From Xylanibacter ruminicola (lineage in GTDB: Bacteria > Bacteroidota > Bacteroidia > Bacteroidales > Bacteroidaceae), in the NCBI RefSeq assembly GCF_900142525.1, contig NZ_FRBD01000010.1, positions 1 to 64,000 of the forward strand: a DNA stretch of 64,000 nt. Direction: 5' to 3'. The number at the start of each line of letters is the position of its first letter. The first letter of the stretch is position 1. This document shows, in pieces, positions 1-64,000 of this stretch. The translations under genes were made by a program, and so were the position numbers. The notes under the pieces were generated by a model that worked only from the letters and a program-made list of their open reading frames with translations, did not search any database and was not told the DNA's origin.

Positions 1-273
1 TGTCTGAGGATCAAAACTGCCATCACGGTCACGAGGTGTCTCTACAGTTACCTCACCATACTGCGTCTGAACAGTTTTAGGCATTTTGCCATTACGACGA
101 TTCCCTGACTCACGGGACCCTTCACTCAAGTGAGCATCCATCTCACCCTCAAGAGCTGCATTCAAAATACGCTCCAACATTGGTGCCAATGCACCATCTT
201 TTCCAAACAACGGCTTGCCTGTACGCAACTGCTCGGCTGCCAGCTTGTAATCAATTTCTTCGTTTGCCATCAT
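1..273 (-). CDS. IS256-family (mutator-type) transposase, N-terminal part, cut by window edge
   Basis: The first 91 codons of a DDE transposase are read from 273 leftwards; the frame is still open at base 1. The visible protein has the usual N-terminal stretch of IS256/MULE-type transposases: a short helix-rich start, then LERILNAALEGEMDAHL, a Gly/Arg-rich GNRRNGK segment and a VTVETPRDRDG segment. These match the conserved start of this family (normally about 400 residues). The catalytic DDE residues lie outside the window, so activity cannot be judged. The start could be the ATG at 273 or the next ATG at 270. The element end must lie between about 281 and 335. Family call is firm, completeness unknown. 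Confidence 0.85.
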   Translation of the reverse strand, partial: MMANEEIDYKLAAEQLRTGKPLFGKDGALAPMLERILNAALEGEMDAHLSEGSRESGNRRNGKMPKTVQTQYGEVTVETPRDRDGSFDPQT

Positions 274-280
274 AAAATAA

Positions 281-334
281 ACGTGTTAAACTACATTTTG
301 TTGTAGCCTGACACAGTTTACTTTACATTCTCTA
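281..334. mobile_element. Probable terminal part of the IS256-type element
   Basis: The stretch between the transposase start and the hairpin at 335 has no gene. It should contain the terminal inverted repeat of the insertion sequence; GACACAGTTTACTTTACA at 309-326 has the look of an IS256-type end. The opposite end is outside the window, so neither the inverted repeat nor the target duplication can be checked here. Confidence 0.4.
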
Positions 335-363
335 AAGTCGGAGAATTAACTAATCTCCGACTT
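335..363 (-). terminator. Hairpin terminator after the 384-1334 gene
   Basis: A perfect 10-bp stem (AAGTCGGAGA with TCTCCGACTT, 335-344 and 354-363) has a 9-nt loop and lies 20 nt past the stop codon of the minus-strand gene. The T-tract is weak, so termination is inferred from position and stem strength. Confidence 0.6.
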
Positions 364-383
364 CATTATTCTGACTATATTAA

Positions 384-1334
384 TTACTTAACTAATTCTA
401 CAGATCTATTCCATTCTTGTTCATTGGCCCCTTCTGGTAACTTTGGCTTTTCATTGGGTTTAGATGGTTCCAGAAGGACGAGGTAATGAACCATTTTAAA
501 TCCCTGGTCTTCGCAAACCACACTACATGGGAAAACACGCTTTCCCTGATTAGGATAATTTGTGTTTGGTATGGTCTTCTTGTTCATGCTAGAAGCGACG
601 ACTTTACCCCATTCAGGGAAGTTGTCCTGAACAAGTTTTGTAAGATACGCATCATTACCTTTTGGTACGGCAGCACCGAATGCATATCGTTTATTTTCTG
701 CCATTCCCTTGTATATATTCAGCAATGCCACCTTCTTCATCTTGAGTATCTCCTCTTGTTTCTTGGCTTTCTGCTCATCGGTGTCGCCCATCGGATTCCA
801 AGTTTTCTCTTCGCCAGTTAGCAGTTTATTTGCAATCTGAATAGCTTCTATCTTAGCTTCAATTAGCCTGTAGGCTTCAGAGTCGTATGTTTTGTCATAA
901 CTATGATATTTCTTATCGGCAAACTCGAAATCAGGTACACCATATGACAAACGCTCAAGAGCCTCTTTGTCTACCATATCAGGAACACCCCACTCGATGG
1001 ATGTTCTCAGTCGATGAATCCAGTATTTCATGTCAGAGTCAATCGCCTTAAAACTTGATGAATAATCCCAGTCTGTCTTTACTCCTTCATTGAAAGAAAC
1101 AAAGAAATTGGTTAGCTCAATTTTCTTTTTGGGGGTTACTGTACTTACGTTTTTTGGGGTGTTTGAACTTGTTTGTGTACTGCTAGTTGTGTTATCGGTT
1201 TTCTTCTCAACCTTGTCTTTAGCAGCTTTCTTCGCCTTATTTAGCAGTCCACCCAACTGGGCGTTTGCCGTAGTCTGCACACCGAATGCTATGACAAAAG
1301 CCATCAACAATCGCATCATAATGTTTTTCTTCAT
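384..1334 (-). CDS. Secreted protein of unknown function with charged N-terminal linker
   Basis: A 316-residue protein with a clear Sec signal peptide (Met-Lys-Lys start, hydrophobic core, Ala-Asn-Ala before Gln at about 25). It continues with a Lys/Ala-rich helix (LGGLLNKAKKAAKDKV) and a low-complexity Thr/Ser linker (about 45-70) before a folded domain. The folded part has no enzyme motif that I recognise. Similar short-helix plus linker starts are common in exported Bacteroidales proteins. It stands alone: its promoter is the TATATTTG box read leftwards at 1457-1464, and a hairpin follows the stop. Its left neighbour is a transposase, so this locus sits at an insertion boundary. Function unknown; export call is good. 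Confidence 0.7.
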   Translation of the reverse strand: MKKNIMMRLLMAFVIAFGVQTTANAQLGGLLNKAKKAAKDKVEKKTDNTTSSTQTSSNTPKNVSTVTPKKKIELTNFFVSFNEGVKTDWDYSSSFKAIDSDMKYWIHRLRTSIEWGVPDMVDKEALERLSYGVPDFEFADKKYHSYDKTYDSEAYRLIEAKIEAIQIANKLLTGEEKTWNPMGDTDEQKAKKQEEILKMKKVALLNIYKGMAENKRYAFGAAVPKGNDAYLTKLVQDNFPEWGKVVASSMNKKTIPNTNYPNQGKRVFPCSVVCEDQGFKMVHYLVLLEPSKPNEKPKLPEGANEQEWNRSVELVK

Positions 1335-1456
1335 AGTCTATAAGTTTTTAGTTCTCTCCAGCTACCACAAGAGCTGTTTATATTAGAAGCGTGGAGCTGA
1401 TATAACGCTTCGTTGTTTCACTACATCTAAGAAAAGAGACTAGCTCTATTCGTTCG

Positions 1457-1464
1457 CAAATATA
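1457..1464 (-). promoter_or_regulatory. -7 box (TATATTTG) for the 384-1334 gene
   Basis: Read on the minus strand this is TATATTTG, matching the Bacteroidota TAnnTTTG -7 consensus. It lies about 120 nt upstream of the ATG at 1334. Confidence 0.5.
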
Positions 1465-1507
1465 GGTAATAATTATGAAACTTACAAGGTTTTATGGAAA
1501 AATGTTG

Positions 1508-1515
1508 TATCTTTG
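1508..1515 (+). promoter_or_regulatory. -7 box (TATCTTTG) for the DEDDh exonuclease gene
   Basis: TATCTTTG followed by GC is a full match to the Bacteroidota -7 consensus, 25 nt before the ATG at 1540. It decides the start: an upstream in-frame TTG at 1513 would sit inside the promoter box. Confidence 0.75.
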
Positions 1516-1539
1516 CGCCAAAAGTATGCAAATAGAATA

Positions 1540-2031
1540 ATGAGAGATTTTGCGGCGATAGACTTTGAGACGGCTAATAACGAGCGGACAAGTGTTTGCT
1601 CTGTGGGTGTGGTGATTGTGCGCGATGGGGAGATAGTGGATAGTTTCTATTCGCTGATTCAACCAGAGCCAAATTACTATACTTATTGGAATACTAAGGT
1701 GCATGGATTAACTAGGCAGGATACTGAGGAGGCTCCTGTGTTTCCTGAGGTTTGGAAACAGATAGAGCCAATGATTGAAGGGTTGCCGCTTGTGGCGCAT
1801 AACAAATCGTTTGATGAGAGTTGTCTCAAAGCTGTGTTCCGTTGCTACCAGATGGATTATCCGGATTATAAGTTCTATTGTACCTGTGTGGCATCGCGAA
1901 GGGCTTTTCCTCAATTGCCAAACCATCAGTTGCATACTGTATCAGAATACTGCGGTTATCACTTAGAAAACCACCATCATGCCTTATCTGATGCAGAAGC
2001 TTGCGCGGTAATAGCAATGGAAATATTATAA
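1540..2031 (+). CDS. DnaQ-like 3'-5' exonuclease (DEDDh family)
   Basis: A 163-residue protein made of one exonuclease fold. ExoI is AAIDFETAN near residue 4 (the catalytic Asp and Glu of DxE), ExoII is VAHNKSFD near 88, and ExoIII is HHALSDAEA near the C-terminus, giving the His and Asp of the DEDDh set. The VHGLT motif between ExoI and ExoII is typical of the DNA polymerase III epsilon / RNase T group. All four metal or catalytic positions are present. It lacks polymerase, BRCT or GIY-YIG additions, so it may be a free-standing proofreading or nucleic-acid trimming enzyme; the substrate cannot be told. Start chosen at 1540 because the promoter covers the upstream TTG. Confidence 0.85.
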   Translation: MRDFAAIDFETANNERTSVCSVGVVIVRDGEIVDSFYSLIQPEPNYYTYWNTKVHGLTRQDTEEAPVFPEVWKQIEPMIEGLPLVAHNKSFDESCLKAVFRCYQMDYPDYKFYCTCVASRRAFPQLPNHQLHTVSEYCGYHLENHHHALSDAEACAVIAMEIL

Positions 2032-2035
2032 AATA

Positions 2036-2068
2036 AGCCGCAACCCTCGTAAGGATTGCGGCTCTTTT
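2036..2068. terminator. Bidirectional hairpin terminator between convergent genes
   Basis: An 8-bp G/C-rich stem (AGCCGCAA with TTGCGGCT, 2036-2043 and 2056-2063) is followed by a T-run on the plus strand, with A/T-rich flank on the other side. It separates the convergent exonuclease and isomerase genes. Confidence 0.8.
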
Positions 2069-2087
2069 ATTGAGATGATTTTTCGAC

Positions 2088-3584
2088 TTATGCGAATGGA
2101 TTCTCTGTTGGGTAGTAATCACCCTTAGGGAAGTTGTAGTCAATCTCCTCAACGGGGATACCCATGTACTTGAGAACCTCCCAGAGATACTTACCCTGAT
2201 GGCCGAACATAACGGCGCAGTGGTGTGGGTAGTGCTTCTCGATGAGGACGTGACGATAGAAGCGGCTCATGTTCTTGATACCGAAGATACCGATAGAACC
2301 GAATGAACGTGTAGCTACAGGAATAACCTCGCCCTGAGCGATGTAAGCGCGGAGCTTGGTGTCGGCAGTAGACTGCAGACGATAAACTGTAGCCAGACCT
2401 GGCTGGATGTCACCCTCGAGGGTACCGTTGGTAACCTCAACAGGCAGAGCGCGAGCCATGATACGCTGGAAGCACATCTGGCAGTTGCAAACCTTGCTTG
2501 AAGCGGTGTTACCACAGTGGAAGCCCATGAAGATTTCCTTGTCTGTGTAGGTATCGCAGGCAAACTTCTTGCCCTTGATGCTCTCCTCGTACATATCGTT
2601 AGGAACGGTGTTGTTGATGTCGAGCAGTGTAACAGCATCCTCAGAGATACATGTTCCGATGTACTCAGAAAGTGCACCATAGATATCAACCTCGCAAGCT
2701 ACGGGGATACCACGGCTGGTGAGACGGCTGTTAACGTAGCAAGGTACGAAACCAAACATGGTCTGGAATGCAGGCCAGCACTTGTTAGCCATAGCAACGA
2801 ACTGACGTGAGCCCTTGTGAGCCTCGATCCAGTCTGTCAGAGTGAGCTCATACTGAGCCAGCTTAGGCAGAACGTGAGGAATCTTGTTACCAGTACCAAG
2901 CTCAGCAGCCATATCCTTAACTACATCGTCGATACGTGGGTCGCCCTGGTGCTTCTGGAAAGCCTCGAGCAGATCGAGCTCTGAGTTCTCCTCGATCTCA
3001 ACGTCGAGATCATAGAGAGCACGGATAGGAGCGTTACATGCGAGGAAGTTATTTGGACGAGGACCGAAGCTGATGATCTTCAGGTTCTGCAGACCTACGA
3101 TAGCACGTGCGATAGGCAGGAACTCGTGAATCATCTCAGCGCACTGAGCTGCATCACCTACTGGCTCCTCAGGAATATATGCACGAGTCTTGCGCAGAGA
3201 CAGAGCCTGGCTAGCATTCAGCATTCCGCAGTAAGCATCACCACGACCATCAATCAGGTCGTTCTGTGTCTCCTCAGCTGCAGCGCAGAACATGGTTGGG
3301 CCCTGGAACCAATCAGCAATCATGGTCTCAGAGATCTCAGGACCGAAGTTACCCAGATATACGCACAGTGCGTTACATCCAGCCTTCTGTACATCAGCAA
3401 GAGCCTGCTGAGCGTGAATCTCACTCTCAACGATACAGATAGGACACTCGTAGATACCGTCCTTACCGAACTTCTTCTCATACGCGGCGATAACGGCCTT
3501 ACGACGGTTTACTGCCAATGACTCAGGAAAACAGTCGCGAGATACAGCGACGATTCCAATCTTAATTTTAGGTACGTTGTTCAT
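2088..3584 (-). CDS. L-fucose/L-arabinose isomerase family protein
   Basis: A 498-residue protein of the fucose/arabinose isomerase superfamily, which interconverts aldose and ketose sugars using a divalent metal. The N-terminal part has the Rossmann-like NCALCVYLGNFGPE region. The C-terminal half carries the expected metal-binding acids, Glu in CEVDIYGA and Asp in LLDINN, and the conserved FHCGNT and FGHQGK segments. Length fits the Bacteroidales members, shorter than E. coli FucI (591). An upstream in-frame start at 3680 was rejected because a strong -7 box at 3628-3635 lies inside it; the ATG at 3584 follows that box. Codon use is typical of a highly expressed gene. No sugar kinase or transporter is next to it, so the sugar substrate is open. 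Confidence 0.85.
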   Translation of the reverse strand: MNNVPKIKIGIVAVSRDCFPESLAVNRRKAVIAAYEKKFGKDGIYECPICIVESEIHAQQALADVQKAGCNALCVYLGNFGPEISETMIADWFQGPTMFCAAAEETQNDLIDGRGDAYCGMLNASQALSLRKTRAYIPEEPVGDAAQCAEMIHEFLPIARAIVGLQNLKIISFGPRPNNFLACNAPIRALYDLDVEIEENSELDLLEAFQKHQGDPRIDDVVKDMAAELGTGNKIPHVLPKLAQYELTLTDWIEAHKGSRQFVAMANKCWPAFQTMFGFVPCYVNSRLTSRGIPVACEVDIYGALSEYIGTCISEDAVTLLDINNTVPNDMYEESIKGKKFACDTYTDKEIFMGFHCGNTASSKVCNCQMCFQRIMARALPVEVTNGTLEGDIQPGLATVYRLQSTADTKLRAYIAQGEVIPVATRSFGSIGIFGIKNMSRFYRHVLIEKHYPHHCAVMFGHQGKYLWEVLKYMGIPVEEIDYNFPKGDYYPTENPFA

Positions 3585-3627
3585 ATTTAAAAAGAGTTTA
3601 TAAAGTAATGAATTTCGTTTCAAGCCA

Positions 3628-3635
3628 CAAAGATA
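3628..3635 (-). promoter_or_regulatory. -7 box (TATCTTTG) for the isomerase gene
   Basis: Minus-strand TATATCTTTG precedes the ATG at 3584 by about 44 nt and rules out the longer reading frame. Confidence 0.75.
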
Positions 3636-3709
3636 TAAATTTATCTGCAATAAACCTAAATTATTTAGGAAAAATAACACACCTTGTTACATTTCTCGTA
3701 TATTTTTGT

Positions 3710-3717
3710 TACCTTTG
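3710..3717 (+). promoter_or_regulatory. -7 box (TACCTTTG) for the DUF3667-type gene
   Basis: TACCTTTGC at 3710 with TTG at 3684-3686 is a full Bacteroidota promoter. It lies only 9 nt before the ATG at 3726, so the leader is very short. Confidence 0.75.
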
Positions 3718-3725
3718 CAGACGTT

Positions 3726-4709
3726 ATGGAGCAATTAAAAGAGAAATACGAGCAATTTAAGGCGTGGCAGATAAAGCCTCATGAGGTTGGCCAGCTAACG
3801 GCTGATAAGCACGAATGTGCCACTTGTCACACAGAATATCATGGAAACTATTGCCCCCGATGCGGACAGAAGTCAACAGTAGGCCGCTACTCGTTCAAGA
3901 CGGCATTCCTTACGTTCCTGGATGTATGGGGACTAGGTAATCGAGGTATGTTCCGTACTATTCGCGACTTGCTGTTCCGTCCTGGATATATGATCCGCGA
4001 TTATCTGAGTGGCATGCAGATGGCGTATTTCCCTCCTTTCAAGATGTTCTTCCTGGTAATTACATTATATGTTTTAGTAAATTCTGGTTTCAACATCAGA
4101 TTACAGAATAATATTAACAAGGAAGATGTGGTAAATGGGTTAAACGAGTCGTTTAAAATAGGTAATGATGAAAATACTGATACAAAAGCATTTACTGAAT
4201 CAACTATCAATGACACAATAAGTTTTAACGGAAAACCCATTGCTATCAGTAAAGATAAAAATAGTAAAAAATTAAATATCAATCATAAAGAATTTGACTT
4301 ACAAGTATATGAATACACTAAGATTCTTTTAAACTGGGTTAAAGACCATCAAACTGTATCAGAGTTACTATTAATAGCAGTATTATCACTACCAATGTAT
4401 CGCTTCTTCAGGCATAATAAAATGATACCTGATTTGCGATATTCTGAGTTCTTTGTATCGATGGTTTACGTTACAAATTTGATGACAATTATTCAGATAA
4501 TTGGAAAATTCTTCCTGCCTGAAAATGGTTCAGTTGATTTTTGGGCATATGTATATAGTATCATAGCATTAAAACAGCTATATGGTTACAGCTTTAAGCG
4601 AACACTATTTAAGGTTATCGGAGCATTTTTAGTGGTTAGTTCTGTAGCCATAGCTATTATTGCTATCATTGGTGTTTTGAGCTATTTATACATTGAATAT
4701 ATACTATAG
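3726..4709 (+). CDS. DUF3667-type zinc-ribbon membrane protein
   Basis: A 327-residue integral membrane protein. Residues about 27-45 form a zinc ribbon (CATCH then CPRCGQ, two Cys pairs) typical of DUF3667. After a conserved segment (FLDVWGLGNRGMFRTI, then LLFRPG) come about five hydrophobic segments: one near 100-120, one after a hydrophilic loop of some 80 residues, and three toward the C-terminus. The family is common in Bacteroidota and has no established function; the ribbon likely faces the cytosol. The start at 3726 is set by the promoter just upstream. It appears to be transcribed alone, with leuS starting from its own promoter. Confidence 0.8.
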   Translation: MEQLKEKYEQFKAWQIKPHEVGQLTADKHECATCHTEYHGNYCPRCGQKSTVGRYSFKTAFLTFLDVWGLGNRGMFRTIRDLLFRPGYMIRDYLSGMQMAYFPPFKMFFLVITLYVLVNSGFNIRLQNNINKEDVVNGLNESFKIGNDENTDTKAFTESTINDTISFNGKPIAISKDKNSKKLNINHKEFDLQVYEYTKILLNWVKDHQTVSELLLIAVLSLPMYRFFRHNKMIPDLRYSEFFVSMVYVTNLMTIIQIIGKFFLPENGSVDFWAYVYSIIALKQLYGYSFKRTLFKVIGAFLVVSSVAIAIIAIIGVLSYLYIEYIL

Positions 4710-4731
4710 TATATAATTTTTGGGCTTTTCA

Positions 4732-4763
4732 TTTGGTGTTTTCCCTACCTTTTTGTATCTTTG
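4732..4763 (+). promoter_or_regulatory. Promoter of the leuS operon
   Basis: TTTG at 4732-4735 and TATCTTTG at 4756-4763 are spaced by 20 bp, a full match to the Bacteroidota sigma-ABfr type consensus. The ATG of leuS follows at 4810. Confidence 0.8.
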
Positions 4764-4809
4764 CACCCGCATTTATAATGTACGGAAACAATAAAATAAC
4801 AAAGATACA

Positions 4810-7629
4810 ATGGATTACAATTTCAGAGACATCGAACAGAAATGGCAAAAGCGATGGGTTGAGAATGGAACCTACCGCGTTGTAGAGGACAAGAACAAGA
4901 AGAAATTCTATGTGCTCAACATGTTCCCTTATCCATCAGGAGCAGGTCTGCACGTAGGTCACCCACTTGGCTATATCGCCAGTGATATCTACGCCCGCTT
5001 CAAGCGTCAGCAGGGCTACAATGTGCTGAACCCAATGGGATACGATGCTTACGGACTTCCCGCTGAGCAGTATGCTATCCAGACAGGTCAGCACCCAGAA
5101 AAGACAACTGTTGAGAACATCAACCGTTATCGCAGTCAGCTGGATAAGATTGGATTCTGCTTCGACTGGGAGCGTGAGGTTCGTACCTGCGATCCTATCT
5201 ACTACAAGTGGACACAGTGGGCATTCCAGCGTATGTTCAAGAGCTATTTCTCTACTTCATCGCACAAGGCTCAGCCAACTATCAAACTGATTGAGCACTT
5301 CGAGCTGATGGGTACTGAAGATTGTCATGCTCTTGGTACTGAGGAGTTGCACTTTACAGCTGCCGACTGGGCCAGCTTCTCTGAGAAGAAGAAGCAGGAG
5401 GTACTGATGAACTATCGTATTGCCTACCTGGCTGACACCATGGTTAACTGGTGTCCAAAGCTGGGTACCGTTTTGGCTAACGATGAGGTTGTGGATGGCG
5501 TATCAGTTCGTGGTGGCTATCCAGTAGTTCAGAAGAAGATGCGCCAGTGGTGTCTTCGTGTATCAGCCTACGCCCAGCGTCTGCTTGATGGTCTGGAGGA
5601 TATCGACTGGACTGACTCGCTGAAGGAGACTCAGCGTAACTGGATTGGTCGTTCAGAGGGTACTGAGGTAGAGTTCAACGTAGCTGATTCAGACAAGCAC
5701 TTCACTATCTTTACCACTCGTGCTGATACCATGTTTGGTGTTACCTTCATGGTGCTAGCTCCTGAGAGCGACCTGGTAGCAGAGCTTACTACACCTGACC
5801 AGAAGGAAGAAGTAGAGAAATATCTGGACTACGTAAAGAAGCGTACAGAGCGCGATCGCCAGATGGACCACAAGGTAACAGGTGTATTCTCTGGAAGCTA
5901 CGCTATCAATCCATTTACTGACGAAAAAATCCCCATCTGGATTGCAGAATATGTATTGGCTGGTTATGGTACTGGTGCCATTATGGCTGTACCAGCTCAC
6001 GATAGTCGTGACTATGCCTTCGCTAAGCACTTCAACCTGCCTATCATCCCACTGATTGAGGGTGCTGACGTATCAGAGGAGAGCTACGATGCCAAGGAGG
6101 GTATTGTTTGCAACTCTTCATCAGCTAAGTTCTCATTGAACGGACTTACCGTTAAGGAGGCTATTGCAGCTACCAAGAAATATGTAACTGAGCAGGGACT
6201 CGGACGCGTAAAGGTAAACTACCGTCTGCGCGATGCTATCTTCTCACGTCAGCGTTACTGGGGTGAGCCATTCCCTGTTTACTACAAGGACGACATGCCT
6301 TATATGATTCCAAAGGAGTGTCTGCCTCTGGAGCTTCCTGAGATTGACGAGTACAAGCCAACAGAAACAGGTGAACCACCATTGGGCCGTGCTAAGATGT
6401 GGGCTTGGGATACCAAGACAGACAAGGTTGTATCGAAGGATGAGATTGACAATAAAACCGTATTCCCACTCGAACTGAATACCATGCCTGGTTTCGCTGG
6501 ATCTTCAGCATACTATCTGCGCTATATGGATCCAAAGAACGAGAAAGCGCTTGTTAATAAGGATGTTGATGAATACTGGCGTAACGTAGACCTTTATGTA
6601 GGAGGTACTGAGCACGCTACTGGTCACCTGATTTACAGCCGCTTCTGGAACAAGTTCCTCTTCGATTCAGGTTACAGCTGCGAGGACGAGCCATTCAAGA
6701 AGCTGGTTAACCAGGGTATGATTCAGGGTCGTTCAAACTTTGTATATCGTATCGAGGATGAGGGCGCTGACAAGGGTAAGTTCGTAAGCTTCGGACTGAA
6801 GGATCAGTACACAGTTACTCCTATCCACGTAGATGTAAACATCGTATCAGCTGATGTACTCGACATCGAGGCTTTCAAGGCTTGGCGCCCAGACTACCAG
6901 AATGCAGAGTTCATTCTGGAGAATGGTCAGTACAAGTGCGGTTGGGCTATCGAGAAGATGTCGAAGTCGATGTTCAACGTGGTTAACCCAGATATGATTG
7001 TTGAGAAGTATGGTGCCGACACACTGCGTCTCTACGAGATGTTCCTGGGTCCTGTTGAACAGAGTAAGCCTTGGGATACCAACGGTATCGACGGTTGCCA
7101 CCGCTTCCTGAAGAAGTTCTGGAACCTCTTCCAGAATGGATTTGATGAGGGCGAGGCTACTGCAGAGAACCTGAAGAGCGTACATAAGCTCATCAAGAAG
7201 GTATCTGCTGATATCGAGGCATTCAGCTATAACACCTCTATCTCTGCCTTCATGATCTGCGTGAACGAACTCTCGCAGCAGAAGTGCAAGAACAAGGAGA
7301 TGCTGAAGACACTCGTCATCCTGATTGCTCCATTTGCTCCACATATCGCTGAGGAACTTTGGGAGATGCTGGGCGAACAGAGTAGTGTATGCGACTCTAA
7401 GTGGCCAGCATGGAATGAAGAGTATCTCAAAGAGAGTTCAGTTAAACTGGGTATCGCCTTCAATGGTAAAACCCGCTTTGACATGGAGTTCCCTGCAGAC
7501 GCTGACAATAAGACCATCGAGGAGGCTGTACTTGCTAACGAGAAGGCACAGAAATATCTCGAAGGTTTCCAGATAGCAAAGGTTATCATCGTCCCTAAGC
7601 GTATGGTGAACATTGTTCTGAAGAAGTAA
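4810..7629 (+). CDS. leuS: Leucine-tRNA ligase
   Basis: Charges tRNA-Leu with leucine in the cytosol. The 939-residue protein is a complete class I synthetase. The HIGH-type motif is HVGH at residues 48-51 inside [16 protein letters not shown]. The large CP1 editing domain occupies the middle ([18 protein letters not shown] and [15 protein letters not shown] are its conserved pieces). KMSKS is present as KMSKSMFN at about 716, followed by the anticodon-binding helices and a short C-terminal domain. Length is usual for Bacteroidota LeuRS. It is first in an operon: its TAA overlaps the ATG of the next gene by one base. Confidence 0.97.
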
Positions 7630-9146
7630 TGACTATCGATCACAAATTGATTTTGAATGAGGTCAAGGACTACCTATTTATAACCCTTGGCCTTCTTCTC
7701 TATACCATCTCCTTTACAGTATTTCTGATGCCATATCAGATTGTAGCAGGAGGTGTTACTGGTTTATCAGCTATCATCTACTATGCTACAGGTTTCCACA
7801 TTGAGAATACCTATATCATCATCAATGGCATTCTATTGGTAGTAGCGCTGAAGATATTAGGCTTTAAGTTCCTGATGAAAACAATCTTCGCCATCTTCAC
7901 GCTATACTTTATGCTGAAGTTTGCCCAAGATATTCTACCCAAACAGGATAATGGACTACCATTTAAACTGATGGGCGAAGGGCAGGACTTTATGTCGATG
8001 ATTATAGGATGTGTGATAACTGGTATCGCCTTGGCAACAGTGTTTCTGAACAACGGTTCAACAGGAGGTACTGATATCATCGCAGCATCAGTAAACAAGT
8101 ATCATAACATCTCGTTAGGTTCAGTACTTATTGCTGCTGATTTCTGTATCATTGGCTCGTGTATGTTCTTCCCACAGTTTGGTACTTACATCGAACGAGC
8201 ACATAAGGTGATGTTTGGATTCTGTGTGATGGCGATGGAGAACTATGTACTGGATTATGTGATGAATGCTCGCAGACAATCGGTACAGTTCTTTATCTTC
8301 TCGCGTAAATGGCAAGAGATAGCCAATGCCATTGGAACCCAGATGGGACATGGAGTAACCATACTTGATGGACATGGATGGTATACTGGTAAGGAGATGA
8401 AAGTGCTCTGTATCCTAGCCAAGAAGAACGAGAGCGTAAACATGTTCCGACTTATCAAGATGATTGATCCAAACGCCTTTGTATCGCAGTCGAGCGTTAT
8501 TGGTGTTTATGGCGAAGGTTTTGATGAGATGAAGGTGAAAGTCAAGAAAGTCGAAGAAAAGAAAAAAATGAAAATAGTATTTGCTACCAACAACCTGAAT
8601 AAGCTTACTGAGGTAAGAAAGATTCTTGGTAACAGATTCCAGGTAATGTCGCTTTCAGAGATAGGTTGCAATGACGATATCCCAGAGAAAGGACAAACAC
8701 TAAAAGACAATGCGCTGATAAAAGCACAGTGGATATACGATAAGTATCACGTAAACTGCTTTGCTGATGATACAGGTCTTGAGGTGGAAGCCCTTGGTGG
8801 TGCACCTGGAGTTTATAGTGCCAGATATGCTGGTGGACAGGGACATGACTCTGAAGCTAATATGAAAAAACTGCTTTCAGAACTTGAAAACAAAGACAAT
8901 CGCAAAGCTCGATTCCGTACCGTTATCGCACTAATTATCGATGGTAAAGTAACCACCTTTGATGGTATCGTAAATGGTAGCATCATTCATGAGAAGCGAG
9001 GTGGTGAAGGATTCGGTTATGATCCTATCTTTATGCCAGATGGATATAATAAGACGTTTGCTGAGCTTGGCGTAGATATCAAGAATCGGATTAGTCATAG
9101 AGCTAAAGCAGTTGAAAAACTTGCTGATTATCTATTAAAAAAATAG
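7629..9146 (+). CDS. In-frame fusion of YitT-type membrane protein and RdgB/HAM1 nucleotide diphosphatase
   Basis: One 505-residue reading frame joins two normally separate proteins. Residues 1-313 are a YitT-family membrane protein: five to six hydrophobic segments, the family motif [11 protein letters not shown], and a cytosolic DUF2179-like domain ([15 protein letters not shown]). Residues 314-505 are a full inosine/xanthosine triphosphate pyrophosphatase, which removes non-canonical purine nucleotides: [31 protein letters not shown] and ISHRAKA are all intact. The junction is a Lys-rich tail (VEEKKKMKI) with seven A's just before the ATG at 8568, which also has a purine-rich leader. It may therefore be made as a fusion, as two proteins by internal initiation, or be an indel. 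Cotranscribed with leuS and the porZ-like gene. Confidence 0.85.
8568..9146 (+). other. rdgB: Possible internally initiated RdgB (non-canonical purine NTP diphosphatase)
   Basis: The ATG at 8568 is where free-standing RdgB proteins of Bacteroidota begin (MKIVFATNN) and gives a 192-residue protein of normal family length. A purine-rich stretch precedes it. This is an alternative product of the fused frame listed above, not a separate locus. Confidence 0.5.
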
Positions 9147-9147
9147 T

Positions 9148-11052
9148 ATGAAGAAGTTGCTTGCCATCGTATTGTCATTATGTTATTGCTACTTGGCAAT
9201 GGCACAAGTCGGTACATGGCGCAACTTTCTAGCATATCATTACATACAGAGTATCTGCAAAGCTGGAGATGAATTATTCGTCTTAGCATCTAACGACCTT
9301 TATCAGTATAATCTGAATGACCAGAGTATCACTACCTACGATAAAGTAAACGGACTATCAGATACACATATTACATATATAGCTTGGAATCAGAAAGCCA
9401 AACGACTGATAGCTATATATCAGAACTCAAACATCGACCTTATTGATACAGATGGTAACATCATCAATATCTCAGCCCTTTATAATAAGGCGATGACGGA
9501 AGATAAAACCATCACAAGTATTTCTATTGATGGTGTTTATGCTTATCTTACTACAAGTTTCGCTATTATTAAGGTAAACATGCAGAAAGCTGAGATAGCA
9601 GAGACATATACTAATAACAACCCTGAATATCCTAGAAATCTTACACCTTATCAGGATGATTATGATGCATACATCTCAACAGTATCGACACTAAATCCAG
9701 GAGGACCTGCTTATAATCGTTTCTACGAGTCGAAATTCATAAATGGTACACTCTATACCACAGGAGGATATTTCTTGCCTGCAATGCCTGATAATGCTAC
9801 TCCAGGAACCATCCAAGTATATGATGGTAACGATTGGATGATATACCAAGAACAAATAAGCGAGATTACAGGATATAGTTATATAGATATTTGTTGTGTA
9901 GATGCTGATCCAAATGACCCAGAACATGTATTTGCAGGAGGCAGATGCGGACTATATGAATTCCAGAATGGTAAACTTGTTACCTATTATAATAAGGATA
10001 ACAGCATACTGATGGGTGCCAACGACAGAGGTAATCAGTTAGGTAATGATTACGTGCTGGTATTAGGACTAAAGTTCGATGCCAAAGGCAATCTTTGGGT
10101 ACTGAATAGTCTGGGCGATGGTGTCAGTCTGTTAGAATATACAACTGATAAACAATGGATAAACCATCATAACACTAAACTTACTGATGACACTTCAATT
10201 ACAGTACCAGGATTATCAAAGATGGTAATAGATAGTCGTGGACTACTATGGTTTGTAAATAACAACTGGCAGAATCCAGCTGTATTCTGTTATGATATGA
10301 ATCATGACATACTGCTGAAATACGACCAGATAATTAATCAGGATGATGTAAAATACACAAGCTATGCCATCACAAGTATTACTGAAGATAAAGAAGGTAA
10401 TATGTGGGTAGGAACTGATGTTGGACCATTTATGATTCAGAAGTCAGAAATAGGTCAAAATAAAGTTACATTCTATCAAATTAAAGTTCCACGTAACGAT
10501 GGTACAAACTATGCTGATTATCTGCTGAATGGAGTAAGCATTAGTAGTATAGCAGTAGATGGTGGAAATCGTAAATGGTTTGGCACAAATGGTGCAGGCG
10601 TATTTCTTATTAGTGCAGATAATATAGTAGAAGAGGCAAACTTTACTACCGAAAACTCAAATCTTTTATATAATAACGTATCTTCTATCTCAATAAATAA
10701 TATGACAGGAGAAGTATTCTTTCTCTCAGATAACGGATTATGTTCGTACCAAAGTAATGCTGTAGATCCTGTCCAGGAAATGACAAAAGATAACATCCAT
10801 GTTTATCCAAACCCAGTTACCCCTGATTTTACAGGAATGGTAACTATTACAGGATTAAGCTATGATGCTGATGTTAAGATAACCACAGCCAATGGCGCTA
10901 TAGTAGCCGAAGGACGTAGTAATGGAGGAATGTTTAATTGGGATTGCTGTAATAAGCAAGGTAAACGTGTAGCAAGTGGCGTTTATATGGTTATCACAGC
11001 TACATCGAATGGTAAGAAAGGCACAGTAGCAAAAATTGCTGTAATCAAATAA
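9148..11052 (+). CDS. porZ: PorZ-like type IX secretion protein with beta-propeller and C-terminal sorting domain
   Basis: A 634-residue exported protein. A signal peptide (residues 1-19, cut before Gln) is followed by propeller blades: VGTWRNFLAYHY, SKVNGL-like YDKVNGLSDTHITYIAW, and later WVGTDVGPF and KWFGTNGAGVF, typical of two-component-regulator-type propellers. The last 80 residues are a T9SS sorting domain starting VYPNPV and ending in a Lys-rich beta strand. PorZ of Porphyromonas gingivalis has this order and sits on the surface in the complex that processes A-LPS-anchored cargo. The protein is shorter than P. gingivalis PorZ (about 776). Another propeller-type T9SS cargo protein is the main alternative. 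Third gene of the leuS operon, starting 1 nt after the previous stop. Confidence 0.72.
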   Translation: MKKLLAIVLSLCYCYLAMAQVGTWRNFLAYHYIQSICKAGDELFVLASNDLYQYNLNDQSITTYDKVNGLSDTHITYIAWNQKAKRLIAIYQNSNIDLIDTDGNIINISALYNKAMTEDKTITSISIDGVYAYLTTSFAIIKVNMQKAEIAETYTNNNPEYPRNLTPYQDDYDAYISTVSTLNPGGPAYNRFYESKFINGTLYTTGGYFLPAMPDNATPGTIQVYDGNDWMIYQEQISEITGYSYIDICCVDADPNDPEHVFAGGRCGLYEFQNGKLVTYYNKDNSILMGANDRGNQLGNDYVLVLGLKFDAKGNLWVLNSLGDGVSLLEYTTDKQWINHHNTKLTDDTSITVPGLSKMVIDSRGLLWFVNNNWQNPAVFCYDMNHDILLKYDQIINQDDVKYTSYAITSITEDKEGNMWVGTDVGPFMIQKSEIGQNKVTFYQIKVPRNDGTNYADYLLNGVSISSIAVDGGNRKWFGTNGAGVFLISADNIVEEANFTTENSNLLYNNVSSISINNMTGEVFFLSDNGLCSYQSNAVDPVQEMTKDNIHVYPNPVTPDFTGMVTITGLSYDADVKITTANGAIVAEGRSNGGMFNWDCCNKQGKRVASGVYMVITATSNGKKGTVAKIAVIK

Positions 11053-11066
11053 GTTATCTTAATCAT

Positions 11067-11137
11067 ACCCCCTCTAACTCCCCCTACTCAGGGGGGAGAA
11101 CAATATTCCCCTCCTGAGTAGGAGGGGATAGGGGTGG
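11067..11137. repeat. Pair of facing G/C-rich inverted repeats; probable bidirectional terminator
   Basis: Two related arms, 11067-11098 and 11108-11137, are inverted copies of one another. Each arm is also a hairpin by itself (for example CCCCTCCT/AGGAGGGG at 11108-11127). They lie between convergent porZ and nadA. The same C/G palindrome type recurs at 36729, 41471, 54791 and 63745. Confidence 0.75.
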
Positions 11138-11153
11138 TCTGATCAAGCAATTA

Positions 11154-12101
11154 TTACGATAACTCCAGCATTCTATTAATTGGCTTAACTGCTTCTTTCG
11201 CTATCTCAGGATCAATTTCAATCTGAGGACTCATATTCTTCAAACAGTTATAAACCTTCTCGAGTGTATTCAACTTCATATAATTGCACTCGTTACAACT
11301 GCATTCAAGTCCACTCTCGCTTATTTCTGGTGGCACAGGGATAAATTCCTTATCAGGACAGGTTCTCTGCATCTCGTGCAGTATTCCAGCCTCTGTAGCC
11401 ACAATAAACTGCTTCTTATCGCTCTGCTGTGCATAGTTAAGCATCGTAGCAGTACTTCCCTTAACTTCAGCAGCAGCCAATACTGGTGCCTTACACTCTA
11501 AGTGAGCCATCACTACAGCATCAGGATACTGAGCCTTAAGCTCCAGAATCTTTGAAACAGAGAAACGCTCATGAACATGACATCCACCATTCCAAAGCAA
11601 CATCTGTCGGCCTGTTACCTCATTAATATAGTTTCCAAGATTATAGTCAGGACCAAAGATTAGTTTAGCATCCTTTGGTAACTGATCAACAACCTTCTTT
11701 GCATTTCCACTTGTAACTACTACATCAGTAAGTGCCTTAACAGCTGCTGTAGTGTTTACGTAACTGATAACCTGATAGCCTGGATGCTCATCCTTAAACT
11801 TCTTCAAGTCTTCAGCCTTACAACTATCAGCCAGCGAACATCCGGCTTCAGTATCAGGACAAAGAACAATCTTATCTGGTGATAACAACTTACAGGTCTC
11901 AGCCATAAAATGTACACCACACATTACCATAACTTTCGCATCAGTCTCTGCAGCCTTACGTGCTAAAGCTAATGAATCACCCACAAAATCGGCGATATCC
12001 TGAATATCACCTATCGTATAATAGTGAGCCAGGATTATTGCACCTTTCTCATCACACATTCTACGAATTTCAGATTTCAGCTCCTCAGTTGTCAACATCA
12101 T
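11154..12101 (-). CDS. nadA: Quinolinate synthase
   Basis: Condenses iminoaspartate with dihydroxyacetone phosphate to quinolinate, an early NAD synthesis step, using an oxygen-sensitive [4Fe-4S] cluster. The 315-residue protein has the three-fold NadA repeat. Likely cluster cysteines are C88 (TEAGCSLADS), C174 (NGGCHVHERF) and one of the three in ECSCNEC (267-272). AHYYTIGDIQDIADFVGDS near the N-terminus is the conserved first-domain signature. Length matches the short NadA class. The start is the first of two adjacent ATGs (12101 or 12098). nadB and nadC are not nearby; nadD is 20 kb away. A -7 box at 12307-12314 would give a long leader through the DnaA-box region. Confidence 0.95.
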   Translation of the reverse strand: MMLTTEELKSEIRRMCDEKGAIILAHYYTIGDIQDIADFVGDSLALARKAAETDAKVMVMCGVHFMAETCKLLSPDKIVLCPDTEAGCSLADSCKAEDLKKFKDEHPGYQVISYVNTTAAVKALTDVVVTSGNAKKVVDQLPKDAKLIFGPDYNLGNYINEVTGRQMLLWNGGCHVHERFSVSKILELKAQYPDAVVMAHLECKAPVLAAAEVKGSTATMLNYAQQSDKKQFIVATEAGILHEMQRTCPDKEFIPVPPEISESGLECSCNECNYMKLNTLEKVYNCLKNMSPQIEIDPEIAKEAVKPINRMLELS

Positions 12102-12306
12102 ATAATATTTTATTTTTCTTTTTTCTTTTATTTAAAAAATAGAATAAGTAGTATGATATGCCGTGTATATCTTGATAACTTTTTGATGATTTTCTTGCGT
12201 ATTTACTTATCCAAGTCTAATTATGACTTTTGAACATATACTGCTAATTCTTTCTCATTGATAATGAACCACTAAGCATATTTATCCACAATTTCCAATT
12301 TTGGTG

Positions 12307-12314
12307 CAAAATTA
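12307..12314 (-). promoter_or_regulatory. Possible nadA -7 box (TAATTTTG)
   Basis: Minus-strand TAATTTTGC with CAAA complement at 12337-12340 resembles a -33/-7 pair, about 205 nt before the nadA start. The long leader lowers confidence. Confidence 0.35.
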
Positions 12315-12471
12315 ATAAGTTTATATTATTTTTAGGCAAAAAGTTGTGGAAATCTGCATTTTTTTAGTGTAATAACTATGTTGATAACCACATTCATAAC
12401 TATAGGCGGGATAATTGCAAAGTTATTAATAGCGTTTTCCACACACTTATCAACAGGTTTTTCCACAATTA

Positions 12472-12503
12472 TTTGGTAGTTTGTTTTCTATGTATTAATT
12501 TTG
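12472..12503 (+). promoter_or_regulatory. Promoter of the SpoU methyltransferase gene
   Basis: TTTG at 12472-12475 and TAATTTTG at 12496-12503, spaced 20 bp, just before the ATG at 12512. It excludes the earlier in-frame ATG-like start at 12473 that overlaps the -33 element. Confidence 0.7.
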
Positions 12504-12511
12504 CAGGCAGA

Positions 12512-13042
12512 ATGAAGAAGTTACGTACTATTGAAATGGAGCGCCTCTCAGTTGAGGAGTTCAAAGAAGCAAAGAAAACACCACTGGTTGTGGTGATGGA
12601 TGATGTGAGATCGATGCACAACGTGGGTAGCGTTTTCCGTACTGGCGATGCGTTTCGTATCGAGGCAGTATATCTTTGTGGTATAACCAGCACACCTCCA
12701 AGTGCTGAGATTCATAAAACAGCTCTTGGCGCAGAAGATAGTGTTAACTGGAAATATTTCGATACTGCCCTCGAAGCTGTTGAGTCTTTGAGGGCCGATG
12801 GCTATGAGGTTTATTCTGTTGAACAAGCTCATGGCTCTACAATGCTTCAGGACTTTACACCTATTCATAATAAGAAGTATGCTTTAGTGATGGGTAATGA
12901 AGTAAAAGGTGTTCATCAGGAAGTAATCGATGCTTCTGACGGATGTTTGGAAATTCCACAGTTTGGTACCAAACACTCTATGAACGTATCAGTTACAGCA
13001 GGTATCATCATCTGGCATTTTGCTAAAAATTTGATTCTCTGA
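12512..13042 (+). CDS. SpoU/TrmH-family tRNA/rRNA 2'-O-methyltransferase
   Basis: A 176-residue SPOUT methyltransferase that would methylate a ribose 2'-OH in tRNA or rRNA using S-adenosylmethionine. Motif 1 is MHNVGSVFRTGDAF near residue 32, with the catalytic Arg; motif 2 is ALVMGNEVKGV; motif 3 is CLEIPQFGTKHSMNVSVTAG near the C-terminus, forming the knotted cofactor site. It lacks the N-terminal substrate-binding domain of RlmB/TsnR, so it is a minimal catalytic domain like TrmL or a short TrmH; the target base is not predictable. The start is set by the promoter at 12472-12503. It begins immediately beyond the candidate origin. Confidence 0.88.
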   Translation: MKKLRTIEMERLSVEEFKEAKKTPLVVVMDDVRSMHNVGSVFRTGDAFRIEAVYLCGITSTPPSAEIHKTALGAEDSVNWKYFDTALEAVESLRADGYEVYSVEQAHGSTMLQDFTPIHNKKYALVMGNEVKGVHQEVIDASDGCLEIPQFGTKHSMNVSVTAGIIIWHFAKNLIL

Positions 13043-13061
13043 AAAAAATCTCGCCTTTGAT

Positions 13062-13096
13062 GTCACAAATAAACCTTTTGTGCGTATATAGGGTAA
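13062..13096 (+). promoter_or_regulatory. Probable ECF-type promoter of the sigma gene
   Basis: The leader lacks TAnnTTTG. It has TGTCAC, AAACC and then GTGCGTATATAGGG within 35 bp before the ATG at 13115. A related GTCTATAA sits before the other sigma gene at 50277. Autoregulation is inferred. Confidence 0.35.
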
Positions 13097-13114
13097 AAGC
13101 AATAAGCAAAAGGA

Positions 13115-13792
13115 ATGACAACAGAGGAGTTTCAACAACAAGCAGAAGAGCTTAGAATCAAGTTGGTTAGTGTAGCTCATAAATATTTGGGTAATACTAA
13201 CGAGGCTGAAGACATCGCACAAGATGCGATGATAAAACTCTGGCTGATGCGCGAACAACTGACATTACCTATTATTGGTATGGCCAGCATTGTGACACGC
13301 AACCTCTGTATCGATGCTTTGCGAAAGCATCACAAAACTATCGACATATCACAACTTCCTGACGAAGAAGACTTTAGTGACGATGGTGAGCAGATAGAAC
13401 AGATGCTGAAAGTTATCGACTCGCTGCCATCCACACAGAGAGCTATTCTCCGTATGCGACATCTGCAAGGAATGGAGATGCGCGAGATAGCCTTAGTGTT
13501 AGGGTCAACAGAAGTCGCTGTAAGAAAGACGTTGAGCAGAGCACGAAAGATGGTAAAAAATCGATTGATAGCAATCATGGCAGTAGCTTGCGTTATCATA
13601 GGTATTTCGATGACTACAGTACATTTTGTCAAACTCAATACCAACGATGAATGTGTGGCTTATGTATACGGAAAGAAATATACAGACCAACAGACGGTTA
13701 TGGCCGAGATGAGGCGATCGATGGGAGAGATAGTTGAAGATAATACTCAAGACGAGATAGAACAACAGTTGAACGATTTATTCAGAAATTAA
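13115..13792 (+). CDS. ECF-like sigma factor with C-terminal transmembrane segment
   Basis: Residues 1-150 are a sigma-70 family factor: region 2 contains NEAEDIAQDAMIKLW (about 32-46), and region 4 contains LPSTQRAILRMRHLQGMEM then a helix-turn-helix (EIALVLGSTEVAVRKTLSRAR). Right after region 4 the frame runs into a hydrophobic segment at about 151-172 (LIAIMAVACVIIGIS) and a 50-residue acidic tail (CVAYVYGKKYTDQQ and so on). Soluble ECF factors normally stop after region 4, so this looks like a sigma factor joined to a small membrane protein. An A-run at 13554-13559 lies at the junction and an ATG at 13550 could start the second part. It heads an operon with two secreted proteins, spaced 7 and 13 nt. 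Confidence 0.8.
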   Translation: MTTEEFQQQAEELRIKLVSVAHKYLGNTNEAEDIAQDAMIKLWLMREQLTLPIIGMASIVTRNLCIDALRKHHKTIDISQLPDEEDFSDDGEQIEQMLKVIDSLPSTQRAILRMRHLQGMEMREIALVLGSTEVAVRKTLSRARKMVKNRLIAIMAVACVIIGISMTTVHFVKLNTNDECVAYVYGKKYTDQQTVMAEMRRSMGEIVEDNTQDEIEQQLNDLFRN

Positions 13793-13799
13793 AAGCGAT

Positions 13800-14246
13800 A
13801 TGAAAAAGATGCTTATAATTATCATTACGTGGCTTTTGACTATTGCCACAACCCAGGCCCAAAGTGGACTGAGCGTGTCGCCACTCTTCGAGGGAAAGAT
13901 TATTCCTACCCAGAGAATGGTCGAAACGCGAGTAAAGGGTAAGATGCTTACAAAGTATCAGCTTACCTTATTCCGTAGTGTGCGATTCAAGGCTAACAAT
14001 AAGCAGGAGATAAATCGTGTTCATGATATGATTGAGCAGGATAAGAAGAAAAATCCTGGTATTACATATACTGAAAACTATTCAAGTGAGAAAAGTCGTT
14101 CTAAGGAAACGCTGATGCTTCAACTTCCCAAGCAGGGCAATCAGAATCGTTTTCTGTGCTACAAGCGCAACAACGAAGATGTAACGGTAATCTATATGGA
14201 AGGTACACTCAATTCACTGGATACATTACGAGAATTAATTAAATAA
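13800..14246 (+). CDS. Small secreted protein of unknown function
   Basis: A 148-residue protein with a signal peptide (MKKMLIIIITWLLTIATTQA, cut before Gln). The mature part starts with LSVSPLFEGKIIP, followed by a basic region and a mixed alpha/beta domain ending LDTLRELIK. No enzyme motif is visible. Similar small exported proteins follow ECF sigma factors in other Bacteroidales, but the family's role is not known to me. It starts 7 nt after the sigma gene, so it is very probably in the same transcript and may be a target or sensor of that factor. Confidence 0.7.
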   Translation: MKKMLIIIITWLLTIATTQAQSGLSVSPLFEGKIIPTQRMVETRVKGKMLTKYQLTLFRSVRFKANNKQEINRVHDMIEQDKKKNPGITYTENYSSEKSRSKETLMLQLPKQGNQNRFLCYKRNNEDVTVIYMEGTLNSLDTLRELIK

Positions 14247-14259
14247 AAGGTATTACGAT

Positions 14260-15144
14260 ATGAAAAAACTATTCTTTATCATGCTCTTGGCTGTATCAGC
14301 CACAGCAAATGCAGCGAATAATGCTGACAATGACACCCTTACCATTCTGAAACCCAAAAAGGTGCGTATTATTTCAGGCGACTCCATCCAGAAAATCAAA
14401 GTATATGGTCGAGAGGGCGAAGATAATTATACCTACGAGAGTAAGATCCTGTTGGTAGATTCTAACTACGTCAGTCAGGAGAGTATCAATAAGGATACCT
14501 GGAATTTCGACTTTGTAAAAAAACGTAGTGCAGGTACAGGTTTCCCTTTGAAGCAAAACTCATCAAGTACTCGCTTGGCAGTAGGTCTTTGTTATGGTGC
14601 CAATTCTAAATATAATAGTTCTCAATCAGTAGGTAGTTCATGGGAGATTATGTGGACTATCGTGGAATGGGAGAAATTTAATTATGGGCAGCATAACGGA
14701 TATTCTATTGGCTTTGGTGTAGATTGGCGTAATTTCCGCATAGACGGTCGTCAGTATTTTTATAAGGCAGATGACGGATTGCTCTCTGAACAGACTTATC
14801 CTGCAGGTTATGAGCCAAACTTCTCTCGTATCAAGGTGTTTAGTCTGCAGATACCTATTATGTGGAAATATCGCACCAAACATATTAACTTCGGATTAGG
14901 ACCTGTCATCAACTTTAATACCTATGCTAGTATCAAGAATAAGTATCGTGATGCTGAAGGTAGGGAGAACAAGGATGTGTATAAGCAGATTCACCAGCGT
15001 CCTATAACGGTTGATATTATGGGCGAAATCAGTATCCATAACTGGGTTAGCATCTATGGTAAGTTCTCTCCTATGACCATCCTTAACTCAACGTATGGCG
15101 AAAGTATCAACTTCCAGCCGGTTTCATTCGGAGTTTATTTCTAG
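14260..15144 (+). CDS. Secreted, probable outer-membrane beta-barrel protein
   Basis: A 294-residue protein with a signal peptide ending at about 19 (TANA, then Ala). Residues 20-90 form a soluble part (KVRIISGDSIQKIKVYG). From about 105 there are alternating short strands (RLAVGLCYGANSKY, YSIGFGVDWRNFRI, INFGLGPVINFNTY, WVSIYGKFSPM), and the chain ends VSFGVYF with the terminal Phe typical of outer-membrane barrels. About eight strands can be drawn. Third gene of the sigma operon, ended by the strong hairpin at 15150. Function unknown; a membrane-stress target of the sigma factor is a plausible guess. Confidence 0.65.
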   Translation: MKKLFFIMLLAVSATANAANNADNDTLTILKPKKVRIISGDSIQKIKVYGREGEDNYTYESKILLVDSNYVSQESINKDTWNFDFVKKRSAGTGFPLKQNSSSTRLAVGLCYGANSKYNSSQSVGSSWEIMWTIVEWEKFNYGQHNGYSIGFGVDWRNFRIDGRQYFYKADDGLLSEQTYPAGYEPNFSRIKVFSLQIPIMWKYRTKHINFGLGPVINFNTYASIKNKYRDAEGRENKDVYKQIHQRPITVDIMGEISIHNWVSIYGKFSPMTILNSTYGESINFQPVSFGVYF

Positions 15145-15149
15145 TAATT

Positions 15150-15191
15150 ATTAGTATTAGTCACCATCGCGTGGCTAATACTAATGCTTTT
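15150..15191 (+). terminator. Strong terminator of the sigma-factor operon
   Basis: A 15-bp stem with one G-T pair (15150-15164 with 15171-15185), 6-nt loop, then CTTTT. It starts 6 nt after the stop of the last gene. Confidence 0.85.
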
Positions 15192-15267
15192 ATGGTACAA
15201 TAACTAAGGCTAGCAAGTACAGTAGTTAAGGATAATAGGTACAGAAGCGTAGCTTTTCCATCGTTCG

Positions 15268-15326
15268 CCTATACGCAAACGACGGTTTCCCTATACGCAA
15301 ACGATTGGTCGCCTATACCCAAATTG
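15268..15326. repeat. Three direct repeats with exact 22-bp period
   Basis: CCTATACGCAAACGA starts at 15268 and 15290, and a third, diverged copy (CCTATACCCAAATTG) starts at 15312. The period is exactly 22 bp, about two helical turns. The opposite strand reads GCGTATAGG, related to the GCGTATATAGGG seen before the sigma gene at 13082. Could be binding sites in the 293-bp gap between operons. Confidence 0.6.
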
Positions 15327-15372
15327 AAACGTTTTCCAGTACTTACTTTTTCTCTTAAAATACTATTAAATA

Positions 15373-15404
15373 TTTGGTTTTGAGATTATAAATACCTACC
15401 TTTG
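15373..15404 (+). promoter_or_regulatory. Promoter of the 15438 gene
   Basis: TTTG at 15373-15376 and TACCTTTG at 15397-15404, 20 bp apart; full consensus, ATG 34 nt downstream. Confidence 0.75.
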
Positions 15405-15437
15405 CAGGCGTTTTGGATTTTATAAACCAATTATAGT

Positions 15438-16088
15438 ATGAATTATTTAAAAGCATTATTGATCGTATTCCTTGCTGTTACGCAGACTGCAACAGCACAA
15501 AATGAGAAAGTCATAAAAAACTTTTGGCACGCCAAGGTTTGGATGAAAGACGGGACTACTGACAGTGGATACATTGAGAATGGTCACAAAACCGTATGTG
15601 TCTACGATGAAACCGTTGTGTTGAATAATCTGGATAAGTTATTCAGTAAAAACAGAAAACACTACACTAAAGATATTGATAGTATGTATATATGGATTGA
15701 TACAGAACCTGATGATATACTAGTCAGTCACTCTGTTCCTATAAAATATTATTATGGCAATGAGACTCCTATGGAGTTTGGCTATCCAAGTATGTGCTAT
15801 GTATTTTATCAAAGTAAGAATGTCACTATCTATCAGGGTTGGGATTTGACGTTAGGTGATTTCTACTTATATAAGACCCCTGATATGGAGTATGCTAAAG
15901 CACTTTTCAGGGAGGGGAAAAAACTAACAGACAAACGCAGGGCAACGCTTTGTGATGAGTTCAAGGATTATTCAACCATCAAGAACTATGTTAAATCCAT
16001 TCATAAGGACAAGTTAAAAGACGATCCTTTCTCATTTTTCTTAGTCATTGACAAAGCTTTGGAATCTAGAAAGAATAATCAAAGATAA
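15438..16088 (+). CDS. Secreted protein of unknown function
   Basis: A 216-residue protein with a signal peptide (MNYLKALLIVFLAVTQTATA, cut before Gln). The mature part begins with a small domain (FWHAKVWMKDGTTDSGYIEN) and has a Tyr-rich middle, then a basic helix-rich C-terminus (LTDKRRATLCDEFKDY). I do not recognise a family motif. It is monocistronic, with its own consensus promoter and a hairpin terminator 50 nt after the stop. Exported hypothetical protein; location periplasm or outer membrane. Confidence 0.65.
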   Translation: MNYLKALLIVFLAVTQTATAQNEKVIKNFWHAKVWMKDGTTDSGYIENGHKTVCVYDETVVLNNLDKLFSKNRKHYTKDIDSMYIWIDTEPDDILVSHSVPIKYYYGNETPMEFGYPSMCYVFYQSKNVTIYQGWDLTLGDFYLYKTPDMEYAKALFREGKKLTDKRRATLCDEFKDYSTIKNYVKSIHKDKLKDDPFSFFLVIDKALESRKNNQR

Positions 16089-16137
16089 ATTAGAATTCAA
16101 TGCTAAAATATTTAAAGGCAATACCAAGAAGAAAAGA

Positions 16138-16172
16138 AATCTCACAGATATTTTGTATTCTGTGGGATTTTT
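16138..16172 (+). terminator. Terminator between the 15438 gene and metG
   Basis: An 11-bp stem with one G-T pair (16138-16148 with 16159-16169) is followed by TTTTT. The metG -7 box lies only 3 nt further on. Confidence 0.75.
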
Positions 16173-16174
16173 AG

Positions 16175-16182
16175 TAATTTTG
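16175..16182 (+). promoter_or_regulatory. -7 box (TAATTTTG) for metG
   Basis: TAATTTTGCACCC, 33 nt before the metG ATG at 16215, overlapping the end of the upstream terminator. Confidence 0.65.
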
Positions 16183-16214
16183 CACCCAAATAAATAAATA
16201 CGTATTTAAGACAG

Positions 16215-18281
16215 ATGGAAAACAAGACTTTTAAGCGTACGACTGTGACGTCGGCGCTGCCATACGCTAATGGTGGCGTACATATCGGACACCTGGCTGG
16301 TGTATATGTACCTGCTGATATCTATGTGCGTTATCTTCGATTGAAGAAGCGCGAGGTATTGTTTATCGGAGGTAGTGATGAGCATGGTGTGCCCATCACC
16401 GTTCGTGCCCGTAAAGAGGGCATCACTCCACAGGATGTAGTAGACCGTTATCACAAGATGATTAAGGACTCTTTCGAGGAGTTTGGCATCTCGTTCGATA
16501 TCTATAGCCGTACTACCTCAGAAACTCATCATAAGTTTGCCGCTGAGTGGTTTAAGAAGCTCTACGACGAGGGCAAGCTGACTGAGGAGACCACAGAGCA
16601 GCTCTACGACGAAGAGGCCAAGCAGTTTTTGGCCGACCGCTATGTAACTGGTGAGTGCCCACACTGCCACAACGAAGGTGCCTATGGCGACCAATGTGAG
16701 AAGTGTGGACGCGACCTTTCGCCCACAGAATTGATTAATCCAAAGTCAACTATTTCTGGATCTACTCCTGTACTGAAGAAGACCAAGAACTGGTATCTGC
16801 CTCTGAACGAGTATCAGGACTGGTTGAAGCAGTGGATCCTGGAGGAGCACAAAGAGTGGCGTCCAAACGTATATGGACAGTGCAAGAGCTGGTTGGATAT
16901 GGATCTGCAGCCTCGTGCTATGACCCGCGACTTGGATTGGGGTATCCCCGTACCTGTAAAGGATGCAGAGGGTAAGGTACTCTATGTATGGTTTGATGCG
17001 CCTATCGGCTATGTATCAAACACCAAGGAGCTCTGCGAGAAAGAGCCAGAGAAGTGGGGCTCGTGGGAGAAGTGGTGGCAGGATGAGGACACTCGTCTGG
17101 TTCACTTCATTGGTAAGGACAACATTGTGTTCCACTGCATCATCTTCCCTGTGATGATGAAGGCTCACGGTAAGTATATCATGCCTGATAACGTGCCTGC
17201 TAACGAGTTCCTGAACCTTGAGAATGATAAGATTTCTACCTCTCGCAACTGGGCTGTATGGCTCCATGAGTATCTGGTAGATATGCCTGGTAAGCAGGAT
17301 GTATTGCGCTATGTGTTGACTGCCAATGCACCTGAGACAAAGGATAATAACTTTACTTGGAAGGACTTCCAGGATCGCAATAACAACGAGCTGGTTGCCG
17401 TTTATGGCAACTTCGTGAATCGTGCCCTCCAGCTTACTAAGAAGTACTGGAATGGTGTGGTTCCTGCTTGTGGCGAACTGCAGGATGTAGATAAGGCAGC
17501 CCTTGAGGAGTTCAAGGATGTGAAGGGTAAGGTTGAGGCTCTGCTGGAGCAGTTCAAGTTCCGCGATGCACAGTTTGAAGCTATGAACCTGGCTCGTATT
17601 GGTAACCGCTACATCACAGAGTGTGAGCCTTGGAAGGTTTGGAAAACTGATCCCAAGCGTTGTGAGACTATCCTGAATATCTGCTTGCAGCTCACAGCTA
17701 ACCTCGCTATCGCCTTCGAGCCATTCCTGCCATTCAGCAGCAAGAAGCTCCGCGAAATGCTGAAGATTGAGAACTTTGAGTGGGAGCAGCTGGGTAGCAC
17801 CGACCTCCTAGAAGCTGGTCATCAGTTGGGTGAGCCTGCTTTGCTGTTCGAGAAGATCGAGGATGAGGTCATCCAGAAGCAGCTTGACAAGCTCGAGGCT
17901 ACCAAGAAGGCCAACGAGGCTGCAGCCTATAAGGCAGCTCCAATCAAGGATACAGTAAGCTTCGAGGAGTTCGAGAAGCTCGACATCCGTGTTGGTCTTG
18001 TTAAGGATTGCCAGAAGGTGAAGAAGAGCAAGAAGCTCCTTCAGTTTACCATCGACGATGGTTCTGGCGTTGATCGCACCATCTGCTCTGGTATCGCAGC
18101 CTTCTACGAGAATCCTGAGGAACTCATTGGTAAGCGAATCCTCTTTGTTGCTAACTTTGCTCCTCGCAACATGATGGGCATCGAGAGTCAGGGAATGATT
18201 CTCAGCGCTGTAGATGCTGATGAGAGCCTGAGCGTAGTAACAACAACAAAGGATGTTAAGCCTGGTAGTCAGGTAGGTTAA
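16215..18281 (+). CDS. metG: Methionine-tRNA ligase
   Basis: Charges initiator and elongator tRNA-Met. The 688-residue protein has HIGH at residues 23-26 (ANGGVHIGH), the zinc knuckle [17 protein letters not shown] in the connective peptide near 150, and a KMSKS-type loop in the form KISTS starting at 339. After the anticodon-binding helices a linker leads to a C-terminal OB-fold tRNA-binding domain ([33 protein letters not shown]), the EMAP/Trbp111 type that dimerises MetRS. Complete and normal length. Transcribed from its own promoter; the next gene starts 15 nt after the stop, so read-through is likely. Confidence 0.97.
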
Positions 18282-18296
18282 ACAAAATATCAAGAT

Positions 18297-20117
18297 ATGC
18301 AAGCAATTATTCTAGCAGCAGGCATGGGTCGCAGACTTGGCGACTATACTAAGGATAATACAAAGTGTATGGTTCCTGTAAATGGTGTGCGACTCATAGA
18401 CCGGCTGCTGGGACAGCTTGCTAAACAAGACCTGCAACGCGTTATTATCGTTGTTGGGTACAAGGGCGAAGAGTTGCGAAAGTATATTGGTAATCGTTAC
18501 GATGACCAGATAAAGATAGAATTTGCAGAGAATCCTGTATACGACAAGACAAATAACATCTATTCGCTTGCTATCGTAAAAGATAAGTTGCAGGAAGACG
18601 ATACGCTGCTCATTGAGAGCGACCTTATTTTCAGCGACAATATGATTCCTATGATTGTTAACCATCCTTGTCCTAATCTGGCTCTTGTGGCTAAGTACGA
18701 GACTTGGATGGATGGTACAATGGTTCGCTTGGATGATGAGCAGAATATTGTGAACTTTATATCTAAGGATGCTTTCGACTATAATGATGTCGACTCTTAT
18801 TACAAGACGGTTAACATCTATAAGTTGAGTAAGCAGTTCTCTCAGCAAAAGTACGTTCCATTCCTCGATGCTTACACTAAGGCTGTAGGTAATAATGAGT
18901 ATTACGAGAATGTGCTTCGTATTATCTCGCTTCTGAATAACCACGAAATGAAAGCCCTGCCCATTGGACAGGAAAAGTGGTATGAGATAGACGATAAACA
19001 AGATCTGGATATAGCCGAAGCTTTGTTTGCTGACGAGAAAGATATTCTGCGTAAGTACTACGGACGCTATGGTGGATTCTGGCGATTCCCTCAGATGCTC
19101 GACTATTGCTATCTGGTAAATCCTTACTTCCCAAGCAGAAGAATGAAGGATGAACTACGTGCCAATTTCGATACGCTGTTGACAGAGTATCCTTCAGGCA
19201 TGAAAGTCAATACCCTGATAGCCAGCAAGTGCTTTGGGGTTAGCGAGCAGTATATTGTTCCTGGTAATGGCGCTGCCGAACTCATTAAGGTATTGATGGA
19301 GGAAACCTATGGAAAGACTGGTTTTATCCGTCCCACCTTCGAGGAATATCCTAATCGCTATGATAAAGATAGTCAGGTAACTTTCGTCCCACAAAACGAT
19401 ACCTATCGTTATACTGCTGAAGATCTAATGACTTTCTTTGCTGATAAGGATATTAAGCAGTTGATGGTGATTAACCCTGATAATCCATCAGGAAACTTCA
19501 TTCCCAAGGCTGACATACTGTGCTTGGCTAAGTGGTGCGAAGAAAAGGGTATTCGCCTGATTGTGGATGAAAGCTTTGTTGATTTCAGTGAGGATTATGC
19601 TAACAATTCATTGCTGAGCGATGAGATACTGGAGGCCTATCCTAACATGCTGGTGATGAAGAGTATATCGAAGAGTTATGGTGTTCCAGGACTCAGATTG
19701 GGTATCCTCGCATCAGCAGATAAAGAACAGATTGCACGCATCAAGAAAGAGGTTAGCATCTGGAATCTGAACTCGTTTGCTGAGTTCTTTATGCAGATTT
19801 ACAACAAGCACGAGAAAGATTATCAGCGTGCCTGCGATAAATTTGTAAAGGAGCGAGCCGACTTCGAGTCTAAGTTGCGCACCATACCTTTCTTACGTGT
19901 GATGCCATCACAGGCTAACTATTTCTTGTGCGAAGTATTACCTCCATATACTGCCAGCGAGATTGTTATCTATATGTTGAAGCATCATAACATCTTGACT
20001 CGCGACTGTAGTCTGAAGCCAGGATTAGATCCGAACAAGCAGTATATGCGTATTGCCGTGAGAAATCACGAGGATAATACTCGTCTTGTTGAAGGTCTTA
20101 GAGATATAGCAAAATGA
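18297..20117 (+). CDS. Bifunctional nucleotidyltransferase (LicC-like) - HisC/CobD-type aminotransferase
   Basis: Two enzymes in one 606-residue chain. Residues 1-235 are a NTP-transferase: AIILAAGMGRRLG signature, Lys in KCMVPVNG, and the metal Asp in LIESDLIFS; this is closest in look to LicC-type cytidylyltransferases that activate small phosphorylated alcohols. Residues 245-606 are a fold-type I PLP enzyme like histidinol-phosphate aminotransferase: NPDNPSGNF, VDESFVDF and the PLP Lys459 in SISKSYGVPGLRLG. The pairing suggests making an amino-phosphate and charging it with CTP. Related pairings are known in T. denticola (PntC-AEPT) and, as separate HisC-like enzymes, in C. jejuni capsule loci. 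It overlaps the next gene by 4 bp. The actual substrate is unknown. Confidence 0.8.
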   Translation: MQAIILAAGMGRRLGDYTKDNTKCMVPVNGVRLIDRLLGQLAKQDLQRVIIVVGYKGEELRKYIGNRYDDQIKIEFAENPVYDKTNNIYSLAIVKDKLQEDDTLLIESDLIFSDNMIPMIVNHPCPNLALVAKYETWMDGTMVRLDDEQNIVNFISKDAFDYNDVDSYYKTVNIYKLSKQFSQQKYVPFLDAYTKAVGNNEYYENVLRIISLLNNHEMKALPIGQEKWYEIDDKQDLDIAEALFADEKDILRKYYGRYGGFWRFPQMLDYCYLVNPYFPSRRMKDELRANFDTLLTEYPSGMKVNTLIASKCFGVSEQYIVPGNGAAELIKVLMEETYGKTGFIRPTFEEYPNRYDKDSQVTFVPQNDTYRYTAEDLMTFFADKDIKQLMVINPDNPSGNFIPKADILCLAKWCEEKGIRLIVDESFVDFSEDYANNSLLSDEILEAYPNMLVMKSISKSYGVPGLRLGILASADKEQIARIKKEVSIWNLNSFAEFFMQIYNKHEKDYQRACDKFVKERADFESKLRTIPFLRVMPSQANYFLCEVLPPYTASEIVIYMLKHHNILTRDCSLKPGLDPNKQYMRIAVRNHEDNTRLVEGLRDIAK

Positions 20118-21118
20118 AAATCTGTATTTGCGGAGGTGGTAATCTTGGACATGTAGTAGCAGGCTTTGTTGCTGCACAAGGCAAGCACGATGTACGCATA
20201 CTGACCCAGCGCCCAGAACGATGGAGTGAGGATCTGGTAATTGAAGCACCTAACCAAACAACCTATTCAGGGCATTTAAGTGGTATATTCAGCGATGCTA
20301 AACAGGCTATTTCTGATGCAGAGATTGTATTGTTGTGTCTGCCAGGTTTTGCCATTCGTAACACATTACTACAGATTAAAGACTTCTTGAAGCCAGATGC
20401 TGCAGTAGGTACTGTAGTTAGTAGCACAGGTTTCTTTTTCCAAGCTATTGAGTTATTACCCAAGGAACAGACATTATTTGGTTTTCAGCGTGTACCTTTT
20501 ATCTCTCGCGTTATAGAGTATGGCCATCGTGCCAGTTTGTTGGGATTTAAAGATAGTCTTAACTTGGCTATAGAGCATTCTGATAATCCAGAGCAGTTGC
20601 GCGATGTACTGGCTGATATGCTGCAAACACCCATACAACTCTTAGCCAACCATTACGAAGCAAGTCTGTCAAACAGTAATCCGCTGCTGCATCCTTCGCG
20701 TCTTTATTCCCTTTGGAAAGATTGGGAAGAAGGAATTGTTTACTCACGCATTCCTTTGTTCTATGAAGAGTGGACAGATGAGGCTGCACAGTTATATATC
20801 GATATGGATCAGGAGCTGCAGACGTTACTGGAACATCTTCCTGTGCGTAAAGGCAGTATTCCTACTGTTTTAGATTATTATGAGAGTACTGATGCTACAT
20901 CATTATCCAATAAGCTTCGTAGCATCGAGGCTTTCAAGGGTATCAAGTCGCCAATGCAGGAGGTTGAAGGTGGATATATTCCAGATTTCAAGAGCCGCTA
21001 TTTCACAGAGGATTTCCCCTACGGATTAGCTGTTGTGCATAAGCTGGCACAAGAAAAGAACATTGATACCCCAACAATAGAAAAAGTATTGAATTGGGGA
21101 ATGAAAATGCTTAAGTAA
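20114..21118 (+). CDS. NAD(P)-dependent octopine/nopaline-dehydrogenase-like enzyme
   Basis: A 334-residue oxidoreductase. The N-terminal Rossmann fold begins CICGGGNLGHVVAGFVA, the glycine-rich dinucleotide site; the following sheet ends in LLCLPGFAI. The C-terminal half is the helical domain of the octopine/nopaline dehydrogenase group (NPLLHPSRLYSLW with the His-Pro motif, then LDYYES). Family members join or reduce an amine with a keto acid, or act on small hydroxy acids. It overlaps the fused aminotransferase gene by 4 bp, so the two almost certainly serve one pathway, perhaps making an amino-alcohol or opine-type building block. It converges on licD. Confidence 0.75.
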   Translation: MKICICGGGNLGHVVAGFVAAQGKHDVRILTQRPERWSEDLVIEAPNQTTYSGHLSGIFSDAKQAISDAEIVLLCLPGFAIRNTLLQIKDFLKPDAAVGTVVSSTGFFFQAIELLPKEQTLFGFQRVPFISRVIEYGHRASLLGFKDSLNLAIEHSDNPEQLRDVLADMLQTPIQLLANHYEASLSNSNPLLHPSRLYSLWKDWEEGIVYSRIPLFYEEWTDEAAQLYIDMDQELQTLLEHLPVRKGSIPTVLDYYESTDATSLSNKLRSIEAFKGIKSPMQEVEGGYIPDFKSRYFTEDFPYGLAVVHKLAQEKNIDTPTIEKVLNWGMKMLK

Positions 21119-21125
21119 CCCTATC

Positions 21126-21917
21126 TTATTCTGATGTTAAATCGTATGCTTCGAACTTGTGAGTAACTCGTAGCTCTACAGGGGGAAGCGTCATGTAGTT
21201 GCCATAAGTGCGCTCCAGATAGTCGCGATAGCCTACCATCGTCTTATACATTTTTCCTTCGAACTCGATGTCTACTGCTGAGGCTATGTCTTCAGCAGGG
21301 AAACAGCCTTTCAGCGATGGGCCAGCTTCAGTCATATTACAAACAGTTGACGTAGGATGATTCAATACGATAAGTTGTCTTATTCTGCTTTCAATCTGCT
21401 TTACTGATAGCGGCCAATGCTTATACACCAGATAAGCTAATCTGGATTGCAATGGATTGCTATTAGAAATCTTGCAGCGACGAATCTTATAAAGCAGCTT
21501 TTTCTTCTTAAATATCTGCTCACGTTCCTTCAGATCGTCAGTTACATAATCAACGGGGAAGATATCCATATATACACCAATCTCGTAACCCTCAGTCTCT
21601 TTTTCAACCATGCGGGTATGCTGGTCAACAACTTTGGCAAACGTATAATAATAATGTGGTTCTGTTTGAGGGTTGATGGCGCGATAGCGACCTGTTTCAT
21701 CGCTATAAATCTTCAGGAATTCCTCGTAATCCTTTCTTGGCATATAGATGTCGATATCATCGTCCCAGGGTATATAGCCTTTATGGCGCACAGCACCAAT
21801 CAGCGTTCCACTCGAAAGAAAATATGCTAACCCATGTGCTTCGCAGAAACGATGCACATGATCCAGAATACTCATCTGGATCTGGCGAAGTTCGTTGATA
21901 TCAGTAATCTGTCTCAT
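21126..21917 (-). CDS. LicD family phosphotransferase
   Basis: A 263-residue protein of the LicD/fukutin nucleotidyltransferase-fold family, whose characterised members move phosphocholine or a similar phospho-alcohol from a CDP carrier onto a cell-surface glycan. The core motif is at residues 39-59: SGTLIGAVRHKGYIPWDDD followed by IDI, with the metal Asp residues all present; GVYMDIFPVD is the second family block. The start at 21917 is chosen because the -7 box (TAATTTTG) lies at 21926-21933; the longer frame starting at 22079 would run through the promoter and into the flippase gene. Its promoter is back-to-back with that of the flippase. It fits as the acceptor-side enzyme of the CDP-activated unit proposed for the upstream fused enzyme. 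Confidence 0.85.
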   Translation of the reverse strand: MRQITDINELRQIQMSILDHVHRFCEAHGLAYFLSSGTLIGAVRHKGYIPWDDDIDIYMPRKDYEEFLKIYSDETGRYRAINPQTEPHYYYTFAKVVDQHTRMVEKETEGYEIGVYMDIFPVDYVTDDLKEREQIFKKKKLLYKIRRCKISNSNPLQSRLAYLVYKHWPLSVKQIESRIRQLIVLNHPTSTVCNMTEAGPSLKGCFPAEDIASAVDIEFEGKMYKTMVGYRDYLERTYGNYMTLPPVELRVTHKFEAYDLTSE

Positions 21918-21925
21918 TCTGCGTG

Positions 21926-21957
21926 CAAAATTACAGAAATTCTTTTGGAACATCAAA
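21926..21957 (-). promoter_or_regulatory. Promoter of licD
   Basis: Minus-strand TTTG (21954-21957) and TAATTTTG (21926-21933) are 20 bp apart. Transcription starts near TTTTGCACGCAGAATG, nearly identical to the start of the divergent flippase transcript. Confidence 0.7.
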
Positions 21958-21967
21958 CAAAAAGTAG

Positions 21968-21975
21968 TATTTTTG
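21968..21975 (+). promoter_or_regulatory. -7 box (TATTTTTG) for the flippase operon
   Basis: TATTTTTGCACGCAGAAATG: the ATG of the flippase is only 9 nt past the box, giving a very short leader. It decides the start at 21985. Confidence 0.65.
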
Positions 21976-21984
21976 CACGCAGAA

Positions 21985-23421
21985 ATGGAGAATTTAAAAG
22001 AAAAGACAGCCAAAGGATTGATGTGGGGTGCTATTAATAATGGTACCATGCAGGTGCTCAATTTGCTCATTGGTATCATTATACTTCGTCATCTTACTCC
22101 TGAGGATACTGGTCTGGTAGGTTTGCTGGCCATCTTTTCTGCTATTGCTGGCAACCTGCAGTCTAGTGGTTTCTCTACAGCACTTATCAACGAAAAGCAG
22201 CCAACAGCCCAGCAATACAACAGCGTATTCTGGTTTAATATCCTGATGGGAGGTTTGTTGTATCTTATTCTTTTCTGTTCAGCTCCACTTATATCATGGT
22301 TTTTCCATCAGCCAAGGCTTACTGACTTGTCGCGATTCCTGTTTCTCTCGTTCTTTATATCATCATTTGGTATTTCTACCAATGCCTATATGGTTAAGAA
22401 CATGATGAATCGCGAGATAACCATCATCAACCTGACTGCATTGGTGATATCAGGTTCTACAGCTATTGTGATGGCACTTAACGATATGGCCTACTGGAGC
22501 TTGGCTTGGCAGCAGGTAGTTAATTCTACGATATTGATTTTGGGACGTTTCTACTATGTAAAGTGGAAGCCTTCATTACGCTTTACATTCGATTATATCC
22601 GCCAGACTTTCTCGTTCTCGATGAAGATTCTGGTTACGATGATAGTGAATACTGTGAACCAGAACCTGTTGACAGTCATCTTTGGACGTTTGTTCAGAGA
22701 TGCACGTATTGTGGGTAACTTCTTCCAAGCTTACAAATGGGACTCTATGGCGTTCCAGACTGTAGGCGGAATGGTAGGACAGGTAGTACAGCCGGTATTG
22801 GTAAGCGTACGCGAAGAAAGGGATCGTGAGCAACAGGTATTCCGAAAAATGCTTCGATTCACGGCATTCCTCTCTTTCCCTGCTTTGTTTGGTTTGGCTC
22901 TGGTGGCTCGTGAGTTTATCCTCTGCACCATTGGATACGAGTGGATTAATTGTGTACCGTTGTTACAGATTCTCTGTATCAGTGGCGCTTTTATGCCCAT
23001 CTATACCCTTTATCAGAACTTGGTCATCAGTCATGGACGTAGCGATATCAATATGTGGTTGAATATTGGTCAGATAGTATTGCAGTTTTGTATTATCCTG
23101 TTGTTCTATCGCCAAGGCATTACTATTATGGTTATTGCTTATACCATATTCAATATCCTGTGGCTTGGGGCTTGGATGCCTTCAGCAAAGCGTATCATGG
23201 GGCTTGGACTACTAAATGTGGTGAAGGACATTGCTCCATTCATGTTGTGTGGCGCTTTGGTCATGGTGGCCACCTATTTTGCTACTATGGCTATCACTAA
23301 TCTCTATCTGCTGCTGTTGGTTAGAATCCTGATGGCTACAGCGCTCTATTATGGCGTTATGCGCATGCTGAATGTGGTTATTCTGCGCGAGTGTATGCAG
23401 TTTATTCTGAAGAAGAAATAA
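21985..23421 (+). CDS. Wzx-type polysaccharide/lipid-linked oligosaccharide flippase
   Basis: A 478-residue polytopic membrane protein of the MOP superfamily (polysaccharide synthase / WzxC-like). It starts with KTAKGLMWGAINNGTMQVLNL, typical of this family, and has twelve or so hydrophobic segments spaced across the chain; the central YIRQTFSFSMKILVTMIVN is also characteristic. Such proteins flip undecaprenyl-linked glycan units across the inner membrane. The start at 21985 follows the promoter; a longer frame from 21895 would overlap licD and precede the promoter. First of three genes (flippase, GT2, second transferase) spaced by 9 nt and a 4-bp overlap. Confidence 0.88.
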   Translation: MENLKEKTAKGLMWGAINNGTMQVLNLLIGIIILRHLTPEDTGLVGLLAIFSAIAGNLQSSGFSTALINEKQPTAQQYNSVFWFNILMGGLLYLILFCSAPLISWFFHQPRLTDLSRFLFLSFFISSFGISTNAYMVKNMMNREITIINLTALVISGSTAIVMALNDMAYWSLAWQQVVNSTILILGRFYYVKWKPSLRFTFDYIRQTFSFSMKILVTMIVNTVNQNLLTVIFGRLFRDARIVGNFFQAYKWDSMAFQTVGGMVGQVVQPVLVSVREERDREQQVFRKMLRFTAFLSFPALFGLALVAREFILCTIGYEWINCVPLLQILCISGAFMPIYTLYQNLVISHGRSDINMWLNIGQIVLQFCIILLFYRQGITIMVIAYTIFNILWLGAWMPSAKRIMGLGLLNVVKDIAPFMLCGALVMVATYFATMAITNLYLLLLVRILMATALYYGVMRMLNVVILRECMQFILKKK

Positions 23422-23430
23422 GAGAGGCTT

Positions 23431-24351
23431 ATGAAAGTATCTATCGTTATTCCTGTATACAACAAGGCTGAGTTTATCAGTAATTGTCTGGATAATCTTC
23501 TTCAGCAAGACTTTGATGACTTTGAGGTTATTACTGTTGACGATGGAAGTACTGACGATTCTGGCAGAATATGCGATGATAAGGCAGCACAATATGCTCG
23601 AATCAAGGTAATACATACTGAAAACGGTGGTGTAACAGCTGCTCGCAGAAAAGGCGTAGAGCAAGCTACAGGCGATTACATCATGTTTGTTGATGCTGAC
23701 GATGGATTGCTTCCTGGAGCCATAAAGACCCTTTACGATGCCATAACAGAGAGTGATGCTGACGAGGTGATAGCAACCTTCACCACTCATTTGGGCGTAC
23801 TTTCGCCTGTGGTTTATGAGGGCTTTGTTAATCCTGATGAGCTGATTCGCTATATCATCACCAATAAGAATCGTTTCCCTGTACTCTGGAGCATTCTGTT
23901 CCGTCGCGAATTGTTAAGCGATGTGCTTGATACACCTCGCGAAATAGTAGAGGGAGAAGACAAGCTGATGCAGGTAAAAATACTATTGAAACAGCCAAAG
24001 GTATTCTTTATTTCAAAGCCGGCTTATATCTACACCTTGGGATTGCCAAATTCCAGAAGCCACACCTTAGAGCGAGAGGTGCTTTACGACAAGCTGTTAG
24101 AGACGGCTATGGGCCCTCGTATCCAGGAGTTTAACGATACGCTTACACTTCATAAGATAAAGGAATACGAGAGATTTATCTATGATGGAAATGATAGCGT
24201 ACGGAAGTCTTATTATCTGTCGGCAGTTGGAAAGCCATCGTCTGCTGTTCCTCTTTATGATCGTCTGGTATTTTTGCTGCCTCCAGTACTGGCTCGTCCC
24301 ATTATCAAACTTTATCGAAAACTCATCACAATTAAACAAAAAGGTTTATGA
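23431..24351 (+). CDS. Family 2 glycosyltransferase
   Basis: A 306-residue GT-A fold enzyme. The N-terminus VSIVIPVYNKAEFISNCLDN, the nucleotide-binding Asp in TVDDGSTDDSG, and the DxD-type motif FVDADDG (about residues 89-95) define GT2. The C-terminal third is variable and ends with a basic amphipathic tail (IIKLYRKLITIKQK) that could hold it to the membrane. It adds a sugar to the lipid-linked glycan handled by the flippase encoded just upstream; donor and linkage cannot be read from sequence. Its TGA overlaps the next ATG (ATGA). Confidence 0.88.
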   Translation: MKVSIVIPVYNKAEFISNCLDNLLQQDFDDFEVITVDDGSTDDSGRICDDKAAQYARIKVIHTENGGVTAARRKGVEQATGDYIMFVDADDGLLPGAIKTLYDAITESDADEVIATFTTHLGVLSPVVYEGFVNPDELIRYIITNKNRFPVLWSILFRRELLSDVLDTPREIVEGEDKLMQVKILLKQPKVFFISKPAYIYTLGLPNSRSHTLEREVLYDKLLETAMGPRIQEFNDTLTLHKIKEYERFIYDGNDSVRKSYYLSAVGKPSSAVPLYDRLVFLLPPVLARPIIKLYRKLITIKQKGL

Positions 24352-25373
24352 CAAGATATCCTTTCAAAACAGATGTAGCAGTCTTGCTGCTGTTTTTTAC
24401 TCGAAGCGACTCGTTTCAGAAAGTATTTGATGAGGTGCGTAAAGCGCGTCCATCAAAACTGTTTCTGTTTCAGGATGGCCCTCGAAACGAGAAAGATGTT
24501 GCAGGAATCGAAGCTTGTCGCAGAGTAGTAGCTGATGAGAATATCGATTGGGAGTGCGAGGTTCATCGCAATTATCAGGAGCAGAACCTTGGTTGCATGA
24601 CTGCTGGATATACATCACACAGATGGGCTTTTACTATGGCTGATAAGTGTATTGTTCTCGAGGATGATGTGGTGCCCTCACAGTCGTTTATTCCTTTCTG
24701 TAAGGAGATGTTGGATCGTTATGAGAATGATGAACGCGTGACGATGATATCGGGCTTTAATATGGACGAACAAACCAAGGATTGTCCATACGACTACTTC
24801 TTCACTTCGGCCTTTAGCATCTGGGGATGGGCTTCTTGGCGTAGAGTTGTAGAGAAATGGGATGGTAGTCTTTCTATTCTTGATGATAAATACAATTTGG
24901 GTCAGCTGCAGAACCTGATAAAAGCACGTGGCTATAAGGGTGATTTCATCAAGACCTGTAGATTACATCGCGAGTCAGGATATCCTCAGTTCGAGTCTGT
25001 TTTCTGGTCGTTTATGATGTTGAATAACGGATTGGCTGTCATGCCTTCTCAGAATCTGATAAACAATATTGGAGCAACTGAGGATTCTGCCCATTATTCT
25101 GCGCTGAAGACGCTGCCTAAGGCCATTCGTAGGGTATTCCTGATGCAGCGTTACGAATTGAATTTCCCTTTGCGCCATCCAAAATATGTGGTTGATAACG
25201 TAGCATACCAGCAGCGTATGAACCTGTATAACGGATGGAATCACCCATGGGTTAAGGTGGGGCGCTCTTTCGAGGAACTATTCCTTAATCTACGTTATGG
25301 CAACTTTAGCCATATTGCTGAATCGTTTGTTGAACGAATTCGCAAGTGGCTTGGAATCAGCAAGAAGGTTTAA
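24348..25373 (+). CDS. Glycosyltransferase of the GNT-I-like / nucleotide-sugar transferase fold
   Basis: A 341-residue putative transferase. DVAVLLLFFTRSDSFQKVFDEV opens the fold, KLFLFQDGPR and VHRNYQEQNLGC follow, and CIVLEDDVVPSQSF carries the acidic metal-binding motif at about 105-115, as in GNT-I-like proteins. SAFSIWGWASWRRVVEKW is a conserved block seen in bacterial homologues annotated as glycosyltransferases. The last residues are basic. Overlaps the GT2 gene by 4 bp. Ends 9 nt from the convergent membrane-protein gene with no obvious hairpin. Function as a sugar transferase is inferred from the fold; donor unknown. Confidence 0.75.
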   Translation: MTRYPFKTDVAVLLLFFTRSDSFQKVFDEVRKARPSKLFLFQDGPRNEKDVAGIEACRRVVADENIDWECEVHRNYQEQNLGCMTAGYTSHRWAFTMADKCIVLEDDVVPSQSFIPFCKEMLDRYENDERVTMISGFNMDEQTKDCPYDYFFTSAFSIWGWASWRRVVEKWDGSLSILDDKYNLGQLQNLIKARGYKGDFIKTCRLHRESGYPQFESVFWSFMMLNNGLAVMPSQNLINNIGATEDSAHYSALKTLPKAIRRVFLMQRYELNFPLRHPKYVVDNVAYQQRMNLYNGWNHPWVKVGRSFEELFLNLRYGNFSHIAESFVERIRKWLGISKKV

Positions 25374-25382
25374 CCCTACAGT

Positions 25383-26804
25383 TTAAATCACAGTCTTGAT
25401 AGGCGATAGCAGGAAGTCTGTCAACAGATAGCCGTTATATATAAATAGGTATAGCGCCAATAGCGTTATGACTACTCGTAGCGACTGATGACGGATGCTC
25501 TTCAGCAGGTAGGCTGTGGCTATTGGGAGCACAAACAGCCAATGTGGAGCCATGATAAACACCTCGTTGATGCCAAAGCCTAATATCAGATGGATAAACA
25601 TATCGAAGGCGGCACATGATAGGCATAGCCACAGGAAACGACTCTTGCGTCCAAACCATATACCTGCCACAAACAGCAATACCGTTAATGTCTCAATGCA
25701 ATAGCTAAGCGTCCAGCGATAAGGCACGAATACAGGGCGATGAACCAATGTGTCTTCGAGGAAATAATCCTGATGGAACTGTATCGACTCGCCAAACAGA
25801 TTCTCGTAAGTTGACTGCCAGCGCGATGTGCTAATATCAGTCCACTTCAGGAATCCGTAATTCTCCATAGGCGTACCAGTTTTTGCTGCTTGCCTTTTCA
25901 GTACAACATCTCGTTTAGCTTTCTTTTCTTCGTATTTGGTTCGTTCTTCAGGCGTCATTGCTGCTACCTTCTGTTCCAATGCAGCCTGTTTCTTAGCCTT
26001 TTGTTCGGCTCTGGCCTTCTCTTTTGGCAGCACGTAGGTGCGATATTCCCAGATAGCTGTTCCCCAAAGCAATGCTGCTGGCAGTATTACGGCTAAAAGC
26101 AGATATTTAGGACGGAAGAATTTGCCCAGATTAACGAAGAATCCTGATAGGAAAACTTTGATGCCATTGCTCAACGTTACGCCTGCTGTAATGTAGAACA
26201 GGATAGCCGATTGCCACCAAAGGAACTTTCTACCTTTCTTGATGCATACACCTGAGATATACAAGGTGATAAGCAGCAGGAACATAGATATAGTAAAGTG
26301 GTCAGGCACAATAACTGACATCAGGATATATGCAAACGAGAAGCAATAGGCCGTCATCAACGTAGCATCTTTCTGACTTAGCTCTATCACCTCGCGATGA
26401 ATGCGATAAAGGAAGATATACGAGTAATATGAGCAGAATATGAGCAATGCTGCTACCAGATACTGCACGCAGTTAACGCCAAACACCCAGGTGAGTCCTT
26501 CGTTTATCGCCCATAATGGCCATATCATAAACGATAGTAATGGGTGGCGATATACCTGATATACCACATCCCAATTTGATACGCCCAGATAGGTAAGCGG
26601 ATCGTAGCCTGAGAGATGCAGCTCGTGTTCGAATGCTTTCCAATAAGGTCCGAATCCTGGTTGCATAAACAGGTCGTGCATGCGATAGATAAACAACGCA
26701 TTCAGGGCAATAATCACCATCAATGCTATGATTGATTGATAGCGCTCTTCAGGTTTTACCCTGAAGATATTCAGGCGTTTAAAACTCATCTTTATATTAC
26801 TCAT
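25383..26804 (-). CDS. Polytopic membrane protein, paralogue of the next gene (DUF6080-like or GT-C-like)
   Basis: A 473-residue protein with about nine to ten hydrophobic segments. A long charged loop at about 240-310 (KARAEQKAKKQAALEQKVAA and following, predicted helical or coiled coil) is inserted between the membrane segments. It is clearly paralogous to the upstream gene: both have HLSGYDPLTY / HVSGFDPITY, YRHPLLSF / VRHPLLPYY, VPDHF, GVTLSNG / GVTLTNG, ESIQFHQDYF / ESIQLHSDWV and GFGINEVFIMAPHW / GFAINEIYIMSAHW. The layout resembles GT-C glycosyltransferases, but I cannot see a confident catalytic motif. It is last in the minus-strand operon, overlapping the previous gene by 8 bp. Confidence 0.7.
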   Translation of the reverse strand: MSNIKMSFKRLNIFRVKPEERYQSIIALMVIIALNALFIYRMHDLFMQPGFGPYWKAFEHELHLSGYDPLTYLGVSNWDVVYQVYRHPLLSFMIWPLWAINEGLTWVFGVNCVQYLVAALLIFCSYYSYIFLYRIHREVIELSQKDATLMTAYCFSFAYILMSVIVPDHFTISMFLLLITLYISGVCIKKGRKFLWWQSAILFYITAGVTLSNGIKVFLSGFFVNLGKFFRPKYLLLAVILPAALLWGTAIWEYRTYVLPKEKARAEQKAKKQAALEQKVAAMTPEERTKYEEKKAKRDVVLKRQAAKTGTPMENYGFLKWTDISTSRWQSTYENLFGESIQFHQDYFLEDTLVHRPVFVPYRWTLSYCIETLTVLLFVAGIWFGRKSRFLWLCLSCAAFDMFIHLILGFGINEVFIMAPHWLFVLPIATAYLLKSIRHQSLRVVITLLALYLFIYNGYLLTDFLLSPIKTVI

Positions 26805-28149
26805 ACCAGAAACTTGTTGAAACTACGGGTTGATTCATCCAGTCGATGATCAGCCACAGATTGTGAATAAACAAATAGACTGTTAGTGCTGCTACGATAG
26901 TTCTGAGCCCAAAGAGCCAGTTGCCCTTAGTCTTGGCAAAGAGAAGGGCGATGGCTACGGGGATAACGTATATCCAATGGGCCGACATGATGTATATCTC
27001 GTTGATGGCGAACCCAAGTCCCAAATGCATGGCAGCATCAGGTAGTATACCAAGTAGGCACATCCACAACAATTTACTATTAAATCCAGCAATTATTCCT
27101 ATTAATAGTAGCAAAATAATCAATCCCTCTGTGGCATAGTTGTACCAATGATGATAATTCAGCAATACTGGGCGATAGCTGGTCAGGATATCATCGAGCA
27201 CCCAATCGCTATGCAGTTGTATCGACTCGCCAAATACGTTCTCCTGCAGGGTTTTAGGTCTGGAAGTGGTAGAATCAGTCCATTGCAGCAGACTGCCTTG
27301 TCCGAATGGCTTGCCTTTGTGTATCACCCAAGGGGCATTCTTGTAACGCTGATGGTTCTTTCTGGCCTTGGCCATCATCTCTGACTTGTGCTCCTCGAAA
27401 TACTGTTTCTCAGCCTGCTGCTGGGGATAGACGTAGATACGCTCTTCCAACAGGCCTGCACCCACCATCAGCAATGATGGCAGCACAACTGCCAGCAACA
27501 GGAACCGCCAATGAAAGAAATGCTTGCCTCTGGCTATCAGCTCTGCTGCATAAACCTTAGCGCCGTTAGTGAGTGTTACGCCTGATGTAGCTACAAACAG
27601 CAAGATTGTCTGCCAAAGCTTCAGCATCCTACCTTCTTTCTGGGCTTTGCCAATAAGGTATAGCGATAAAAGTATCAGACAGAGCGATATGCCAAAATGA
27701 TCAGGCACAAAGAAGGTTGCCAGAACATAGCCAAAACTGAAGAAGAATAGCGTAAGCAAGCAGGCATCGATGCTCTTCAACTCAACCAGTTGGCGAAGAA
27801 TGCGGAACAGGAATACCGCAGAAAAGAAGCTACTCGTAGTCATGATGATTGCCACAATATACATAGCCCCTTGACAACCAAATAGCTGATTGAGCAAGTA
27901 GAACGGATACATATAATAAGGTAGCAACGGATGGCGAACCACATCGTAGGCCATCTGCCAGTGGGTTAGCACCTTATAGGTAATGGGGTCGAAACCTGAT
28001 ACGTGAAACAGGTATGAGAGTTGTTTGGCATAATCCTCGCTCAGAGGGTCAAGCAGAGAGTTATATTTCAGAATCATCATACCATTCAGCACCAGGAGTA
28101 CTGAAGCAATGACTAATCCTATCGACCATTCTTCACGATTCAGTTTCAT
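26797..28149 (-). CDS. Polytopic membrane protein, paralogue of the preceding entry
   Basis: A 450-residue membrane protein of the same family as its neighbour (shared motifs HVSGFDPITY, VRHPLLPYY, VPDHFGISL, GVTLTNGAK, NYATEGLIIL). Its charged middle loop (about 235-275) is shorter. A conserved Asp/His in VPDHF and a conserved Glu in INEIYIM could be functional. The two genes arose by tandem duplication and have drifted well apart. Overlaps the HAD gene by 4 bp (ATGA). In this context an envelope role, such as transfer or flipping of a lipid-linked unit, is likely but unproved. Confidence 0.7.
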   Translation of the reverse strand: MKLNREEWSIGLVIASVLLVLNGMMILKYNSLLDPLSEDYAKQLSYLFHVSGFDPITYKVLTHWQMAYDVVRHPLLPYYMYPFYLLNQLFGCQGAMYIVAIIMTTSSFFSAVFLFRILRQLVELKSIDACLLTLFFFSFGYVLATFFVPDHFGISLCLILLSLYLIGKAQKEGRMLKLWQTILLFVATSGVTLTNGAKVYAAELIARGKHFFHWRFLLLAVVLPSLLMVGAGLLEERIYVYPQQQAEKQYFEEHKSEMMAKARKNHQRYKNAPWVIHKGKPFGQGSLLQWTDSTTSRPKTLQENVFGESIQLHSDWVLDDILTSYRPVLLNYHHWYNYATEGLIILLLLIGIIAGFNSKLLWMCLLGILPDAAMHLGLGFAINEIYIMSAHWIYVIPVAIALLFAKTKGNWLFGLRTIVAALTVYLFIHNLWLIIDWMNQPVVSTSFWYE

Positions 28150-28733
28150 ACCTCTCTAAATGGTTTGAAATGTGATTCATCTGCCCAAGCCAACAGTTCC
28201 TTGTCACCTCTGCTGTCGCCAAAGGCTGTTAAGTGATAATCCTGACGATGGGGGTAGAGGGCAAGGATGCGATTCACCTTTTCCTGTCCATAGCAGTTCT
28301 TGGTTAGGAATCGGCCTGTCAACTTGCCATCTACAACTTCTATCTGGGTGCCTAATACCTTTACATCAGCAAAGAATGGCTGTACCCAGTTATCGATAGA
28401 TGCACTTACTATCAGCACTTCTGAGCCTTCGCTTTTTGCCTTGTTGATAGCTTCGATACCTTTAGGTCTGAGCAAATGCTTGGATGAGGCTGCAAACTCC
28501 TGACAGATGGTGTTGAAATCATCCAACGTCGTATCTTTAAAGAAGTGTGCAAACACTTTCTGCTTGGCTTTCCAGTTGGGATAGAGTCCAAGCTTCATCA
28601 TCACCAGCAGATGGGCATATCGCATAAATCCCAATCCAAAAGATAGCGAACCTTTGGCAAAACGGATAAACTCTAGCAAAGTATCTTTTGTGGTAAGTGT
28701 TCCGTCGAAATCGAATGCGTATATCTTCTTCAT
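28146..28733 (-). CDS. HAD-IB family phosphatase (phosphoserine-phosphatase-like)
   Basis: A 195-residue HAD hydrolase. Motif I FDFDGTLTTKD (nucleophile and acid Asp at residues 8 and 10), motif II VSASIDNW, a Lys in RFLTKNCYG/K, and motif IV GDSRGDKEL are all in place, so it should be an active phosphomonoesterase. The FIRFAKG and helical cap (residues 20-90) put it in the HAD-IB / SerB-like branch. The substrate may be a phosphorylated intermediate of the surface-glycan pathway. Overlaps both neighbours by 4 bp (ATGA), within the yicC-gmk-nadD operon. Confidence 0.85.
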   Translation of the reverse strand: MKKIYAFDFDGTLTTKDTLLEFIRFAKGSLSFGLGFMRYAHLLVMMKLGLYPNWKAKQKVFAHFFKDTTLDDFNTICQEFAASSKHLLRPKGIEAINKAKSEGSEVLIVSASIDNWVQPFFADVKVLGTQIEVVDGKLTGRFLTKNCYGQEKVNRILALYPHRQDYHLTAFGDSRGDKELLAWADESHFKPFREV

Positions 28734-29713
28734 ATCCTAACCACCAGTTTTAGTATCTTCTGCAATAGCCAAGCCAGCGGAATGGTTATCACAATAGTAA
28801 GCAATGCAGTAGGCCAATAGCCCAGATGATAAGGCGTTATATAGGTCATTACAAAGTGGTCGTGTATAAGGTAAGCCTCCAGGCTCAATGCACCAAAGAA
28901 TGCACAGAAGCGGTTGAACCACTTTGGGGTTCTGCGGAATATACGATTGAGCATTAAAATAAGCGTGATGGTAAAGGGGATATATATCATTCGCTCTACA
29001 AACAGGGGGAATCGTCCATGAGTCATTTGCTCCAGATAGAAACAAGAGCTGAAGGTGGCAATAAACAGAATCAGCACCATCCAGATGCCAGCGCCATCTA
29101 TCTTGGTCTCTCGTCTCACCAGCTCGCCGCAGTTAATGCCAATAAAGAAGATAGGTACGCGACTCCAAAAAATCTCGATATGGCCCACAGCCTGATGCAG
29201 CGGACCAATCCATTGTACCCAGATGCACCAAAGAATCATCAGTACAGGCAGCCAGCGGTAGATAGGATGCTTCTGTATCAGCTTCATATAAGGAGGCGCC
29301 CAGAGATAGAGCATCATGATGGCAGGGATGTACCAGAAGGTAAGCTCATCGTGAAGCCAGAAGTCCCAGTTGATGGTGATATCGCCTATCAAGTCGATAT
29401 AGTTGCCATTAGTCCAATCGAATCGCTGCATGTAGAAAAGCGAAGCCATTACGAGCCAAGCCGGATAGATGCGAAGAAGACGACGCTTGTAGAACTTCCA
29501 GACATCAGGATTCTTAACCCACGAGAACCAAAGGCCGATACCGCTTAGGAAGAGGAACATATCAACCCCCACGTTTCCGCATCGCCTCAAGCCAAAGAAC
29601 TCGTTGCTACGAGCCAAGGGCACGTGAAACAGGATGATGAAAAGCATAGCTGCTCCCATCAACTCACCACGATAGCGACTAACGTTGGCCAGTTCTATAT
29701 CCTTAATCTTCAT
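28730..29713 (-). CDS. Membrane O-acyltransferase (acyltransferase-3 family)
   Basis: A 327-residue membrane protein of the OafA/NodX acyltransferase-3 type, which O-acetylates or succinylates glycans. The N-terminal ELMGAAMLFIILFHVP carries the conserved His near residue 25; GVDMFLFLSGIGLWFSW is the second signature. About ten hydrophobic segments are seen and no periplasmic SGNH domain. It is followed by a second member of the same family. Overlaps HAD gene and the second acyltransferase by 4 bp each. Confidence 0.85.
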   Translation of the reverse strand: MKIKDIELANVSRYRGELMGAAMLFIILFHVPLARSNEFFGLRRCGNVGVDMFLFLSGIGLWFSWVKNPDVWKFYKRRLLRIYPAWLVMASLFYMQRFDWTNGNYIDLIGDITINWDFWLHDELTFWYIPAIMMLYLWAPPYMKLIQKHPIYRWLPVLMILWCIWVQWIGPLHQAVGHIEIFWSRVPIFFIGINCGELVRRETKIDGAGIWMVLILFIATFSSCFYLEQMTHGRFPLFVERMIYIPFTITLILMLNRIFRRTPKWFNRFCAFFGALSLEAYLIHDHFVMTYITPYHLGYWPTALLTIVITIPLAWLLQKILKLVVRI

Positions 29714-30765
29714 AGTTTGGGTTTGGGAATACGGTCTAATAGCTGCTTAACAGTCCACGATAGGGCGATCACAGCAATGACGTAAAGCATCAGTCCGTCG
29801 TAGATATCCTGTTTCCAGGCTACGATGATAAAGAGTTTGCGAGCTATAGGATGGGCCACAAACATAGCTGCAGAAATCGATCCAACCCATGTGATGATGC
29901 TGAGCATCCACTTTGGCATTACTTTTACTAATGCGATGGTTCCGATGATGATAAACACAGGAACAAAGAACCAACTTTGATACCAGAAGCTCATGGCTAC
30001 TATCAAAGCTGTAGAGAGTAGTAAGGCTACGAAAAATATTTTCTTAGTTAGGAAAAAATATTTCCCAGGTGTGGGAATTCTTGCAAACAAGATACCCAGT
30101 CCGAATGGCAGCATGCCTCCTATGAAATTATAGCGTAGGCGATTAAGTGTTTCACCCTCAGGATCGCAGAATGCTTGCAGCAGCCAGCAGATGGCAATCA
30201 GCGCTATCACCCAGATATTCTTCTGGCGATAGAGTAATACGCGATACACGATGTAGAGCTGAATCATCAGTCCGAAGAACCAATAGATGCCAGGCCAAAT
30301 GATTCTATCAGGCTCTGGGAGCACGTTAATGTACATCAGTAGCTGGGCCACCACGTTATACCAATGGAACTGGAATCGGCCTGGAGTCAGAATGTCTACA
30401 ATGATAAACAGCGAGAATCCCACAATCAGCATTCTCAGCAACTTCAGGTAGTTGTAGCGAACAAATGGCAAAGTGCTCACCCTATTGTCGCCTTTCTCGT
30501 ATTTCATCACCAAGCCCAGTCCGCTCAAGAACAGGAAAACAGGCACGCCATAATGGCCAAAGTACGACAGCAGATGTACGGGCAGCAACTCATCAGGATT
30601 GGTTATTGCATTCCAAAGTCGGTCGTTGTTCGAGGCAAAGAACTGATACTCGTTCTCCTTCACAATCTTGCCAATAAAGTGGCAGTAGTTGTGAAGCACG
30701 ATGGCCAGAATGGCTATTCCTCGCATCGCTGTACACTCAGCTCTCGACAACAGGTCCTGTTTCAT
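29710..30765 (-). CDS. Membrane O-acyltransferase (acyltransferase-3 family), second copy
   Basis: A 351-residue acyltransferase-3 protein. TAMRGIAILAIVLHNYCHF gives the R/H motif near residue 21, and GVPVFLFLSGLGLVMKYE is the second family block. About ten membrane segments; no extra domain. It is homologous to, but clearly different from, the neighbouring acyltransferase, so the two may modify different positions of the same glycan. Overlaps the EptA-like gene by 4 bp. Confidence 0.85.
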   Translation of the reverse strand: MKQDLLSRAECTAMRGIAILAIVLHNYCHFIGKIVKENEYQFFASNNDRLWNAITNPDELLPVHLLSYFGHYGVPVFLFLSGLGLVMKYEKGDNRVSTLPFVRYNYLKLLRMLIVGFSLFIIVDILTPGRFQFHWYNVVAQLLMYINVLPEPDRIIWPGIYWFFGLMIQLYIVYRVLLYRQKNIWVIALIAICWLLQAFCDPEGETLNRLRYNFIGGMLPFGLGILFARIPTPGKYFFLTKKIFFVALLLSTALIVAMSFWYQSWFFVPVFIIIGTIALVKVMPKWMLSIITWVGSISAAMFVAHPIARKLFIIVAWKQDIYDGLMLYVIAVIALSWTVKQLLDRIPKPKL

Positions 30766-32585
30766 TTCTTCAGTTTGTTATAATCAGTCTCGCCCTTCAG
30801 TATTCTGGGGCGCTTCTGGTTGTATTTTGGATTTATAATGTCGTATTCAGGGCGATAGAGTGGAGTAGAAATGCCTCCAAAGTATAGCAGCAAGTGTGGC
30901 AGCACATCTGTCATCATAGGCTTATCCTTAGCAGCCTGAATGGCCTGCCAGCCGTATGGGTGCAGCTCACGATACTTGGGCGAACCCCAGATCCAGAACG
31001 GAATCTCCATCTCGTTGCGAGCCAGTCGATAGTCGATAGTGGCAGAGTGCATTCGTCCGTAGGCGTAAGGCTTGCCGTCGAATATCTCTTCAGCGTGATC
31101 AGGCATATAGATAACCACAGCATCCTCGTCGATGAACCGCTGGGTGATGGCATAGACTATCGAGTCGTTATACCGCAGGGAATTGTCGTATTCAGTCAGC
31201 AATCGCAGTTTCTTTTCTGGCAGTTCTGGGCGATTATACATCTCCTTGGTAAAGAATGTACGAGTTTTCTGCGGATAGCGGGCACGATAGTCAACGTGCG
31301 ATCCCATGAGATGTAGAATCGTCAGGTTATGCTCAGTATTTTCTTTCTTCAGATTGTCGTACTCCTGCAGCACGCCTTCATCGAATCTGTGCAGACGGGT
31401 GTTGCGAGTGTCAAACAGATATTTGCTCAGCTCTGGGTTGTTCATGAAGAAACCTCCGCTAAAGTCGTAAACAGCCTCTTTGGCTCTCGACTCGAACTGG
31501 TTTGTGATAAACGTTACGTGATAGCCAGCCTTGCGGAACACCTCTGGGAACAATGGATAATCGCACCACTCGCCGCTATCGCCAACAGCATACATAGACA
31601 TCACCTGCTTAAACACAAAACTGGTCAGGTTCCAAGGAGCCACCACGTCGCTGAATGGTACCAGACTACCCTCATTGGCCAACTGTACTTGTCGTGGAGT
31701 AGTTGGCTTGTTGTAGCCATAAAGCTGAGAATGATGCTTGTTGTAGCTCTCGCCAATAATCAGCACGATATTTGGCACACGATACGAGCAGCTATCCACC
31801 ACAACTTTGTTGCGAGCCGCCATCAGTTGGTCTATCTGGTGCGAGGCCAGGTGGTTGGCATAGATGCCAAATGCCAATCGGTAAATGGGCAGATAGAGCT
31901 TGGTGCAATCCTTACGAGTCAGCTCGTGCTCCACTTGTCCTATCGTATTGTAGGTAAACAGTCTGTGAGCAGCCACCTTATTGTCCCAGCATTGGCTGCA
32001 TGAGTCTATCAGCAACCAAGCTGCCACTACACCTAATACTGCTTTGCATACTACAAGAACCGACTGGTTTACTTTTGGCAGAATCATGCTGTTGCATATC
32101 TTTGCCAGTAATCTGTGCAGGATAGTCCACAGGATATGAACCAGAATAAGCAGCAGAATCCATCCTACATTCGATGTGATGACGTCCCATCCCAGATACG
32201 ATGCCAAGAACTCTTCCGATTCTCTTTGGGTCGTCTCGCCAAACAGCATCAGCATGGTTGGTGTGAGTGTCGACTCAAACTTAACGTAGCAGAACATATC
32301 TACCAGCGCCACGCTGTAAAGCACCACATAGAGTAGGGCTCTTACCCAATAGCGCACTTTGCTTGGTATCAATGTAAGTACTACGCATACGGCATAAATA
32401 TCGAGAAATAGTTCTGGTGCAGAAAGTTCGTAGGGCTTAGCGCCTTTCACGTGTAGTGTTATCTCCAGTTGAGTGCAAATCCACCCCAGCGCAAACATAA
32501 ACACAAAGAATGCGCCATTCTTCTGGATGGGGGCAAACAGATACCCAAGCCATTCAAGTGGATTTATCTTTAGTCGCTTAAGCAT
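30762..32585 (-). CDS. EptA/CptA-like phosphoethanolamine transferase (sulfatase fold)
   Basis: A 607-residue protein with about five N-terminal membrane segments (to about 200) and a periplasmic alkaline-phosphatase/sulfatase-fold domain. The nucleophile motif is VLIIGESYNKHHSQLYGY: where EptA has GET, this protein has GES, so Ser would form the phospho-enzyme. Metal-binding YMPDHAEE and GRMHSATIDYR are in place near 500-530. Characterised relatives transfer phosphoethanolamine from phosphatidylethanolamine to lipid A or core sugars, which lowers surface charge. The Asp/His set is complete, so it is probably active; the acceptor is unknown. Overlaps nadD by 8 bp. Confidence 0.8.
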   Translation of the reverse strand: MLKRLKINPLEWLGYLFAPIQKNGAFFVFMFALGWICTQLEITLHVKGAKPYELSAPELFLDIYAVCVVLTLIPSKVRYWVRALLYVVLYSVALVDMFCYVKFESTLTPTMLMLFGETTQRESEEFLASYLGWDVITSNVGWILLLILVHILWTILHRLLAKICNSMILPKVNQSVLVVCKAVLGVVAAWLLIDSCSQCWDNKVAAHRLFTYNTIGQVEHELTRKDCTKLYLPIYRLAFGIYANHLASHQIDQLMAARNKVVVDSCSYRVPNIVLIIGESYNKHHSQLYGYNKPTTPRQVQLANEGSLVPFSDVVAPWNLTSFVFKQVMSMYAVGDSGEWCDYPLFPEVFRKAGYHVTFITNQFESRAKEAVYDFSGGFFMNNPELSKYLFDTRNTRLHRFDEGVLQEYDNLKKENTEHNLTILHLMGSHVDYRARYPQKTRTFFTKEMYNRPELPEKKLRLLTEYDNSLRYNDSIVYAITQRFIDEDAVVIYMPDHAEEIFDGKPYAYGRMHSATIDYRLARNEMEIPFWIWGSPKYRELHPYGWQAIQAAKDKPMMTDVLPHLLLYFGGISTPLYRPEYDIINPKYNQKRPRILKGETDYNKLKK

Positions 32586-33126
32586 ACAGCTTATGTTTTG
32601 TTATGTATTCAGCCACAGCCTTTGGCACCAATTGACTGATGCTCTTGCCTGCTTCTATTCGCTCGCGGATTTCTGTGCTCGAAATGTCGATAAGGTCAAG
32701 ACCTTCGATGCCGCCTTCGAATCCACGACGAGGATAGACAATTATCTGATAGTTCTGGCGAATATCATCAGCATGATACCACTTGTCGAACAACTGCCAG
32801 TTGTCGCCACCTATCATCAGCACGAACTCTCTGTCAGGATAATCCTTGCTGAGGGCCTGAAGCGTGTTCCAGGTGTATGATGGTTTGGGCAGATGCATCT
32901 CGTAGTCGCTGGCTATGATACCTTCTTCGCCCTCGACAGCCATTCGGGCCATCTTCATTCTAATCTCGTCGTCGAGCAGATCGGTTGAGGCTTTCAGGGG
33001 ATTCTGTGGCGAAACCATCAGCCACACTTCGTCGAGCCCAGCTTTCTCTCGAAGCTGACGGGCCAACGAAATGTGACCGTTATGAATGGGATTGAACGAT
33101 CCGCCAAATATCCCCGTTTTTATCAT
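32578..33126 (-). CDS. nadD: Nicotinate-nucleotide adenylyltransferase
   Basis: Adenylates nicotinate mononucleotide to deamido-NAD, the last-but-one step of NAD synthesis. The 182-residue protein has the GIFGGSFNPIHNGHISLA nucleotide-binding motif at the start (HxGH of the nucleotidyltransferase fold) and ISSTEIRERI near the C-terminus, the second ATP-binding motif. Complete, normal length. Sits between gmk (4-bp overlap) and the EptA-like gene (8-bp overlap), in the middle of the operon; together with nadA this window holds two NAD genes. Confidence 0.95.
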   Translation of the reverse strand: MIKTGIFGGSFNPIHNGHISLARQLREKAGLDEVWLMVSPQNPLKASTDLLDDEIRMKMARMAVEGEEGIIASDYEMHLPKPSYTWNTLQALSKDYPDREFVLMIGGDNWQLFDKWYHADDIRQNYQIIVYPRRGFEGGIEGLDLIDISSTEIRERIEAGKSISQLVPKAVAEYITKHKLYA

Positions 33127-33701
33127 TCTGTTTCTAAAAACGCTTTGATGATCTCTAATGCATCAGCCTCGGCATATTCCAGCTTGTCATTAATCACAAT
33201 CTTGTCGAACTTCTCTGCAAACGAGAGTTCGAACTCAGCGCGGGCTATGCGCTGATCGATGACTTCTGGTGCATCAGTAGCGCGACCTTCCAGTCGCTTG
33301 CGCAGTTCGTTGATTGATGGAGGCTGGATAAATAGGCTCAGCGCCTTGTCGCCATAGAACTTCTTAATGTTCACGCCGCCCTTCACGTCGACATCGAACA
33401 CAACGTTCTGCCCAGCTTCCAATTGGTTCTCAACCTGCGATTTGAGTGTGCCGTAGAAACGGTCGGTATATACTTCTTCGTACTCCAAGAACTCGTCGTT
33501 GTCTATACGCTGACGGAACTCCTCAGGTGTCAGGAAAAAGTAGTCAACTCCATGTTTCTCTGTGCCGCGAGGGGCTCGCGATGTGCACGAGATGGAGTAG
33601 GCCAGGTTCAGTTCCTGATGCTCTCTCATCAACCACGAGATAATCGTAGACTTACCAGTTCCACTTGGAGCCGATATAATGATTAACTTTCCTCTACTCA
33701 T
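33123..33701 (-). CDS. gmk: Guanylate kinase
   Basis: Phosphorylates GMP to GDP with ATP. The 192-residue protein opens with the P-loop ISAPSGTGKST (GxxxxGKS/T), followed by the GMP-binding region (CTSRAPRGTEKHGVDYFF, then EEVYTDRFYGT) and the lid/adenine loop (ATDAPEVIDQRIARAE). Complete, normal length. It follows yicC by 35 nt, where a purine-rich 15-bp unit is repeated, and overlaps nadD by 4 bp. The yicC-gmk order is widely conserved in bacteria. Confidence 0.96.
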   Translation of the reverse strand: MSRGKLIIISAPSGTGKSTIISWLMREHQELNLAYSISCTSRAPRGTEKHGVDYFFLTPEEFRQRIDNDEFLEYEEVYTDRFYGTLKSQVENQLEAGQNVVFDVDVKGGVNIKKFYGDKALSLFIQPPSINELRKRLEGRATDAPEVIDQRIARAEFELSFAEKFDKIVINDKLEYAEADALEIIKAFLETE

Positions 33702-33729
33702 CTTCTTCTCTCCTAATTTCTTCTCTCCT
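33702..33729. repeat. Two 13-bp direct repeats before gmk
   Basis: TTCTTCTCTCCT is repeated with a 15-bp offset (33702-33714 and 33717-33729). On the transcribed strand it gives two copies of AGGAGAGAAGAA, so gmk has a duplicated purine-rich leader that may act as a ribosome binding site. Confidence 0.55.
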
Positions 33730-33736
33730 CAATTCC

Positions 33737-34612
33737 TTAAAGAGCATTCAGAACCTGTTCCTTAATCTGTTCCAACTCGTCCTTCATCTTCACCACGATG
33801 TTCTGCATCTCGGCCTGATTACTCTTCGAACCAGTTGTATTGATCTCGCGTCCCATCTCCTGAGCGATGAAGCCAAGCTTCTTACCCTGGCCAGCAGGCT
33901 CGTTCATGGTGTCGCGGAAGTACTTCAGGTGGTTGGCCAGGCGCTGCTTCTCTTCGCTGATGTCCAGCTTCTCGATATAGTAAATCAGCTCCTGCTCCAG
34001 GCGGTTCTTATCATATTCGGCTGATGGAATCTGCTGCAGGCCATCGATGATACGAGCCTTGATCTTTTCAACACGACTCTTCTCGTATGGCTCAATCTCG
34101 GCCATCAGCTTACCAATATTGTCTATCTTCTCAGCAAACTTCTTCTGCAGAGCGGCACCCTCTTGAGTGCGGAAGTCAACCAGATTCTTCAGGGCCTCGG
34201 CTACGCCGCCTTTCACTGCAGCCCACTCTTCGTCGTCAAGCTCTTCTACGTCAGTCTTTGTCAGCACATCAGGCATGCGGAGCAAGGTATAGAACCAGTC
34301 CTCAGGTGTGGGGATGCCTGTCTTTTCTGCTATTGTCTTTATCTGCTGATAGTAGTTCTCTACCAGCTGTGCATTGATTGGTGTGGGGTCTACTGCCATA
34401 TCCTTCTCTACCCATACGCTCATATCAACTTTTCCGCGAATCAGCGCCTCTGCTACCATCTGGCGCATCTCCATCTCCTTCTCGCGATAGAGTGGTGCAA
34501 TACGGGTGTTCAAGTCGAGCTGCTTTGAGTTGAGCGACTTGATTTCTACATGAATCTTTTTTTCCTTAAATGCTACTACAGCCTTGCCGTAGCCTGTCAT
34601 CGATTGTATCAT
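33737..34612 (-). CDS. YicC/YloC family endoribonuclease
   Basis: A 291-residue YicC-family protein. It begins MIQSMTGYGKAVV, the diagnostic start, has ELKSLNSK-like EIKSLNSKQLDLN after it, and ends in the DUF1732 domain with KKLGFIAQEMGREINTTGSKS, also diagnostic. YicC proteins of E. coli and B. subtilis have been linked to RNA (RyhB) turnover and stationary-phase survival. First gene of the nine-gene minus-strand operon, with a consensus promoter (34640-34671) just upstream. Complete. Confidence 0.93.
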   Translation of the reverse strand: MIQSMTGYGKAVVAFKEKKIHVEIKSLNSKQLDLNTRIAPLYREKEMEMRQMVAEALIRGKVDMSVWVEKDMAVDPTPINAQLVENYYQQIKTIAEKTGIPTPEDWFYTLLRMPDVLTKTDVEELDDEEWAAVKGGVAEALKNLVDFRTQEGAALQKKFAEKIDNIGKLMAEIEPYEKSRVEKIKARIIDGLQQIPSAEYDKNRLEQELIYYIEKLDISEEKQRLANHLKYFRDTMNEPAGQGKKLGFIAQEMGREINTTGSKSNQAEMQNIVVKMKDELEQIKEQVLNAL

Positions 34613-34639
34613 ACGTACCTATTTAATAATATTCGGCTG

Positions 34640-34671
34640 CAAAGGTACGAATAAGTGAGCGAAAAAACAAA
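34640..34671 (-). promoter_or_regulatory. Promoter of the yicC-gmk-nadD-envelope operon
   Basis: Minus-strand TTTG (complement of CAAA at 34668-34671) and TACCTTTG (34640-34647), 20 bp apart, 28 nt before the yicC ATG. No other promoter match is obvious downstream until 25.4 kb. Confidence 0.75.
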
Positions 34672-34798
34672 TTTATTTGGGTTTTTCCGAATGTAAATAC
34701 CTTCGAGCATTGCTCATAGGTGCGAATCATGAAGTAAAGGAAATCTATTTTAGATTATGCGTGTTCGTACACAATGTAAATATATAACCACCTAAATG

Positions 34799-34863
34799 TT
34801 TCAGATTGTAAGCAAAATATGATTGTTTGCTTACAGATTGTTACTTTTAAAGAAAAAGTAGAT
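34799..34863 (+). promoter_or_regulatory. Shared regulatory element upstream of gltB (copy 1)
   Basis: CAGATTGTAAG at 34802 and CAGATTGTTAC at 34834, exactly 32 bp apart, sit within a perfect 10-bp inverted repeat TGTAAGCAAA/TTTGCTTACA (34807-34816, 34826-34835). The element ends AAAAAGTAGAT at 34863. Matching copies lie before glnN (41766-41827) and pyrG (60117-60178). The distance to the -7 box is 46 bp. This is a probable binding site for a shared nitrogen or glutamine regulator. Confidence 0.75.
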
Positions 34864-34904
34864 GAAAATGTCAGCAATCTCGCGCGTATGATGACAAAAT
34901 GATA

Positions 34905-34912
34905 TATCTTTG
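34905..34912 (+). promoter_or_regulatory. -7 box (TATCTTTG) for gltB
   Basis: TATCTTTGCACC, 30 nt before the gltB ATG. No TTTG is found at -33, which fits a promoter that needs an activator at the 34830-34863 element. Confidence 0.7.
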
Positions 34913-34941
34913 CACCAAAAATCTGACAAATAGTAAGATTA

Positions 34942-37900
34942 ATGAAGGATAATATGACAAAAAGAAAGCAAACTCAAACCCAAAAAGGACTCTATCAGAG
35001 CGACTATGAGCATGATGCTTGCGGCGTGGGAATGGTAGTGAACATTCACGGCGGAAAGAGTCACGATCTGGTAGACAATGCACTGAAAGTGCTGGAAAAC
35101 ATGGAACATCGCGGAGCTGAGACTCGCGACAAGACTGGCGATGGAGCCGGTATCATGGTACAGATTCCGCACGAGTTTATCCTGTTGCAGGGTATTCCTG
35201 TGCCTGAGAAGGGTAAGTACGGAACGGGACTGGTATTCCTGCCAAAAGACGAGAAAGCGCAGCAGGACATCCTCTCAGTAATGATTGAGGAGATTGAGCG
35301 CGAGGGTCTGACCCTGATGCACCTGCGCGCTGTGCCAACTAACCCTGAGGTGCTGGGTGCCGCAGCTCGCGAAGTTGAGCCCGACATCAAGCAGATTTTT
35401 GTTACTGGCATCGCCGACGAGCAGGTGCCCGTATTCGAGCGTATATTATATAAGGTACGCAAGCGTATAGAAAACCGTATCGACAACGAGGATTTTTATA
35501 TCTGCTCGCTGTCGAACAAGAATATCATCTACAAGGGAATGCTGACCAGCGGACAGCTGCGTCGCTATTTCCCTGACCTGAGCAACGATTACTTTACAAG
35601 TGGATTGGCGCTGGTACACTCGCGATTCTCGACCAACACCTTCCCAAAGTGGAAGTTGGCACAGCCTTTCCGCCTGTTGGCCCACAACGGAGAAATAAAT
35701 ACCATTCGTGGTAACCGCGGTTGGATGAAGGCTCGCGAGAGCGTGCTCTCAAGTGAAGCCTTAGGCGATATCAAGGACCTGCGCCCCATCGTACAAGAGG
35801 GTATGAGCGACTCTGCCAGCCTGGATAACGTGTTTGAGTTCCTGATGCTGAGCGGACTGAGTCTGCCACAGGCGATGGCTATTCTGGTGCCAGAAAGCTT
35901 CAACGACAAGAACCCCATCAGCGAGGACCTGAAGGCCTTCTACGAGTATCACTCTATCCTGATGGAGCCATGGGACGGTCCTGCAGCGCTGCTGTTCTCG
36001 GATGGTCGATATGCCGGCGGAATGCTGGACAGAAACGGACTGCGCCCCAGCCGCTATACCATCACCAAGGGTGGTATGATGGTAGTAGCCAGTGAGGTTG
36101 GCGTGATGGACTTTGAGCCAGGCGACGTGGTATCGAAAGGTCGTCTGCAGCCAGGAAAAATTCTGCTGATTGACACCCAGGAGGGTAAGATATACTACGA
36201 TGGCGAGATTAAGGAGCAGCTGGCTAAGGCCCATCCTTATCGCGAGTGGCTGAACGAGAACCGCGTGCAGCTGGAGAAGTTGAAGAGCGGTCGTAAGGTA
36301 GACAATGGTGTGGAAAATCTGAACGCTAAGCTGGTGCAGTTCGGCTTCGGTCAGGAGGATATCGATAAGACCATCATCCCTATGGCCACAGCAGGTCAGG
36401 AACCTGTGGCTGCTATGGGTAACGACACGCCGTTGGCTGTCATCTCAGATCGTCCACAGGTGCTGTTCAACTATTTCCGTCAGCAGTTCGCACAGGTCAC
36501 CAACCCTGCCATCGACCCTATCCGTGAGGAGCTGGTAATGAGCTTGACGGAGTACATCGGTGCCGTAGGAACCAACATCCTGACGCCTGATGCCAGCAAC
36601 TGTAAGATGGTTCGCCTGCCACAGCCTGTGCTCACCAACACCCAGCTCGACATACTTTGTAACATCCGCTATAAGGGCTTCAAGACAATAAAGCTGCCAA
36701 TGCTGTTCGAGATAGACCCCACCCCTAACCCCTCCCCTGAAAGGGGCGGGGAGAACCTGAGGGTGGCTATTGATCATTTGTGTCTGGACGCTGAGAAAGC
36801 CGTTGACGAGGGTGTGAACTACATCATCCTCTCTGACCGCGACATCGACGACAAGCATGCCGCCATCCCATCATTGTTGGCTGTAAGTGCCGTTCATCAC
36901 TATCTGATTAGCGTGGGTAAGCGCGTTCAGACAGCCCTGATAGTTGAGAGCGGTGAGATTCGCGAAACCATGCATGCAGCCCTGTTGTTGGGCTATGGTG
37001 CCAGCGCACTCTGTCCATACATGACATTCGCCATCCTCGACGACCTGGTGAAGCATCACAAGATTCAGGAGGAGTACGCTACTGCCGAGAAAAACTACAT
37101 CAAGGCTGTGGATAAGGGCCTGAAGAAGATTATGAGTAAGATGGGTATTAGTACCATCCGTTCATATCGTGGCGCTAAGATTTTCGAGAGCATCGGACTG
37201 AGCGAGGACCTGCTGAGAAGATACTTCGGTACTGAGGTGAGCACCATCGGTGGTGTAGGCCTGAAGGAGATTGCTCGCGATGCTATCCGTCTGCATGAGG
37301 AGGCCAAGCAGCAGACCATGCTGCAAAACCAGGGTCTCTTTGCTTGGCGCAAGGATGGTATCAAGCATGCTTGGAACCCTGAGACTATTGCACAGCTGCA
37401 GCTGGCTACCCGCCAGGGCAACTACGAGAAGTTCAAGCAGTGGTCGGCCATCGTCGACGAGAAGGAGAGCCCAATCTTCATCCGCGACTTCTTCAAGTTC
37501 AAGAAGGCTGCCAAGCCAACACCTATCGACGAGGTAGAGCCCGTTGAGAGCATCGTGAAGCACTTCGTAACAGGTGCCATGAGCTTCGGCGCTCTGAGCA
37601 TCGAGGCCCACGAGGCCCTGGCACTCGCCATGAACAAACTGGGTGCACGCAGTAATACTGGTGAGGGTGGTGAAGACAACGCCCGCTATCACTCAGAGGT
37701 GGATGGCGTGAGCCTTTCAAGTAAGACCAAGCAGATTGCCAGTGGACGTTTCGGCGTGACAGCCGAGTACCTGGTGAATGCCGAGGAGATACAGATTAAG
37801 GTGGCGCAGGGTGCTAAGCCTGGTGAGGGCGGACAGCTGCCTGGCTTCAAGGTCAACGAGATTATCGCCAAGACGCGTAACGCTATTCCTGGCATCTCGC

Positions 37901-39471
37901 TGATTTCACCTCCACCTCATCACGACATCTACAGTATCGAGGACCTGGCACAGCTCATCTTCGACCTGAAGAATATCAACCCTACAGCTGCCGTCAGCGT
38001 GAAGCTGGTAGCCGAGAGTGGCGTGGGAACCATCGCCGCTGGTGTGGCTAAGGCTAAGGCCGACCTCATCGTCATCTCTGGTGCCGAGGGTGGTACAGGT
38101 GCATCGCCTGCAAGCTCTATGCGCTTCGCAGGTATAAGTCCTGAGATTGGTCTCGCTGAGACTCAGCAGACGCTGGTGATCAACGGCCTGCGTAATCAGG
38201 TTCGCCTGCAGACCGACGGTCAGCTGAAGACTGCCAAGGACGTCATCATCATGGCCATGCTGGGAGCCGACGAGTTCTCGTTTGGTACGCTGCCCCTGAT
38301 TGTGCTGGGTTGCGTGATGATGCGTAAGTGTAACACCAATACCTGCCCCATGGGTGTGGCCACCCAGAACCCCGAGCTGCGCAAGCACTTCCAGGGTCGT
38401 TCGGAGTACGTGGTGAACTTCTTTACCTTCCTGGCCGAGCAGGTGCGCGAGTACTTGAGTGAAATCGGCGTGAAGAGCCTGAAGGAGATTATCGGTCACA
38501 CAGAACTCATCGAGGTTGATACTACCAACGCTACCGATAAGCAGAAGACCATCGACTTCGGTCGTCTGCTGCACAAGCCTGAGACAGAAAAGGCCCTCTA
38601 TTGGGATCGTGGCGCATTCACCAAGGTTACTGGCGTGAAGGACGAGGAGATTATCAAGGCTGCCGAGAAGGCTATCGAGAGTGGCGAGGAGATTACCCTC
38701 GACTACGCCATCAAGAATACAGACCGTGCCGTTACCACCATGCTCTCTGGTGTCATCGCCAAGAAATATGGCGAGGCTGGTCTGCCTGATAATACGATTA
38801 ACATCAAGTTCAAAGGCTCAGCCGGTCAGAGCTTTGGTGCCTTCGCCGTGAAGGGCGTCAACCTGAAGCTCGAGGGCGAGTGTAACGACTACTTCGGAAA
38901 GGGCCTCTCAGGCGGTCGCATCTCTATCCTGCCTCCAGCCCGAAGTGGTGAGGATTTCCATGCCGAGGACAACATCATCGCTGGTAACACCGGCCTCTAT
39001 GGTGCCACCTCTGGCGAACTCTATATCAATGGTAAGGTGGGCGAGCGCTTCGGCGTGCGCAACTCGGGTGCCATCGCTGTCATCGAAGGTGCTGGCGACC
39101 ACTGCTGCGAGTATATGACTGGCGGACGCGTGGTTGTGCTGGGCAAGACAGGGCGTAACTTCGCCGCTGGTATGAGTGGTGGTGTGGCCTACGTCTACGA
39201 CCCTGACCATACCTTCGACTACTTCTGCAACATGGATATGGTGGAGCTCTCGCTGGTCGAGGACAGCGTATCACGCAAGGAGTTGCTCGAACTCATCCGT
39301 CAGCACTACCTGCACACAGGCTCTGCCCTGGCAGGCCGCATGCTCGACGATTGGCAGCGCTACGTTCAGGACTTCATCCAGGTAGTCCCCATCGAGTACA
39401 AGCGCGTGCTGCAAGAGGAGCAGAATAAAAAGCTCCAGGAGAAGATCGCCAATATCCAGCGCGACTATTAA
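34942..39471 (+). CDS. gltB: Glutamate synthase, large subunit
   Basis: Transfers the amide of glutamine to 2-oxoglutarate to make two glutamates. The 1509-residue protein has all GltB domains: N-terminal Ntn amidotransferase with Cys27 as nucleophile after a short propeptide (HDACGVGMV), a central domain, the FMN-binding synthase domain (NTGEGGEDNARYHS, KPGEGGQLPG, SGAEGGTGASPASS), the iron-sulfur cysteines in CVMMRKCNTNTCPMG at about 1124-1138, and the beta-helix C-terminus (GGRVVVLGKTGRNFAAGMSG). About 14 residues at 593-606 (PTPNPSPERGGENL) come from a G/C palindrome inserted in frame. Followed by gltD after a 30-nt gap holding a TTCAATG repeat. Confidence 0.97.
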   Translation: MKDNMTKRKQTQTQKGLYQSDYEHDACGVGMVVNIHGGKSHDLVDNALKVLENMEHRGAETRDKTGDGAGIMVQIPHEFILLQGIPVPEKGKYGTGLVFLPKDEKAQQDILSVMIEEIEREGLTLMHLRAVPTNPEVLGAAAREVEPDIKQIFVTGIADEQVPVFERILYKVRKRIENRIDNEDFYICSLSNKNIIYKGMLTSGQLRRYFPDLSNDYFTSGLALVHSRFSTNTFPKWKLAQPFRLLAHNGEINTIRGNRGWMKARESVLSSEALGDIKDLRPIVQEGMSDSASLDNVFEFLMLSGLSLPQAMAILVPESFNDKNPISEDLKAFYEYHSILMEPWDGPAALLFSDGRYAGGMLDRNGLRPSRYTITKGGMMVVASEVGVMDFEPGDVVSKGRLQPGKILLIDTQEGKIYYDGEIKEQLAKAHPYREWLNENRVQLEKLKSGRKVDNGVENLNAKLVQFGFGQEDIDKTIIPMATAGQEPVAAMGNDTPLAVISDRPQVLFNYFRQQFAQVTNPAIDPIREELVMSLTEYIGAVGTNILTPDASNCKMVRLPQPVLTNTQLDILCNIRYKGFKTIKLPMLFEIDPTPNPSPERGGENLRVAIDHLCLDAEKAVDEGVNYIILSDRDIDDKHAAIPSLLAVSAVHHYLISVGKRVQTALIVESGEIRETMHAALLLGYGASALCPYMTFAILDDLVKHHKIQEEYATAEKNYIKAVDKGLKKIMSKMGISTIRSYRGAKIFESIGLSEDLLRRYFGTEVSTIGGVGLKEIARDAIRLHEEAKQQTMLQNQGLFAWRKDGIKHAWNPETIAQLQLATRQGNYEKFKQWSAIVDEKESPIFIRDFFKFKKAAKPTPIDEVEPVESIVKHFVTGAMSFGALSIEAHEALALAMNKLGARSNTGEGGEDNARYHSEVDGVSLSSKTKQIASGRFGVTAEYLVNAEEIQIKVAQGAKPGEGGQLPGFKVNEIIAKTRNAIPGISLISPPPHHDIYSIEDLAQLIFDLKNINPTAAVSVKLVAESGVGTIAAGVAKAKADLIVISGAEGGTGASPASSMRFAGISPEIGLAETQQTLVINGLRNQVRLQTDGQLKTAKDVIIMAMLGADEFSFGTLPLIVLGCVMMRKCNTNTCPMGVATQNPELRKHFQGRSEYVVNFFTFLAEQVREYLSEIGVKSLKEIIGHTELIEVDTTNATDKQKTIDFGRLLHKPETEKALYWDRGAFTKVTGVKDEEIIKAAEKAIESGEEITLDYAIKNTDRAVTTMLSGVIAKKYGEAGLPDNTINIKFKGSAGQSFGAFAVKGVNLKLEGECNDYFGKGLSGGRISILPPARSGEDFHAEDNIIAGNTGLYGATSGELYINGKVGERFGVRNSGAIAVIEGAGDHCCEYMTGGRVVVLGKTGRNFAAGMSGGVAYVYDPDHTFDYFCNMDMVELSLVEDSVSRKELLELIRQHYLHTGSALAGRMLDDWQRYVQDFIQVVPIEYKRVLQEEQNKKLQEKIANIQRDY
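36714..36756. repeat. G/C palindromic repeat inserted in frame in gltB
   Basis: CCCC-T-CCCCT at 36729-36738 pairs with AGGGG-C-GGGG at 36742-36751, loop GAA. It encodes PNPSPERGGEN, absent from other GltB proteins as far as I know. The same palindrome type is seen between genes at 11067 and 63737. Confidence 0.75.
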
Positions 39472-39497
39472 TGTTCAATGATCAATGTTCAATAGAT
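39472..39497. repeat. TTCAATG short repeat between gltB and gltD
   Basis: ATGTTCAATGATCAATGTTCAAT fills the gap. Related copies: 47402-47428 inside a receptor gene, 61853-61882 before purF (inverted) and 62805-62830 inside purF. Confidence 0.7.
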
Positions 39498-39501
39498 AAT
39501 C

Positions 39502-40869
39502 ATGGGAAATCCAAAAGCATTTTTAGAGATACACCGCCAGGAGGCGGGATACCGTCCGATTCACGATAGAATCCACGACTTTGGCGAGGTAGAGCAGACG
39601 CTCAGCACTCGCGAACGTAAACTGCAGGCATCGCGCTGTATGGACTGCGGCGTGCCCTTCTGCCATTGGGCATGTCCGTTGGGCAACAAAGCCCCTGAGT
39701 GGAACGATGCACTGTACAAAGGCGACTGGGAGTTGGCTTATCGCTTGCTCAACAGCACTAACCCCTTCCCAGAGTTCACTGGCCGCATCTGTCCCGCCTT
39801 GTGCGAGAAGGCCTGTGTGCTGAACCGTTTTAACCACGAGCCAACTACCAACCGTGAGGACGAGTGCGCCATCACAGAGATGGCCTTCCAGGAGGGATTT
39901 ATCACGCCCAAGACCGACATCCAGCGTAATGGCAAGAAGGTGGCAGTAATTGGTGCTGGTCCTGCTGGACTGGCTGCTGCCAACGACCTGAACCTGATGG
40001 GCTACAAGGTAACAGTATTCGAGAAGAACGAGGCTGCCGGCGGCTTGCTCCGCTATGGTATCCCCAACTTCAAGCTGAACAAGGCTATCATCGACCGCCG
40101 TATCAGCCTGCTTGAGGCCGAAGGCATAGAGTTCTGCTATGGCAATGCCATAGCCCTAGATGATCTAGCCGGGCTAGAAAAACTAGCCAGCGATTACGAT
40201 AGCGTCGTAATCGCCACTGGAACGCCAACGGCTAGAGACCTCAAGGCCCCCGGCCGAGAGCTGAAAGGTGTTCACTTCGCCCTCGAGATGCTGTCTCAGC
40301 AGAATCGTGTGCTGGCTGGTATGGAGTTCAGCAAAGACGAGCGCGTAACAGCCAAGGGCAAGGATGTGCTTGTGATTGGTGGTGGTGATACTGGTAGTGA
40401 CTGTATCGGTACTGCCCATCGTCAGGGTTGCAAGAGCGTCACTCAGATTGAGATTATGCCTAAGCCTGTAGAAGGTCCTGAGGACCCCCAGAACCCTTGG
40501 CCCAACTGGCCTCGCACCCTCAAGACCACCTCTTCGCATGAGGAGGGTTGCACCCGCCGTTGGAACATCAACACCTTGGAGTTCCTGGGTAAGGATGGCA
40601 AGCTGATAGGTGTAAAAGTTCAGGAGATTGACTGGAAGCCAAACCCAGAGGGTGGACGCCCCATCATGGTAGAGAAGGGTAAGCCCGAAATCATCAAGGC
40701 CGAGCTGGTTCTGTTGGCTATGGGTTTCCTCAAGCCTGAGCATCCTGAGTACCCCAAGAACGTCTTCGTCTGTGGCGACTCTGCCAATGGCGCCAGCCTC
40801 GTAGTTCGTGCCATGGCCTCAGGCAAGCAGACTGCTCAGAAAGTGAATAGCTATCTTGCTAATAAATAG
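39502..40869 (+). CDS. gltD: Glutamate synthase, small subunit
   Basis: Feeds electrons from NAD(P)H through FAD and iron-sulfur clusters to GltB. The 455-residue protein has the N-terminal cysteine sets CMDCGVPFCHWACPLGN (about 47-63) and CPALCEKAC (about 94-102) for two [4Fe-4S] clusters, the FAD site VIGAGPAGLAAA near 150, the NADPH site VIGGGDTGSDC near 295, and GDSANGASLVVRAMASG near the C-terminus closing the FAD site. Length normal for the bacterial beta subunit. A CTAG-dense stretch at 40157-40187 codes for LDDLAGLEKLA in a variable loop and looks unlike neighbouring codon use. Lies in one transcript with gltB. Confidence 0.97.
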   Translation: MGNPKAFLEIHRQEAGYRPIHDRIHDFGEVEQTLSTRERKLQASRCMDCGVPFCHWACPLGNKAPEWNDALYKGDWELAYRLLNSTNPFPEFTGRICPALCEKACVLNRFNHEPTTNREDECAITEMAFQEGFITPKTDIQRNGKKVAVIGAGPAGLAAANDLNLMGYKVTVFEKNEAAGGLLRYGIPNFKLNKAIIDRRISLLEAEGIEFCYGNAIALDDLAGLEKLASDYDSVVIATGTPTARDLKAPGRELKGVHFALEMLSQQNRVLAGMEFSKDERVTAKGKDVLVIGGGDTGSDCIGTAHRQGCKSVTQIEIMPKPVEGPEDPQNPWPNWPRTLKTTSSHEEGCTRRWNINTLEFLGKDGKLIGVKVQEIDWKPNPEGGRPIMVEKGKPEIIKAELVLLAMGFLKPEHPEYPKNVFVCGDSANGASLVVRAMASGKQTAQKVNSYLANK

Positions 40870-40896
40870 TCAAATAGTAAATAGTCAAATTGTCAA
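40870..40896. repeat. Short AGTCAAAT repeat between gltD and dapF
   Basis: AGTCAAATAGTAAATAGTCAAAT and a further TGTCAAATG fill the 27-nt gap; the final ATG is the dapF start. It belongs to the same class of short A/T repeats seen in other gaps. Confidence 0.55.
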
Positions 40897-41745
40897 ATGA
40901 CAAAGATAAGGTTCACCAAGATGCACGGAGCTGGCAATGACTACATCTACGTCAATGCCATGCAATACCCCATCGACGACCCTGCTAAAGCATCTATCCT
41001 TTGGAGCGATCGCCATAAAGGCATCGGCTCCGATGGATTGGTGTTGATTGATAAATCGCCTGTTCCTGAGGCCGACTTCTCTATGCGCATCTTTAATGCC
41101 GATGGCAGCGAGGCCATGATGTGTGGCAATGCATCGCGATGCATAGGTAAATACCTCTACGAGCGCGGACTGACAGATAAGACAGAAATCCGCCTGCTCA
41201 CACTCTCAGGTGTTAAAATCCTGAACCTGCATGTGAGTGAGGGGTGTGTAGACTCCGTGACCGTTGATATGCTCGAACCAAAGCTAGAAGACGAAACCCA
41301 GTTTCTGGTTCATCATGGCATGGATAAAGGCACCTTTGTATCGATGGGCAATCCGCACTATGTGATATTTACAGATAATGTAGATCAGGTAGGCGAGACA
41401 GGGCGTATATTGGAACATCACCCAGCTTTCCCTCAGCGTTGCAACATTGAGTTTGCAACCCCCCTATCGTCCCCCGAGGGGGATACAAAAGCCTCCCCTC
41501 GGGGAGGTATGGAAGGGGTTTCTATCCGCACTCGCGTATGGGAGCGTGGTAGTGGTATCACCCAGGCTTGTGGCACTGGAGCGTGCGCTACTGCTGTGGC
41601 AGCTGCACTGACAGGTAAGGCTGGTCGCACATCGCAAATTGTGATGGATGGTGGCACGCTTACCATCGAATGGCGCGAAAGTGATAACCACGTCTATATG
41701 ACTGGTCCAGCGGAATTTGTGTTCGATGGAGAGATATTTTATTAA
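40897..41745 (+). CDS. dapF: Diaminopimelate epimerase, with in-frame repeat insertion
   Basis: Epimerises LL- to meso-diaminopimelate for lysine and peptidoglycan. The 282-residue protein has both catalytic cysteines: [12 protein letters not shown] (about 72) and [12 protein letters not shown] (about 225); the start [12 protein letters not shown] is diagnostic. A stretch at about 188-208 ([20 protein letters not shown]) interrupts the region between IEFAT and [10 protein letters not shown]. Other DapF proteins go straight across this point, so the insert comes from two G/C palindromes at 41471-41507. It should loop out of the fold without harming activity. dapL is at the right window edge, giving the diaminopimelate aminotransferase route. 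Confidence 0.95.
41458..41520. repeat. Double G/C palindrome inserted in frame in dapF
   Basis: CCCCCGAGGGGG at 41471-41482 and CCTCCCC/GGGGAGG at 41492-41507 are two hairpins in a 63-bp stretch (21 codons). The length is a multiple of three. Confidence 0.75.
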
Positions 41746-41765
41746 TAGATTCTCAATTTTAGTTT

Positions 41766-41827
41766 CAGATTGTAAGCAAACAACCTAACTTAACTTACAA
41801 ATTGTAACTTGTGAATAAAAAGTAGAT
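41766..41827 (+). promoter_or_regulatory. Shared regulatory element upstream of glnN (copy 2)
   Basis: CAGATTGTAAG at 41766 and CAAATTGTAAC at 41798, 32 bp apart; the 34-bp core is 41794-41827, ending AAAAAGTAGAT. The distance from core end to the TTTG of the -7 box is 47 bp (46 in gltB, 47 in pyrG). TGTAAG and CTTACA remain as an inverted pair. Confidence 0.75.
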
Positions 41828-41869
41828 AAATATTGCAGCTTAAAGTTGCGTTTTGCTTTCAAATTGTCG

Positions 41870-41877
41870 TATCTTTG
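41870..41877 (+). promoter_or_regulatory. -7 box (TATCTTTG) for glnN
   Basis: TATCTTTGCAG, 59 nt before the ATG at 41936. No -33 TTTG at the normal spacing. Confidence 0.7.
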
Positions 41878-41935
41878 CAGCGAAATCGTAACAAAGTGTA
41901 AGCAAATCGTATAACAAACATAAAAAAGATTGATT

Positions 41936-44149
41936 ATGGAAGCATTAAGATTTCAGGTTGTCGGCGAGGCTTTTAAGAAAAAGCCCCTCGATGTAAAAGC
42001 CCCAAGTGAGAGACCTTACGAGTATTTTGGTAAGAAGGTCTTCAATCGTGAGAAAATGTACAAGTACCTGCCAAAGGACGTTTACGAGAAGATGGTCGAT
42101 GTTATCGACAATGGATCACGTCTTGACAGAGCTGTAGCCGATGCAGTAGCCGCTGGCATGAAGCAGTGGGCTGTAGAGAATGGCGTTACTCACTATACTC
42201 ACTGGTTCCAGCCTCTGACAGAGGGAACAGCCGAGAAGCACGACTCATTTATTGAGCACGACGGCAAGGGTGGTATGGTAGAAGAGTTTACTGGCAAGCT
42301 GCTTGTTCAGCAGGAGCCTGATGCTTCTTCATTCCCTTCAGGTGGTATCCGTTCTACCTTCGAGGCTCGTGGTTACTCAGCCTGGGATCCAACATCTCCA
42401 GTTTTCATTATCGACGATACCCTTTGTATCCCCACTGTATTCATTAGTTATAGTGGTGAGGCACTCGACTATAAAGCTCCTTTGAAGCGCGCTCTGCATG
42501 CCGTAAACGTTGCTGCTACCGATGTTTGCCATTACTTTGATCCAGCAGTTAAGAAGGTACAGAGCAACCTTGGATGGGAGCAGGAGTACTTCCTGGTTGA
42601 CGAGGGTCTGTATGCTGCACGTCCTGACCTGCTGCTCACTGGTCGTACCCTGATGGGCCACGATTCTGCAAAGAACCAGCAGATGGACGACCACTACTTT
42701 GGAGCTATCCCTGAGCGTGTGGCTGCTTTTATGCGCGACCTTGAGATTCAGGCCCTGGAGCTGGGTGTTCCTTGTAAGACTCGCCACAATGAGGTGGCTC
42801 CTAACCAGTTTGAGCTGGCTCCTATCTTTGAGGAGACTAACCTGGCTGTCGACCACAACATGATGCTGATGAGTCTGATGAAGAAGGTGGCTCGTAAGCA
42901 CGGATTCCGCGTGCTGCTGCATGAGAAGCCATTCGCTGGCATCAACGGTTCTGGTAAGCACAACAACTGGTCACTCTCAACTGACAACGGCATCCTGCTG
43001 CACGCTCCTGGCAAGACTCCAGAGGCCAACCTGCGCTTCGCTACCTTCATCGTTGAGACACTGATGGGTGTTTACAAGCACAATGGATTGCTCAAGGCCT
43101 CTATCATGAGTGCTACCAACGCTCACCGTCTGGGCGCTAACGAGGCTCCCCCTGCCATCGTATCTTCATTCCTTGGCAAGCAGGTTAGCGAGTTGCTCGA
43201 CCACATCGAGACTGCCGATAAGGACTTCCTGGCTATGGCTGGCAAGCAGGGTCTGAAGATGGATATTCCTGAAATTCCTGAGCTCCTGATCGATAATACC
43301 GATCGTAACCGTACCTCTCCATTCGCCTTCACAGGTAACCGTTTCGAGTTCCGTGCTGTAGGTTCTGAGGCTAACTGCGCCAGCGCTATGATTGCCCTGA
43401 ACAGCGCCGTTGCTGAGGCTTTGGTTGACTTCAAGAAGCGTGTTGACGCTCGCATCCCTGAGTTTGAGAAGAAGCTGGCCGGCACTGAGCACAGCGCAAA
43501 GTTCCACGCTATCATCGACGTGCTGCGCGAGGACATCAAGACCTGTAAGCCCATCCGCTTCGATGGCAATGGCTACAGCGACGAGTGGGTTATCGAGGCC
43601 GAGAAGCGTGGTCTCGACGTAGAGAAGAGCTGTCCGAAGATCTTCGAGCGTTACCTCGACGATGCCAGCATCGCAATGTTCGAGAGCCTGGGCGTGATGA
43701 CCCAGAAGGAGCTCGAGGCTCGTAACGAGGTGAAGTGGGAGACCTACACCAAGAAGATTCAGATTGAGGCTCGCGTACTGGGCGACCTCTCAATGAACCA
43801 TATCATTCCAGTGGCTACCAGCTATCAGAGTCAGCTGCTGAAGAACGTTGAGAATATGGCTGCCGTATTCCCAGTCGACAAGGCCGAGAAGCTGAACGCT
43901 CGTAACATCAAGATTATCGAGGAGATTGCTGAGCGCACCTCTGCCATCGAGAAGGGTGTTGAGGAGCTGGTAAATGCTCGCAAGCTGGCTAACAAGATTG
44001 GCGGCGAGCACGACAAGGCCATCGCCTACCACGATACCGTAGAGCCAAAGCTCGACGAGATCCGTTATCAGATCGACAAGCTCGAACTGATTGTTGACGA
44101 TGCGCTGTGGCCACTGCCTAAGTACAGAGAGTTACTGTTCATCCGATAA
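41936..44149 (+). CDS. glnN: Glutamine synthetase type III
   Basis: Makes glutamine from glutamate, ammonia and ATP. The 737-residue length and the motifs mark the GSIII class first found in Bacteroides: RFQVVGEAF at the start, SSFPSGGIRSTFEARGYSAWDP, GWEQEYFLVD (metal-binding Glu), APNQFELAPIFEE, and NGSGKHNNWSL for the ammonium/ATP site. No adenylylation site of GSI type is expected. The ATG at 41936 is chosen over an in-frame TTG six bases earlier. It is preceded by the same element as gltB, so GS and GOGAT are likely controlled together. Ends with the terminator at 44195. Confidence 0.97.
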   Translation: MEALRFQVVGEAFKKKPLDVKAPSERPYEYFGKKVFNREKMYKYLPKDVYEKMVDVIDNGSRLDRAVADAVAAGMKQWAVENGVTHYTHWFQPLTEGTAEKHDSFIEHDGKGGMVEEFTGKLLVQQEPDASSFPSGGIRSTFEARGYSAWDPTSPVFIIDDTLCIPTVFISYSGEALDYKAPLKRALHAVNVAATDVCHYFDPAVKKVQSNLGWEQEYFLVDEGLYAARPDLLLTGRTLMGHDSAKNQQMDDHYFGAIPERVAAFMRDLEIQALELGVPCKTRHNEVAPNQFELAPIFEETNLAVDHNMMLMSLMKKVARKHGFRVLLHEKPFAGINGSGKHNNWSLSTDNGILLHAPGKTPEANLRFATFIVETLMGVYKHNGLLKASIMSATNAHRLGANEAPPAIVSSFLGKQVSELLDHIETADKDFLAMAGKQGLKMDIPEIPELLIDNTDRNRTSPFAFTGNRFEFRAVGSEANCASAMIALNSAVAEALVDFKKRVDARIPEFEKKLAGTEHSAKFHAIIDVLREDIKTCKPIRFDGNGYSDEWVIEAEKRGLDVEKSCPKIFERYLDDASIAMFESLGVMTQKELEARNEVKWETYTKKIQIEARVLGDLSMNHIIPVATSYQSQLLKNVENMAAVFPVDKAEKLNARNIKIIEEIAERTSAIEKGVEELVNARKLANKIGGEHDKAIAYHDTVEPKLDEIRYQIDKLELIVDDALWPLPKYRELLFIR

Positions 44150-44194
44150 CAGAGACATCAAACAATTCTTTTTTTGGTTGTTTGAAGTTTGCGT

Positions 44195-44234
44195 GGGGAC
44201 TTGACGCTGAGATAGCACCAAGTCCCTCTTTTTT
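44195..44234 (+). terminator. Terminator after glnN
   Basis: A 9-bp stem (44195-44203 with 44219-44227, one G-T pair) is followed by six T's at 44229-44234. A weaker TCAAACAA/TTGTTTGA hairpin with a T-rich loop lies just before it (44158-44185). The T-run touches the stop of the convergent permease gene. Confidence 0.75.
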
Positions 44235-45243
44235 ATCTCTTTCTGGCAATTACGTAGATGATGACGGGGGCGCCGATGAGGGGGGTGACAGCATTCAGGG
44301 GTATGACGCCGCTCTCGCCTGGCAGGTAGCAGATAAGGTTACACACCAGGGCTACTACAGATCCGCAAAGCAAAGTGGCGGGCAGCAGTTGGCGATGGTT
44401 ATCAGTTGTAAGTAAAAGTCGCGCAATATGAGGAACAGCCAAGCCGATAAAGGCCACAGGACCGCAGAAGGCGGTGGTGATGGCTGTGAGCAGACCAGTT
44501 ACTATCAACAGCCAGTTGCGAACTCGCATGATGTTCACACCTAAGTTCTCAGCATATCTGTCGCCCAGCATCAGGGCGTTAAGGGGTTTTATCAGTAGCA
44601 AAGCACCAAACAGTCCTGCTAAGGTGACGATGGCAAACACAGGCATATTGGCCATAGATACACCACCAAACGAGCCCATGCCCCATACCATATACGACTT
44701 AACGCCCTCGTCGGTAGCAAAGAAGTTGAGCAGCGATATGGCTGAATTAGAGATGTAGCCAATCATGATACCAATGATGAGTAGCATAACGCTGTTGCGC
44801 ACCAAGGTAGAGAAAAAGAAGATAATGGCCATTACCGCCATGGCTCCCACAAAGGCGGCCAACAGGATGGCGGCAAAACCTGTAATGCTGACGGAGCCAA
44901 CAGATAGTCCGCCACCAAGGAATAGCATCACCAGCGCCACACCAAGACCTGCACCACTATTCACACCAAACACACTTGGACCTGCCAGAGGGTTGCGGAA
45001 GGCCGTCTGCAACATCAGTCCGCTAACGGCCAAGGCAGCACCACACAGGGTGGCTGTGATGGCTTGAGGCAATCGCGACTCAAGAACAATGAACTGCCAC
45101 GATGCCTTGCTGGCCTCATTGCCCATAAGGATACTGACAACATCAGCGGCTGGAATCCTGACCGATCCCAACAGTAGATTGAGGGCGAAGAGAATGATGA
45201 CCACTAATCCCAATCCCAGGCAATAAGCTGTACCTTTGTTCAT
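44233..45243 (-). CDS. FecCD-family iron/cobalamin ABC transporter permease
   Basis: A 336-residue inner-membrane protein with about nine to ten transmembrane helices. The family signatures are present: RLPQAITATLCGAALAVSGL, NPLAGPSVFGVNSGAGLGV, and near the C-terminus VAFIGLAVPHIARLL (the ATPase contact) and ESGVIPLNAVTPLIGAPV. It would move a siderophore or vitamin B12. The ATG at 45243 fits the family start; a -7 box at 45252-45259 lies only 9 nt before it, so the leader is very short or absent. Neither a substrate-binding protein nor an ATPase gene is adjacent, so it is orphaned in this window. Confidence 0.9.
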   Translation of the reverse strand: MNKGTAYCLGLGLVVIILFALNLLLGSVRIPAADVVSILMGNEASKASWQFIVLESRLPQAITATLCGAALAVSGLMLQTAFRNPLAGPSVFGVNSGAGLGVALVMLFLGGGLSVGSVSITGFAAILLAAFVGAMAVMAIIFFFSTLVRNSVMLLIIGIMIGYISNSAISLLNFFATDEGVKSYMVWGMGSFGGVSMANMPVFAIVTLAGLFGALLLIKPLNALMLGDRYAENLGVNIMRVRNWLLIVTGLLTAITTAFCGPVAFIGLAVPHIARLLLTTDNHRQLLPATLLCGSVVALVCNLICYLPGESGVIPLNAVTPLIGAPVIIYVIARKR

Positions 45244-45251
45244 ACAGTGGG

Positions 45252-45259
45252 CAAAAATA
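45252..45259 (-). promoter_or_regulatory. -7 box (TATTTTTG) for the FecCD permease
   Basis: Minus-strand TATTTTTGCCC ends 8 nt before the ATG. If used, the mRNA is almost leaderless. Confidence 0.5.
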
Positions 45260-45341
45260 AGAAAAAAAATCCGTTTATCACACCATTCGTCACAAAAGAT
45301 AGCAGAATATCCCAAAAATTGGGGCATTTTGCAACTAAATG

Positions 45342-45349
45342 TAATTTTG
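45342..45349 (+). promoter_or_regulatory. -7 box (TAATTTTG) for the 45419 receptor gene
   Basis: TAATTTTGCGGCG with TTG at 45319-45321; the ATG follows 70 nt downstream. Confidence 0.6.
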
Positions 45350-45418
45350 CGGCGTCCAATACGACAAATGATGACAGAAAATGTCACATGATGTAAAAAT
45401 CAAAAATTGATTAGAAAT

Positions 45419-47887
45419 ATGAAAAAGCTAAATTTAAGAATGACAGCTCTGATAGCTGCAATGATGATGACCGTTATGAGTTTCGCCAACCGATGGAGCA
45501 GCGAGAACAGAGCGATGCTTGCATCGGCTATGTCGAGTCGCGACAGAGGTCGAGCTGTGCTCAAGACACAGGACTGGGGCGGACGCGTAATAGATGAGAA
45601 CGGTGAGCCTATGCCATTCGTTAACGTAGTACTGCTGTCGCTGCCCGACTCTGCATTCGTGCAGGGAGGCATGACCGACGAACAGGGCATGTTTAAGATT
45701 GTAACAGATGTAAACGAAGGATTGTTTAAGGTAACCAGCGTGGGATATCAGACCTTATATATAAAGGCAGGTCAGGACTTGACCATCCAGATGAAGGAAG
45801 ACACCCAGTTGCTGAAGGAGGTGGTAGTAAAAGGTCAGCTGCCTAAGACTCATGTGAAGGGCGACGCCATGCGTACCACCGTTGCTGGAACCATCCTGGA
45901 GAAGGCAGGAACCATCAGCGATGCACTGACTAAGATTCCATCGCTGGCTGAGAGTGATGGCGGCATCAAGGTGTTGGGCCGTGGCGAGGCTGAGATTTAC
46001 ATCAATGGTCGCAGACTGCAGGATGTAAGCGAGCTGGGTCGTATCAACTCCGATCAGATACTGCATGTAGATGTAGTTCAGAACCCTGGTGCACGCTATA
46101 AGGCTTCGACTAAGGCCGTGATTCGCATCACACTGAAGAAGGCTCAGGGCGAGGGTATCAGCTTCCAGGAGAAAGCTCAGGGTATGTATCAGTATGGTGC
46201 TTCTGCTAACAATCTGTTCGATATCAACTATCGTACGGGTGGACTCGACCTCAAAGGCTCATTCTGGGCTGGTAGCTATGCCCACGCCAAGAGCCTGCAG
46301 GAGGACGATATGTACTACCTGGTGGGTAAGGACGAGGTTATCGGCTACTCAAAGCAGGAGACCCGCCATAAGTGGAAGGGCCTGTCGCCCCAGTTGCAGT
46401 TCAACTACATGATCGACGAGAACCACAGTCTGGGTGCATTCTATAAGTACGACTATCACCCCAGCGGTACGCTGACCAGTCAGTTTAATACCGACGAATA
46501 TCAGAACGGCCAGTTCATGGAGCGTTCAGAGAGCGAGGTATACCAGGACGAGAAGTTCAAGAAGCACATCTTCAACGCCTATTATAATGGTAAGGTGGGC
46601 AATCTGGGCATCGACCTGAATATCGACGGACTCTTTGACGATACAGAGGCTCCTGGATACACCCGTGAACTGGCTTGGGCCGATGGTGTGAAGACCGGTA
46701 CTCCTGATGTTCGTAACATCGAGAGCAACACCAAGAGTGCTAACAACTTCTGGGCCTCGAAGCTCATCTTCAGCTATCCGCTCTTTAAGGGTAACCTCTC
46801 AATAGGAGGCGAGTACTCGTACAACCATCGTACTGATGCCTACTCATTCGTGGCTTCTGAGGCTGTGCCTGTAACCACTACCGATACTGAGGTCAATGAG
46901 AAGTCGGCAGCTGCATTCGTGGAGTATGGACACCAGTTTGGAAAGGTATTTGTTCAGGCCGGTTTGCGCTACGAGCACCTGAAGAACGACTATTACAACT
47001 TTGGAAAGCGCGACGACGAGGTGTGCCGTAACTATGGCGACTGGTTCCCATCGCTGGTCATCTCTGCTCCAATAGGTAAGGTTCAGACGTCGCTCTCGTA
47101 TCGTTGCGACATCGATCGCCCTGCATACGGAAATCTTACCAGTTCTACGATTTACCTGAACCGTTATGCTTATCAGAGTGGTAATCCATATCTGAAGCCT
47201 ATGTACACCAACAGCGTTGTACTGAACGTGGGCTACAAGTGGATGGGAGTGAACGTTGATTACAGTAGGATTAAGGATGCCACAACCATGTGGTCAGAGC
47301 CATTCCCAGGTGCCGACGATCCGCTGGTCTGCCTGCTACATCCTATCAACACAAAAGACGATTATAATCAGCTGAGTTTCAACACGTACGCCAGTCCTAC
47401 AGTTCAATGGTCAATGTTCAATGGTCAATGGACTTGGCATCCCACATGGTATGTTTATCTGCAATTCCAGAACTACAAGTCGCAGTGTGCCGATGGCTCT
47501 GTTATCACGCTCGATCATCCTCTGATGCAGGTGGGTTGGAACAACACCATCTCGCTGCCCAAGAACTGGCGCATCAATGCAGATGCCAGCCTCCTTCCAA
47601 AAGGCGATTCAGGCAACTGCCGTCTTATGACGGCTCAGGGAAGTGTAAATCTGGGTGTTCAGCGCGACATCAATCTGCGCAGTCTGGGTTCGCTCACTCT
47701 CGACCTGCGTTGCAACGACATCTTCTCCACTAATAAGGCTAACGGCACCATGTATGGTCCACGCGAGTTGACTTTCCGTAATCCTACCCGTCGCACCTTC
47801 GTTATGAACCTGACATGGAAGTTCAACGAGGCTCGCTCTAAGTATCGTGGTAGCGGTGCTGGTGAGAAGCAGAAGGCACGTATGTAG
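45419..47887 (+). CDS. TonB-dependent-receptor-like outer-membrane beta-barrel protein
   Basis: An 822-residue outer-membrane protein. A signal peptide (to about 25) is followed by a carboxypeptidase-regulatory-like domain (GGRVIDENGEPMPFVNVVLL), a plug-like domain (LKEVVVKGQLP, LPSLAESDGG-like region, VVQNPGARY) and a long barrel of the 'outer membrane protein beta-barrel family 3' type. It lacks a visible TonB box and STN domain. It is a paralogue of 51459-54032. Two segments look repeat-derived: residues about 28-45 (from the 32-bp element at 45511) and about 662-671 (VQWSMFNGQW, from a TTCAATG repeat). The start at 45419 is chosen for the signal peptide. Divergent from the FecCD gene, which hints at a metal or cofactor substrate. 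Confidence 0.82.
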   Translation: MKKLNLRMTALIAAMMMTVMSFANRWSSENRAMLASAMSSRDRGRAVLKTQDWGGRVIDENGEPMPFVNVVLLSLPDSAFVQGGMTDEQGMFKIVTDVNEGLFKVTSVGYQTLYIKAGQDLTIQMKEDTQLLKEVVVKGQLPKTHVKGDAMRTTVAGTILEKAGTISDALTKIPSLAESDGGIKVLGRGEAEIYINGRRLQDVSELGRINSDQILHVDVVQNPGARYKASTKAVIRITLKKAQGEGISFQEKAQGMYQYGASANNLFDINYRTGGLDLKGSFWAGSYAHAKSLQEDDMYYLVGKDEVIGYSKQETRHKWKGLSPQLQFNYMIDENHSLGAFYKYDYHPSGTLTSQFNTDEYQNGQFMERSESEVYQDEKFKKHIFNAYYNGKVGNLGIDLNIDGLFDDTEAPGYTRELAWADGVKTGTPDVRNIESNTKSANNFWASKLIFSYPLFKGNLSIGGEYSYNHRTDAYSFVASEAVPVTTTDTEVNEKSAAAFVEYGHQFGKVFVQAGLRYEHLKNDYYNFGKRDDEVCRNYGDWFPSLVISAPIGKVQTSLSYRCDIDRPAYGNLTSSTIYLNRYAYQSGNPYLKPMYTNSVVLNVGYKWMGVNVDYSRIKDATTMWSEPFPGADDPLVCLLHPINTKDDYNQLSFNTYASPTVQWSMFNGQWTWHPTWYVYLQFQNYKSQCADGSVITLDHPLMQVGWNNTISLPKNWRINADASLLPKGDSGNCRLMTAQGSVNLGVQRDINLRSLGSLTLDLRCNDIFSTNKANGTMYGPRELTFRNPTRRTFVMNLTWKFNEARSKYRGSGAGEKQKARM
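45511..45542. repeat. 32-bp dispersed repeat, copy A, inside the receptor gene
   Basis: Identical at 29 of 32 positions to 59184-59215, which is intergenic. It includes the GATGC-TT-GCATC hairpin and CGAGTCGCG. Encodes part of the spacer just after the receptor's signal peptide. Confidence 0.75.
47402..47428. repeat. TTCAATG repeat inside the receptor gene
   Basis: GTTCAATGGTCAATGTTCAA and a further ATGGTCAATG encode QWSMFNGQW in a barrel loop. Same repeat as at 39472, 61853 and 62805. Confidence 0.7.
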
Positions 47888-47896
47888 TTTAATGCA

Positions 47897-47940
47897 TAAA
47901 AAGCCGCCGACAAGTTCCTTTTCGTGGAGCCTGTCGGCGG
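47897..47940 (-). terminator. Terminator of the HU-smalltalk operon
   Basis: A 9-bp stem CCGCCGACA/TGTCGGCGG (47904-47912 with 47932-47940). On the minus strand it is followed by GGCTTTTT, a proper T-run; on the plus strand it also lies just after the receptor stop. Confidence 0.75.
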
Positions 47941-47950
47941 ACATTTCATT

Positions 47951-48067
47951 TTAGAAATACAGTGGGCCATGCCCCATGCAGCTAGTGGTTCCCAGCGCAG
48001 TCAGTGCAGCTGTGAGTGCGGCTACTACCATCTTCACCGCAATCTCAATCAGGCGTGTCTTCTTCAT
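47951..48067 (-). CDS. Smalltalk-type small membrane/lipoprotein-like peptide
   Basis: A 38-residue peptide too short for usual gene finders. It starts MKKTRLIEIAVKMVVAAL, continues with an Ala/Thr/Leu-rich hydrophobic stretch, and has a Cys near the end in GTTSCMGHGP. This is the pattern of the 'smalltalk' proteins of Bacteroidales, which are found next to HU-like genes and amidases. Here it lies 17 nt downstream of an HU-like gene on the same strand, with the shared terminator after it. Function unknown; membrane insertion is likely, and the Cys might be lipidated. Confidence 0.75.
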   Translation of the reverse strand: MKKTRLIEIAVKMVVAALTAALTALGTTSCMGHGPLYF

Positions 48068-48084
48068 AGTCGATTTTTCTCATT

Positions 48085-48600
48085 TTAATCTCCCGGATTT
48101 GGAGTCAGACCTCCTGTTGGTCCGTCATACTCACCATTATTCTCAGGGTCTTCCACCTCACCAGAGGTAGAGGTTACACGCTTCACCTCCTTGCCATTGC
48201 GGTCGATGCAGGTAATCTGAACGGTGGTGCTTGCCAGCTCGTCCTTCAGGTCGATCGATGGAGTGAAGATGATTCTGCGGCTGGTAATCAGACCTGCCTT
48301 CACGTCCTCTACCTTCTCCACAGCCTTGCTTCGCAGTCCGAATCGCATCGAACCCAGTCCGGGCAGAGCCACGCTGTGGCCTTCAGTAGCCCAAGCCTTA
48401 ATTACCTCTCCAGCAGCATCCCAGCAGGCCTTCATCACGCCCTGGCTCACGCCGCTGCGCATAGCAGCCTCCTTAATTACCTTTGTCTGAGTTAGACTGG
48501 TGTACAGATCAGCCTTCATCACATAGCGATAAACGCCAGGATCATTCTCATTCTTCGAAAACTTCAGCAGTCTCTCTACTGCCTTTACCTTAAGTGCCAT
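48085..48600 (-). CDS. HU-family DNA-binding protein (HU-HIG type)
   Basis: A 171-residue DNA-binding protein of the HU/IHF superfamily, Bacteroidetes HU-HIG subtype. The N-terminal helical dimer region (LYTSLTQTKVIKEAAMRSGVS) and the beta-arm region (EGHSVALPGLGSMRFGLRS) are recognisable, followed by RRIIFTPSIDLKDEL. The C-terminal tail (about 130-171) is acidic and Gly/Pro-rich (DPENNGEYDGPTGG), a feature of this subtype. Such genes are linked to mobile or domesticated replication modules. Promoter TACCTTTG read leftwards at 48774-48781, so the leader is about 165 nt. Confidence 0.88.
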   Translation of the reverse strand: MALKVKAVERLLKFSKNENDPGVYRYVMKADLYTSLTQTKVIKEAAMRSGVSQGVMKACWDAAGEVIKAWATEGHSVALPGLGSMRFGLRSKAVEKVEDVKAGLITSRRIIFTPSIDLKDELASTTVQITCIDRNGKEVKRVTSTSGEVEDPENNGEYDGPTGGLTPNPGD

Positions 48601-48773
48601 AAATTAATTAAAATTTTAAGGGTGTAAAAACTTTTCCTTCTCCTTAAAACCTCTTCCTTATTCCTCCGTTTTTGCGCTTTGCCTATGAAAATCTTGCTCC
48701 ATGGTTAACAAAAATTTTCCCGTTGGCTATGCCGCAAATTTTAGACGCTTTTGTCCGTTTTGCATCTATGATG

Positions 48774-48781
48774 CAAAGGTA
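48774..48781 (-). promoter_or_regulatory. -7 box (TACCTTTG) for the HU gene
   Basis: Minus-strand TACCTTTGCATC, full consensus, 174 nt before the HU ATG at 48600. Confidence 0.65.
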
Positions 48782-48862
48782 CAAAATTTTCCTGAATTAT
48801 GCAAGAAAAAGAACAATTATTTTTCAAAAAACTTGCAACCTGATAACTGAATTGAAACTATC

Positions 48863-48898
48863 AAGTTACCCACTTACCCAGTTACCCACCTATGACAG
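48863..48898. repeat. TTACCCAS octamer array, copy 1
   Basis: Three octamers TTACCCAC-TTACCCAG-TTACCCAC are followed by CTATGACAGG. Copies: 49113-49145 (inverted) and 58690-58721, all with TATGAC at the end. Confidence 0.75.
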
Positions 48899-49029
48899 GA
48901 GTATTTCCTGAAAAAGTTCTTGGACGAGCCAAGCGAGCAAGCTCGAGCGGACCATAAAGCCTTATTATTAATATATATTATAATATATATAATAATAAAA
49001 CTATCCTCTATTTAACTTGTACCTTTAGA

Positions 49030-49046
49030 GTCCCCTGATAGGGGAC
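49030..49046. repeat. Small hairpin in the HU-NYN gap
   Basis: GTCCCCT/AGGGGAC with a short loop. No clear T-run, so not a confident terminator. Confidence 0.45.
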
Positions 49047-49112
49047 GGCTATAATGCAGGGGTACAAACCCATTTCAAAAATATGAACTACATAACCTCT
49101 ACGACCTTCTTG

Positions 49113-49145
49113 TCATAAGTGGGTAAGTGGGTAACTGGGTAAGTT
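49113..49145. repeat. TTACCCAS octamer array, copy 2 (inverted)
   Basis: Read on the minus strand: TTACCCAG-TTACCCAC-TTACCCAC then TTATGAC. It ends right at the stop codon of the NYN gene, on its 3' side. Confidence 0.75.
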
Positions 49146-49149
49146 CGCA

Positions 49150-49836
49150 TTATTGTTTTTTCTTATTGTTGAATGGGCCTAGACTGGTTATCCCGTCAAC
49201 ATGTTCAAATAGTTGTGGCTCAACATTTGCCTGCATCGGATCGAGTATGAAGTCAATCCCCTCTCGACGAGCCAATTTTGCTGCAGGTACAAAATCGGAG
49301 TCACCAGAAAACAAAACTATGGTATCCACAAACCGCTTCAATGCCAAGGTCGCAATATCCACTCCAATTTTCATGTCGATGCCCTTTTGCTGCACATCAA
49401 GGAATATCTCTGAATCCTTCAGCTCTTCCAGTTTCTTTTTCCCGGATAGCAACTCCTTCACCCTCCCTGGGTAAATCTGCCAATTATGGTTGTCTTTCAA
49501 CGTTCCAATTCTCAGGGCTACCTTACGTTTGCGCTTAAGCGTTTCCAGAAGTTCCATACGAAACTTGTACTCATCAGTATTGCTGAAATCTACCAGTTTC
49601 TTACTGATGGGGTTATGTACTTTCTTATCTAATGGTAAACAATCATAATAGAAAATACGATAAAGGGTGTTGTTATTGCCAACGTGCTTCATTGCCATTG
49701 TATAAAGGTGATCAGCAACCTGTGCACCAGTCATCTTGCGGTCTTTGTTATAAAGGCTGTTGAATCGTTTTACAAAGAAGCCGCCATCTATCAACACGGC
49801 AATCTTTACGGGAGGTAAGTTGTTTTTCTGCTTCAT
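49150..49836 (-). CDS. NYN domain (PIN-like, LabA/DUF88) protein
   Basis: A 228-residue protein with one NYN domain, a PIN-like metal-dependent RNase fold. AVLIDGGFFVKRF near residue 14 gives the first acid; KGIDMKIGVDIATLA (about 160-175) gives the second Asp pair; LFSGDSDFVPAAKLARREG (about 185-200) gives the third. All catalytic acids are in place. LabA/limkain-type proteins cleave or bind RNA, but the targets in bacteria are mostly unknown. It stands alone with its own promoter at 49943-49950, between the two octamer arrays and a sigma operon. Confidence 0.85.
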   Translation of the reverse strand: MKQKNNLPPVKIAVLIDGGFFVKRFNSLYNKDRKMTGAQVADHLYTMAMKHVGNNNTLYRIFYYDCLPLDKKVHNPISKKLVDFSNTDEYKFRMELLETLKRKRKVALRIGTLKDNHNWQIYPGRVKELLSGKKKLEELKDSEIFLDVQQKGIDMKIGVDIATLALKRFVDTIVLFSGDSDFVPAAKLARREGIDFILDPMQANVEPQLFEHVDGITSLGPFNNKKKQ

Positions 49837-49942
49837 AATAGCTTATAAAAAAATGCTCAAGGGTTGGCACATCCATTATCAAGAACAAGCGGCATATTAG
49901 AGCAGCTTTCGAATGTGCTTCGCCATGAGCCTAATCATGGTG

Positions 49943-49950
49943 CAAAGATA
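49943..49950 (-). promoter_or_regulatory. -7 box (TATCTTTG) for the NYN gene
   Basis: Minus-strand TATCTTTGCACC, about 107 nt before the ATG at 49836. Confidence 0.65.
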
Positions 49951-50180
49951 GTGGTTATATTTTAATAAAGCAAAAAATTTGCCAAAAATCGTCCGATATT
50001 TAACATTTATATAGCCAGGATCGGCAAAATATGGCCGAAATATCAAGAACTGCGACCTTGTGATGCAGTTTTATTTTTTTAGAGATTTTGGGAAAGGTAA
50101 TGAGGAAGACGGTATTGTGGGTGGTCTTTTAATAATCCGTAAAAGTCGCGGCACAAGGTGTAACATTTGCGTGTAATTGT

Positions 50181-50220
50181 GTACTTTTGTTGATGAAGGG
50201 ATCGACAAAAGTACTTTTTT
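50181..50220 (+). terminator. Strong intrinsic-terminator hairpin without an obvious upstream gene
   Basis: A 14-bp stem with one G-T pair (50181-50194 with 50201-50214), 6-nt loop GAAGGG, and six T's at 50215-50220. The only gene to its left runs the other way, so it may end a small RNA or act in the sigma leader. Confidence 0.7.
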
Positions 50221-50267
50221 ATGCCCTTTTTTGAAAAAAGTTTGGTCTAGAGGTTATCTTTTACGCC

Positions 50268-50291
50268 CCCTTTCCTGTCTATAAGAATAGA
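50268..50291 (+). promoter_or_regulatory. Possible ECF-type promoter of the FecI-like gene
   Basis: CCCCCTTTCCTGTCTATAAG just before the ATG at 50292, with no TAnnTTTG; the GTCTATA resembles the GCGTATATA near the other sigma gene. Autoregulation inferred. Confidence 0.35.
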
Positions 50292-50795
50292 ATGAAGAAA
50301 GAAAAGATAGAAATATTGTTCCGACAGCACTACGGCCCAATGATACGGTTGGCAAAGCGGATGCTCTACGACGACGAGGAATCGCGCGACGTGGTGAGTG
50401 AGGTGTTTGCCACGCTGATAAAGACTGACATCCTACCAAAGAACATGGAGGGTTATTTGATGGCAAGTGTCAGGAACCGATGCCTGAATCTGCTGGAACA
50501 CAAGGATGTGAGGGCCAAGTTCGAGCAAGCCTATACACTGGAGATGAAGCAGAACATGGTGACAGACGATGACACGATCTCCTATACGTCTGTTGAACAA
50601 TGGTATCAGCAGATGATGGCCTACGCCAAGAAGCATCTGACAGGACAGACCTTATTGGTGTTCCGCATGAGGCATATAGACGGCATGAAGTATCAGGAAA
50701 TAGCTGACCAGTTGGGCATCAGCCGCGTGATGGTCTATAAACATCTGGCAAAGGCCATGAATACAATCAAGGAGTATAACAATCAAAAGAAATAA
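50292..50795 (+). CDS. ECF sigma factor (FecI-like)
   Basis: A 167-residue sigma-70 family factor with only regions 2 and 4. Region 2: LFRQHYGPMIRLAKRMLYDD then ESRDVVSEVFATL (about 8-45). Region 4: LTGQTLLVFRMRHIDGMKYQEIADQLGISRVMVYKHLAKAM (about 118-158), with a clear helix-turn-helix. Length and pattern match Bacteroides-type FecI factors that drive outer-membrane receptor genes. It is followed 4 nt later by an anti-sigma-like membrane protein and then a receptor, the classic trans-envelope signalling order. Confidence 0.92.
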   Translation: MKKEKIEILFRQHYGPMIRLAKRMLYDDEESRDVVSEVFATLIKTDILPKNMEGYLMASVRNRCLNLLEHKDVRAKFEQAYTLEMKQNMVTDDDTISYTSVEQWYQQMMAYAKKHLTGQTLLVFRMRHIDGMKYQEIADQLGISRVMVYKHLAKAMNTIKEYNNQKK

Positions 50796-50799
50796 GACT

Positions 50800-51462
50800 A
50801 TGGAGAGAGACGAGAAAATCCAGTTGCTATTGGACATGCAGGAGCATCCTGAACAGTTCTCAGAACAGGCATTGCAGACAATGCTTGACGATCCCGAAGT
50901 ACGCAAGCTGATGGAAGCCACGACACAGTTGAAACAGGCTATGTTGTCTGATGAAAACGATGTGAACAATGTAGATGCCGAATGGCAGCGTTTCGCACAG
51001 ACTCATCTGACAGAGCAGAAGCCAGAGCGCAGTTGGTTGAAGATAGCTGCCACTTTTATTGGCATATTAATGATGTCGGGTATTGCCTTTGCTGCTATCC
51101 ATATCATACGCAATTTCTCTAATGCAGGTATAGAGCCGCAAAAAACAATCCAAGAAACAACAATTGCTAATCCACACCAACTGCCAGCAGACACTATAAA
51201 AACAGACACCATACCTTCTAAGGTGGTACGCTACGACGAGGCCACACTCGAACAAATACTTACCGACATGGCCGACTATTACGGACTGTCGCTGATCTGG
51301 AAGAGCGAGGATGCCAAGACGCTTCGTTTGTTCTACATCTGGAACAAGCAGCAGTCGGCAGTAGAAGCTATAAGAAGTATGAATTCCTTTGAGCGCATCC
51401 GTTTGGAACTGAGCGATAGCATCCTGACAGCAGATTTACAAACCAGTAGTCCCAAACAATGA
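50800..51462 (+). CDS. FecR-like anti-sigma factor
   Basis: A 220-residue single-pass membrane protein. The N-terminal 85 residues are helical and cytosolic (suited to bind the sigma factor), one transmembrane helix follows at about 88-110 (LKIAATFIGILMMSGIAFAA), and the periplasmic part ends in a DUF4974-like domain (EATLEQILTDMADYYGLSLIWK, then RLFYIWNKQQSAVEAIRSMN). The classical FecR core is shortened, which is usual in this subgroup. Its stop overlaps the receptor ATG by 4 bp. Expected to hold the sigma factor until the receptor reports ligand. Confidence 0.82.
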   Translation: MERDEKIQLLLDMQEHPEQFSEQALQTMLDDPEVRKLMEATTQLKQAMLSDENDVNNVDAEWQRFAQTHLTEQKPERSWLKIAATFIGILMMSGIAFAAIHIIRNFSNAGIEPQKTIQETTIANPHQLPADTIKTDTIPSKVVRYDEATLEQILTDMADYYGLSLIWKSEDAKTLRLFYIWNKQQSAVEAIRSMNSFERIRLELSDSILTADLQTSSPKQ

Positions 51463-54032
51463 CCATGAGAAGATTAACTATCATTTGTGCGCTCTGTTTT
51501 GTGGCTACATTGGCTTTGGCTCAGCGCATTACCCGACACTATGATAACGTGTCGATGTCGAAGGCCTTGATGGAACTCAACGACCTGCAACATGAGTATA
51601 CCGTCAACTTCATCTATGACGAACTGGAGGATTTTAAGGTCACGACAGACATCAAGCATGAGAAACTGACTGATGCCATTTTGCAGATTGTTGGTTTCTA
51701 TCCTATCCGAGTTGTCAAAAGCGGAGAGCATGAAATTTTTGTAGAGTGTACGCATAAGACAGACCGCCACCTGACGGGTACTATCATTGATGAACAGGGC
51801 GAACCTGTGGCATACGCTAACGTAGCAATCCTCAATCCTTCTGACTCCACTCTTCTCAGTGGCGGAGTCAGCAACGAAAGCGGCTACTTCGCTATTCCAT
51901 ACGAACAGCCCACGGTTCTCGCACGTATCTCATACGTCGGTTACAAGACCGTCTATCGGCACTGCAATCAGCCTAATGTGGGTACAATACGAATGCAGCC
52001 TGATAACTATACACTGAATGGTGTAGTCGTACAGGGTGAGCGTCCAAAGGTAGTGCTGCAAGGCAATTCACTGATGATGAATGTGGAAGGAACAGTGATG
52101 GAACGTTTAGGTACGGCAGAGGATGTACTCACACGTGTTCCGATGATTGCCAAACGGGGCGAGGGATTCGAAATCTTAGGCAAAGGGGCACCACTTATCT
52201 ATTTGAACAACCGTAAGTTGACTGACCTGAACGAGTTGAGAAACGTCCAGTCGGACTTTATCCGCAGTGTGGAGGTTATCCAAAATCCAGGTGCTCGCTT
52301 TGATGCTTCAGTTAATGCAGTTATCATTATCCGCACCAAGCGGGCTGCTGGAGAAGGTCTGGGTGTGGAATTGTCATCGTGGTCTCGCTGTGGGCGTGGT
52401 TATGCCAATAATGAGAGAATCAATCTTACCTACCGCACTGGCGGTCTGGAACTATTCGCCAACCTCTTTGGGGCCTATAACAGAAGGAAAAGCAGTGGCG
52501 AGTTCGAACAGACGGTATTTGCCGATACACTTTGGGTGATTAACAATAAGCAGAAGGATAATGTTCGCAATCCCTTCCTTGAAGGACGATTCGGTTTCAA
52601 CTACCAAATCAACGACAACCACTCTTTCGGCGGATTCTACCAGAATACCTATGACAATGTGAAGACTCGTAGTGAGTATGATGATGACTTACAAGCCGAC
52701 GGAGTGCCATACGACCACTTGCAGAACAGCAGCGTCCGGCGTGACAAGAACGCGCCCACACATCAGGTCAATCTTTACTACACAGGAAAAGTGGGCCAGC
52801 TCAGCATTGACTTCAACGCTGACTATACCTCCCGTAAGCAGCAGAGTCGCAATCAGCAGCAGGAACTCAGTACCGAGTACGAAGACCGCGATGTAAATAC
52901 CGAGAGCCAGACACGCAGTAAGATGTTTGCCGAGAAACTCTTTGTTACACATCCGCTATGGAAAGGTCTGATAGAAGTCGGCGAGGAATATACCAATACG
53001 TGCTGGCGCAGCAGATTCGACAACCCCGAGGGATACATTACCAACAGCAACAATGAGCAGCACGAAAGCAACATTGCGCCCTTCATGGAACTGCGCCAGC
53101 GTTTGGGACGCTTCCAATTGTCCGCTGGTCTGCGCTACGAGCATGTGGAATCTGAATATTATGTCAATGGTATTCGTCGTGACGATCAATGCCGTACCTA
53201 CGATGACTTTTTTCCGTCCTTTTCAGTTTCTACGTCAGCCAAGAATCTGCAACTATCTTTCAGTTACGCCAAGCGGACAACACGTCCTTCATATTGGCAG
53301 TTGAGTAGCGATGTCACCTATGAGAATCGCTTGAACCGGCAGACGGGCAATCCCTATCTGAAACCCGTCAAGTACCACAACCTGAACGCAATGGTGATGT
53401 GGAAGTGGCTCTATCTGATGACCAACTTCTCCCATTGTGTTGATCCTATTCTTTATACGGCGGGCAGTCTGGAAGAGGATTCAAAGGTGAATTTTGTGAC
53501 CTACCTGAACTATGATCATGCCGACTGGCTCACTGTTACTTTGGGCGCACAAAAGAACGTCAAACTGTGTGACAGGATAACATGGACTCCACAATACAAC
53601 ATGTCGCTGATGAAACCTTGGTTCAAGTCACTGTTTAATGGTCAAGAGAAGAGTTTTAGCCATCCGATGCTGACCCTGCAATTAGGCAATATCGTGTTAC
53701 TGCCTCACGACTGGCTGCTACAGGCCGACTTCAATATGCACACTCACGGCAATACAGGCTCAAACATTTGGGTTGACTGCACTAATCCAATGCTCTCGCT
53801 CAGCGTCAGCAAAGACTTCTTCCAGCGCCGTCTCAACGTCAAATTGACAGGCAACGACCTCTTCAATGGAGGCATCAACCATGTCATGCTTTACAGCAAT
53901 AGGATGATGTACCGTAAGATGGAGGACAACGATTCCCGTTGCATCCAACTCTCCTTGCAATACCGCTTCAATGTCACTCCGTCTAAGTATAAGGGTACTG
54001 GTGCCGGTAATTCTGAGAAGAACAGACTTTGA
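51459..54032 (+). CDS. TonB-dependent-receptor-like transducer with STN domain
   Basis: An 857-residue outer-membrane protein: signal peptide (to about 22), an STN/secretin-type signalling domain (about 25-100: YDNVSMSKALMELNDLQ and KLTDAILQIVGF), a carboxypeptidase-regulatory-like domain (LTGTIIDEQGEPVAYANVAI), a plug region (LNGVVVQGERPKV, EVIQNPGARF) and a long barrel. The STN domain is what talks to FecR-like proteins, so the three genes form a complete signalling set. It is a paralogue of 45419-47887 (shared GKGAPLIYLNNRKLTDLNEL / GRGEAEIYINGRRLQDVSEL). The ligand is unknown. The second in-frame ATG at 51465 is also possible. Confidence 0.88.
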   Translation: MTMRRLTIICALCFVATLALAQRITRHYDNVSMSKALMELNDLQHEYTVNFIYDELEDFKVTTDIKHEKLTDAILQIVGFYPIRVVKSGEHEIFVECTHKTDRHLTGTIIDEQGEPVAYANVAILNPSDSTLLSGGVSNESGYFAIPYEQPTVLARISYVGYKTVYRHCNQPNVGTIRMQPDNYTLNGVVVQGERPKVVLQGNSLMMNVEGTVMERLGTAEDVLTRVPMIAKRGEGFEILGKGAPLIYLNNRKLTDLNELRNVQSDFIRSVEVIQNPGARFDASVNAVIIIRTKRAAGEGLGVELSSWSRCGRGYANNERINLTYRTGGLELFANLFGAYNRRKSSGEFEQTVFADTLWVINNKQKDNVRNPFLEGRFGFNYQINDNHSFGGFYQNTYDNVKTRSEYDDDLQADGVPYDHLQNSSVRRDKNAPTHQVNLYYTGKVGQLSIDFNADYTSRKQQSRNQQQELSTEYEDRDVNTESQTRSKMFAEKLFVTHPLWKGLIEVGEEYTNTCWRSRFDNPEGYITNSNNEQHESNIAPFMELRQRLGRFQLSAGLRYEHVESEYYVNGIRRDDQCRTYDDFFPSFSVSTSAKNLQLSFSYAKRTTRPSYWQLSSDVTYENRLNRQTGNPYLKPVKYHNLNAMVMWKWLYLMTNFSHCVDPILYTAGSLEEDSKVNFVTYLNYDHADWLTVTLGAQKNVKLCDRITWTPQYNMSLMKPWFKSLFNGQEKSFSHPMLTLQLGNIVLLPHDWLLQADFNMHTHGNTGSNIWVDCTNPMLSLSVSKDFFQRRLNVKLTGNDLFNGGINHVMLYSNRMMYRKMEDNDSRCIQLSLQYRFNVTPSKYKGTGAGNSEKNRL

Positions 54033-54281
54033 ATCTGACGAGGTGTTCCTGTGGCAATAAAACTTTACCTGCTTCATCATTATAAGGAAAGGAAATAACC
54101 ATGGGGCACCTCCACATTAATACATAATATGGAAATGAAACGACAAAGAATATATAAAGGTTTAAGCCCATAATATGATTGGATGCGCAAAAGATACCAC
54201 TTATCTTGGACGTAGACCATAGATAAGACTGCATTTTTGCGGAAAAAACAGAAAATGTTTTGTGTTTTGCCCAAATTGCAG
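54033..54281. other. Gap between the receptor gene and the 6S-like RNA
   Basis: About 250 bp without a convincing gene. A weak inverted pair CTTATCT/AGATAAG is seen near 54200. No terminator hairpin is obvious directly after the receptor stop. Confidence 0.5.
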
Positions 54282-54289
54282 TATCTTTG
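54259..54289 (+). promoter_or_regulatory. Consensus promoter of the 6S-like RNA
   Basis: TTTG at 54259-54262 and TATCTTTG at 54282-54289, spacing 19 bp. Among the best promoter matches in the window, yet the first protein start lies 245 nt downstream. Confidence 0.75.
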
Positions 54290-54293
54290 CACC

Positions 54294-54493
54294 TTAGAAT
54301 ATAGTAGATAGAGCGACAGCTTTCTGTACTACTCACAAAATTACCACAAGAGATGAAGCACGGGAAGACTGCTGTTAGCTCACATCGCATAGCAATATGG
54401 GTGTGGGCTTTAGCGGTATCCATCTGTGCTAAGGTGTGTGGTAATACCTGTGAGTAGATGTTCTTGCCGCTATCGCCCCGCATCCTTTTTTTT
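54294..54493 (+). ncRNA. ssrS: Long rod-shaped RNA, candidate 6S RNA
   Basis: About 200 nt from promoter to a run of eight T's (54486-54493) fold into one long interrupted hairpin: GATAG-A-GCG (54307-54315) with CGCTATC (54468-54474); CTACTCAC (54329-54336) with GTGAGTAG (54450-54457); TTACCACA (54341-54348) with TGTGGTAA (54437-54444); AGCAC with GTGCT; CTGCT with AGCGG; and an inner 10-bp arm AGCTCACATC with GGTGTGGGCT. Total length, rod with internal bubbles, and single-gene transcription fit 6S RNA, which holds RNA polymerase in stationary phase. No Rfam check could be made; tmRNA, RNase P and SRP RNA do not fit. Confidence 0.55.
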
Positions 54494-54533
54494 AGGACAT
54501 TGATATCTATTATATTTTAATCAATTACAGAAT

Positions 54534-55130
54534 ATGAAGTACAACGAAGACGATCCAGACAATCTGGACGGACTCGGCGGCATGCTGCCCGCTGAAGTCC
54601 TGAAAATGTTGAATGAACTGCTGGAGCAAATGCACAGGACAGGTCATATCAATCAAGGCAGCAAAATAGAAGTAGTGTATGTCGCCTCTGGCGGACAGCA
54701 TGTAGAGACCATTCAGAAACAAATTATCGCTTCACATCCCAACCCCAGCCTCACCCCTCGCTCGGCCGAAGGACGCTTGCAAGGCAAGAACCCCTCTCCA
54801 AAGGGCGAGGGGAACTTTAAAGAGCGAGGTGTAGATACCGTCAAGGATGAAAGGAACTTGCCTGAAGTTCTTGCCACCAATGAAGCGATGATGCTATGGA
54901 AGAAAGTGCGAGATGCAGGCTATGTGGATGACCACTACCAGCCGCTAATCTCCCGTACGCAAGCAGCATTGTTGGCCGATGCTATGGCGGAGCGGTTAGG
55001 CATCAAAGAGAAGTGGAAAGTGTTTGAGACGTTGTGGAACAGGAATTATATGCGGAGTGATTATAACTTGGCACTCACCCAACAACAATCACTGGATTTC
55101 CAAGATGAGTTGAAAAGTATGTTTAAGTAA
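54534..55130 (+). CDS. Hypothetical protein with in-frame repeat insert
   Basis: A 198-residue acidic soluble protein. The N-terminus (LDGLGGMLPAEVLKMLNELL) and the C-terminal region (QPLISRTQAALLADAMAERLGI, then WKVFETLWNRNYMRSDYNLAL) look helical and are probably the real conserved parts. The middle (about 68-98, HPNPSLTPRSAEGRLQGK followed by NPSPKGEG) is derived from a G/C repeat like those at 11067 and 36729 and is likely disordered. No motif of known function. It ends with a strong terminator, so it is a separate transcription unit from the primase-like operon. Confidence 0.65.
   Translation: MKYNEDDPDNLDGLGGMLPAEVLKMLNELLEQMHRTGHINQGSKIEVVYVASGGQHVETIQKQIIASHPNPSLTPRSAEGRLQGKNPSPKGEGNFKERGVDTVKDERNLPEVLATNEAMMLWKKVRDAGYVDDHYQPLISRTQAALLADAMAERLGIKEKWKVFETLWNRNYMRSDYNLALTQQQSLDFQDELKSMFK
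54745..54812. repeat. G/C repeat inside the 54534 gene
   Basis: CCCCAGCCTCACCCCTCGCTC and AACCCCTCTCCAAAGGGCGAGG: a C-rich arm and a palindrome (CCCCTC/GAGGGG, 54791-54812). It is read through in frame. Confidence 0.65.
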
Positions 55131-55141
55131 ATCCTAATTTT

Positions 55142-55174
55142 AAGTCCTAATGCAAATGCATTGGGACTTTTTTT
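55142..55174 (+). terminator. Terminator after the 54534 gene
   Basis: A 13-bp stem with one G-T pair (55142-55154 with 55157-55169) followed by seven T's. Confidence 0.88.
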
Positions 55175-55191
55175 ATGTTCTTGTTTAAACC

Positions 55192-55225
55192 GTAGTACCC
55201 TCGCGTAGTACCCCAGTGGGTAGTA
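55192..55225 (+). promoter_or_regulatory. GTAGTACCC operator-like repeats
   Basis: GTAGTACCC at 55192-55200 and 55205-55213, then the inverse GGGTAGTA (55218-55225), making TACCCC-AGT-GGGTA. They sit just before the -7 box of the module at 55244. A repressor site is a plausible reading. Confidence 0.5.
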
Positions 55226-55243
55226 GGAATGAGAAGCTCTTTG

Positions 55244-55251
55244 TACATTTG
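55244..55251 (+). promoter_or_regulatory. -7 box (TACATTTG) for the DUF3987 module
   Basis: TACATTTGCAACC, 50 nt before the ATG at 55301. Confidence 0.65.
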
Positions 55252-55300
55252 CAACCGAAAATTCATAAGGAGTTTGATTAAAGGAAAACGAAGCAAGGAT

Positions 55301-55627
55301 ATGATTGTAAATTCAAAAAAACTGTTTAAAAGAATGGAAGCAACAGTAAGAATTTTGAATCAGTCGGGGCTGATTACTCGTCAGTACACCGACAAGAAAA
55401 CGGGCGAGCAGAAGGTGATTAACTCTGTGATGCTCAAGTTGACGGACGGAACGGATTCTTTCCTCGGTGAGATTACCGGCGAGAGGGCTGTGAATTGTCC
55501 GAAGTTCGACCCTCAGCACCAGTACAAGGTGCAGTGCTCTATGGTGGTTCGTGAGTGGAACTCGCAGCAGACCGGCGAGGCTATGCAGGCTACTACGATT
55601 TACGTTGATAAAATAGGTATGGTATGA
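55301..55627 (+). CDS. Small protein, possible OB-fold/ssDNA-binding type
   Basis: A 108-residue protein, first gene of the primase-like operon. Alternating strand-like segments (EATVRILNQSGLITRQYTD, KVINSVMLKLTDGTDSF, YKVQCSMVVREWN, TTIYVDKIGMV) suggest a small beta barrel, and the position before a primase/helicase gene would suit a single-strand DNA-binding protein. This is a fold guess only. The ATG at 55301 is preferred over a more upstream in-frame ATG at 55229, since that one lies before the -7 box at 55244. Overlaps the next gene by 4 bp. Confidence 0.6.
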   Translation: MIVNSKKLFKRMEATVRILNQSGLITRQYTDKKTGEQKVINSVMLKLTDGTDSFLGEITGERAVNCPKFDPQHQYKVQCSMVVREWNSQQTGEAMQATTIYVDKIGMV

Positions 55628-56157
55628 CTTTAGAGTATCTTGAACTTATGGAAGACGTAAAGAAGACTCAGGAGAATGAGGTGCAAGGCACCTCTTCTCC
55701 ACGTAGGAAGCTGGTGGAGAGCTATAAGTCGAATACGCGTCGCTATGATGACGGGTCGATAGAGATAGCTCCGCAAGAGAAAGGTGAACCGAGTCAGAAG
55801 GATGTGAAGAAGGTGGGGCGCTCTAAGCGATATGCCACTACCGGCAAGAATCCGCTGACTTGCATTGAGTTGAAGTGTCCTGAGAACGTGCCTGACAAGG
55901 CTGCCTTCTTCCACAAGGAGTTGGCTAAGTTGACTAAGGACATGGAGATTGAAGAGCCGCAGATGCCTGAGGGTGAGTTCCTGTTGAATGAGGACAACGT
56001 GAAGGTACGCTTTGCGGCAAAGGAGCACAAGGTGGTGGCCTGGCTCACATTTGAGGCTAAAGGATTGATAGACGTAAGGAGAGAGCTGTACAATCTAACA
56101 AGCAAGATTGACAAATGTTTTGTTATCAACGAAGCTTCGGTTTGCCAACAGAAGTAG
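55624..56157 (+). CDS. Hypothetical protein of the DUF3987 module
   Basis: A 177-residue soluble protein, basic and low-complexity in the first 75 residues (SSPRRKLVESYKSNTRRYDDG), with a more ordered C-terminal half (KCPENVPDKAAFFHKELAKL, VVAWLTFEAKGLIDVRREL). No known motif. It overlaps the small protein upstream by 4 bp and the primase-like gene by 43 bp, so it is clearly part of the operon and may be a partner of the primase-like protein. Confidence 0.65.
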   Translation: MTLEYLELMEDVKKTQENEVQGTSSPRRKLVESYKSNTRRYDDGSIEIAPQEKGEPSQKDVKKVGRSKRYATTGKNPLTCIELKCPENVPDKAAFFHKELAKLTKDMEIEEPQMPEGEFLLNEDNVKVRFAAKEHKVVAWLTFEAKGLIDVRRELYNLTSKIDKCFVINEASVCQQK

Positions 56158-58676
56158 TAACTTTGGAACAGTTTCGGGCGCTTATCACGGCGCCTGAAAC
56201 TATCAGAAAAGTCAGAGAGGCCCGTGAGGCTCTGGCTCGTGGCGACAAGAACGCCTACGACAGGAAGAAGAGGGGGCTGCCTCTGGCTATCTTTATCGGT
56301 ACCTTTGAGGAGTCGGTAAAGGTAATGAAGGACAAGAACTCTGGCGAGGAAAAGGCTGTTAGCGGCTGCTGGCGACTGCAGAAGCATTGCAGGTTGAACG
56401 GGTTGTGCGTCATTGACTTTGACCACGTTGACGAGGTTAACGAAAACGATAACCAAAACGATAACCCGAAGCGTTCGCTGAAGGAGATTTGGGATGAAGC
56501 CTACGCACGATTGAGTGATGAGGACAAGGCGAGGATTCTCTTTGTGTTCGTTACGCCAAGTGGGCATGGACTGAAGGTGGTTTTCATAGCCGATGCTGCG
56601 GTAGGCAACCTGATTGACAACCAGATTGTCTTTTCAAGGAAGCTGGGGCTGAACCCTGATGAGGCCTGCAAGGATGCCAGCCGAGGGGCGTTCCTGACTA
56701 CGAGTGAAGATATTATTTATATTGACGAAGAAAGACTGATTACGTATCAGGACGATACCTTCGGCGAGAAATACAACGAAGCGTATCATCAAGGTCACAG
56801 CCAGGCGACGATATCGAACACGGATAACACGGATGGAACGGATAAGGCTGTTAAGACGAACACAAATCTCACAAATCTCACGAATCCGTCAGATCCGAAC
56901 AATCCGTGTTCAGAAAAAGAATATCTCGGTGTCCCCTTCAAGACGATTATCGAGGCTTGGAGCAAGCAGCGGTTCAGCGGCAGCAACGTGTCGAGGCATG
57001 AGGCCAGCGTGGTGTTGGCTCGTGACTTGTACATCATGACTGACCGCGACAAGCAGGCTACTCTGGCTTTGCTGATGGCTCAGAAGTGGGTACAGGAAAT
57101 CGTTCAGGAGCGATGCGAGGATGTGGAGCGTACCGTGAATAATGCGACTGACTATGTGGCGGCGCAGGAAAACGAGAATGCCAAGAAGGGAAAGGTGTGG
57201 TTGCCGAAGATTTCGAAGGAGATGAAGGCAGCGTTGGAGGCAGTTGGGGCGGTTGAGAGTGCGGAGCAAAACCTCCAATCTCAAACCTCCAACCTCAAAC
57301 CTGATGATGACGTTTATGCCGTGCTGCCCTTGGAAGAATGGGCAAAAGAGCTACAGGAGATGGCGCAATACTATCCCTGCCTAAAGGAACTCTTTCTTAA
57401 TGTGCATCCGCATAAGTTGCCTGCGGTGCTGTTTAGTAGTGCAGCCCTGTTTGGTACTTTGATGACTCGTGCTTGGTATCACTTCTGGTATGAGCCGGAG
57501 ATTGTCAGGAGGCTAAATTACAGCATCTTCATCATCGGTGACCCAGGAGCCGGTAAGAACATCGTAGAAAAGTTCTACAAGAAGATTGCCGACCCGATGA
57601 TTCAGGCAGACCAGTGCTTGATAGATGCCGTGAACCGCTACAAGGAGGGCAGAACAGAGCGCAGTACCTCGACAAAGGCACAAAAGGGTGAAGCCCTGAA
57701 AAGACCCGTGGTGGGAATCAGAGTGCATCCAGCCCGTACCGCTACCGGTGAGTTTATCCGCCACATGAATGCGGCTATTGAGACGGTTCAGGGCGTGCCT
57801 TTGAACCTCCACATGTTCTCGTTTGATGCTGAGCTGGATAACGTCACCAAGCAGAACAAGGGCGGTGACTGGAAGGACCGAGAAATCATGGAACTCAAAG
57901 CGTTCCACAACGAGGAAGAAGGTCAGATGTATGCCAACCAGGAGAGCTACACAGGTATGTTCAACGTCTATTGGAACTTCATCTACACCGGCACGCCGTA
58001 TGCCCTGCACCGCAAGGTGAACCAAAGGAATTTCGGTACGGGTATGTCAACCCGACTGGCTGTGATTCCGCTGCCTGATAAGGGCTTGGCTAAGCGAAAC
58101 CAGGTGGTAGATCCGAATGCCAACGAGACGCTGAAAACGTGGGCCTATCGCCTGGATAAGGTGGAGGGAGAACTGCCTATTGAACCGCTAAACGATGAAA
58201 CCTACGACTGGCAGTCATCTCGTATGGAGATAGCTGAGTTCAACGGCGACAAGGCTGACAGAACGCTTCTGAAGCGAATCCCATACTACGGCATCGGTAT
58301 CTCTCTTCCGTTTATCCTGATGCGTCATTGGGATGAGTGGCAGGAGAATCACACCCTCACCATGGATGATAGGGATAAGCGGCTGTGTCGTTTGGCAATG
58401 GAAATCCAGTACAAATGCCAACAGTTCTATTTCGGCGAGATGGCTTTCAACTACTTTGCCGACCAGAACAGGGAGTTCGTACAGCGTCGCCGCACAGGTC
58501 GCTACGAAGAGTGTTTCCGTAAGTTGCCCGATGAATTCAAGACCCAGCAGTTCATGGACGGCTTCGGTGTCTCTCAGTCTGCTGCCCAGCGTTCCATCGC
58601 AAGGCTCCAGCAGGATAACCTCATTGAAAGGGTGAAGTACGGGGTTTATAGGAAGGTTCTTCAGGAATTGCCATAA
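56115..58676 (+). CDS. DUF3987 / VirE-N (BT4734-like) primase-helicase-type protein
   Basis: An 853-residue protein. Residues about 35-220 are a VirE-N/BT4734-like domain, primase-related (LNGLCVIDFDHVDEVN with the acidic motif, FVTPSGHGLKVVF). From about 415 a DUF3987 helicase-like domain follows, with Walker A GDPGAGKN near 478 and later FIYTGTPYALHRKVNQRNFG-type conserved block. The C-terminus has a winged-helix-like DGFGVSQSAAQRSIARLQQ. Two low-complexity linkers (about 233-267 and 382-399) look repeat-derived. Such proteins belong to phage, plasmid or domesticated replication modules in Bacteroidales. Start overlaps the previous gene by 43 bp. Catalytic motifs appear intact. Confidence 0.85.
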   Translation: MFCYQRSFGLPTEVVTLEQFRALITAPETIRKVREAREALARGDKNAYDRKKRGLPLAIFIGTFEESVKVMKDKNSGEEKAVSGCWRLQKHCRLNGLCVIDFDHVDEVNENDNQNDNPKRSLKEIWDEAYARLSDEDKARILFVFVTPSGHGLKVVFIADAAVGNLIDNQIVFSRKLGLNPDEACKDASRGAFLTTSEDIIYIDEERLITYQDDTFGEKYNEAYHQGHSQATISNTDNTDGTDKAVKTNTNLTNLTNPSDPNNPCSEKEYLGVPFKTIIEAWSKQRFSGSNVSRHEASVVLARDLYIMTDRDKQATLALLMAQKWVQEIVQERCEDVERTVNNATDYVAAQENENAKKGKVWLPKISKEMKAALEAVGAVESAEQNLQSQTSNLKPDDDVYAVLPLEEWAKELQEMAQYYPCLKELFLNVHPHKLPAVLFSSAALFGTLMTRAWYHFWYEPEIVRRLNYSIFIIGDPGAGKNIVEKFYKKIADPMIQADQCLIDAVNRYKEGRTERSTSTKAQKGEALKRPVVGIRVHPARTATGEFIRHMNAAIETVQGVPLNLHMFSFDAELDNVTKQNKGGDWKDREIMELKAFHNEEEGQMYANQESYTGMFNVYWNFIYTGTPYALHRKVNQRNFGTGMSTRLAVIPLPDKGLAKRNQVVDPNANETLKTWAYRLDKVEGELPIEPLNDETYDWQSSRMEIAEFNGDKADRTLLKRIPYYGIGISLPFILMRHWDEWQENHTLTMDDRDKRLCRLAMEIQYKCQQFYFGEMAFNYFADQNREFVQRRRTGRYEECFRKLPDEFKTQQFMDGFGVSQSAAQRSIARLQQDNLIERVKYGVYRKVLQELP
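56817..56909. repeat. Low-complexity repeat region inside the DUF3987 gene
   Basis: Repeats of the type AACACGGATAACACGGATGG and AATCTCACAAATCTCACGAAT, coding for an Asn/Thr/Asp-rich linker. A second one (CAATCTCAAACCTCCAACCT) is at 57274-57300. Confidence 0.6.
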
Positions 58677-58689
58677 GGTGTTCCTGAAG

Positions 58690-58721
58690 ATACCCACTTA
58701 CCCAGTTACCCACTTATGACG
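58690..58721. repeat. TTACCCAS octamer array, copy 3
   Basis: TACCCACTTACCCAG-TTACCCAC-TTATGACGGG, 14 nt past the DUF3987 stop. Same orientation and end (TATGAC) as copy 1 at 48863. Confidence 0.75.
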
Positions 58722-58732
58722 GGAAGGAAATT

Positions 58733-58760
58733 GCAAGTTAAAAGTTTAAAGTTAAAAGTT
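58733..58760. repeat. AGTTAAAAGT short repeat before the lysozyme-like gene
   Basis: AAGTTAAAAGTTTAAAGTTAAA runs up to the start codon; read as protein it gives VKSLKLKV, so the upstream ATG at 58716 is not the likely start. Confidence 0.55.
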
Positions 58761-59177
58761 ATGCTACCAAGAGGAATTCGTAATCACAACCCGCTAAATA
58801 TCCGCAGGTCTAAAGACCAGTGGAAGGGTATGGCAGAGGTGCAAAGTGACCGCGCCTTTGTGCAGTTCAAGTCACTGGAATGGGGGTGGAGAGCTGCCTT
58901 CTACCTGCTCACACGTACATATTATCATAAGTATCGCCTCTATACCATTCGAGGCATAGTGAGCAAGTGGGCGCCACCAAATGAGAACAATACCAAGGCC
59001 TACATCGCCAACGTCAGTCGCCTGACTGGCATCGACCCCGACGAGCCGATAGGCATCCCGTCAGACAAGCCCAATCGATGGATGGCAGTAGGCATGGCAA
59101 TGGCAATTCAGGAAAGCGGAACTGACAGTCTGGATTACTTCGCCATGCTGCGAGGCTGGGAACTTTTGAAGCAGTGA
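58761..59177 (+). CDS. 'Structural protein P5'-type, lysozyme-like protein
   Basis: A 138-residue protein starting LPRGIRNHNPLNIRRSKDQW, then QFKSLEWGWRAAFYLLTRTY and NRWMAVGMAMAIQESG. This family in Bacteroidales is commonly labelled 'structural protein P5' and resembles phage-type lytic transglycosylase domains that act on peptidoglycan. No signal peptide, so it would need a holin or lysis to reach its target. I put the start at 58761 because the in-frame upstream region is a repeat. It follows the DUF3987 gene by 84 nt and suggests a phage origin for the module. The exact catalytic residues are uncertain. Confidence 0.72.
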   Translation: MLPRGIRNHNPLNIRRSKDQWKGMAEVQSDRAFVQFKSLEWGWRAAFYLLTRTYYHKYRLYTIRGIVSKWAPPNENNTKAYIANVSRLTGIDPDEPIGIPSDKPNRWMAVGMAMAIQESGTDSLDYFAMLRGWELLKQ

Positions 59178-59183
59178 GTGCAA

Positions 59184-59215
59184 AGCGATGCTTGCATCAG
59201 CTTTGCCGAGTCGCG
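59184..59215. repeat. 32-bp dispersed repeat, copy B
   Basis: 29 of 32 positions are the same as 45511-45542. It sits 6 nt after the stop of the lysozyme-like gene, in a 117-bp gap with no other feature. Confidence 0.75.
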
Positions 59216-59294
59216 CCAAAAGTCAACGAAGTTAAATGGCGAGGGCCGATGTATGAACCCCCAGAAATGTCTTAATGCAATTAAACGCAGTAAA

Positions 59295-59987
59295 TTAGTC
59301 TTTTAGCGAGTAAGTAATTGTTGTTACTACGCGAAGTTTCTTGATGTACGGGGTGTTCTGGTCGCGATCTTCTATCTCGAACTGTCCCTGACCAGCTGTT
59401 TGTATCTGTCCCAAATCAGAGTTGCTGGCTTCAGCAAACTGCTCTGCCGTCTTCTGGGCGTTCTTGATAGCCTCGGCCATCATCTCCGGCTTCATCTGCT
59501 GGAACGATGCATACTCATATTGGGGGTTGCTGTTCTCGATAGCCACACCTTGCTTCAAGAGCTCTGCCTGCTTAAAGATAGCCTTGTTTACCTCTGTAAC
59601 CTTATTGGTGGCCACGGTAATCGTGGTGGTCACAATGTAGCGGAAGTTCTTCTGGTTGTCGCCCCATTCGCGTGCCTCAAGGTCGCTGATTGAAGGTGGA
59701 TTAACCGTAATCTCCTTTTCTTCGAGGCCATTCTGTTTCAGAAACTTCTTGATTTTATCCGTCTGGGTATTGATGTTCTCATAAAGCAAAGGCAGATCGT
59801 TGCCAGTAACCTTCGTGCCGATACTCCAAGTTACCTTATCAGCAGGAACTTCTCGCTCGGCTAATCCCTTTACGGTTACCTTGCGGTCTTTGTTAGCAAA
59901 GTTATCAATTCCTGCCTTGATAAATAATCCCATAAATGCAATGCCCAAAGCTACGAGGGCGGCTGCAATAATACGATTTTCTTTCAT
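59295..59987 (-). CDS. SIMPL domain-containing protein (DUF541 / YggE-like)
   Basis: A 230-residue protein with an N-terminal hydrophobic helix ([18 protein letters not shown]), perhaps an uncleaved signal anchor, then a SIMPL domain: [18 protein letters not shown], the family block with alternating Asn-Leu, and [22 protein letters not shown]. YggE-type proteins are periplasmic and have been linked to oxidative stress defence, with no firm biochemistry. The ATG at 59987 is preferred over a TTG two codons earlier. Promoter at 60017-60024. Monocistronic. Confidence 0.85.
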
Positions 59988-60016
59988 ACGCAATTAAGTT
60001 TTATTGTTCAACGGTG

Positions 60017-60024
60017 CAAAGATA
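60017..60024 (-). promoter_or_regulatory. -7 box (TATCTTTG) for the SIMPL gene
   Basis: Minus-strand TATCTTTGCACC, 30 nt before the ATG. Confidence 0.7.
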
Positions 60025-60037
60025 AATATAATTTCTG

Positions 60038-60067
60038 TTGTGTGCATGGGGAAATTCCCTATTTTTG
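60038..60067 (+). promoter_or_regulatory. Possible upstream promoter of pyrG
   Basis: TTG at 60038-60040 and TATTTTTG at 60060-60067 are spaced 19 bp. It would give a 180-nt leader reading through the shared glutamine element. Confidence 0.45.
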
Positions 60068-60116
60068 CAGTTGGTTTTCCCTATAGTAATGTAATCTATT
60101 GCCGCTAATTATATTT

Positions 60117-60178
60117 CAATCTGAAAGCAAAACCATCAAGTTTACTTTCGGATTGTTATTTCAAGCGAAAAAGTAGAT
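60117..60178 (+). promoter_or_regulatory. Shared regulatory element upstream of pyrG (copy 3)
   Basis: The 34-bp core 60145-60178 matches the gltB and glnN cores at CTT-C--ATTGT-A-TT and AAAAAGTAGAT. A half-site CAATCTGAAAG at 60117 is exactly 32 bp before CGGATTGTTAT at 60149. The distance from core end to the TTTG of the -7 box is 47 bp. Confidence 0.7.
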
Positions 60179-60220
60179 TGAAAAATGAATAAAAATAACT
60201 ATGGTTTGCAAAGAAATAAC

Positions 60221-60228
60221 TACCTTTG
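60221..60228 (+). promoter_or_regulatory. -7 box (TACCTTTG) for pyrG
   Basis: TACCTTTGCAG, 25 nt before the ATG at 60253; it rules out the earlier in-frame start at 60226. Confidence 0.75.
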
Positions 60229-60252
60229 CAGTCCATAAAATGGATTGATTTT

Positions 60253-61851
60253 ATGGAAAGAAAGTACATTTTCGTAACAGGCGGCGTGGTTTCTTCACTT
60301 GGAAAAGGAATCATCTCGGCCAGCATCGGCAAGTTGCTGCAAGCACGCGGCTACAAAGTAACAATACAGAAGTTTGACCCCTACATTAACATTGACCCAG
60401 GTACGCTGAACCCCTACGAGCACGGCGAGTGCTACGTGACGGAGGACGGCTTTGAAACCGACCTGGATCTGGGTCACTACGAGCGCTTTACAGGCATACA
60501 CACCACACGAAACAACTCAATAACAACCGGTCGCATCTATAAGACGGTGATAGATCGCGAGCGCCACGGCGACTACCTGGGAAAGACCATCCAGGTGGTG
60601 CCACACATCACCGACGAAATTAAGCGCCGCATGCTGCGCGAAGACGAACCCGAGGAGCAGCTGGACTTTGTGATTACAGAGGTGGGCGGCACCATAGGCG
60701 ACATAGAGAGTGCGCCGTTTATGGAGGCCATCCGACAGTTGCGCTGGCAGTTGGGCCGCAATGCAGTATGCGTACACCTGACGTACGTGCCCTATCTGAA
60801 GGCGGCCGACGAGCTGAAGACCAAGCCCACACAGCACAGCGTGAAAGAGCTGCAGGGCATGGGTATACAGCCCGACATACTGGTGCTGCGCACAGAGCGC
60901 CATCTGGACGACTCGATGCGCATGAAGGTTGCATCGTTCTGTAACGTCGACCTGGAGTGCGTGGTGCAGAGCGAGGATATGCCTAGCATCTACGAGGTGC
61001 CAGTGAGCATGCAGAAACAGGGACTCGACGCTGCCATCATGCGTAAGATAGGTATACCCGTAGGCGAGACACCTGCCATGAAGGGCTGGCACGACTTTCT
61101 GGCCAAGCAGCGCAATGCCACACGCGAGGTACACATCGGACTGGTAGGTAAGTACGACCTGCAGGATGCCTACAAGAGCATACGCGAGAGCCTGAACCTG
61201 GCTGGTATATATAATAATGTGAAGGCCAAGCTGCACTTTGTGAACAGCGAGGAGATAACCAAGCAGAAAGTGGCCGAGAAGCTGCAGGGTCTGCAGGGCA
61301 TCGTGGTTTGTCCTGGCTTTGGTCAGCGTGGTATCGAAGGTAAGATTATCGCAGCCGAATATACTCGCGAAAACGACATCCCCACCTTCGGCATCTGCTT
61401 AGGCATGCAGATGATGGTGATAGAATTCGCTCGCAACGTACTTGGCTATAAGGATGCCAACAGCAGCGAGATGGATGAGAAGACGCCTCACAACGTGATT
61501 GACATGATGGAGGAGCAGAAGAACATCACCCAGATGGGTGGTACCATGCGACTGGGCGCCTACGAGTGCGAGCTGCTGAAGGGTAGCCGCGTTTACGAGG
61601 CCTACGGCGAGGAGACGCTGATTAAGGAGCGCCATCGCCATCGCTACGAGTTCAACAACAAGTATCAGGAGGAGTTCGAGAAGAACGGTATGAAGTGCGT
61701 GGGTATCAACCCAGCCGCTAACCTGGTAGAAATAGTAGAGATACCTGAGAAGAAATGGTACATAGGAACCCAGTTCCACCCAGAGTACTCATCGACGGTA
61801 CTGAACCCACACCCACTGTTTATGAGCTTTGTAAAGGCTTGCGCCAAGTAA
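60253..61851 (+). CDS. pyrG: CTP synthase (glutamine hydrolysing)
   Basis: Makes CTP from UTP with glutamine as nitrogen donor. The 532-residue protein has an N-terminal synthase domain (KYIFVTGGVVSSLGKGI, the P-loop-like start; DPYINIDPGTLNPYEHGE) and a C-terminal class I amidotransferase domain with Cys in FGICLGMQMM (about 388) and His-Glu in QFHPEYSS (about 510). Complete, normal length. Codon use is that of a highly expressed gene. The start follows the promoter at 60221. As a glutamine user it shares the upstream element with gltB and glnN. It is followed by the PurF-type gene after a repeat-filled 31-nt gap. Confidence 0.97.
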   Translation: MERKYIFVTGGVVSSLGKGIISASIGKLLQARGYKVTIQKFDPYINIDPGTLNPYEHGECYVTEDGFETDLDLGHYERFTGIHTTRNNSITTGRIYKTVIDRERHGDYLGKTIQVVPHITDEIKRRMLREDEPEEQLDFVITEVGGTIGDIESAPFMEAIRQLRWQLGRNAVCVHLTYVPYLKAADELKTKPTQHSVKELQGMGIQPDILVLRTERHLDDSMRMKVASFCNVDLECVVQSEDMPSIYEVPVSMQKQGLDAAIMRKIGIPVGETPAMKGWHDFLAKQRNATREVHIGLVGKYDLQDAYKSIRESLNLAGIYNNVKAKLHFVNSEEITKQKVAEKLQGLQGIVVCPGFGQRGIEGKIIAAEYTRENDIPTFGICLGMQMMVIEFARNVLGYKDANSSEMDEKTPHNVIDMMEEQKNITQMGGTMRLGAYECELLKGSRVYEAYGEETLIKERHRHRYEFNNKYQEEFEKNGMKCVGINPAANLVEIVEIPEKKWYIGTQFHPEYSSTVLNPHPLFMSFVKACAK

Positions 61852-61852
61852 T

Positions 61853-61882
61853 TGAACATTGAACATTGAAAATTGAACATTA
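61853..61882. repeat. TTGAACA short repeat between pyrG and the PurF-type gene
   Basis: TTGAACATTGAACATTGAAA and a further ATTGAACATT: the inverse of the ATGTTCAAT repeat at 39472 and 62805. Confidence 0.7.
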
Positions 61883-63712
61883 ATGGAACAGCTGAAGCAC
61901 GAATGCGGCGTGGCAATGATAAGATTGCTGAAGCCACTTGACTACTTCGAGAAGAAATACGGCACTTGGGCCTACGGTTTCAATAAGCTCTACCTGATGA
62001 TGGAGAAGCAGCACAACCGTGGACAGGAAGGCGCAGGACTTGCCACAGTATGCTTAAACAAGCAGCCTGGAACAGAGTACATGTTCCGTGAGAAGGCCGA
62101 GGGCAAGAACGCCATCACAGAAATCTTTTCGCGCGTGACGGAGGAGATGGCAGGCGAGCTCTATATGGGACACCTGCGCTACTCTACCACAGGCAAGAGT
62201 GGACTGACGTTTGTCCACCCATTCCTGCGCAGAAATAATTGGCGAGCCAAGAACCTGTGTCTGTGTGGAAACTTCAACATGACCAATATAGACGAAGTAT
62301 TCGATTTCCTCACAGCGCAGGGGCAATCGCCACGTATCTATGGCGACTCGTACATCACCCTGGAACTGATGGGACACCGCTTGGACCGCGAGGTGGAGCG
62401 CCTGTTTACAGAGGCCAAGGAGAAGGGACTGGAGGGCATAGACATCACCAACTATATAGACGATAATGTGGAGATGGCCAACGTGCTGAAGACCACCATG
62501 ATTCACTACGATGGCGGCTACGTGATGTGCGGACTGACCGGCTCGGGCGAGATGTTTGCCGTGCGCGACCCCTGGGGTATACGTCCGGCCTTCTTCTATC
62601 GCGACGAAGAGCTGATAGCGCTGGCCAGCGAACGCCCTGTGCTACAGACCACTTTCGATGTAGATCGCGACAAGGTGGTTGAGTTGAAGCCAGGTCAGGC
62701 ACTCATCGTACACAAGAACGGCGACATCAAATTGGAACAGATTCTTGGTGGAAACACGGCGCAGTCCAATGGTCCGCTCGGCTCTGCCGCTTCGCAAGGC
62801 GAAGAATGTTCAATGGTCAATGTTCAATATAAATATAGCGCTTGCTCGTTCGAGCGCATCTACTTCAGTCGTGGTTCTGATTGCGACATCTATCAGGAGC
62901 GCAAACGACTTGGAGAGCAGCTTACGCCTGCCATCATGAAAGCCATAGATGGCGATGTAGACCACACCGTATTCTCGTATATACCAAATACAGCCGAGGT
63001 GGCCTATTACGGCATGACCGATGGCGTGCGCAAACTGCATGGCGACGTGAGAACAGAAAAGGTGGTGTGGAAGGACATTAAGCTGCGCACCTTTATCTCA
63101 GCCAATACAGAGCGTAACGACCTGGCAGCCCACGTGTACGACATCAGCTACGGATCGCTGACGCCTAACGTGGATAACCTGGTGATTATCGACGACTCCA
63201 TCGTTCGAGGCACCACGCTGAAAGAGAGTATCTTTAAGATTCTGGACCGTCTGCACCCCAAGAGGATTGTGATGGTGAGCAGTTCGCCACAGATTCGCTA
63301 CCCTGACTACTATGGCATAGACATGGCCCGACTGGAGGAGTTCTGCGCCTTCCGTGCCACCATGGCGTTGATAGAGGAGCGAGGCATGTGGCAGCTGGTG
63401 AACGACACCTACCTGGCCTGCAAGCGTGAGCTGCAGAAACCCAAGGAGGAGATGGAGAACTGCGTGCGTGCAGTATATGCCCCATTCACAGTTGAAGAGA
63501 TAAACAATAAGATTGTAGAGATGTTGCGACCTGCTGACATGCAGGCACCTATAGAGCTCGTTTTCCAGAGCATTGAGGGCCTCCATGAGGCCTGCCCCAA
63601 CCATCCAGGCGACTGGTACTTTACTGGTCACTATCCAACCCCAGGCGGAAATCGCCTCGTTAACCAAGCTTTTATTAACTACATTGAGAGCAAGACTTCA
63701 GCTAATAAATAG
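61883..63712 (+). CDS. Amidophosphoribosyltransferase-like protein (long Bacteroidota PurF type)
   Basis: Forms phosphoribosylamine from PRPP and glutamine, the first step of purine synthesis. The 609-residue protein has an Ntn amidotransferase domain with Cys8 (LKHECGVAMIRL), RYSTTG, GNFNMTN, and a phosphoribosyltransferase domain with the PRPP loop VIIDDSIVRGTTL. It is longer than E. coli PurF (505) and the nucleophile Cys is preceded by seven residues. A stretch at about 291-321 (TAQSNGPLGSAASQGEECSM and on) is repeat-derived and breaks the normal sequence before CSFERIYFSRG. Many Bacteroidota have a second, standard PurF, so whether this is the main one is open. Confidence 0.85.
   Translation: MEQLKHECGVAMIRLLKPLDYFEKKYGTWAYGFNKLYLMMEKQHNRGQEGAGLATVCLNKQPGTEYMFREKAEGKNAITEIFSRVTEEMAGELYMGHLRYSTTGKSGLTFVHPFLRRNNWRAKNLCLCGNFNMTNIDEVFDFLTAQGQSPRIYGDSYITLELMGHRLDREVERLFTEAKEKGLEGIDITNYIDDNVEMANVLKTTMIHYDGGYVMCGLTGSGEMFAVRDPWGIRPAFFYRDEELIALASERPVLQTTFDVDRDKVVELKPGQALIVHKNGDIKLEQILGGNTAQSNGPLGSAASQGEECSMVNVQYKYSACSFERIYFSRGSDCDIYQERKRLGEQLTPAIMKAIDGDVDHTVFSYIPNTAEVAYYGMTDGVRKLHGDVRTEKVVWKDIKLRTFISANTERNDLAAHVYDISYGSLTPNVDNLVIIDDSIVRGTTLKESIFKILDRLHPKRIVMVSSSPQIRYPDYYGIDMARLEEFCAFRATMALIEERGMWQLVNDTYLACKRELQKPKEEMENCVRAVYAPFTVEEINNKIVEMLRPADMQAPIELVFQSIEGLHEACPNHPGDWYFTGHYPTPGGNRLVNQAFINYIESKTSANK
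62770..62830. repeat. In-frame repeat insertion in the PurF-type gene
   Basis: GGTCCGCTCGGCTCTGCCGC followed by TTCGCAAGGCGAAG and then AATGTTCAATGGTCAATGTT. The first part shares GGTCCGCTCG with the inverted repeat at 48944-48953; the last part is the TTCAATG repeat. Confidence 0.7.
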
Positions 63713-63737
63713 GTTGAAACATTGCTTAATCAAACCA

Positions 63738-63790
63738 CCCCTAACCCCTCCTTGTTCTTCAAGGAGGGGAATAGCGGGAAAGTAATCCCC
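63738..63790. terminator. G/C palindrome, probable bidirectional terminator
   Basis: A 10-bp stem CCCCTCCTTG/CAAGGAGGGG (63745-63754 with 63760-63769), 5-nt loop, between convergent purF-type and dapL genes. Same repeat type as at 11067. Confidence 0.65.
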
Positions 63791-63796
63791 TCTTTC

Positions 63797-64000
63797 TTAC
63801 TTCTTTAGCCAGTTTTCGATGCGCTGCAGCGCCTCATCAGTCTGCTCGTGACTGCCAAAGGCTGTGAAGCGTACGTAGCCTTCGCCAGAAGGACCAAAAC
63901 CTACGCCAGGTGTGCACACTACGTGGGCGCCATAAAGCATCTCCTCGAAGAACTTCCACGAGCTTGATGTCTCAGGCGTCTTAGCCCAGATGTATGGCGC
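63797..64000 (-). CDS. dapL: LL-diaminopimelate aminotransferase, C-terminal part
   Basis: The last 67 codons of a protein that runs off the right edge. The readable end ([20 protein letters not shown], then [29 protein letters not shown] and ENWLKK) is characteristic of DapL: the substrate-binding [19 protein letters not shown] with the Arg that binds the carboxylate, and the short basic tail. DapL turns tetrahydrodipicolinate directly into LL-diaminopimelate, which DapF (40.9 kb) then epimerises. The PLP lysine lies outside the window. Confidence 0.88.

Follow-up and report, generated by a model that had tools for sequence, protein, structure and literature searches.

Helically phased palindromes at ammonium-assimilation promoters of Xylanibacter ruminicola: candidate operator arrays of an AsnC/Lrp-family regulator

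Palindromic boxes upstream of gltB, glnN and pyrG

The window, that is, the whole stretch of DNA analysed (the first 64,000 nt of a Xylanibacter ruminicola contig), contains the forward-strand genes gltB, gltD, dapF, glnN and pyrG, and short palindromic boxes precede gltB, glnN and pyrG (Table 1). The glnN product matches glutamine synthetase models with scores below their curated cut-offs. Between pyrG and dapL lies a gene for a 609-aa protein (61883–63712) that shows weak, sub-cut-off matches to glutamine amidotransferases and is PurF-like by eye; it is perhaps PRU_1973 of P. ruminicola 23.

Table 1. Boxes, promoter elements and genes of the gltB, glnN and pyrG regions, in window coordinates
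Feature	Position	Strand	Remarks
gltB box 1	34799–34811, centre 34805	+	TTTCAGATTGTAA; lrpA matrix 14.2 bits; symmetric score 12.9
gltB box 2	34831–34843, centre 34837	+	TTACAGATTGTTA; 32 bp from box 1; 11.8 bits; symmetric score 11.9
gltB A-rich element	34853–34863	+	AAAAAGTAGAT; off-lattice; 18 bp from box 2; 46 bp before -7 TTTG
gltB possible weak box 3	34861–34873, centre 34867	+	lattice position; score -2.4, only the region's 95th percentile; doubtful
gltB box 4	34892–34904, centre 34898	+	TGACAAAATGATA; just 5' of -7 element; 7.7 bits; symmetric score 8.3
gltB -7 element	34905–34912	+	TATCTTTG; by eye
gltB box 5, in leader	34924–34936, centre 34930	+	TGACAAATAGTAA; 11.8 bits
gltB box 6, over start codon	34955–34967, centre 34961	+	10.7 bits
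gltB, glutamate synthase large subunit	34954–39471	+	NF008730, 1774 bits
gltD, glutamate synthase small subunit	39502–40869	+	TIGR01317
dapF, diaminopimelate epimerase	40897–41745	+	TIGR00652
glnN box 1	41763–41775, centre 41769	+	14.2 bits
glnN box 2	41795–41807, centre 41801	+	perfect palindrome TTACAAATTGTAA; 17.6 bits, the window's best
glnN A-rich element	41817–41827	+	AAAAAGTAGAT; 47 bp before -7 TTTG
glnN box 4	41857–41869, centre 41863	+	TTTCAAATTGTCG; abuts -7 element; 7.8 bits; symmetric score 9.0
glnN -7 element	41870–41877	+	TATCTTTG; by eye
glnN box 5, in leader	41889–41901, centre 41895	+	11.3 bits
glnN, glutamine synthetase	41936–44149	+	GSIII-2 type by size and cluster context; genus orthologues; cluster as in PMC5552732
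pyrG box 1	60114–60126, centre 60120	+	TTTCAATCTGAAA; 10.4 bits
pyrG box 2	60146–60158, centre 60152	+	TTTCGGATTGTTA; 32 bp from box 1; symmetric score 4.9
pyrG A-rich element	60168–60178	+	AAAAAGTAGAT; 47 bp before -7 TTTG (60225)
pyrG, CTP synthase	60253–61851	+	NF003792 / TIGR00337

The initial annotation had described one 34-bp element before gltB, glnN and pyrG, and its description was accurate in every coordinate and sequence: the cores at 34830–34863, 41794–41827 and 60145–60178 give a gap-free alignment, CAGATTGTAAG is the upstream half-site at gltB and at glnN and CAATCTGAAAG that at pyrG, and the 32-bp geometry recurs in the box centres (Table 1). From the end of the core to the TTTG of the -7 box (TTTG at 34909, 41874 and 60225) the distance is 46 bp at gltB and 47 bp at both glnN and pyrG. 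Promoters of Bacteroidota follow a -7/-33 consensus; read by eye against it, all three window promoters have -7 elements of this type and lack a -33 TTTG at normal spacing, as had been stated. The "perfect 10-bp inverted repeat" reported at gltB turned out to be the facing halves of two 13-bp boxes.

A search of the 3.96-Mb genome (63 contigs) with the pattern CTTWCRRATTGTWAYTTN6AAAAAGTAGAT, allowing up to three mismatches, returned three matches, all with 0 mismatches and all in the window; the reversed-pattern control, run on the same genome at the same tolerance, returned 0. The element shared by the three promoters is real and beyond chance. The literal 34-mer occurs in 2 of the 100 genomes searched, the home genome and genome G050, where pyrG has one match and the region separating glnK-amtB from a divergent ORF has the other, and it was therefore dropped as the conserved unit. 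Conserved in its place across the genus is a 13-bp palindrome, TTACAAWTTGTAA, whose copies stand on the same face of the helix. This palindrome replaces the 34-bp element as the unit of a phased array that, in the case of gltB and glnN, runs through the core promoter into the leader. Absence before orthologues, named by the initial annotation as a refutation, holds for the 34-mer and does not hold for the 13-bp box.

The phasing of the boxes was evaluated in the upstream regions of gltB, glnK, glnN, pyrG, dapF and a second amtB (amtB2). Distances between boxes cluster at 31–32, 42–43, 62–64 and 73–74 bp, and the power at 10.5 bp, 13.7, exceeds the 99.9th percentile of the null, 2.6. A near-duplicate filter kept 333 of the 341 upstreams of these six genes; because it removed so little, the analysis was repeated per gene and on the home genome alone. 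The individual gene sets gave powers of 4.5–10.3 at 10.5 bp, and the pooled, mostly operonic controls gave 0.9 from only 26 pairs. Within the home genome, 18 of 19 pairs (scores of at least 8, 20–170 bp apart) depart by no more than 1.5 bp from a multiple of 31.3 bp, against 9.6% expected, and at a looser cut 26 of 36 pairs lie on this lattice. Among upstreams that have a strong box, those of glnN, gltB, glnK and pyrG fit a lattice period of 31–32 bp best; such a box is present in 17/77 glnN, 29/41 gltB, 26/39 glnK and 4/12 pyrG upstreams of the genus, counts that include some genes inside operons. Lattice point 3 is weak in all three promoters in which it was scored (34867, 41832, 65209), and at pyrG the further lattice points 60183, 60214 and 60246 are free of boxes, with scores of -6.2, -15.2 and -14.8.

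Spacings of this kind are described for Lrp/AsnC regulators. In the Lrp family, the centres of neighbouring sites are separated by two or three helical turns (PMC2995911), and spacers of 15–17 bp are described for AsnC, FL11 and BarR (15-bp sites in BarR) and of 27–29 bp for E. coli Lrp and Ah-BarR (PMC10201364). With 15-bp sites, these spacers amount to 30–32 and 42–44 bp between centres and therefore match both of the shortest main peaks. The boxes thus sit on one face of the helix at the Lrp/AsnC-family distances of 31–32 and 42–43 bp.

Two further features accompany the arrays. The A-rich element (AAAAAGTAGAT in the window, AAAACGAAGAT at dapL) lies off the lattice in four promoters of the home genome, 18 bp from box 2 and 46–47 bp from the -7 element, and may be a contact for the polymerase alpha subunit, a bend or the site of a second protein. 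Furthermore, a box covers the gltB start codon in 30 of 70 gltB upstreams, compared with 19 of 280 control windows, and the N-terminus of GltB may accordingly be shaped by DNA binding through this overlap with its first codons. A leader box at -28 to -20 is present in 10/70 gltB upstreams and 19/280 control windows, the latter being fixed windows that include leader positions possibly holding real boxes.

Distribution of the box in the genome and the genus

To score boxes we used a 15-column matrix built from the -7-anchored sites of all 30 fetched leaders of lrpA, an Lrp/AsnC-family gene, good and bad alike, with no nitrogen gene included. Averaged over both strands, the 13-bp consensus is TTACAAATTGTAA, a palindrome of dimer size with an AT-rich centre, and the unaveraged lrpA sites read alike. 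By eye, many of the listed glnN, gltB and pyrG upstreams (30 fetched for each gene) contain repeated boxes close to TTACAAAWTGTNAG. In the window, the matrix reaches 12 bits only at 34805, 41769 and 41801; at 10 bits or more there are 17 sites, 8 of them outside the gltB, glnN and pyrG promoters.

Boxes of 7 bits are enriched at particular genes. The mean per upstream is 3.3 for gltB and 3.5 for glnK against 1.1 in shuffles (70 and 49 sequences), and 2.4, 1.7, 1.6 and 1.2 for amtB2, pyrG, dapF and glnN against 0.8, 0.6, 0.7 and 0.4. The values are 0.8 against 0.3 for gltD, and 0.2–0.4 against 0.2 for amtB, asnB, dapL, omp and gatase. Rates were also compared at 10 bits over 80 named loci, which had been fetched for holding glnN and come from related species, so that their promoters are non-independent samples. 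The 79 promoter regions of gltB, glnN, glnK, pyrG and amtB2 contain 110 matches in 25.6 kb (4.3/kb), 163 unlabelled promoters contain 15 (0.31/kb), and 1.34 Mb of coding DNA contain 122 (0.09/kb). Promoters of dapF (n=13) reach 5.1/kb, although they are not independent since dapF can face glnK (for example at locus L153); gltD (n=6) reaches 1.9/kb, and seven amtB and four asnB promoters together 0.9/kb. No match at 10 bits was found in the dapL (n=13) and omp (n=4) regions of these loci, so dapL looks like a member in the home genome only. Convergent gaps (n=48) gave 0.70/kb, a class in which some gaps are mislabelled: the ORF caller placed at least two glnK promoters (L142 and L166, by eye) there and thus outside the promoter count.

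Further sites in the home genome were sought with a model built from sequence alone, using seven sites of which three came from the window, two from G050 and two from other glnN promoters. Of 1765 first-look candidates, 150 were scored and others may be missed, the model also fixing one spacing; it returned 22 matches, nine of which, at six places, have E <=0.05. The gltB, glnN and pyrG sites, matched on both strands, are training sites. The other three places, where genes were named from translations without a family search, are C38:65120-65184, just beyond the window between dapL and glnK-amtB-OMP-asnB (E 7e-10); C35:101972-102025 (L123), the trpB promoter, a weak element match (E 0.005); and C26:100680-100730, the promoter of the second amtB (E 0.05). 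Among the matches annotated, those at these six places, none is at gdhA, glnA or carAB. A fixed two-box pattern was too strict and gave one irrelevant match in the home genome.

At trpB, the element stands upstream of a short Trp-rich leader ORF containing three consecutive Trp codons, an arrangement that resembles a trp attenuator. The second amtB-like gene (C26:100598-100890, L124) has a perfect TTACAAATTGTAA box in its promoter and, at a distance of 32 bp, a weaker one. In the dapL promoter the geometry of the window returns, with boxes 31 bp apart and the core ending 46 bp from the -7 TTTG. Box centres scoring at least 4.5 are 34690 (off lattice), 34773, 34805, 34837, 34898, 34930 and 34961 at gltB; 41769, 41801, 41863 and 41895 at glnN; 60120 and 60152 at pyrG; 65137, 65147, 65178, 65304 and 65346 at dapL/glnK; and 100726, 100751 (off lattice), 100758 and 100851 at amtB2. 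The weaker glnK lattice points 65240 and 65272 score 2.2 and 2.9.

These data bear on the "glutamine regulon" of the initial annotation. Its idea of a shared cis-element marking nitrogen genes stands, as the best independent genome matches include the dapL/glnK-amtB-OMP-asnB region and the second amtB; of the additional genes it had proposed for a genome scan, glnK, amtB and asnB were recovered as one cluster, and gdhA and carAB were not at E <=0.05. The name itself is loose, the members being mainly genes for ammonium uptake and assimilation plus pyrG, with dapL in the home genome.

The elements precede gltB, glnN and glnK-amtB-asnB, whose counterparts are induced by ammonium limitation in P. 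ruminicola 23 (PMC5552732). According to the results text of that paper, nitrogen genes rose 26–69-fold under limiting ammonium: amtB 69-fold, PRU_1977 58, glnK 46, asnB 38, the GSIII-2 gene glnN 35, two GOGAT genes 33 and 27, and gdhA 2.2 (PMC5552732). We took the direction of induction from this text, as the figure legend and the sentence on the PCA name non-limiting ammonium (PMC5552732). Its list of changed genes includes pyrG, dapF and gdhA/glnA, and its clusters resemble those of the window, except that pyrG is said to be scattered (PMC5552732). The words promoter, motif, transcription factor, Lrp and NtrC do not occur in the main text of the paper.

Among genus genomes of at least 85% completeness, glnN is present in 116/120, gltB in 88/120 and pyrG in 116/120. 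Of seven named isolates inspected, X. ruminicola D31d and X. brevis ATCC 19188 carry the array at both glnN and gltB. In P. aff. ruminicola Tc2-24 it occurs at glnK and is lacking at glnN and gltB, and in the other four it is partial, at glnK, or hardly present. At D31d glnN the boxes persist as palindromes and the spacer differs from that of the window. Outside the genus, 10 of 29 gltB upstreams contain any box of at least 8 and three contain two. Few boxes were found in the glnK upstreams of 30 genomes of the order (the home genome included); several of the eight inspected start just after another ORF, and glnK seems to be operonic there. A genome of another family encodes a glnK (G244:C39:24726-25070, L305) whose product is 95% identical to the home protein, probably through recent transfer or contamination of the assembly.

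LrpA as the candidate regulator

The home genome has three Lrp/AsnC genes. One of them, lrpA (C26:150535-151011, 159 aa), carries TGACAAAATGTAACC directly after its -7 TTTTGC. Its product has an AsnC helix-turn-helix and a RAM domain (PF13404, PF13412 and PF01037, all above cut-offs), and its best PDB match is E. coli AsnC (2cg4, E 6e-26).

Of 50 lrpA leaders from the genus, 34 (22/30 by leave-one-out and 12/20 independent) have a box abutting the -7 element and 16 do not. The corresponding counts are 0/20 for the paralogue lrpB and 0/29 for lrpA relatives of other genera and families, in an anchored test that requires a TTTGC following the -7, a sequence missing from many lrpB leaders. An unanchored box in the last 130 nt was found in 12/20 lrpA leaders, 4/20 lrpB leaders and 8/29 relatives outside the genus. 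In the order, glnK and lrpA co-occur (26/30 vs 42/90, p 1e-4; uncorrected for phylogeny, with identity cut-offs set and the table typed by hand), a result that is given no weight in the case for LrpA.

These observations make LrpA a probable binder of the arrays. The case for it is circumstantial and is strengthened by the array spacings, which equal those of its family; the leader comparison covered lrpA and lrpB, and LrpA was picked on a prior Lrp hypothesis. The role of LrpA may be wider, since lrpA is found in 119/120 genus genomes and gltB in 88/120. In the remaining 32 of these 120 genomes gltB was not found.

Several known systems resemble the arrays in part. At gltBDF, E. coli Lrp activates, and likewise represents Lrp-family control of glutamate synthase through multiple sites, whereas its consensus is another one, its effector is leucine and its sites lie far upstream. 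Bacillus GlnR and TnrA belong to the MerR family and recognize TGTNA-type half-sites at gln and glt promoters; their operator, TGTNA-N7-TNACA, is not matched by the box, in which the half-sites of TNACAAWTTGTNA stand in the opposite order. E. coli AsnC differs as a local regulator of asnA, not of ammonium assimilation. Its likeness lies in being the closest PDB sequence to LrpA and in a 15–17-bp site spacing (PMC10201364). BarR of Acidianus and Sulfolobus binds regularly spaced semipalindromic sites such as TTGTACTTTTTACAA, with spacers of 15–17 and 27–29 bp, wraps DNA round an octamer and acts as a dual repressor/activator, but it responds to beta-alanine and is described at one divergent operon, not a nitrogen regulon (PMC10201364). 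Sa-Lrp of Sulfolobus acidocaldarius, a member of the Lrp/AsnC family like LrpA, binds the control regions of its own gene as well as those of gltB, gdhA and glnA, is glutamine-responsive and is turned octameric by glutamine; it is archaeal, however, and the description drawn on here mentions no 31-bp palindromic array (PMC3584215).

Proposed promoter wrapping and alternative explanations

We propose, with a probability of about 0.7, that the elements are operator arrays of an AsnC/Lrp-family regulator whose octamer would wrap the ammonium-assimilation promoters. Each 13-bp palindrome would be the site of one dimer, with two (pyrG) to six (gltB) per promoter. The units are observed on one DNA face, in most cases three turns (about 31 bp) apart, and the main pair starts about 105 bp before the -7; beyond the -7 the arrays of gltB and glnN enter the leader, and that of gltB also covers the start codon. 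The dimers of one octamer would each occupy one box, so that promoter DNA wraps round the protein, and LrpA bound to the box abutting the -7 of lrpA would shut off its own gene. The predicted regulon comprises gltBD-dapF, glnN, glnK-amtB-OMP-asnB, the second amtB and pyrG, with dapL sharing the glnK region in the home genome. When nitrogen is plentiful, LrpA with an amino-acid signal would keep the array in a closed wrap; under ammonium shortage, the wrap would be altered or released and the promoters would fire. Our guess for the signal, by analogy, is glutamine or asparagine, the former because Sa-Lrp uses glutamine (PMC3584215) and the latter because AsnC is the best PDB match of LrpA.

A closed wrap in nitrogen excess is favoured because boxes at gltB and glnN cover the leader as well as the -7 region, and repression is, in our judgement, slightly the better reading of the arrays. 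LrpA may instead activate, with boxes 1 and 2 forming an upstream nucleoprotein complex that recruits RNA polymerase under nitrogen limitation. Room for this is left by the absence of -33 elements, by the home pyrG promoter with its two boxes, by the constant 46–47 bp that separate the A-rich element and the -7 in four home promoters, and by the behaviour of Ah-BarR, which represses its own gene and activates its neighbour (PMC10201364). Lattice boxes at the -7 and in the leader (gltB, glnN) and on the start codon (gltB) speak against activation, which we regard as a serious contender at a little under even odds. The activator dependence asserted by the initial annotation is accordingly not retained, boxes at these positions fitting repression equally, and the regulator, which it thought could be new, need not be of an unknown type, since box, spacing and the presence of a site at the regulator's own promoter point to the Lrp/AsnC family.

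The box matrix alone names no protein, and palindromes are bound by other families too, so another dimeric regulator of Crp/Fnr, MarR or LysR type might bind the same arrays and also control lrpA; the leader comparison comprised lrpA and lrpB, and the four lrpB leaders with a box carry it at 10 bits or more. We consider this unlikely, given that the two distances within the arrays are, after conversion to centres, the two Lrp/AsnC spacings and that the box abuts the -7 of lrpA and not that of its paralogue. Far less probable is the single 34-bp site for one new activator proposed initially: the 34-mer does recur in the home genome with fixed geometry, but it is missing from 98 of 100 genomes, whereas the 13-bp boxes, and with them the phasing, are seen repeatedly within the genus, and the spacer between the boxes of D31d glnN differs. 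Control at the RNA level by a riboswitch or leader structure could draw on the single leader box at gltB and at glnN; with the strongest boxes 5' of the -7, boxes phased with the DNA helix and zero Rfam matches in the 64-kb window at gathering thresholds, we give it hardly any weight.

If LrpA wraps these promoters, Prevotella-type bacteria would have an AsnC-family master nitrogen regulator in the role of NtrC, GlnR or NtcA, acting on a three-turn lattice with up to six dimer sites, reaching from around -100 into the coding sequence in the case of gltB and combining the 31- and 42-bp family spacings in one regulon. We hold this wider reading to be evenly balanced between true and false; the presence of two boxes only at the home pyrG promoter lowers its odds. 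Phased Lrp/AsnC operators are already known. What appears new within the literature searched is their proposed employment by these Bacteroidota as a nitrogen switch, together with how far the array extends; no regulator or operator for these genes was found in the partial set of titles and abstract openings covered. Prevotella and its kin are dominant bacteria of rumen and gut. For their ammonium assimilation, the arrays give a named candidate, an operator and a regulon, and, if the proposal is true, they would offer a natural multi-species series of helically phased Lrp/AsnC operators for studying wrapping in transcription control.
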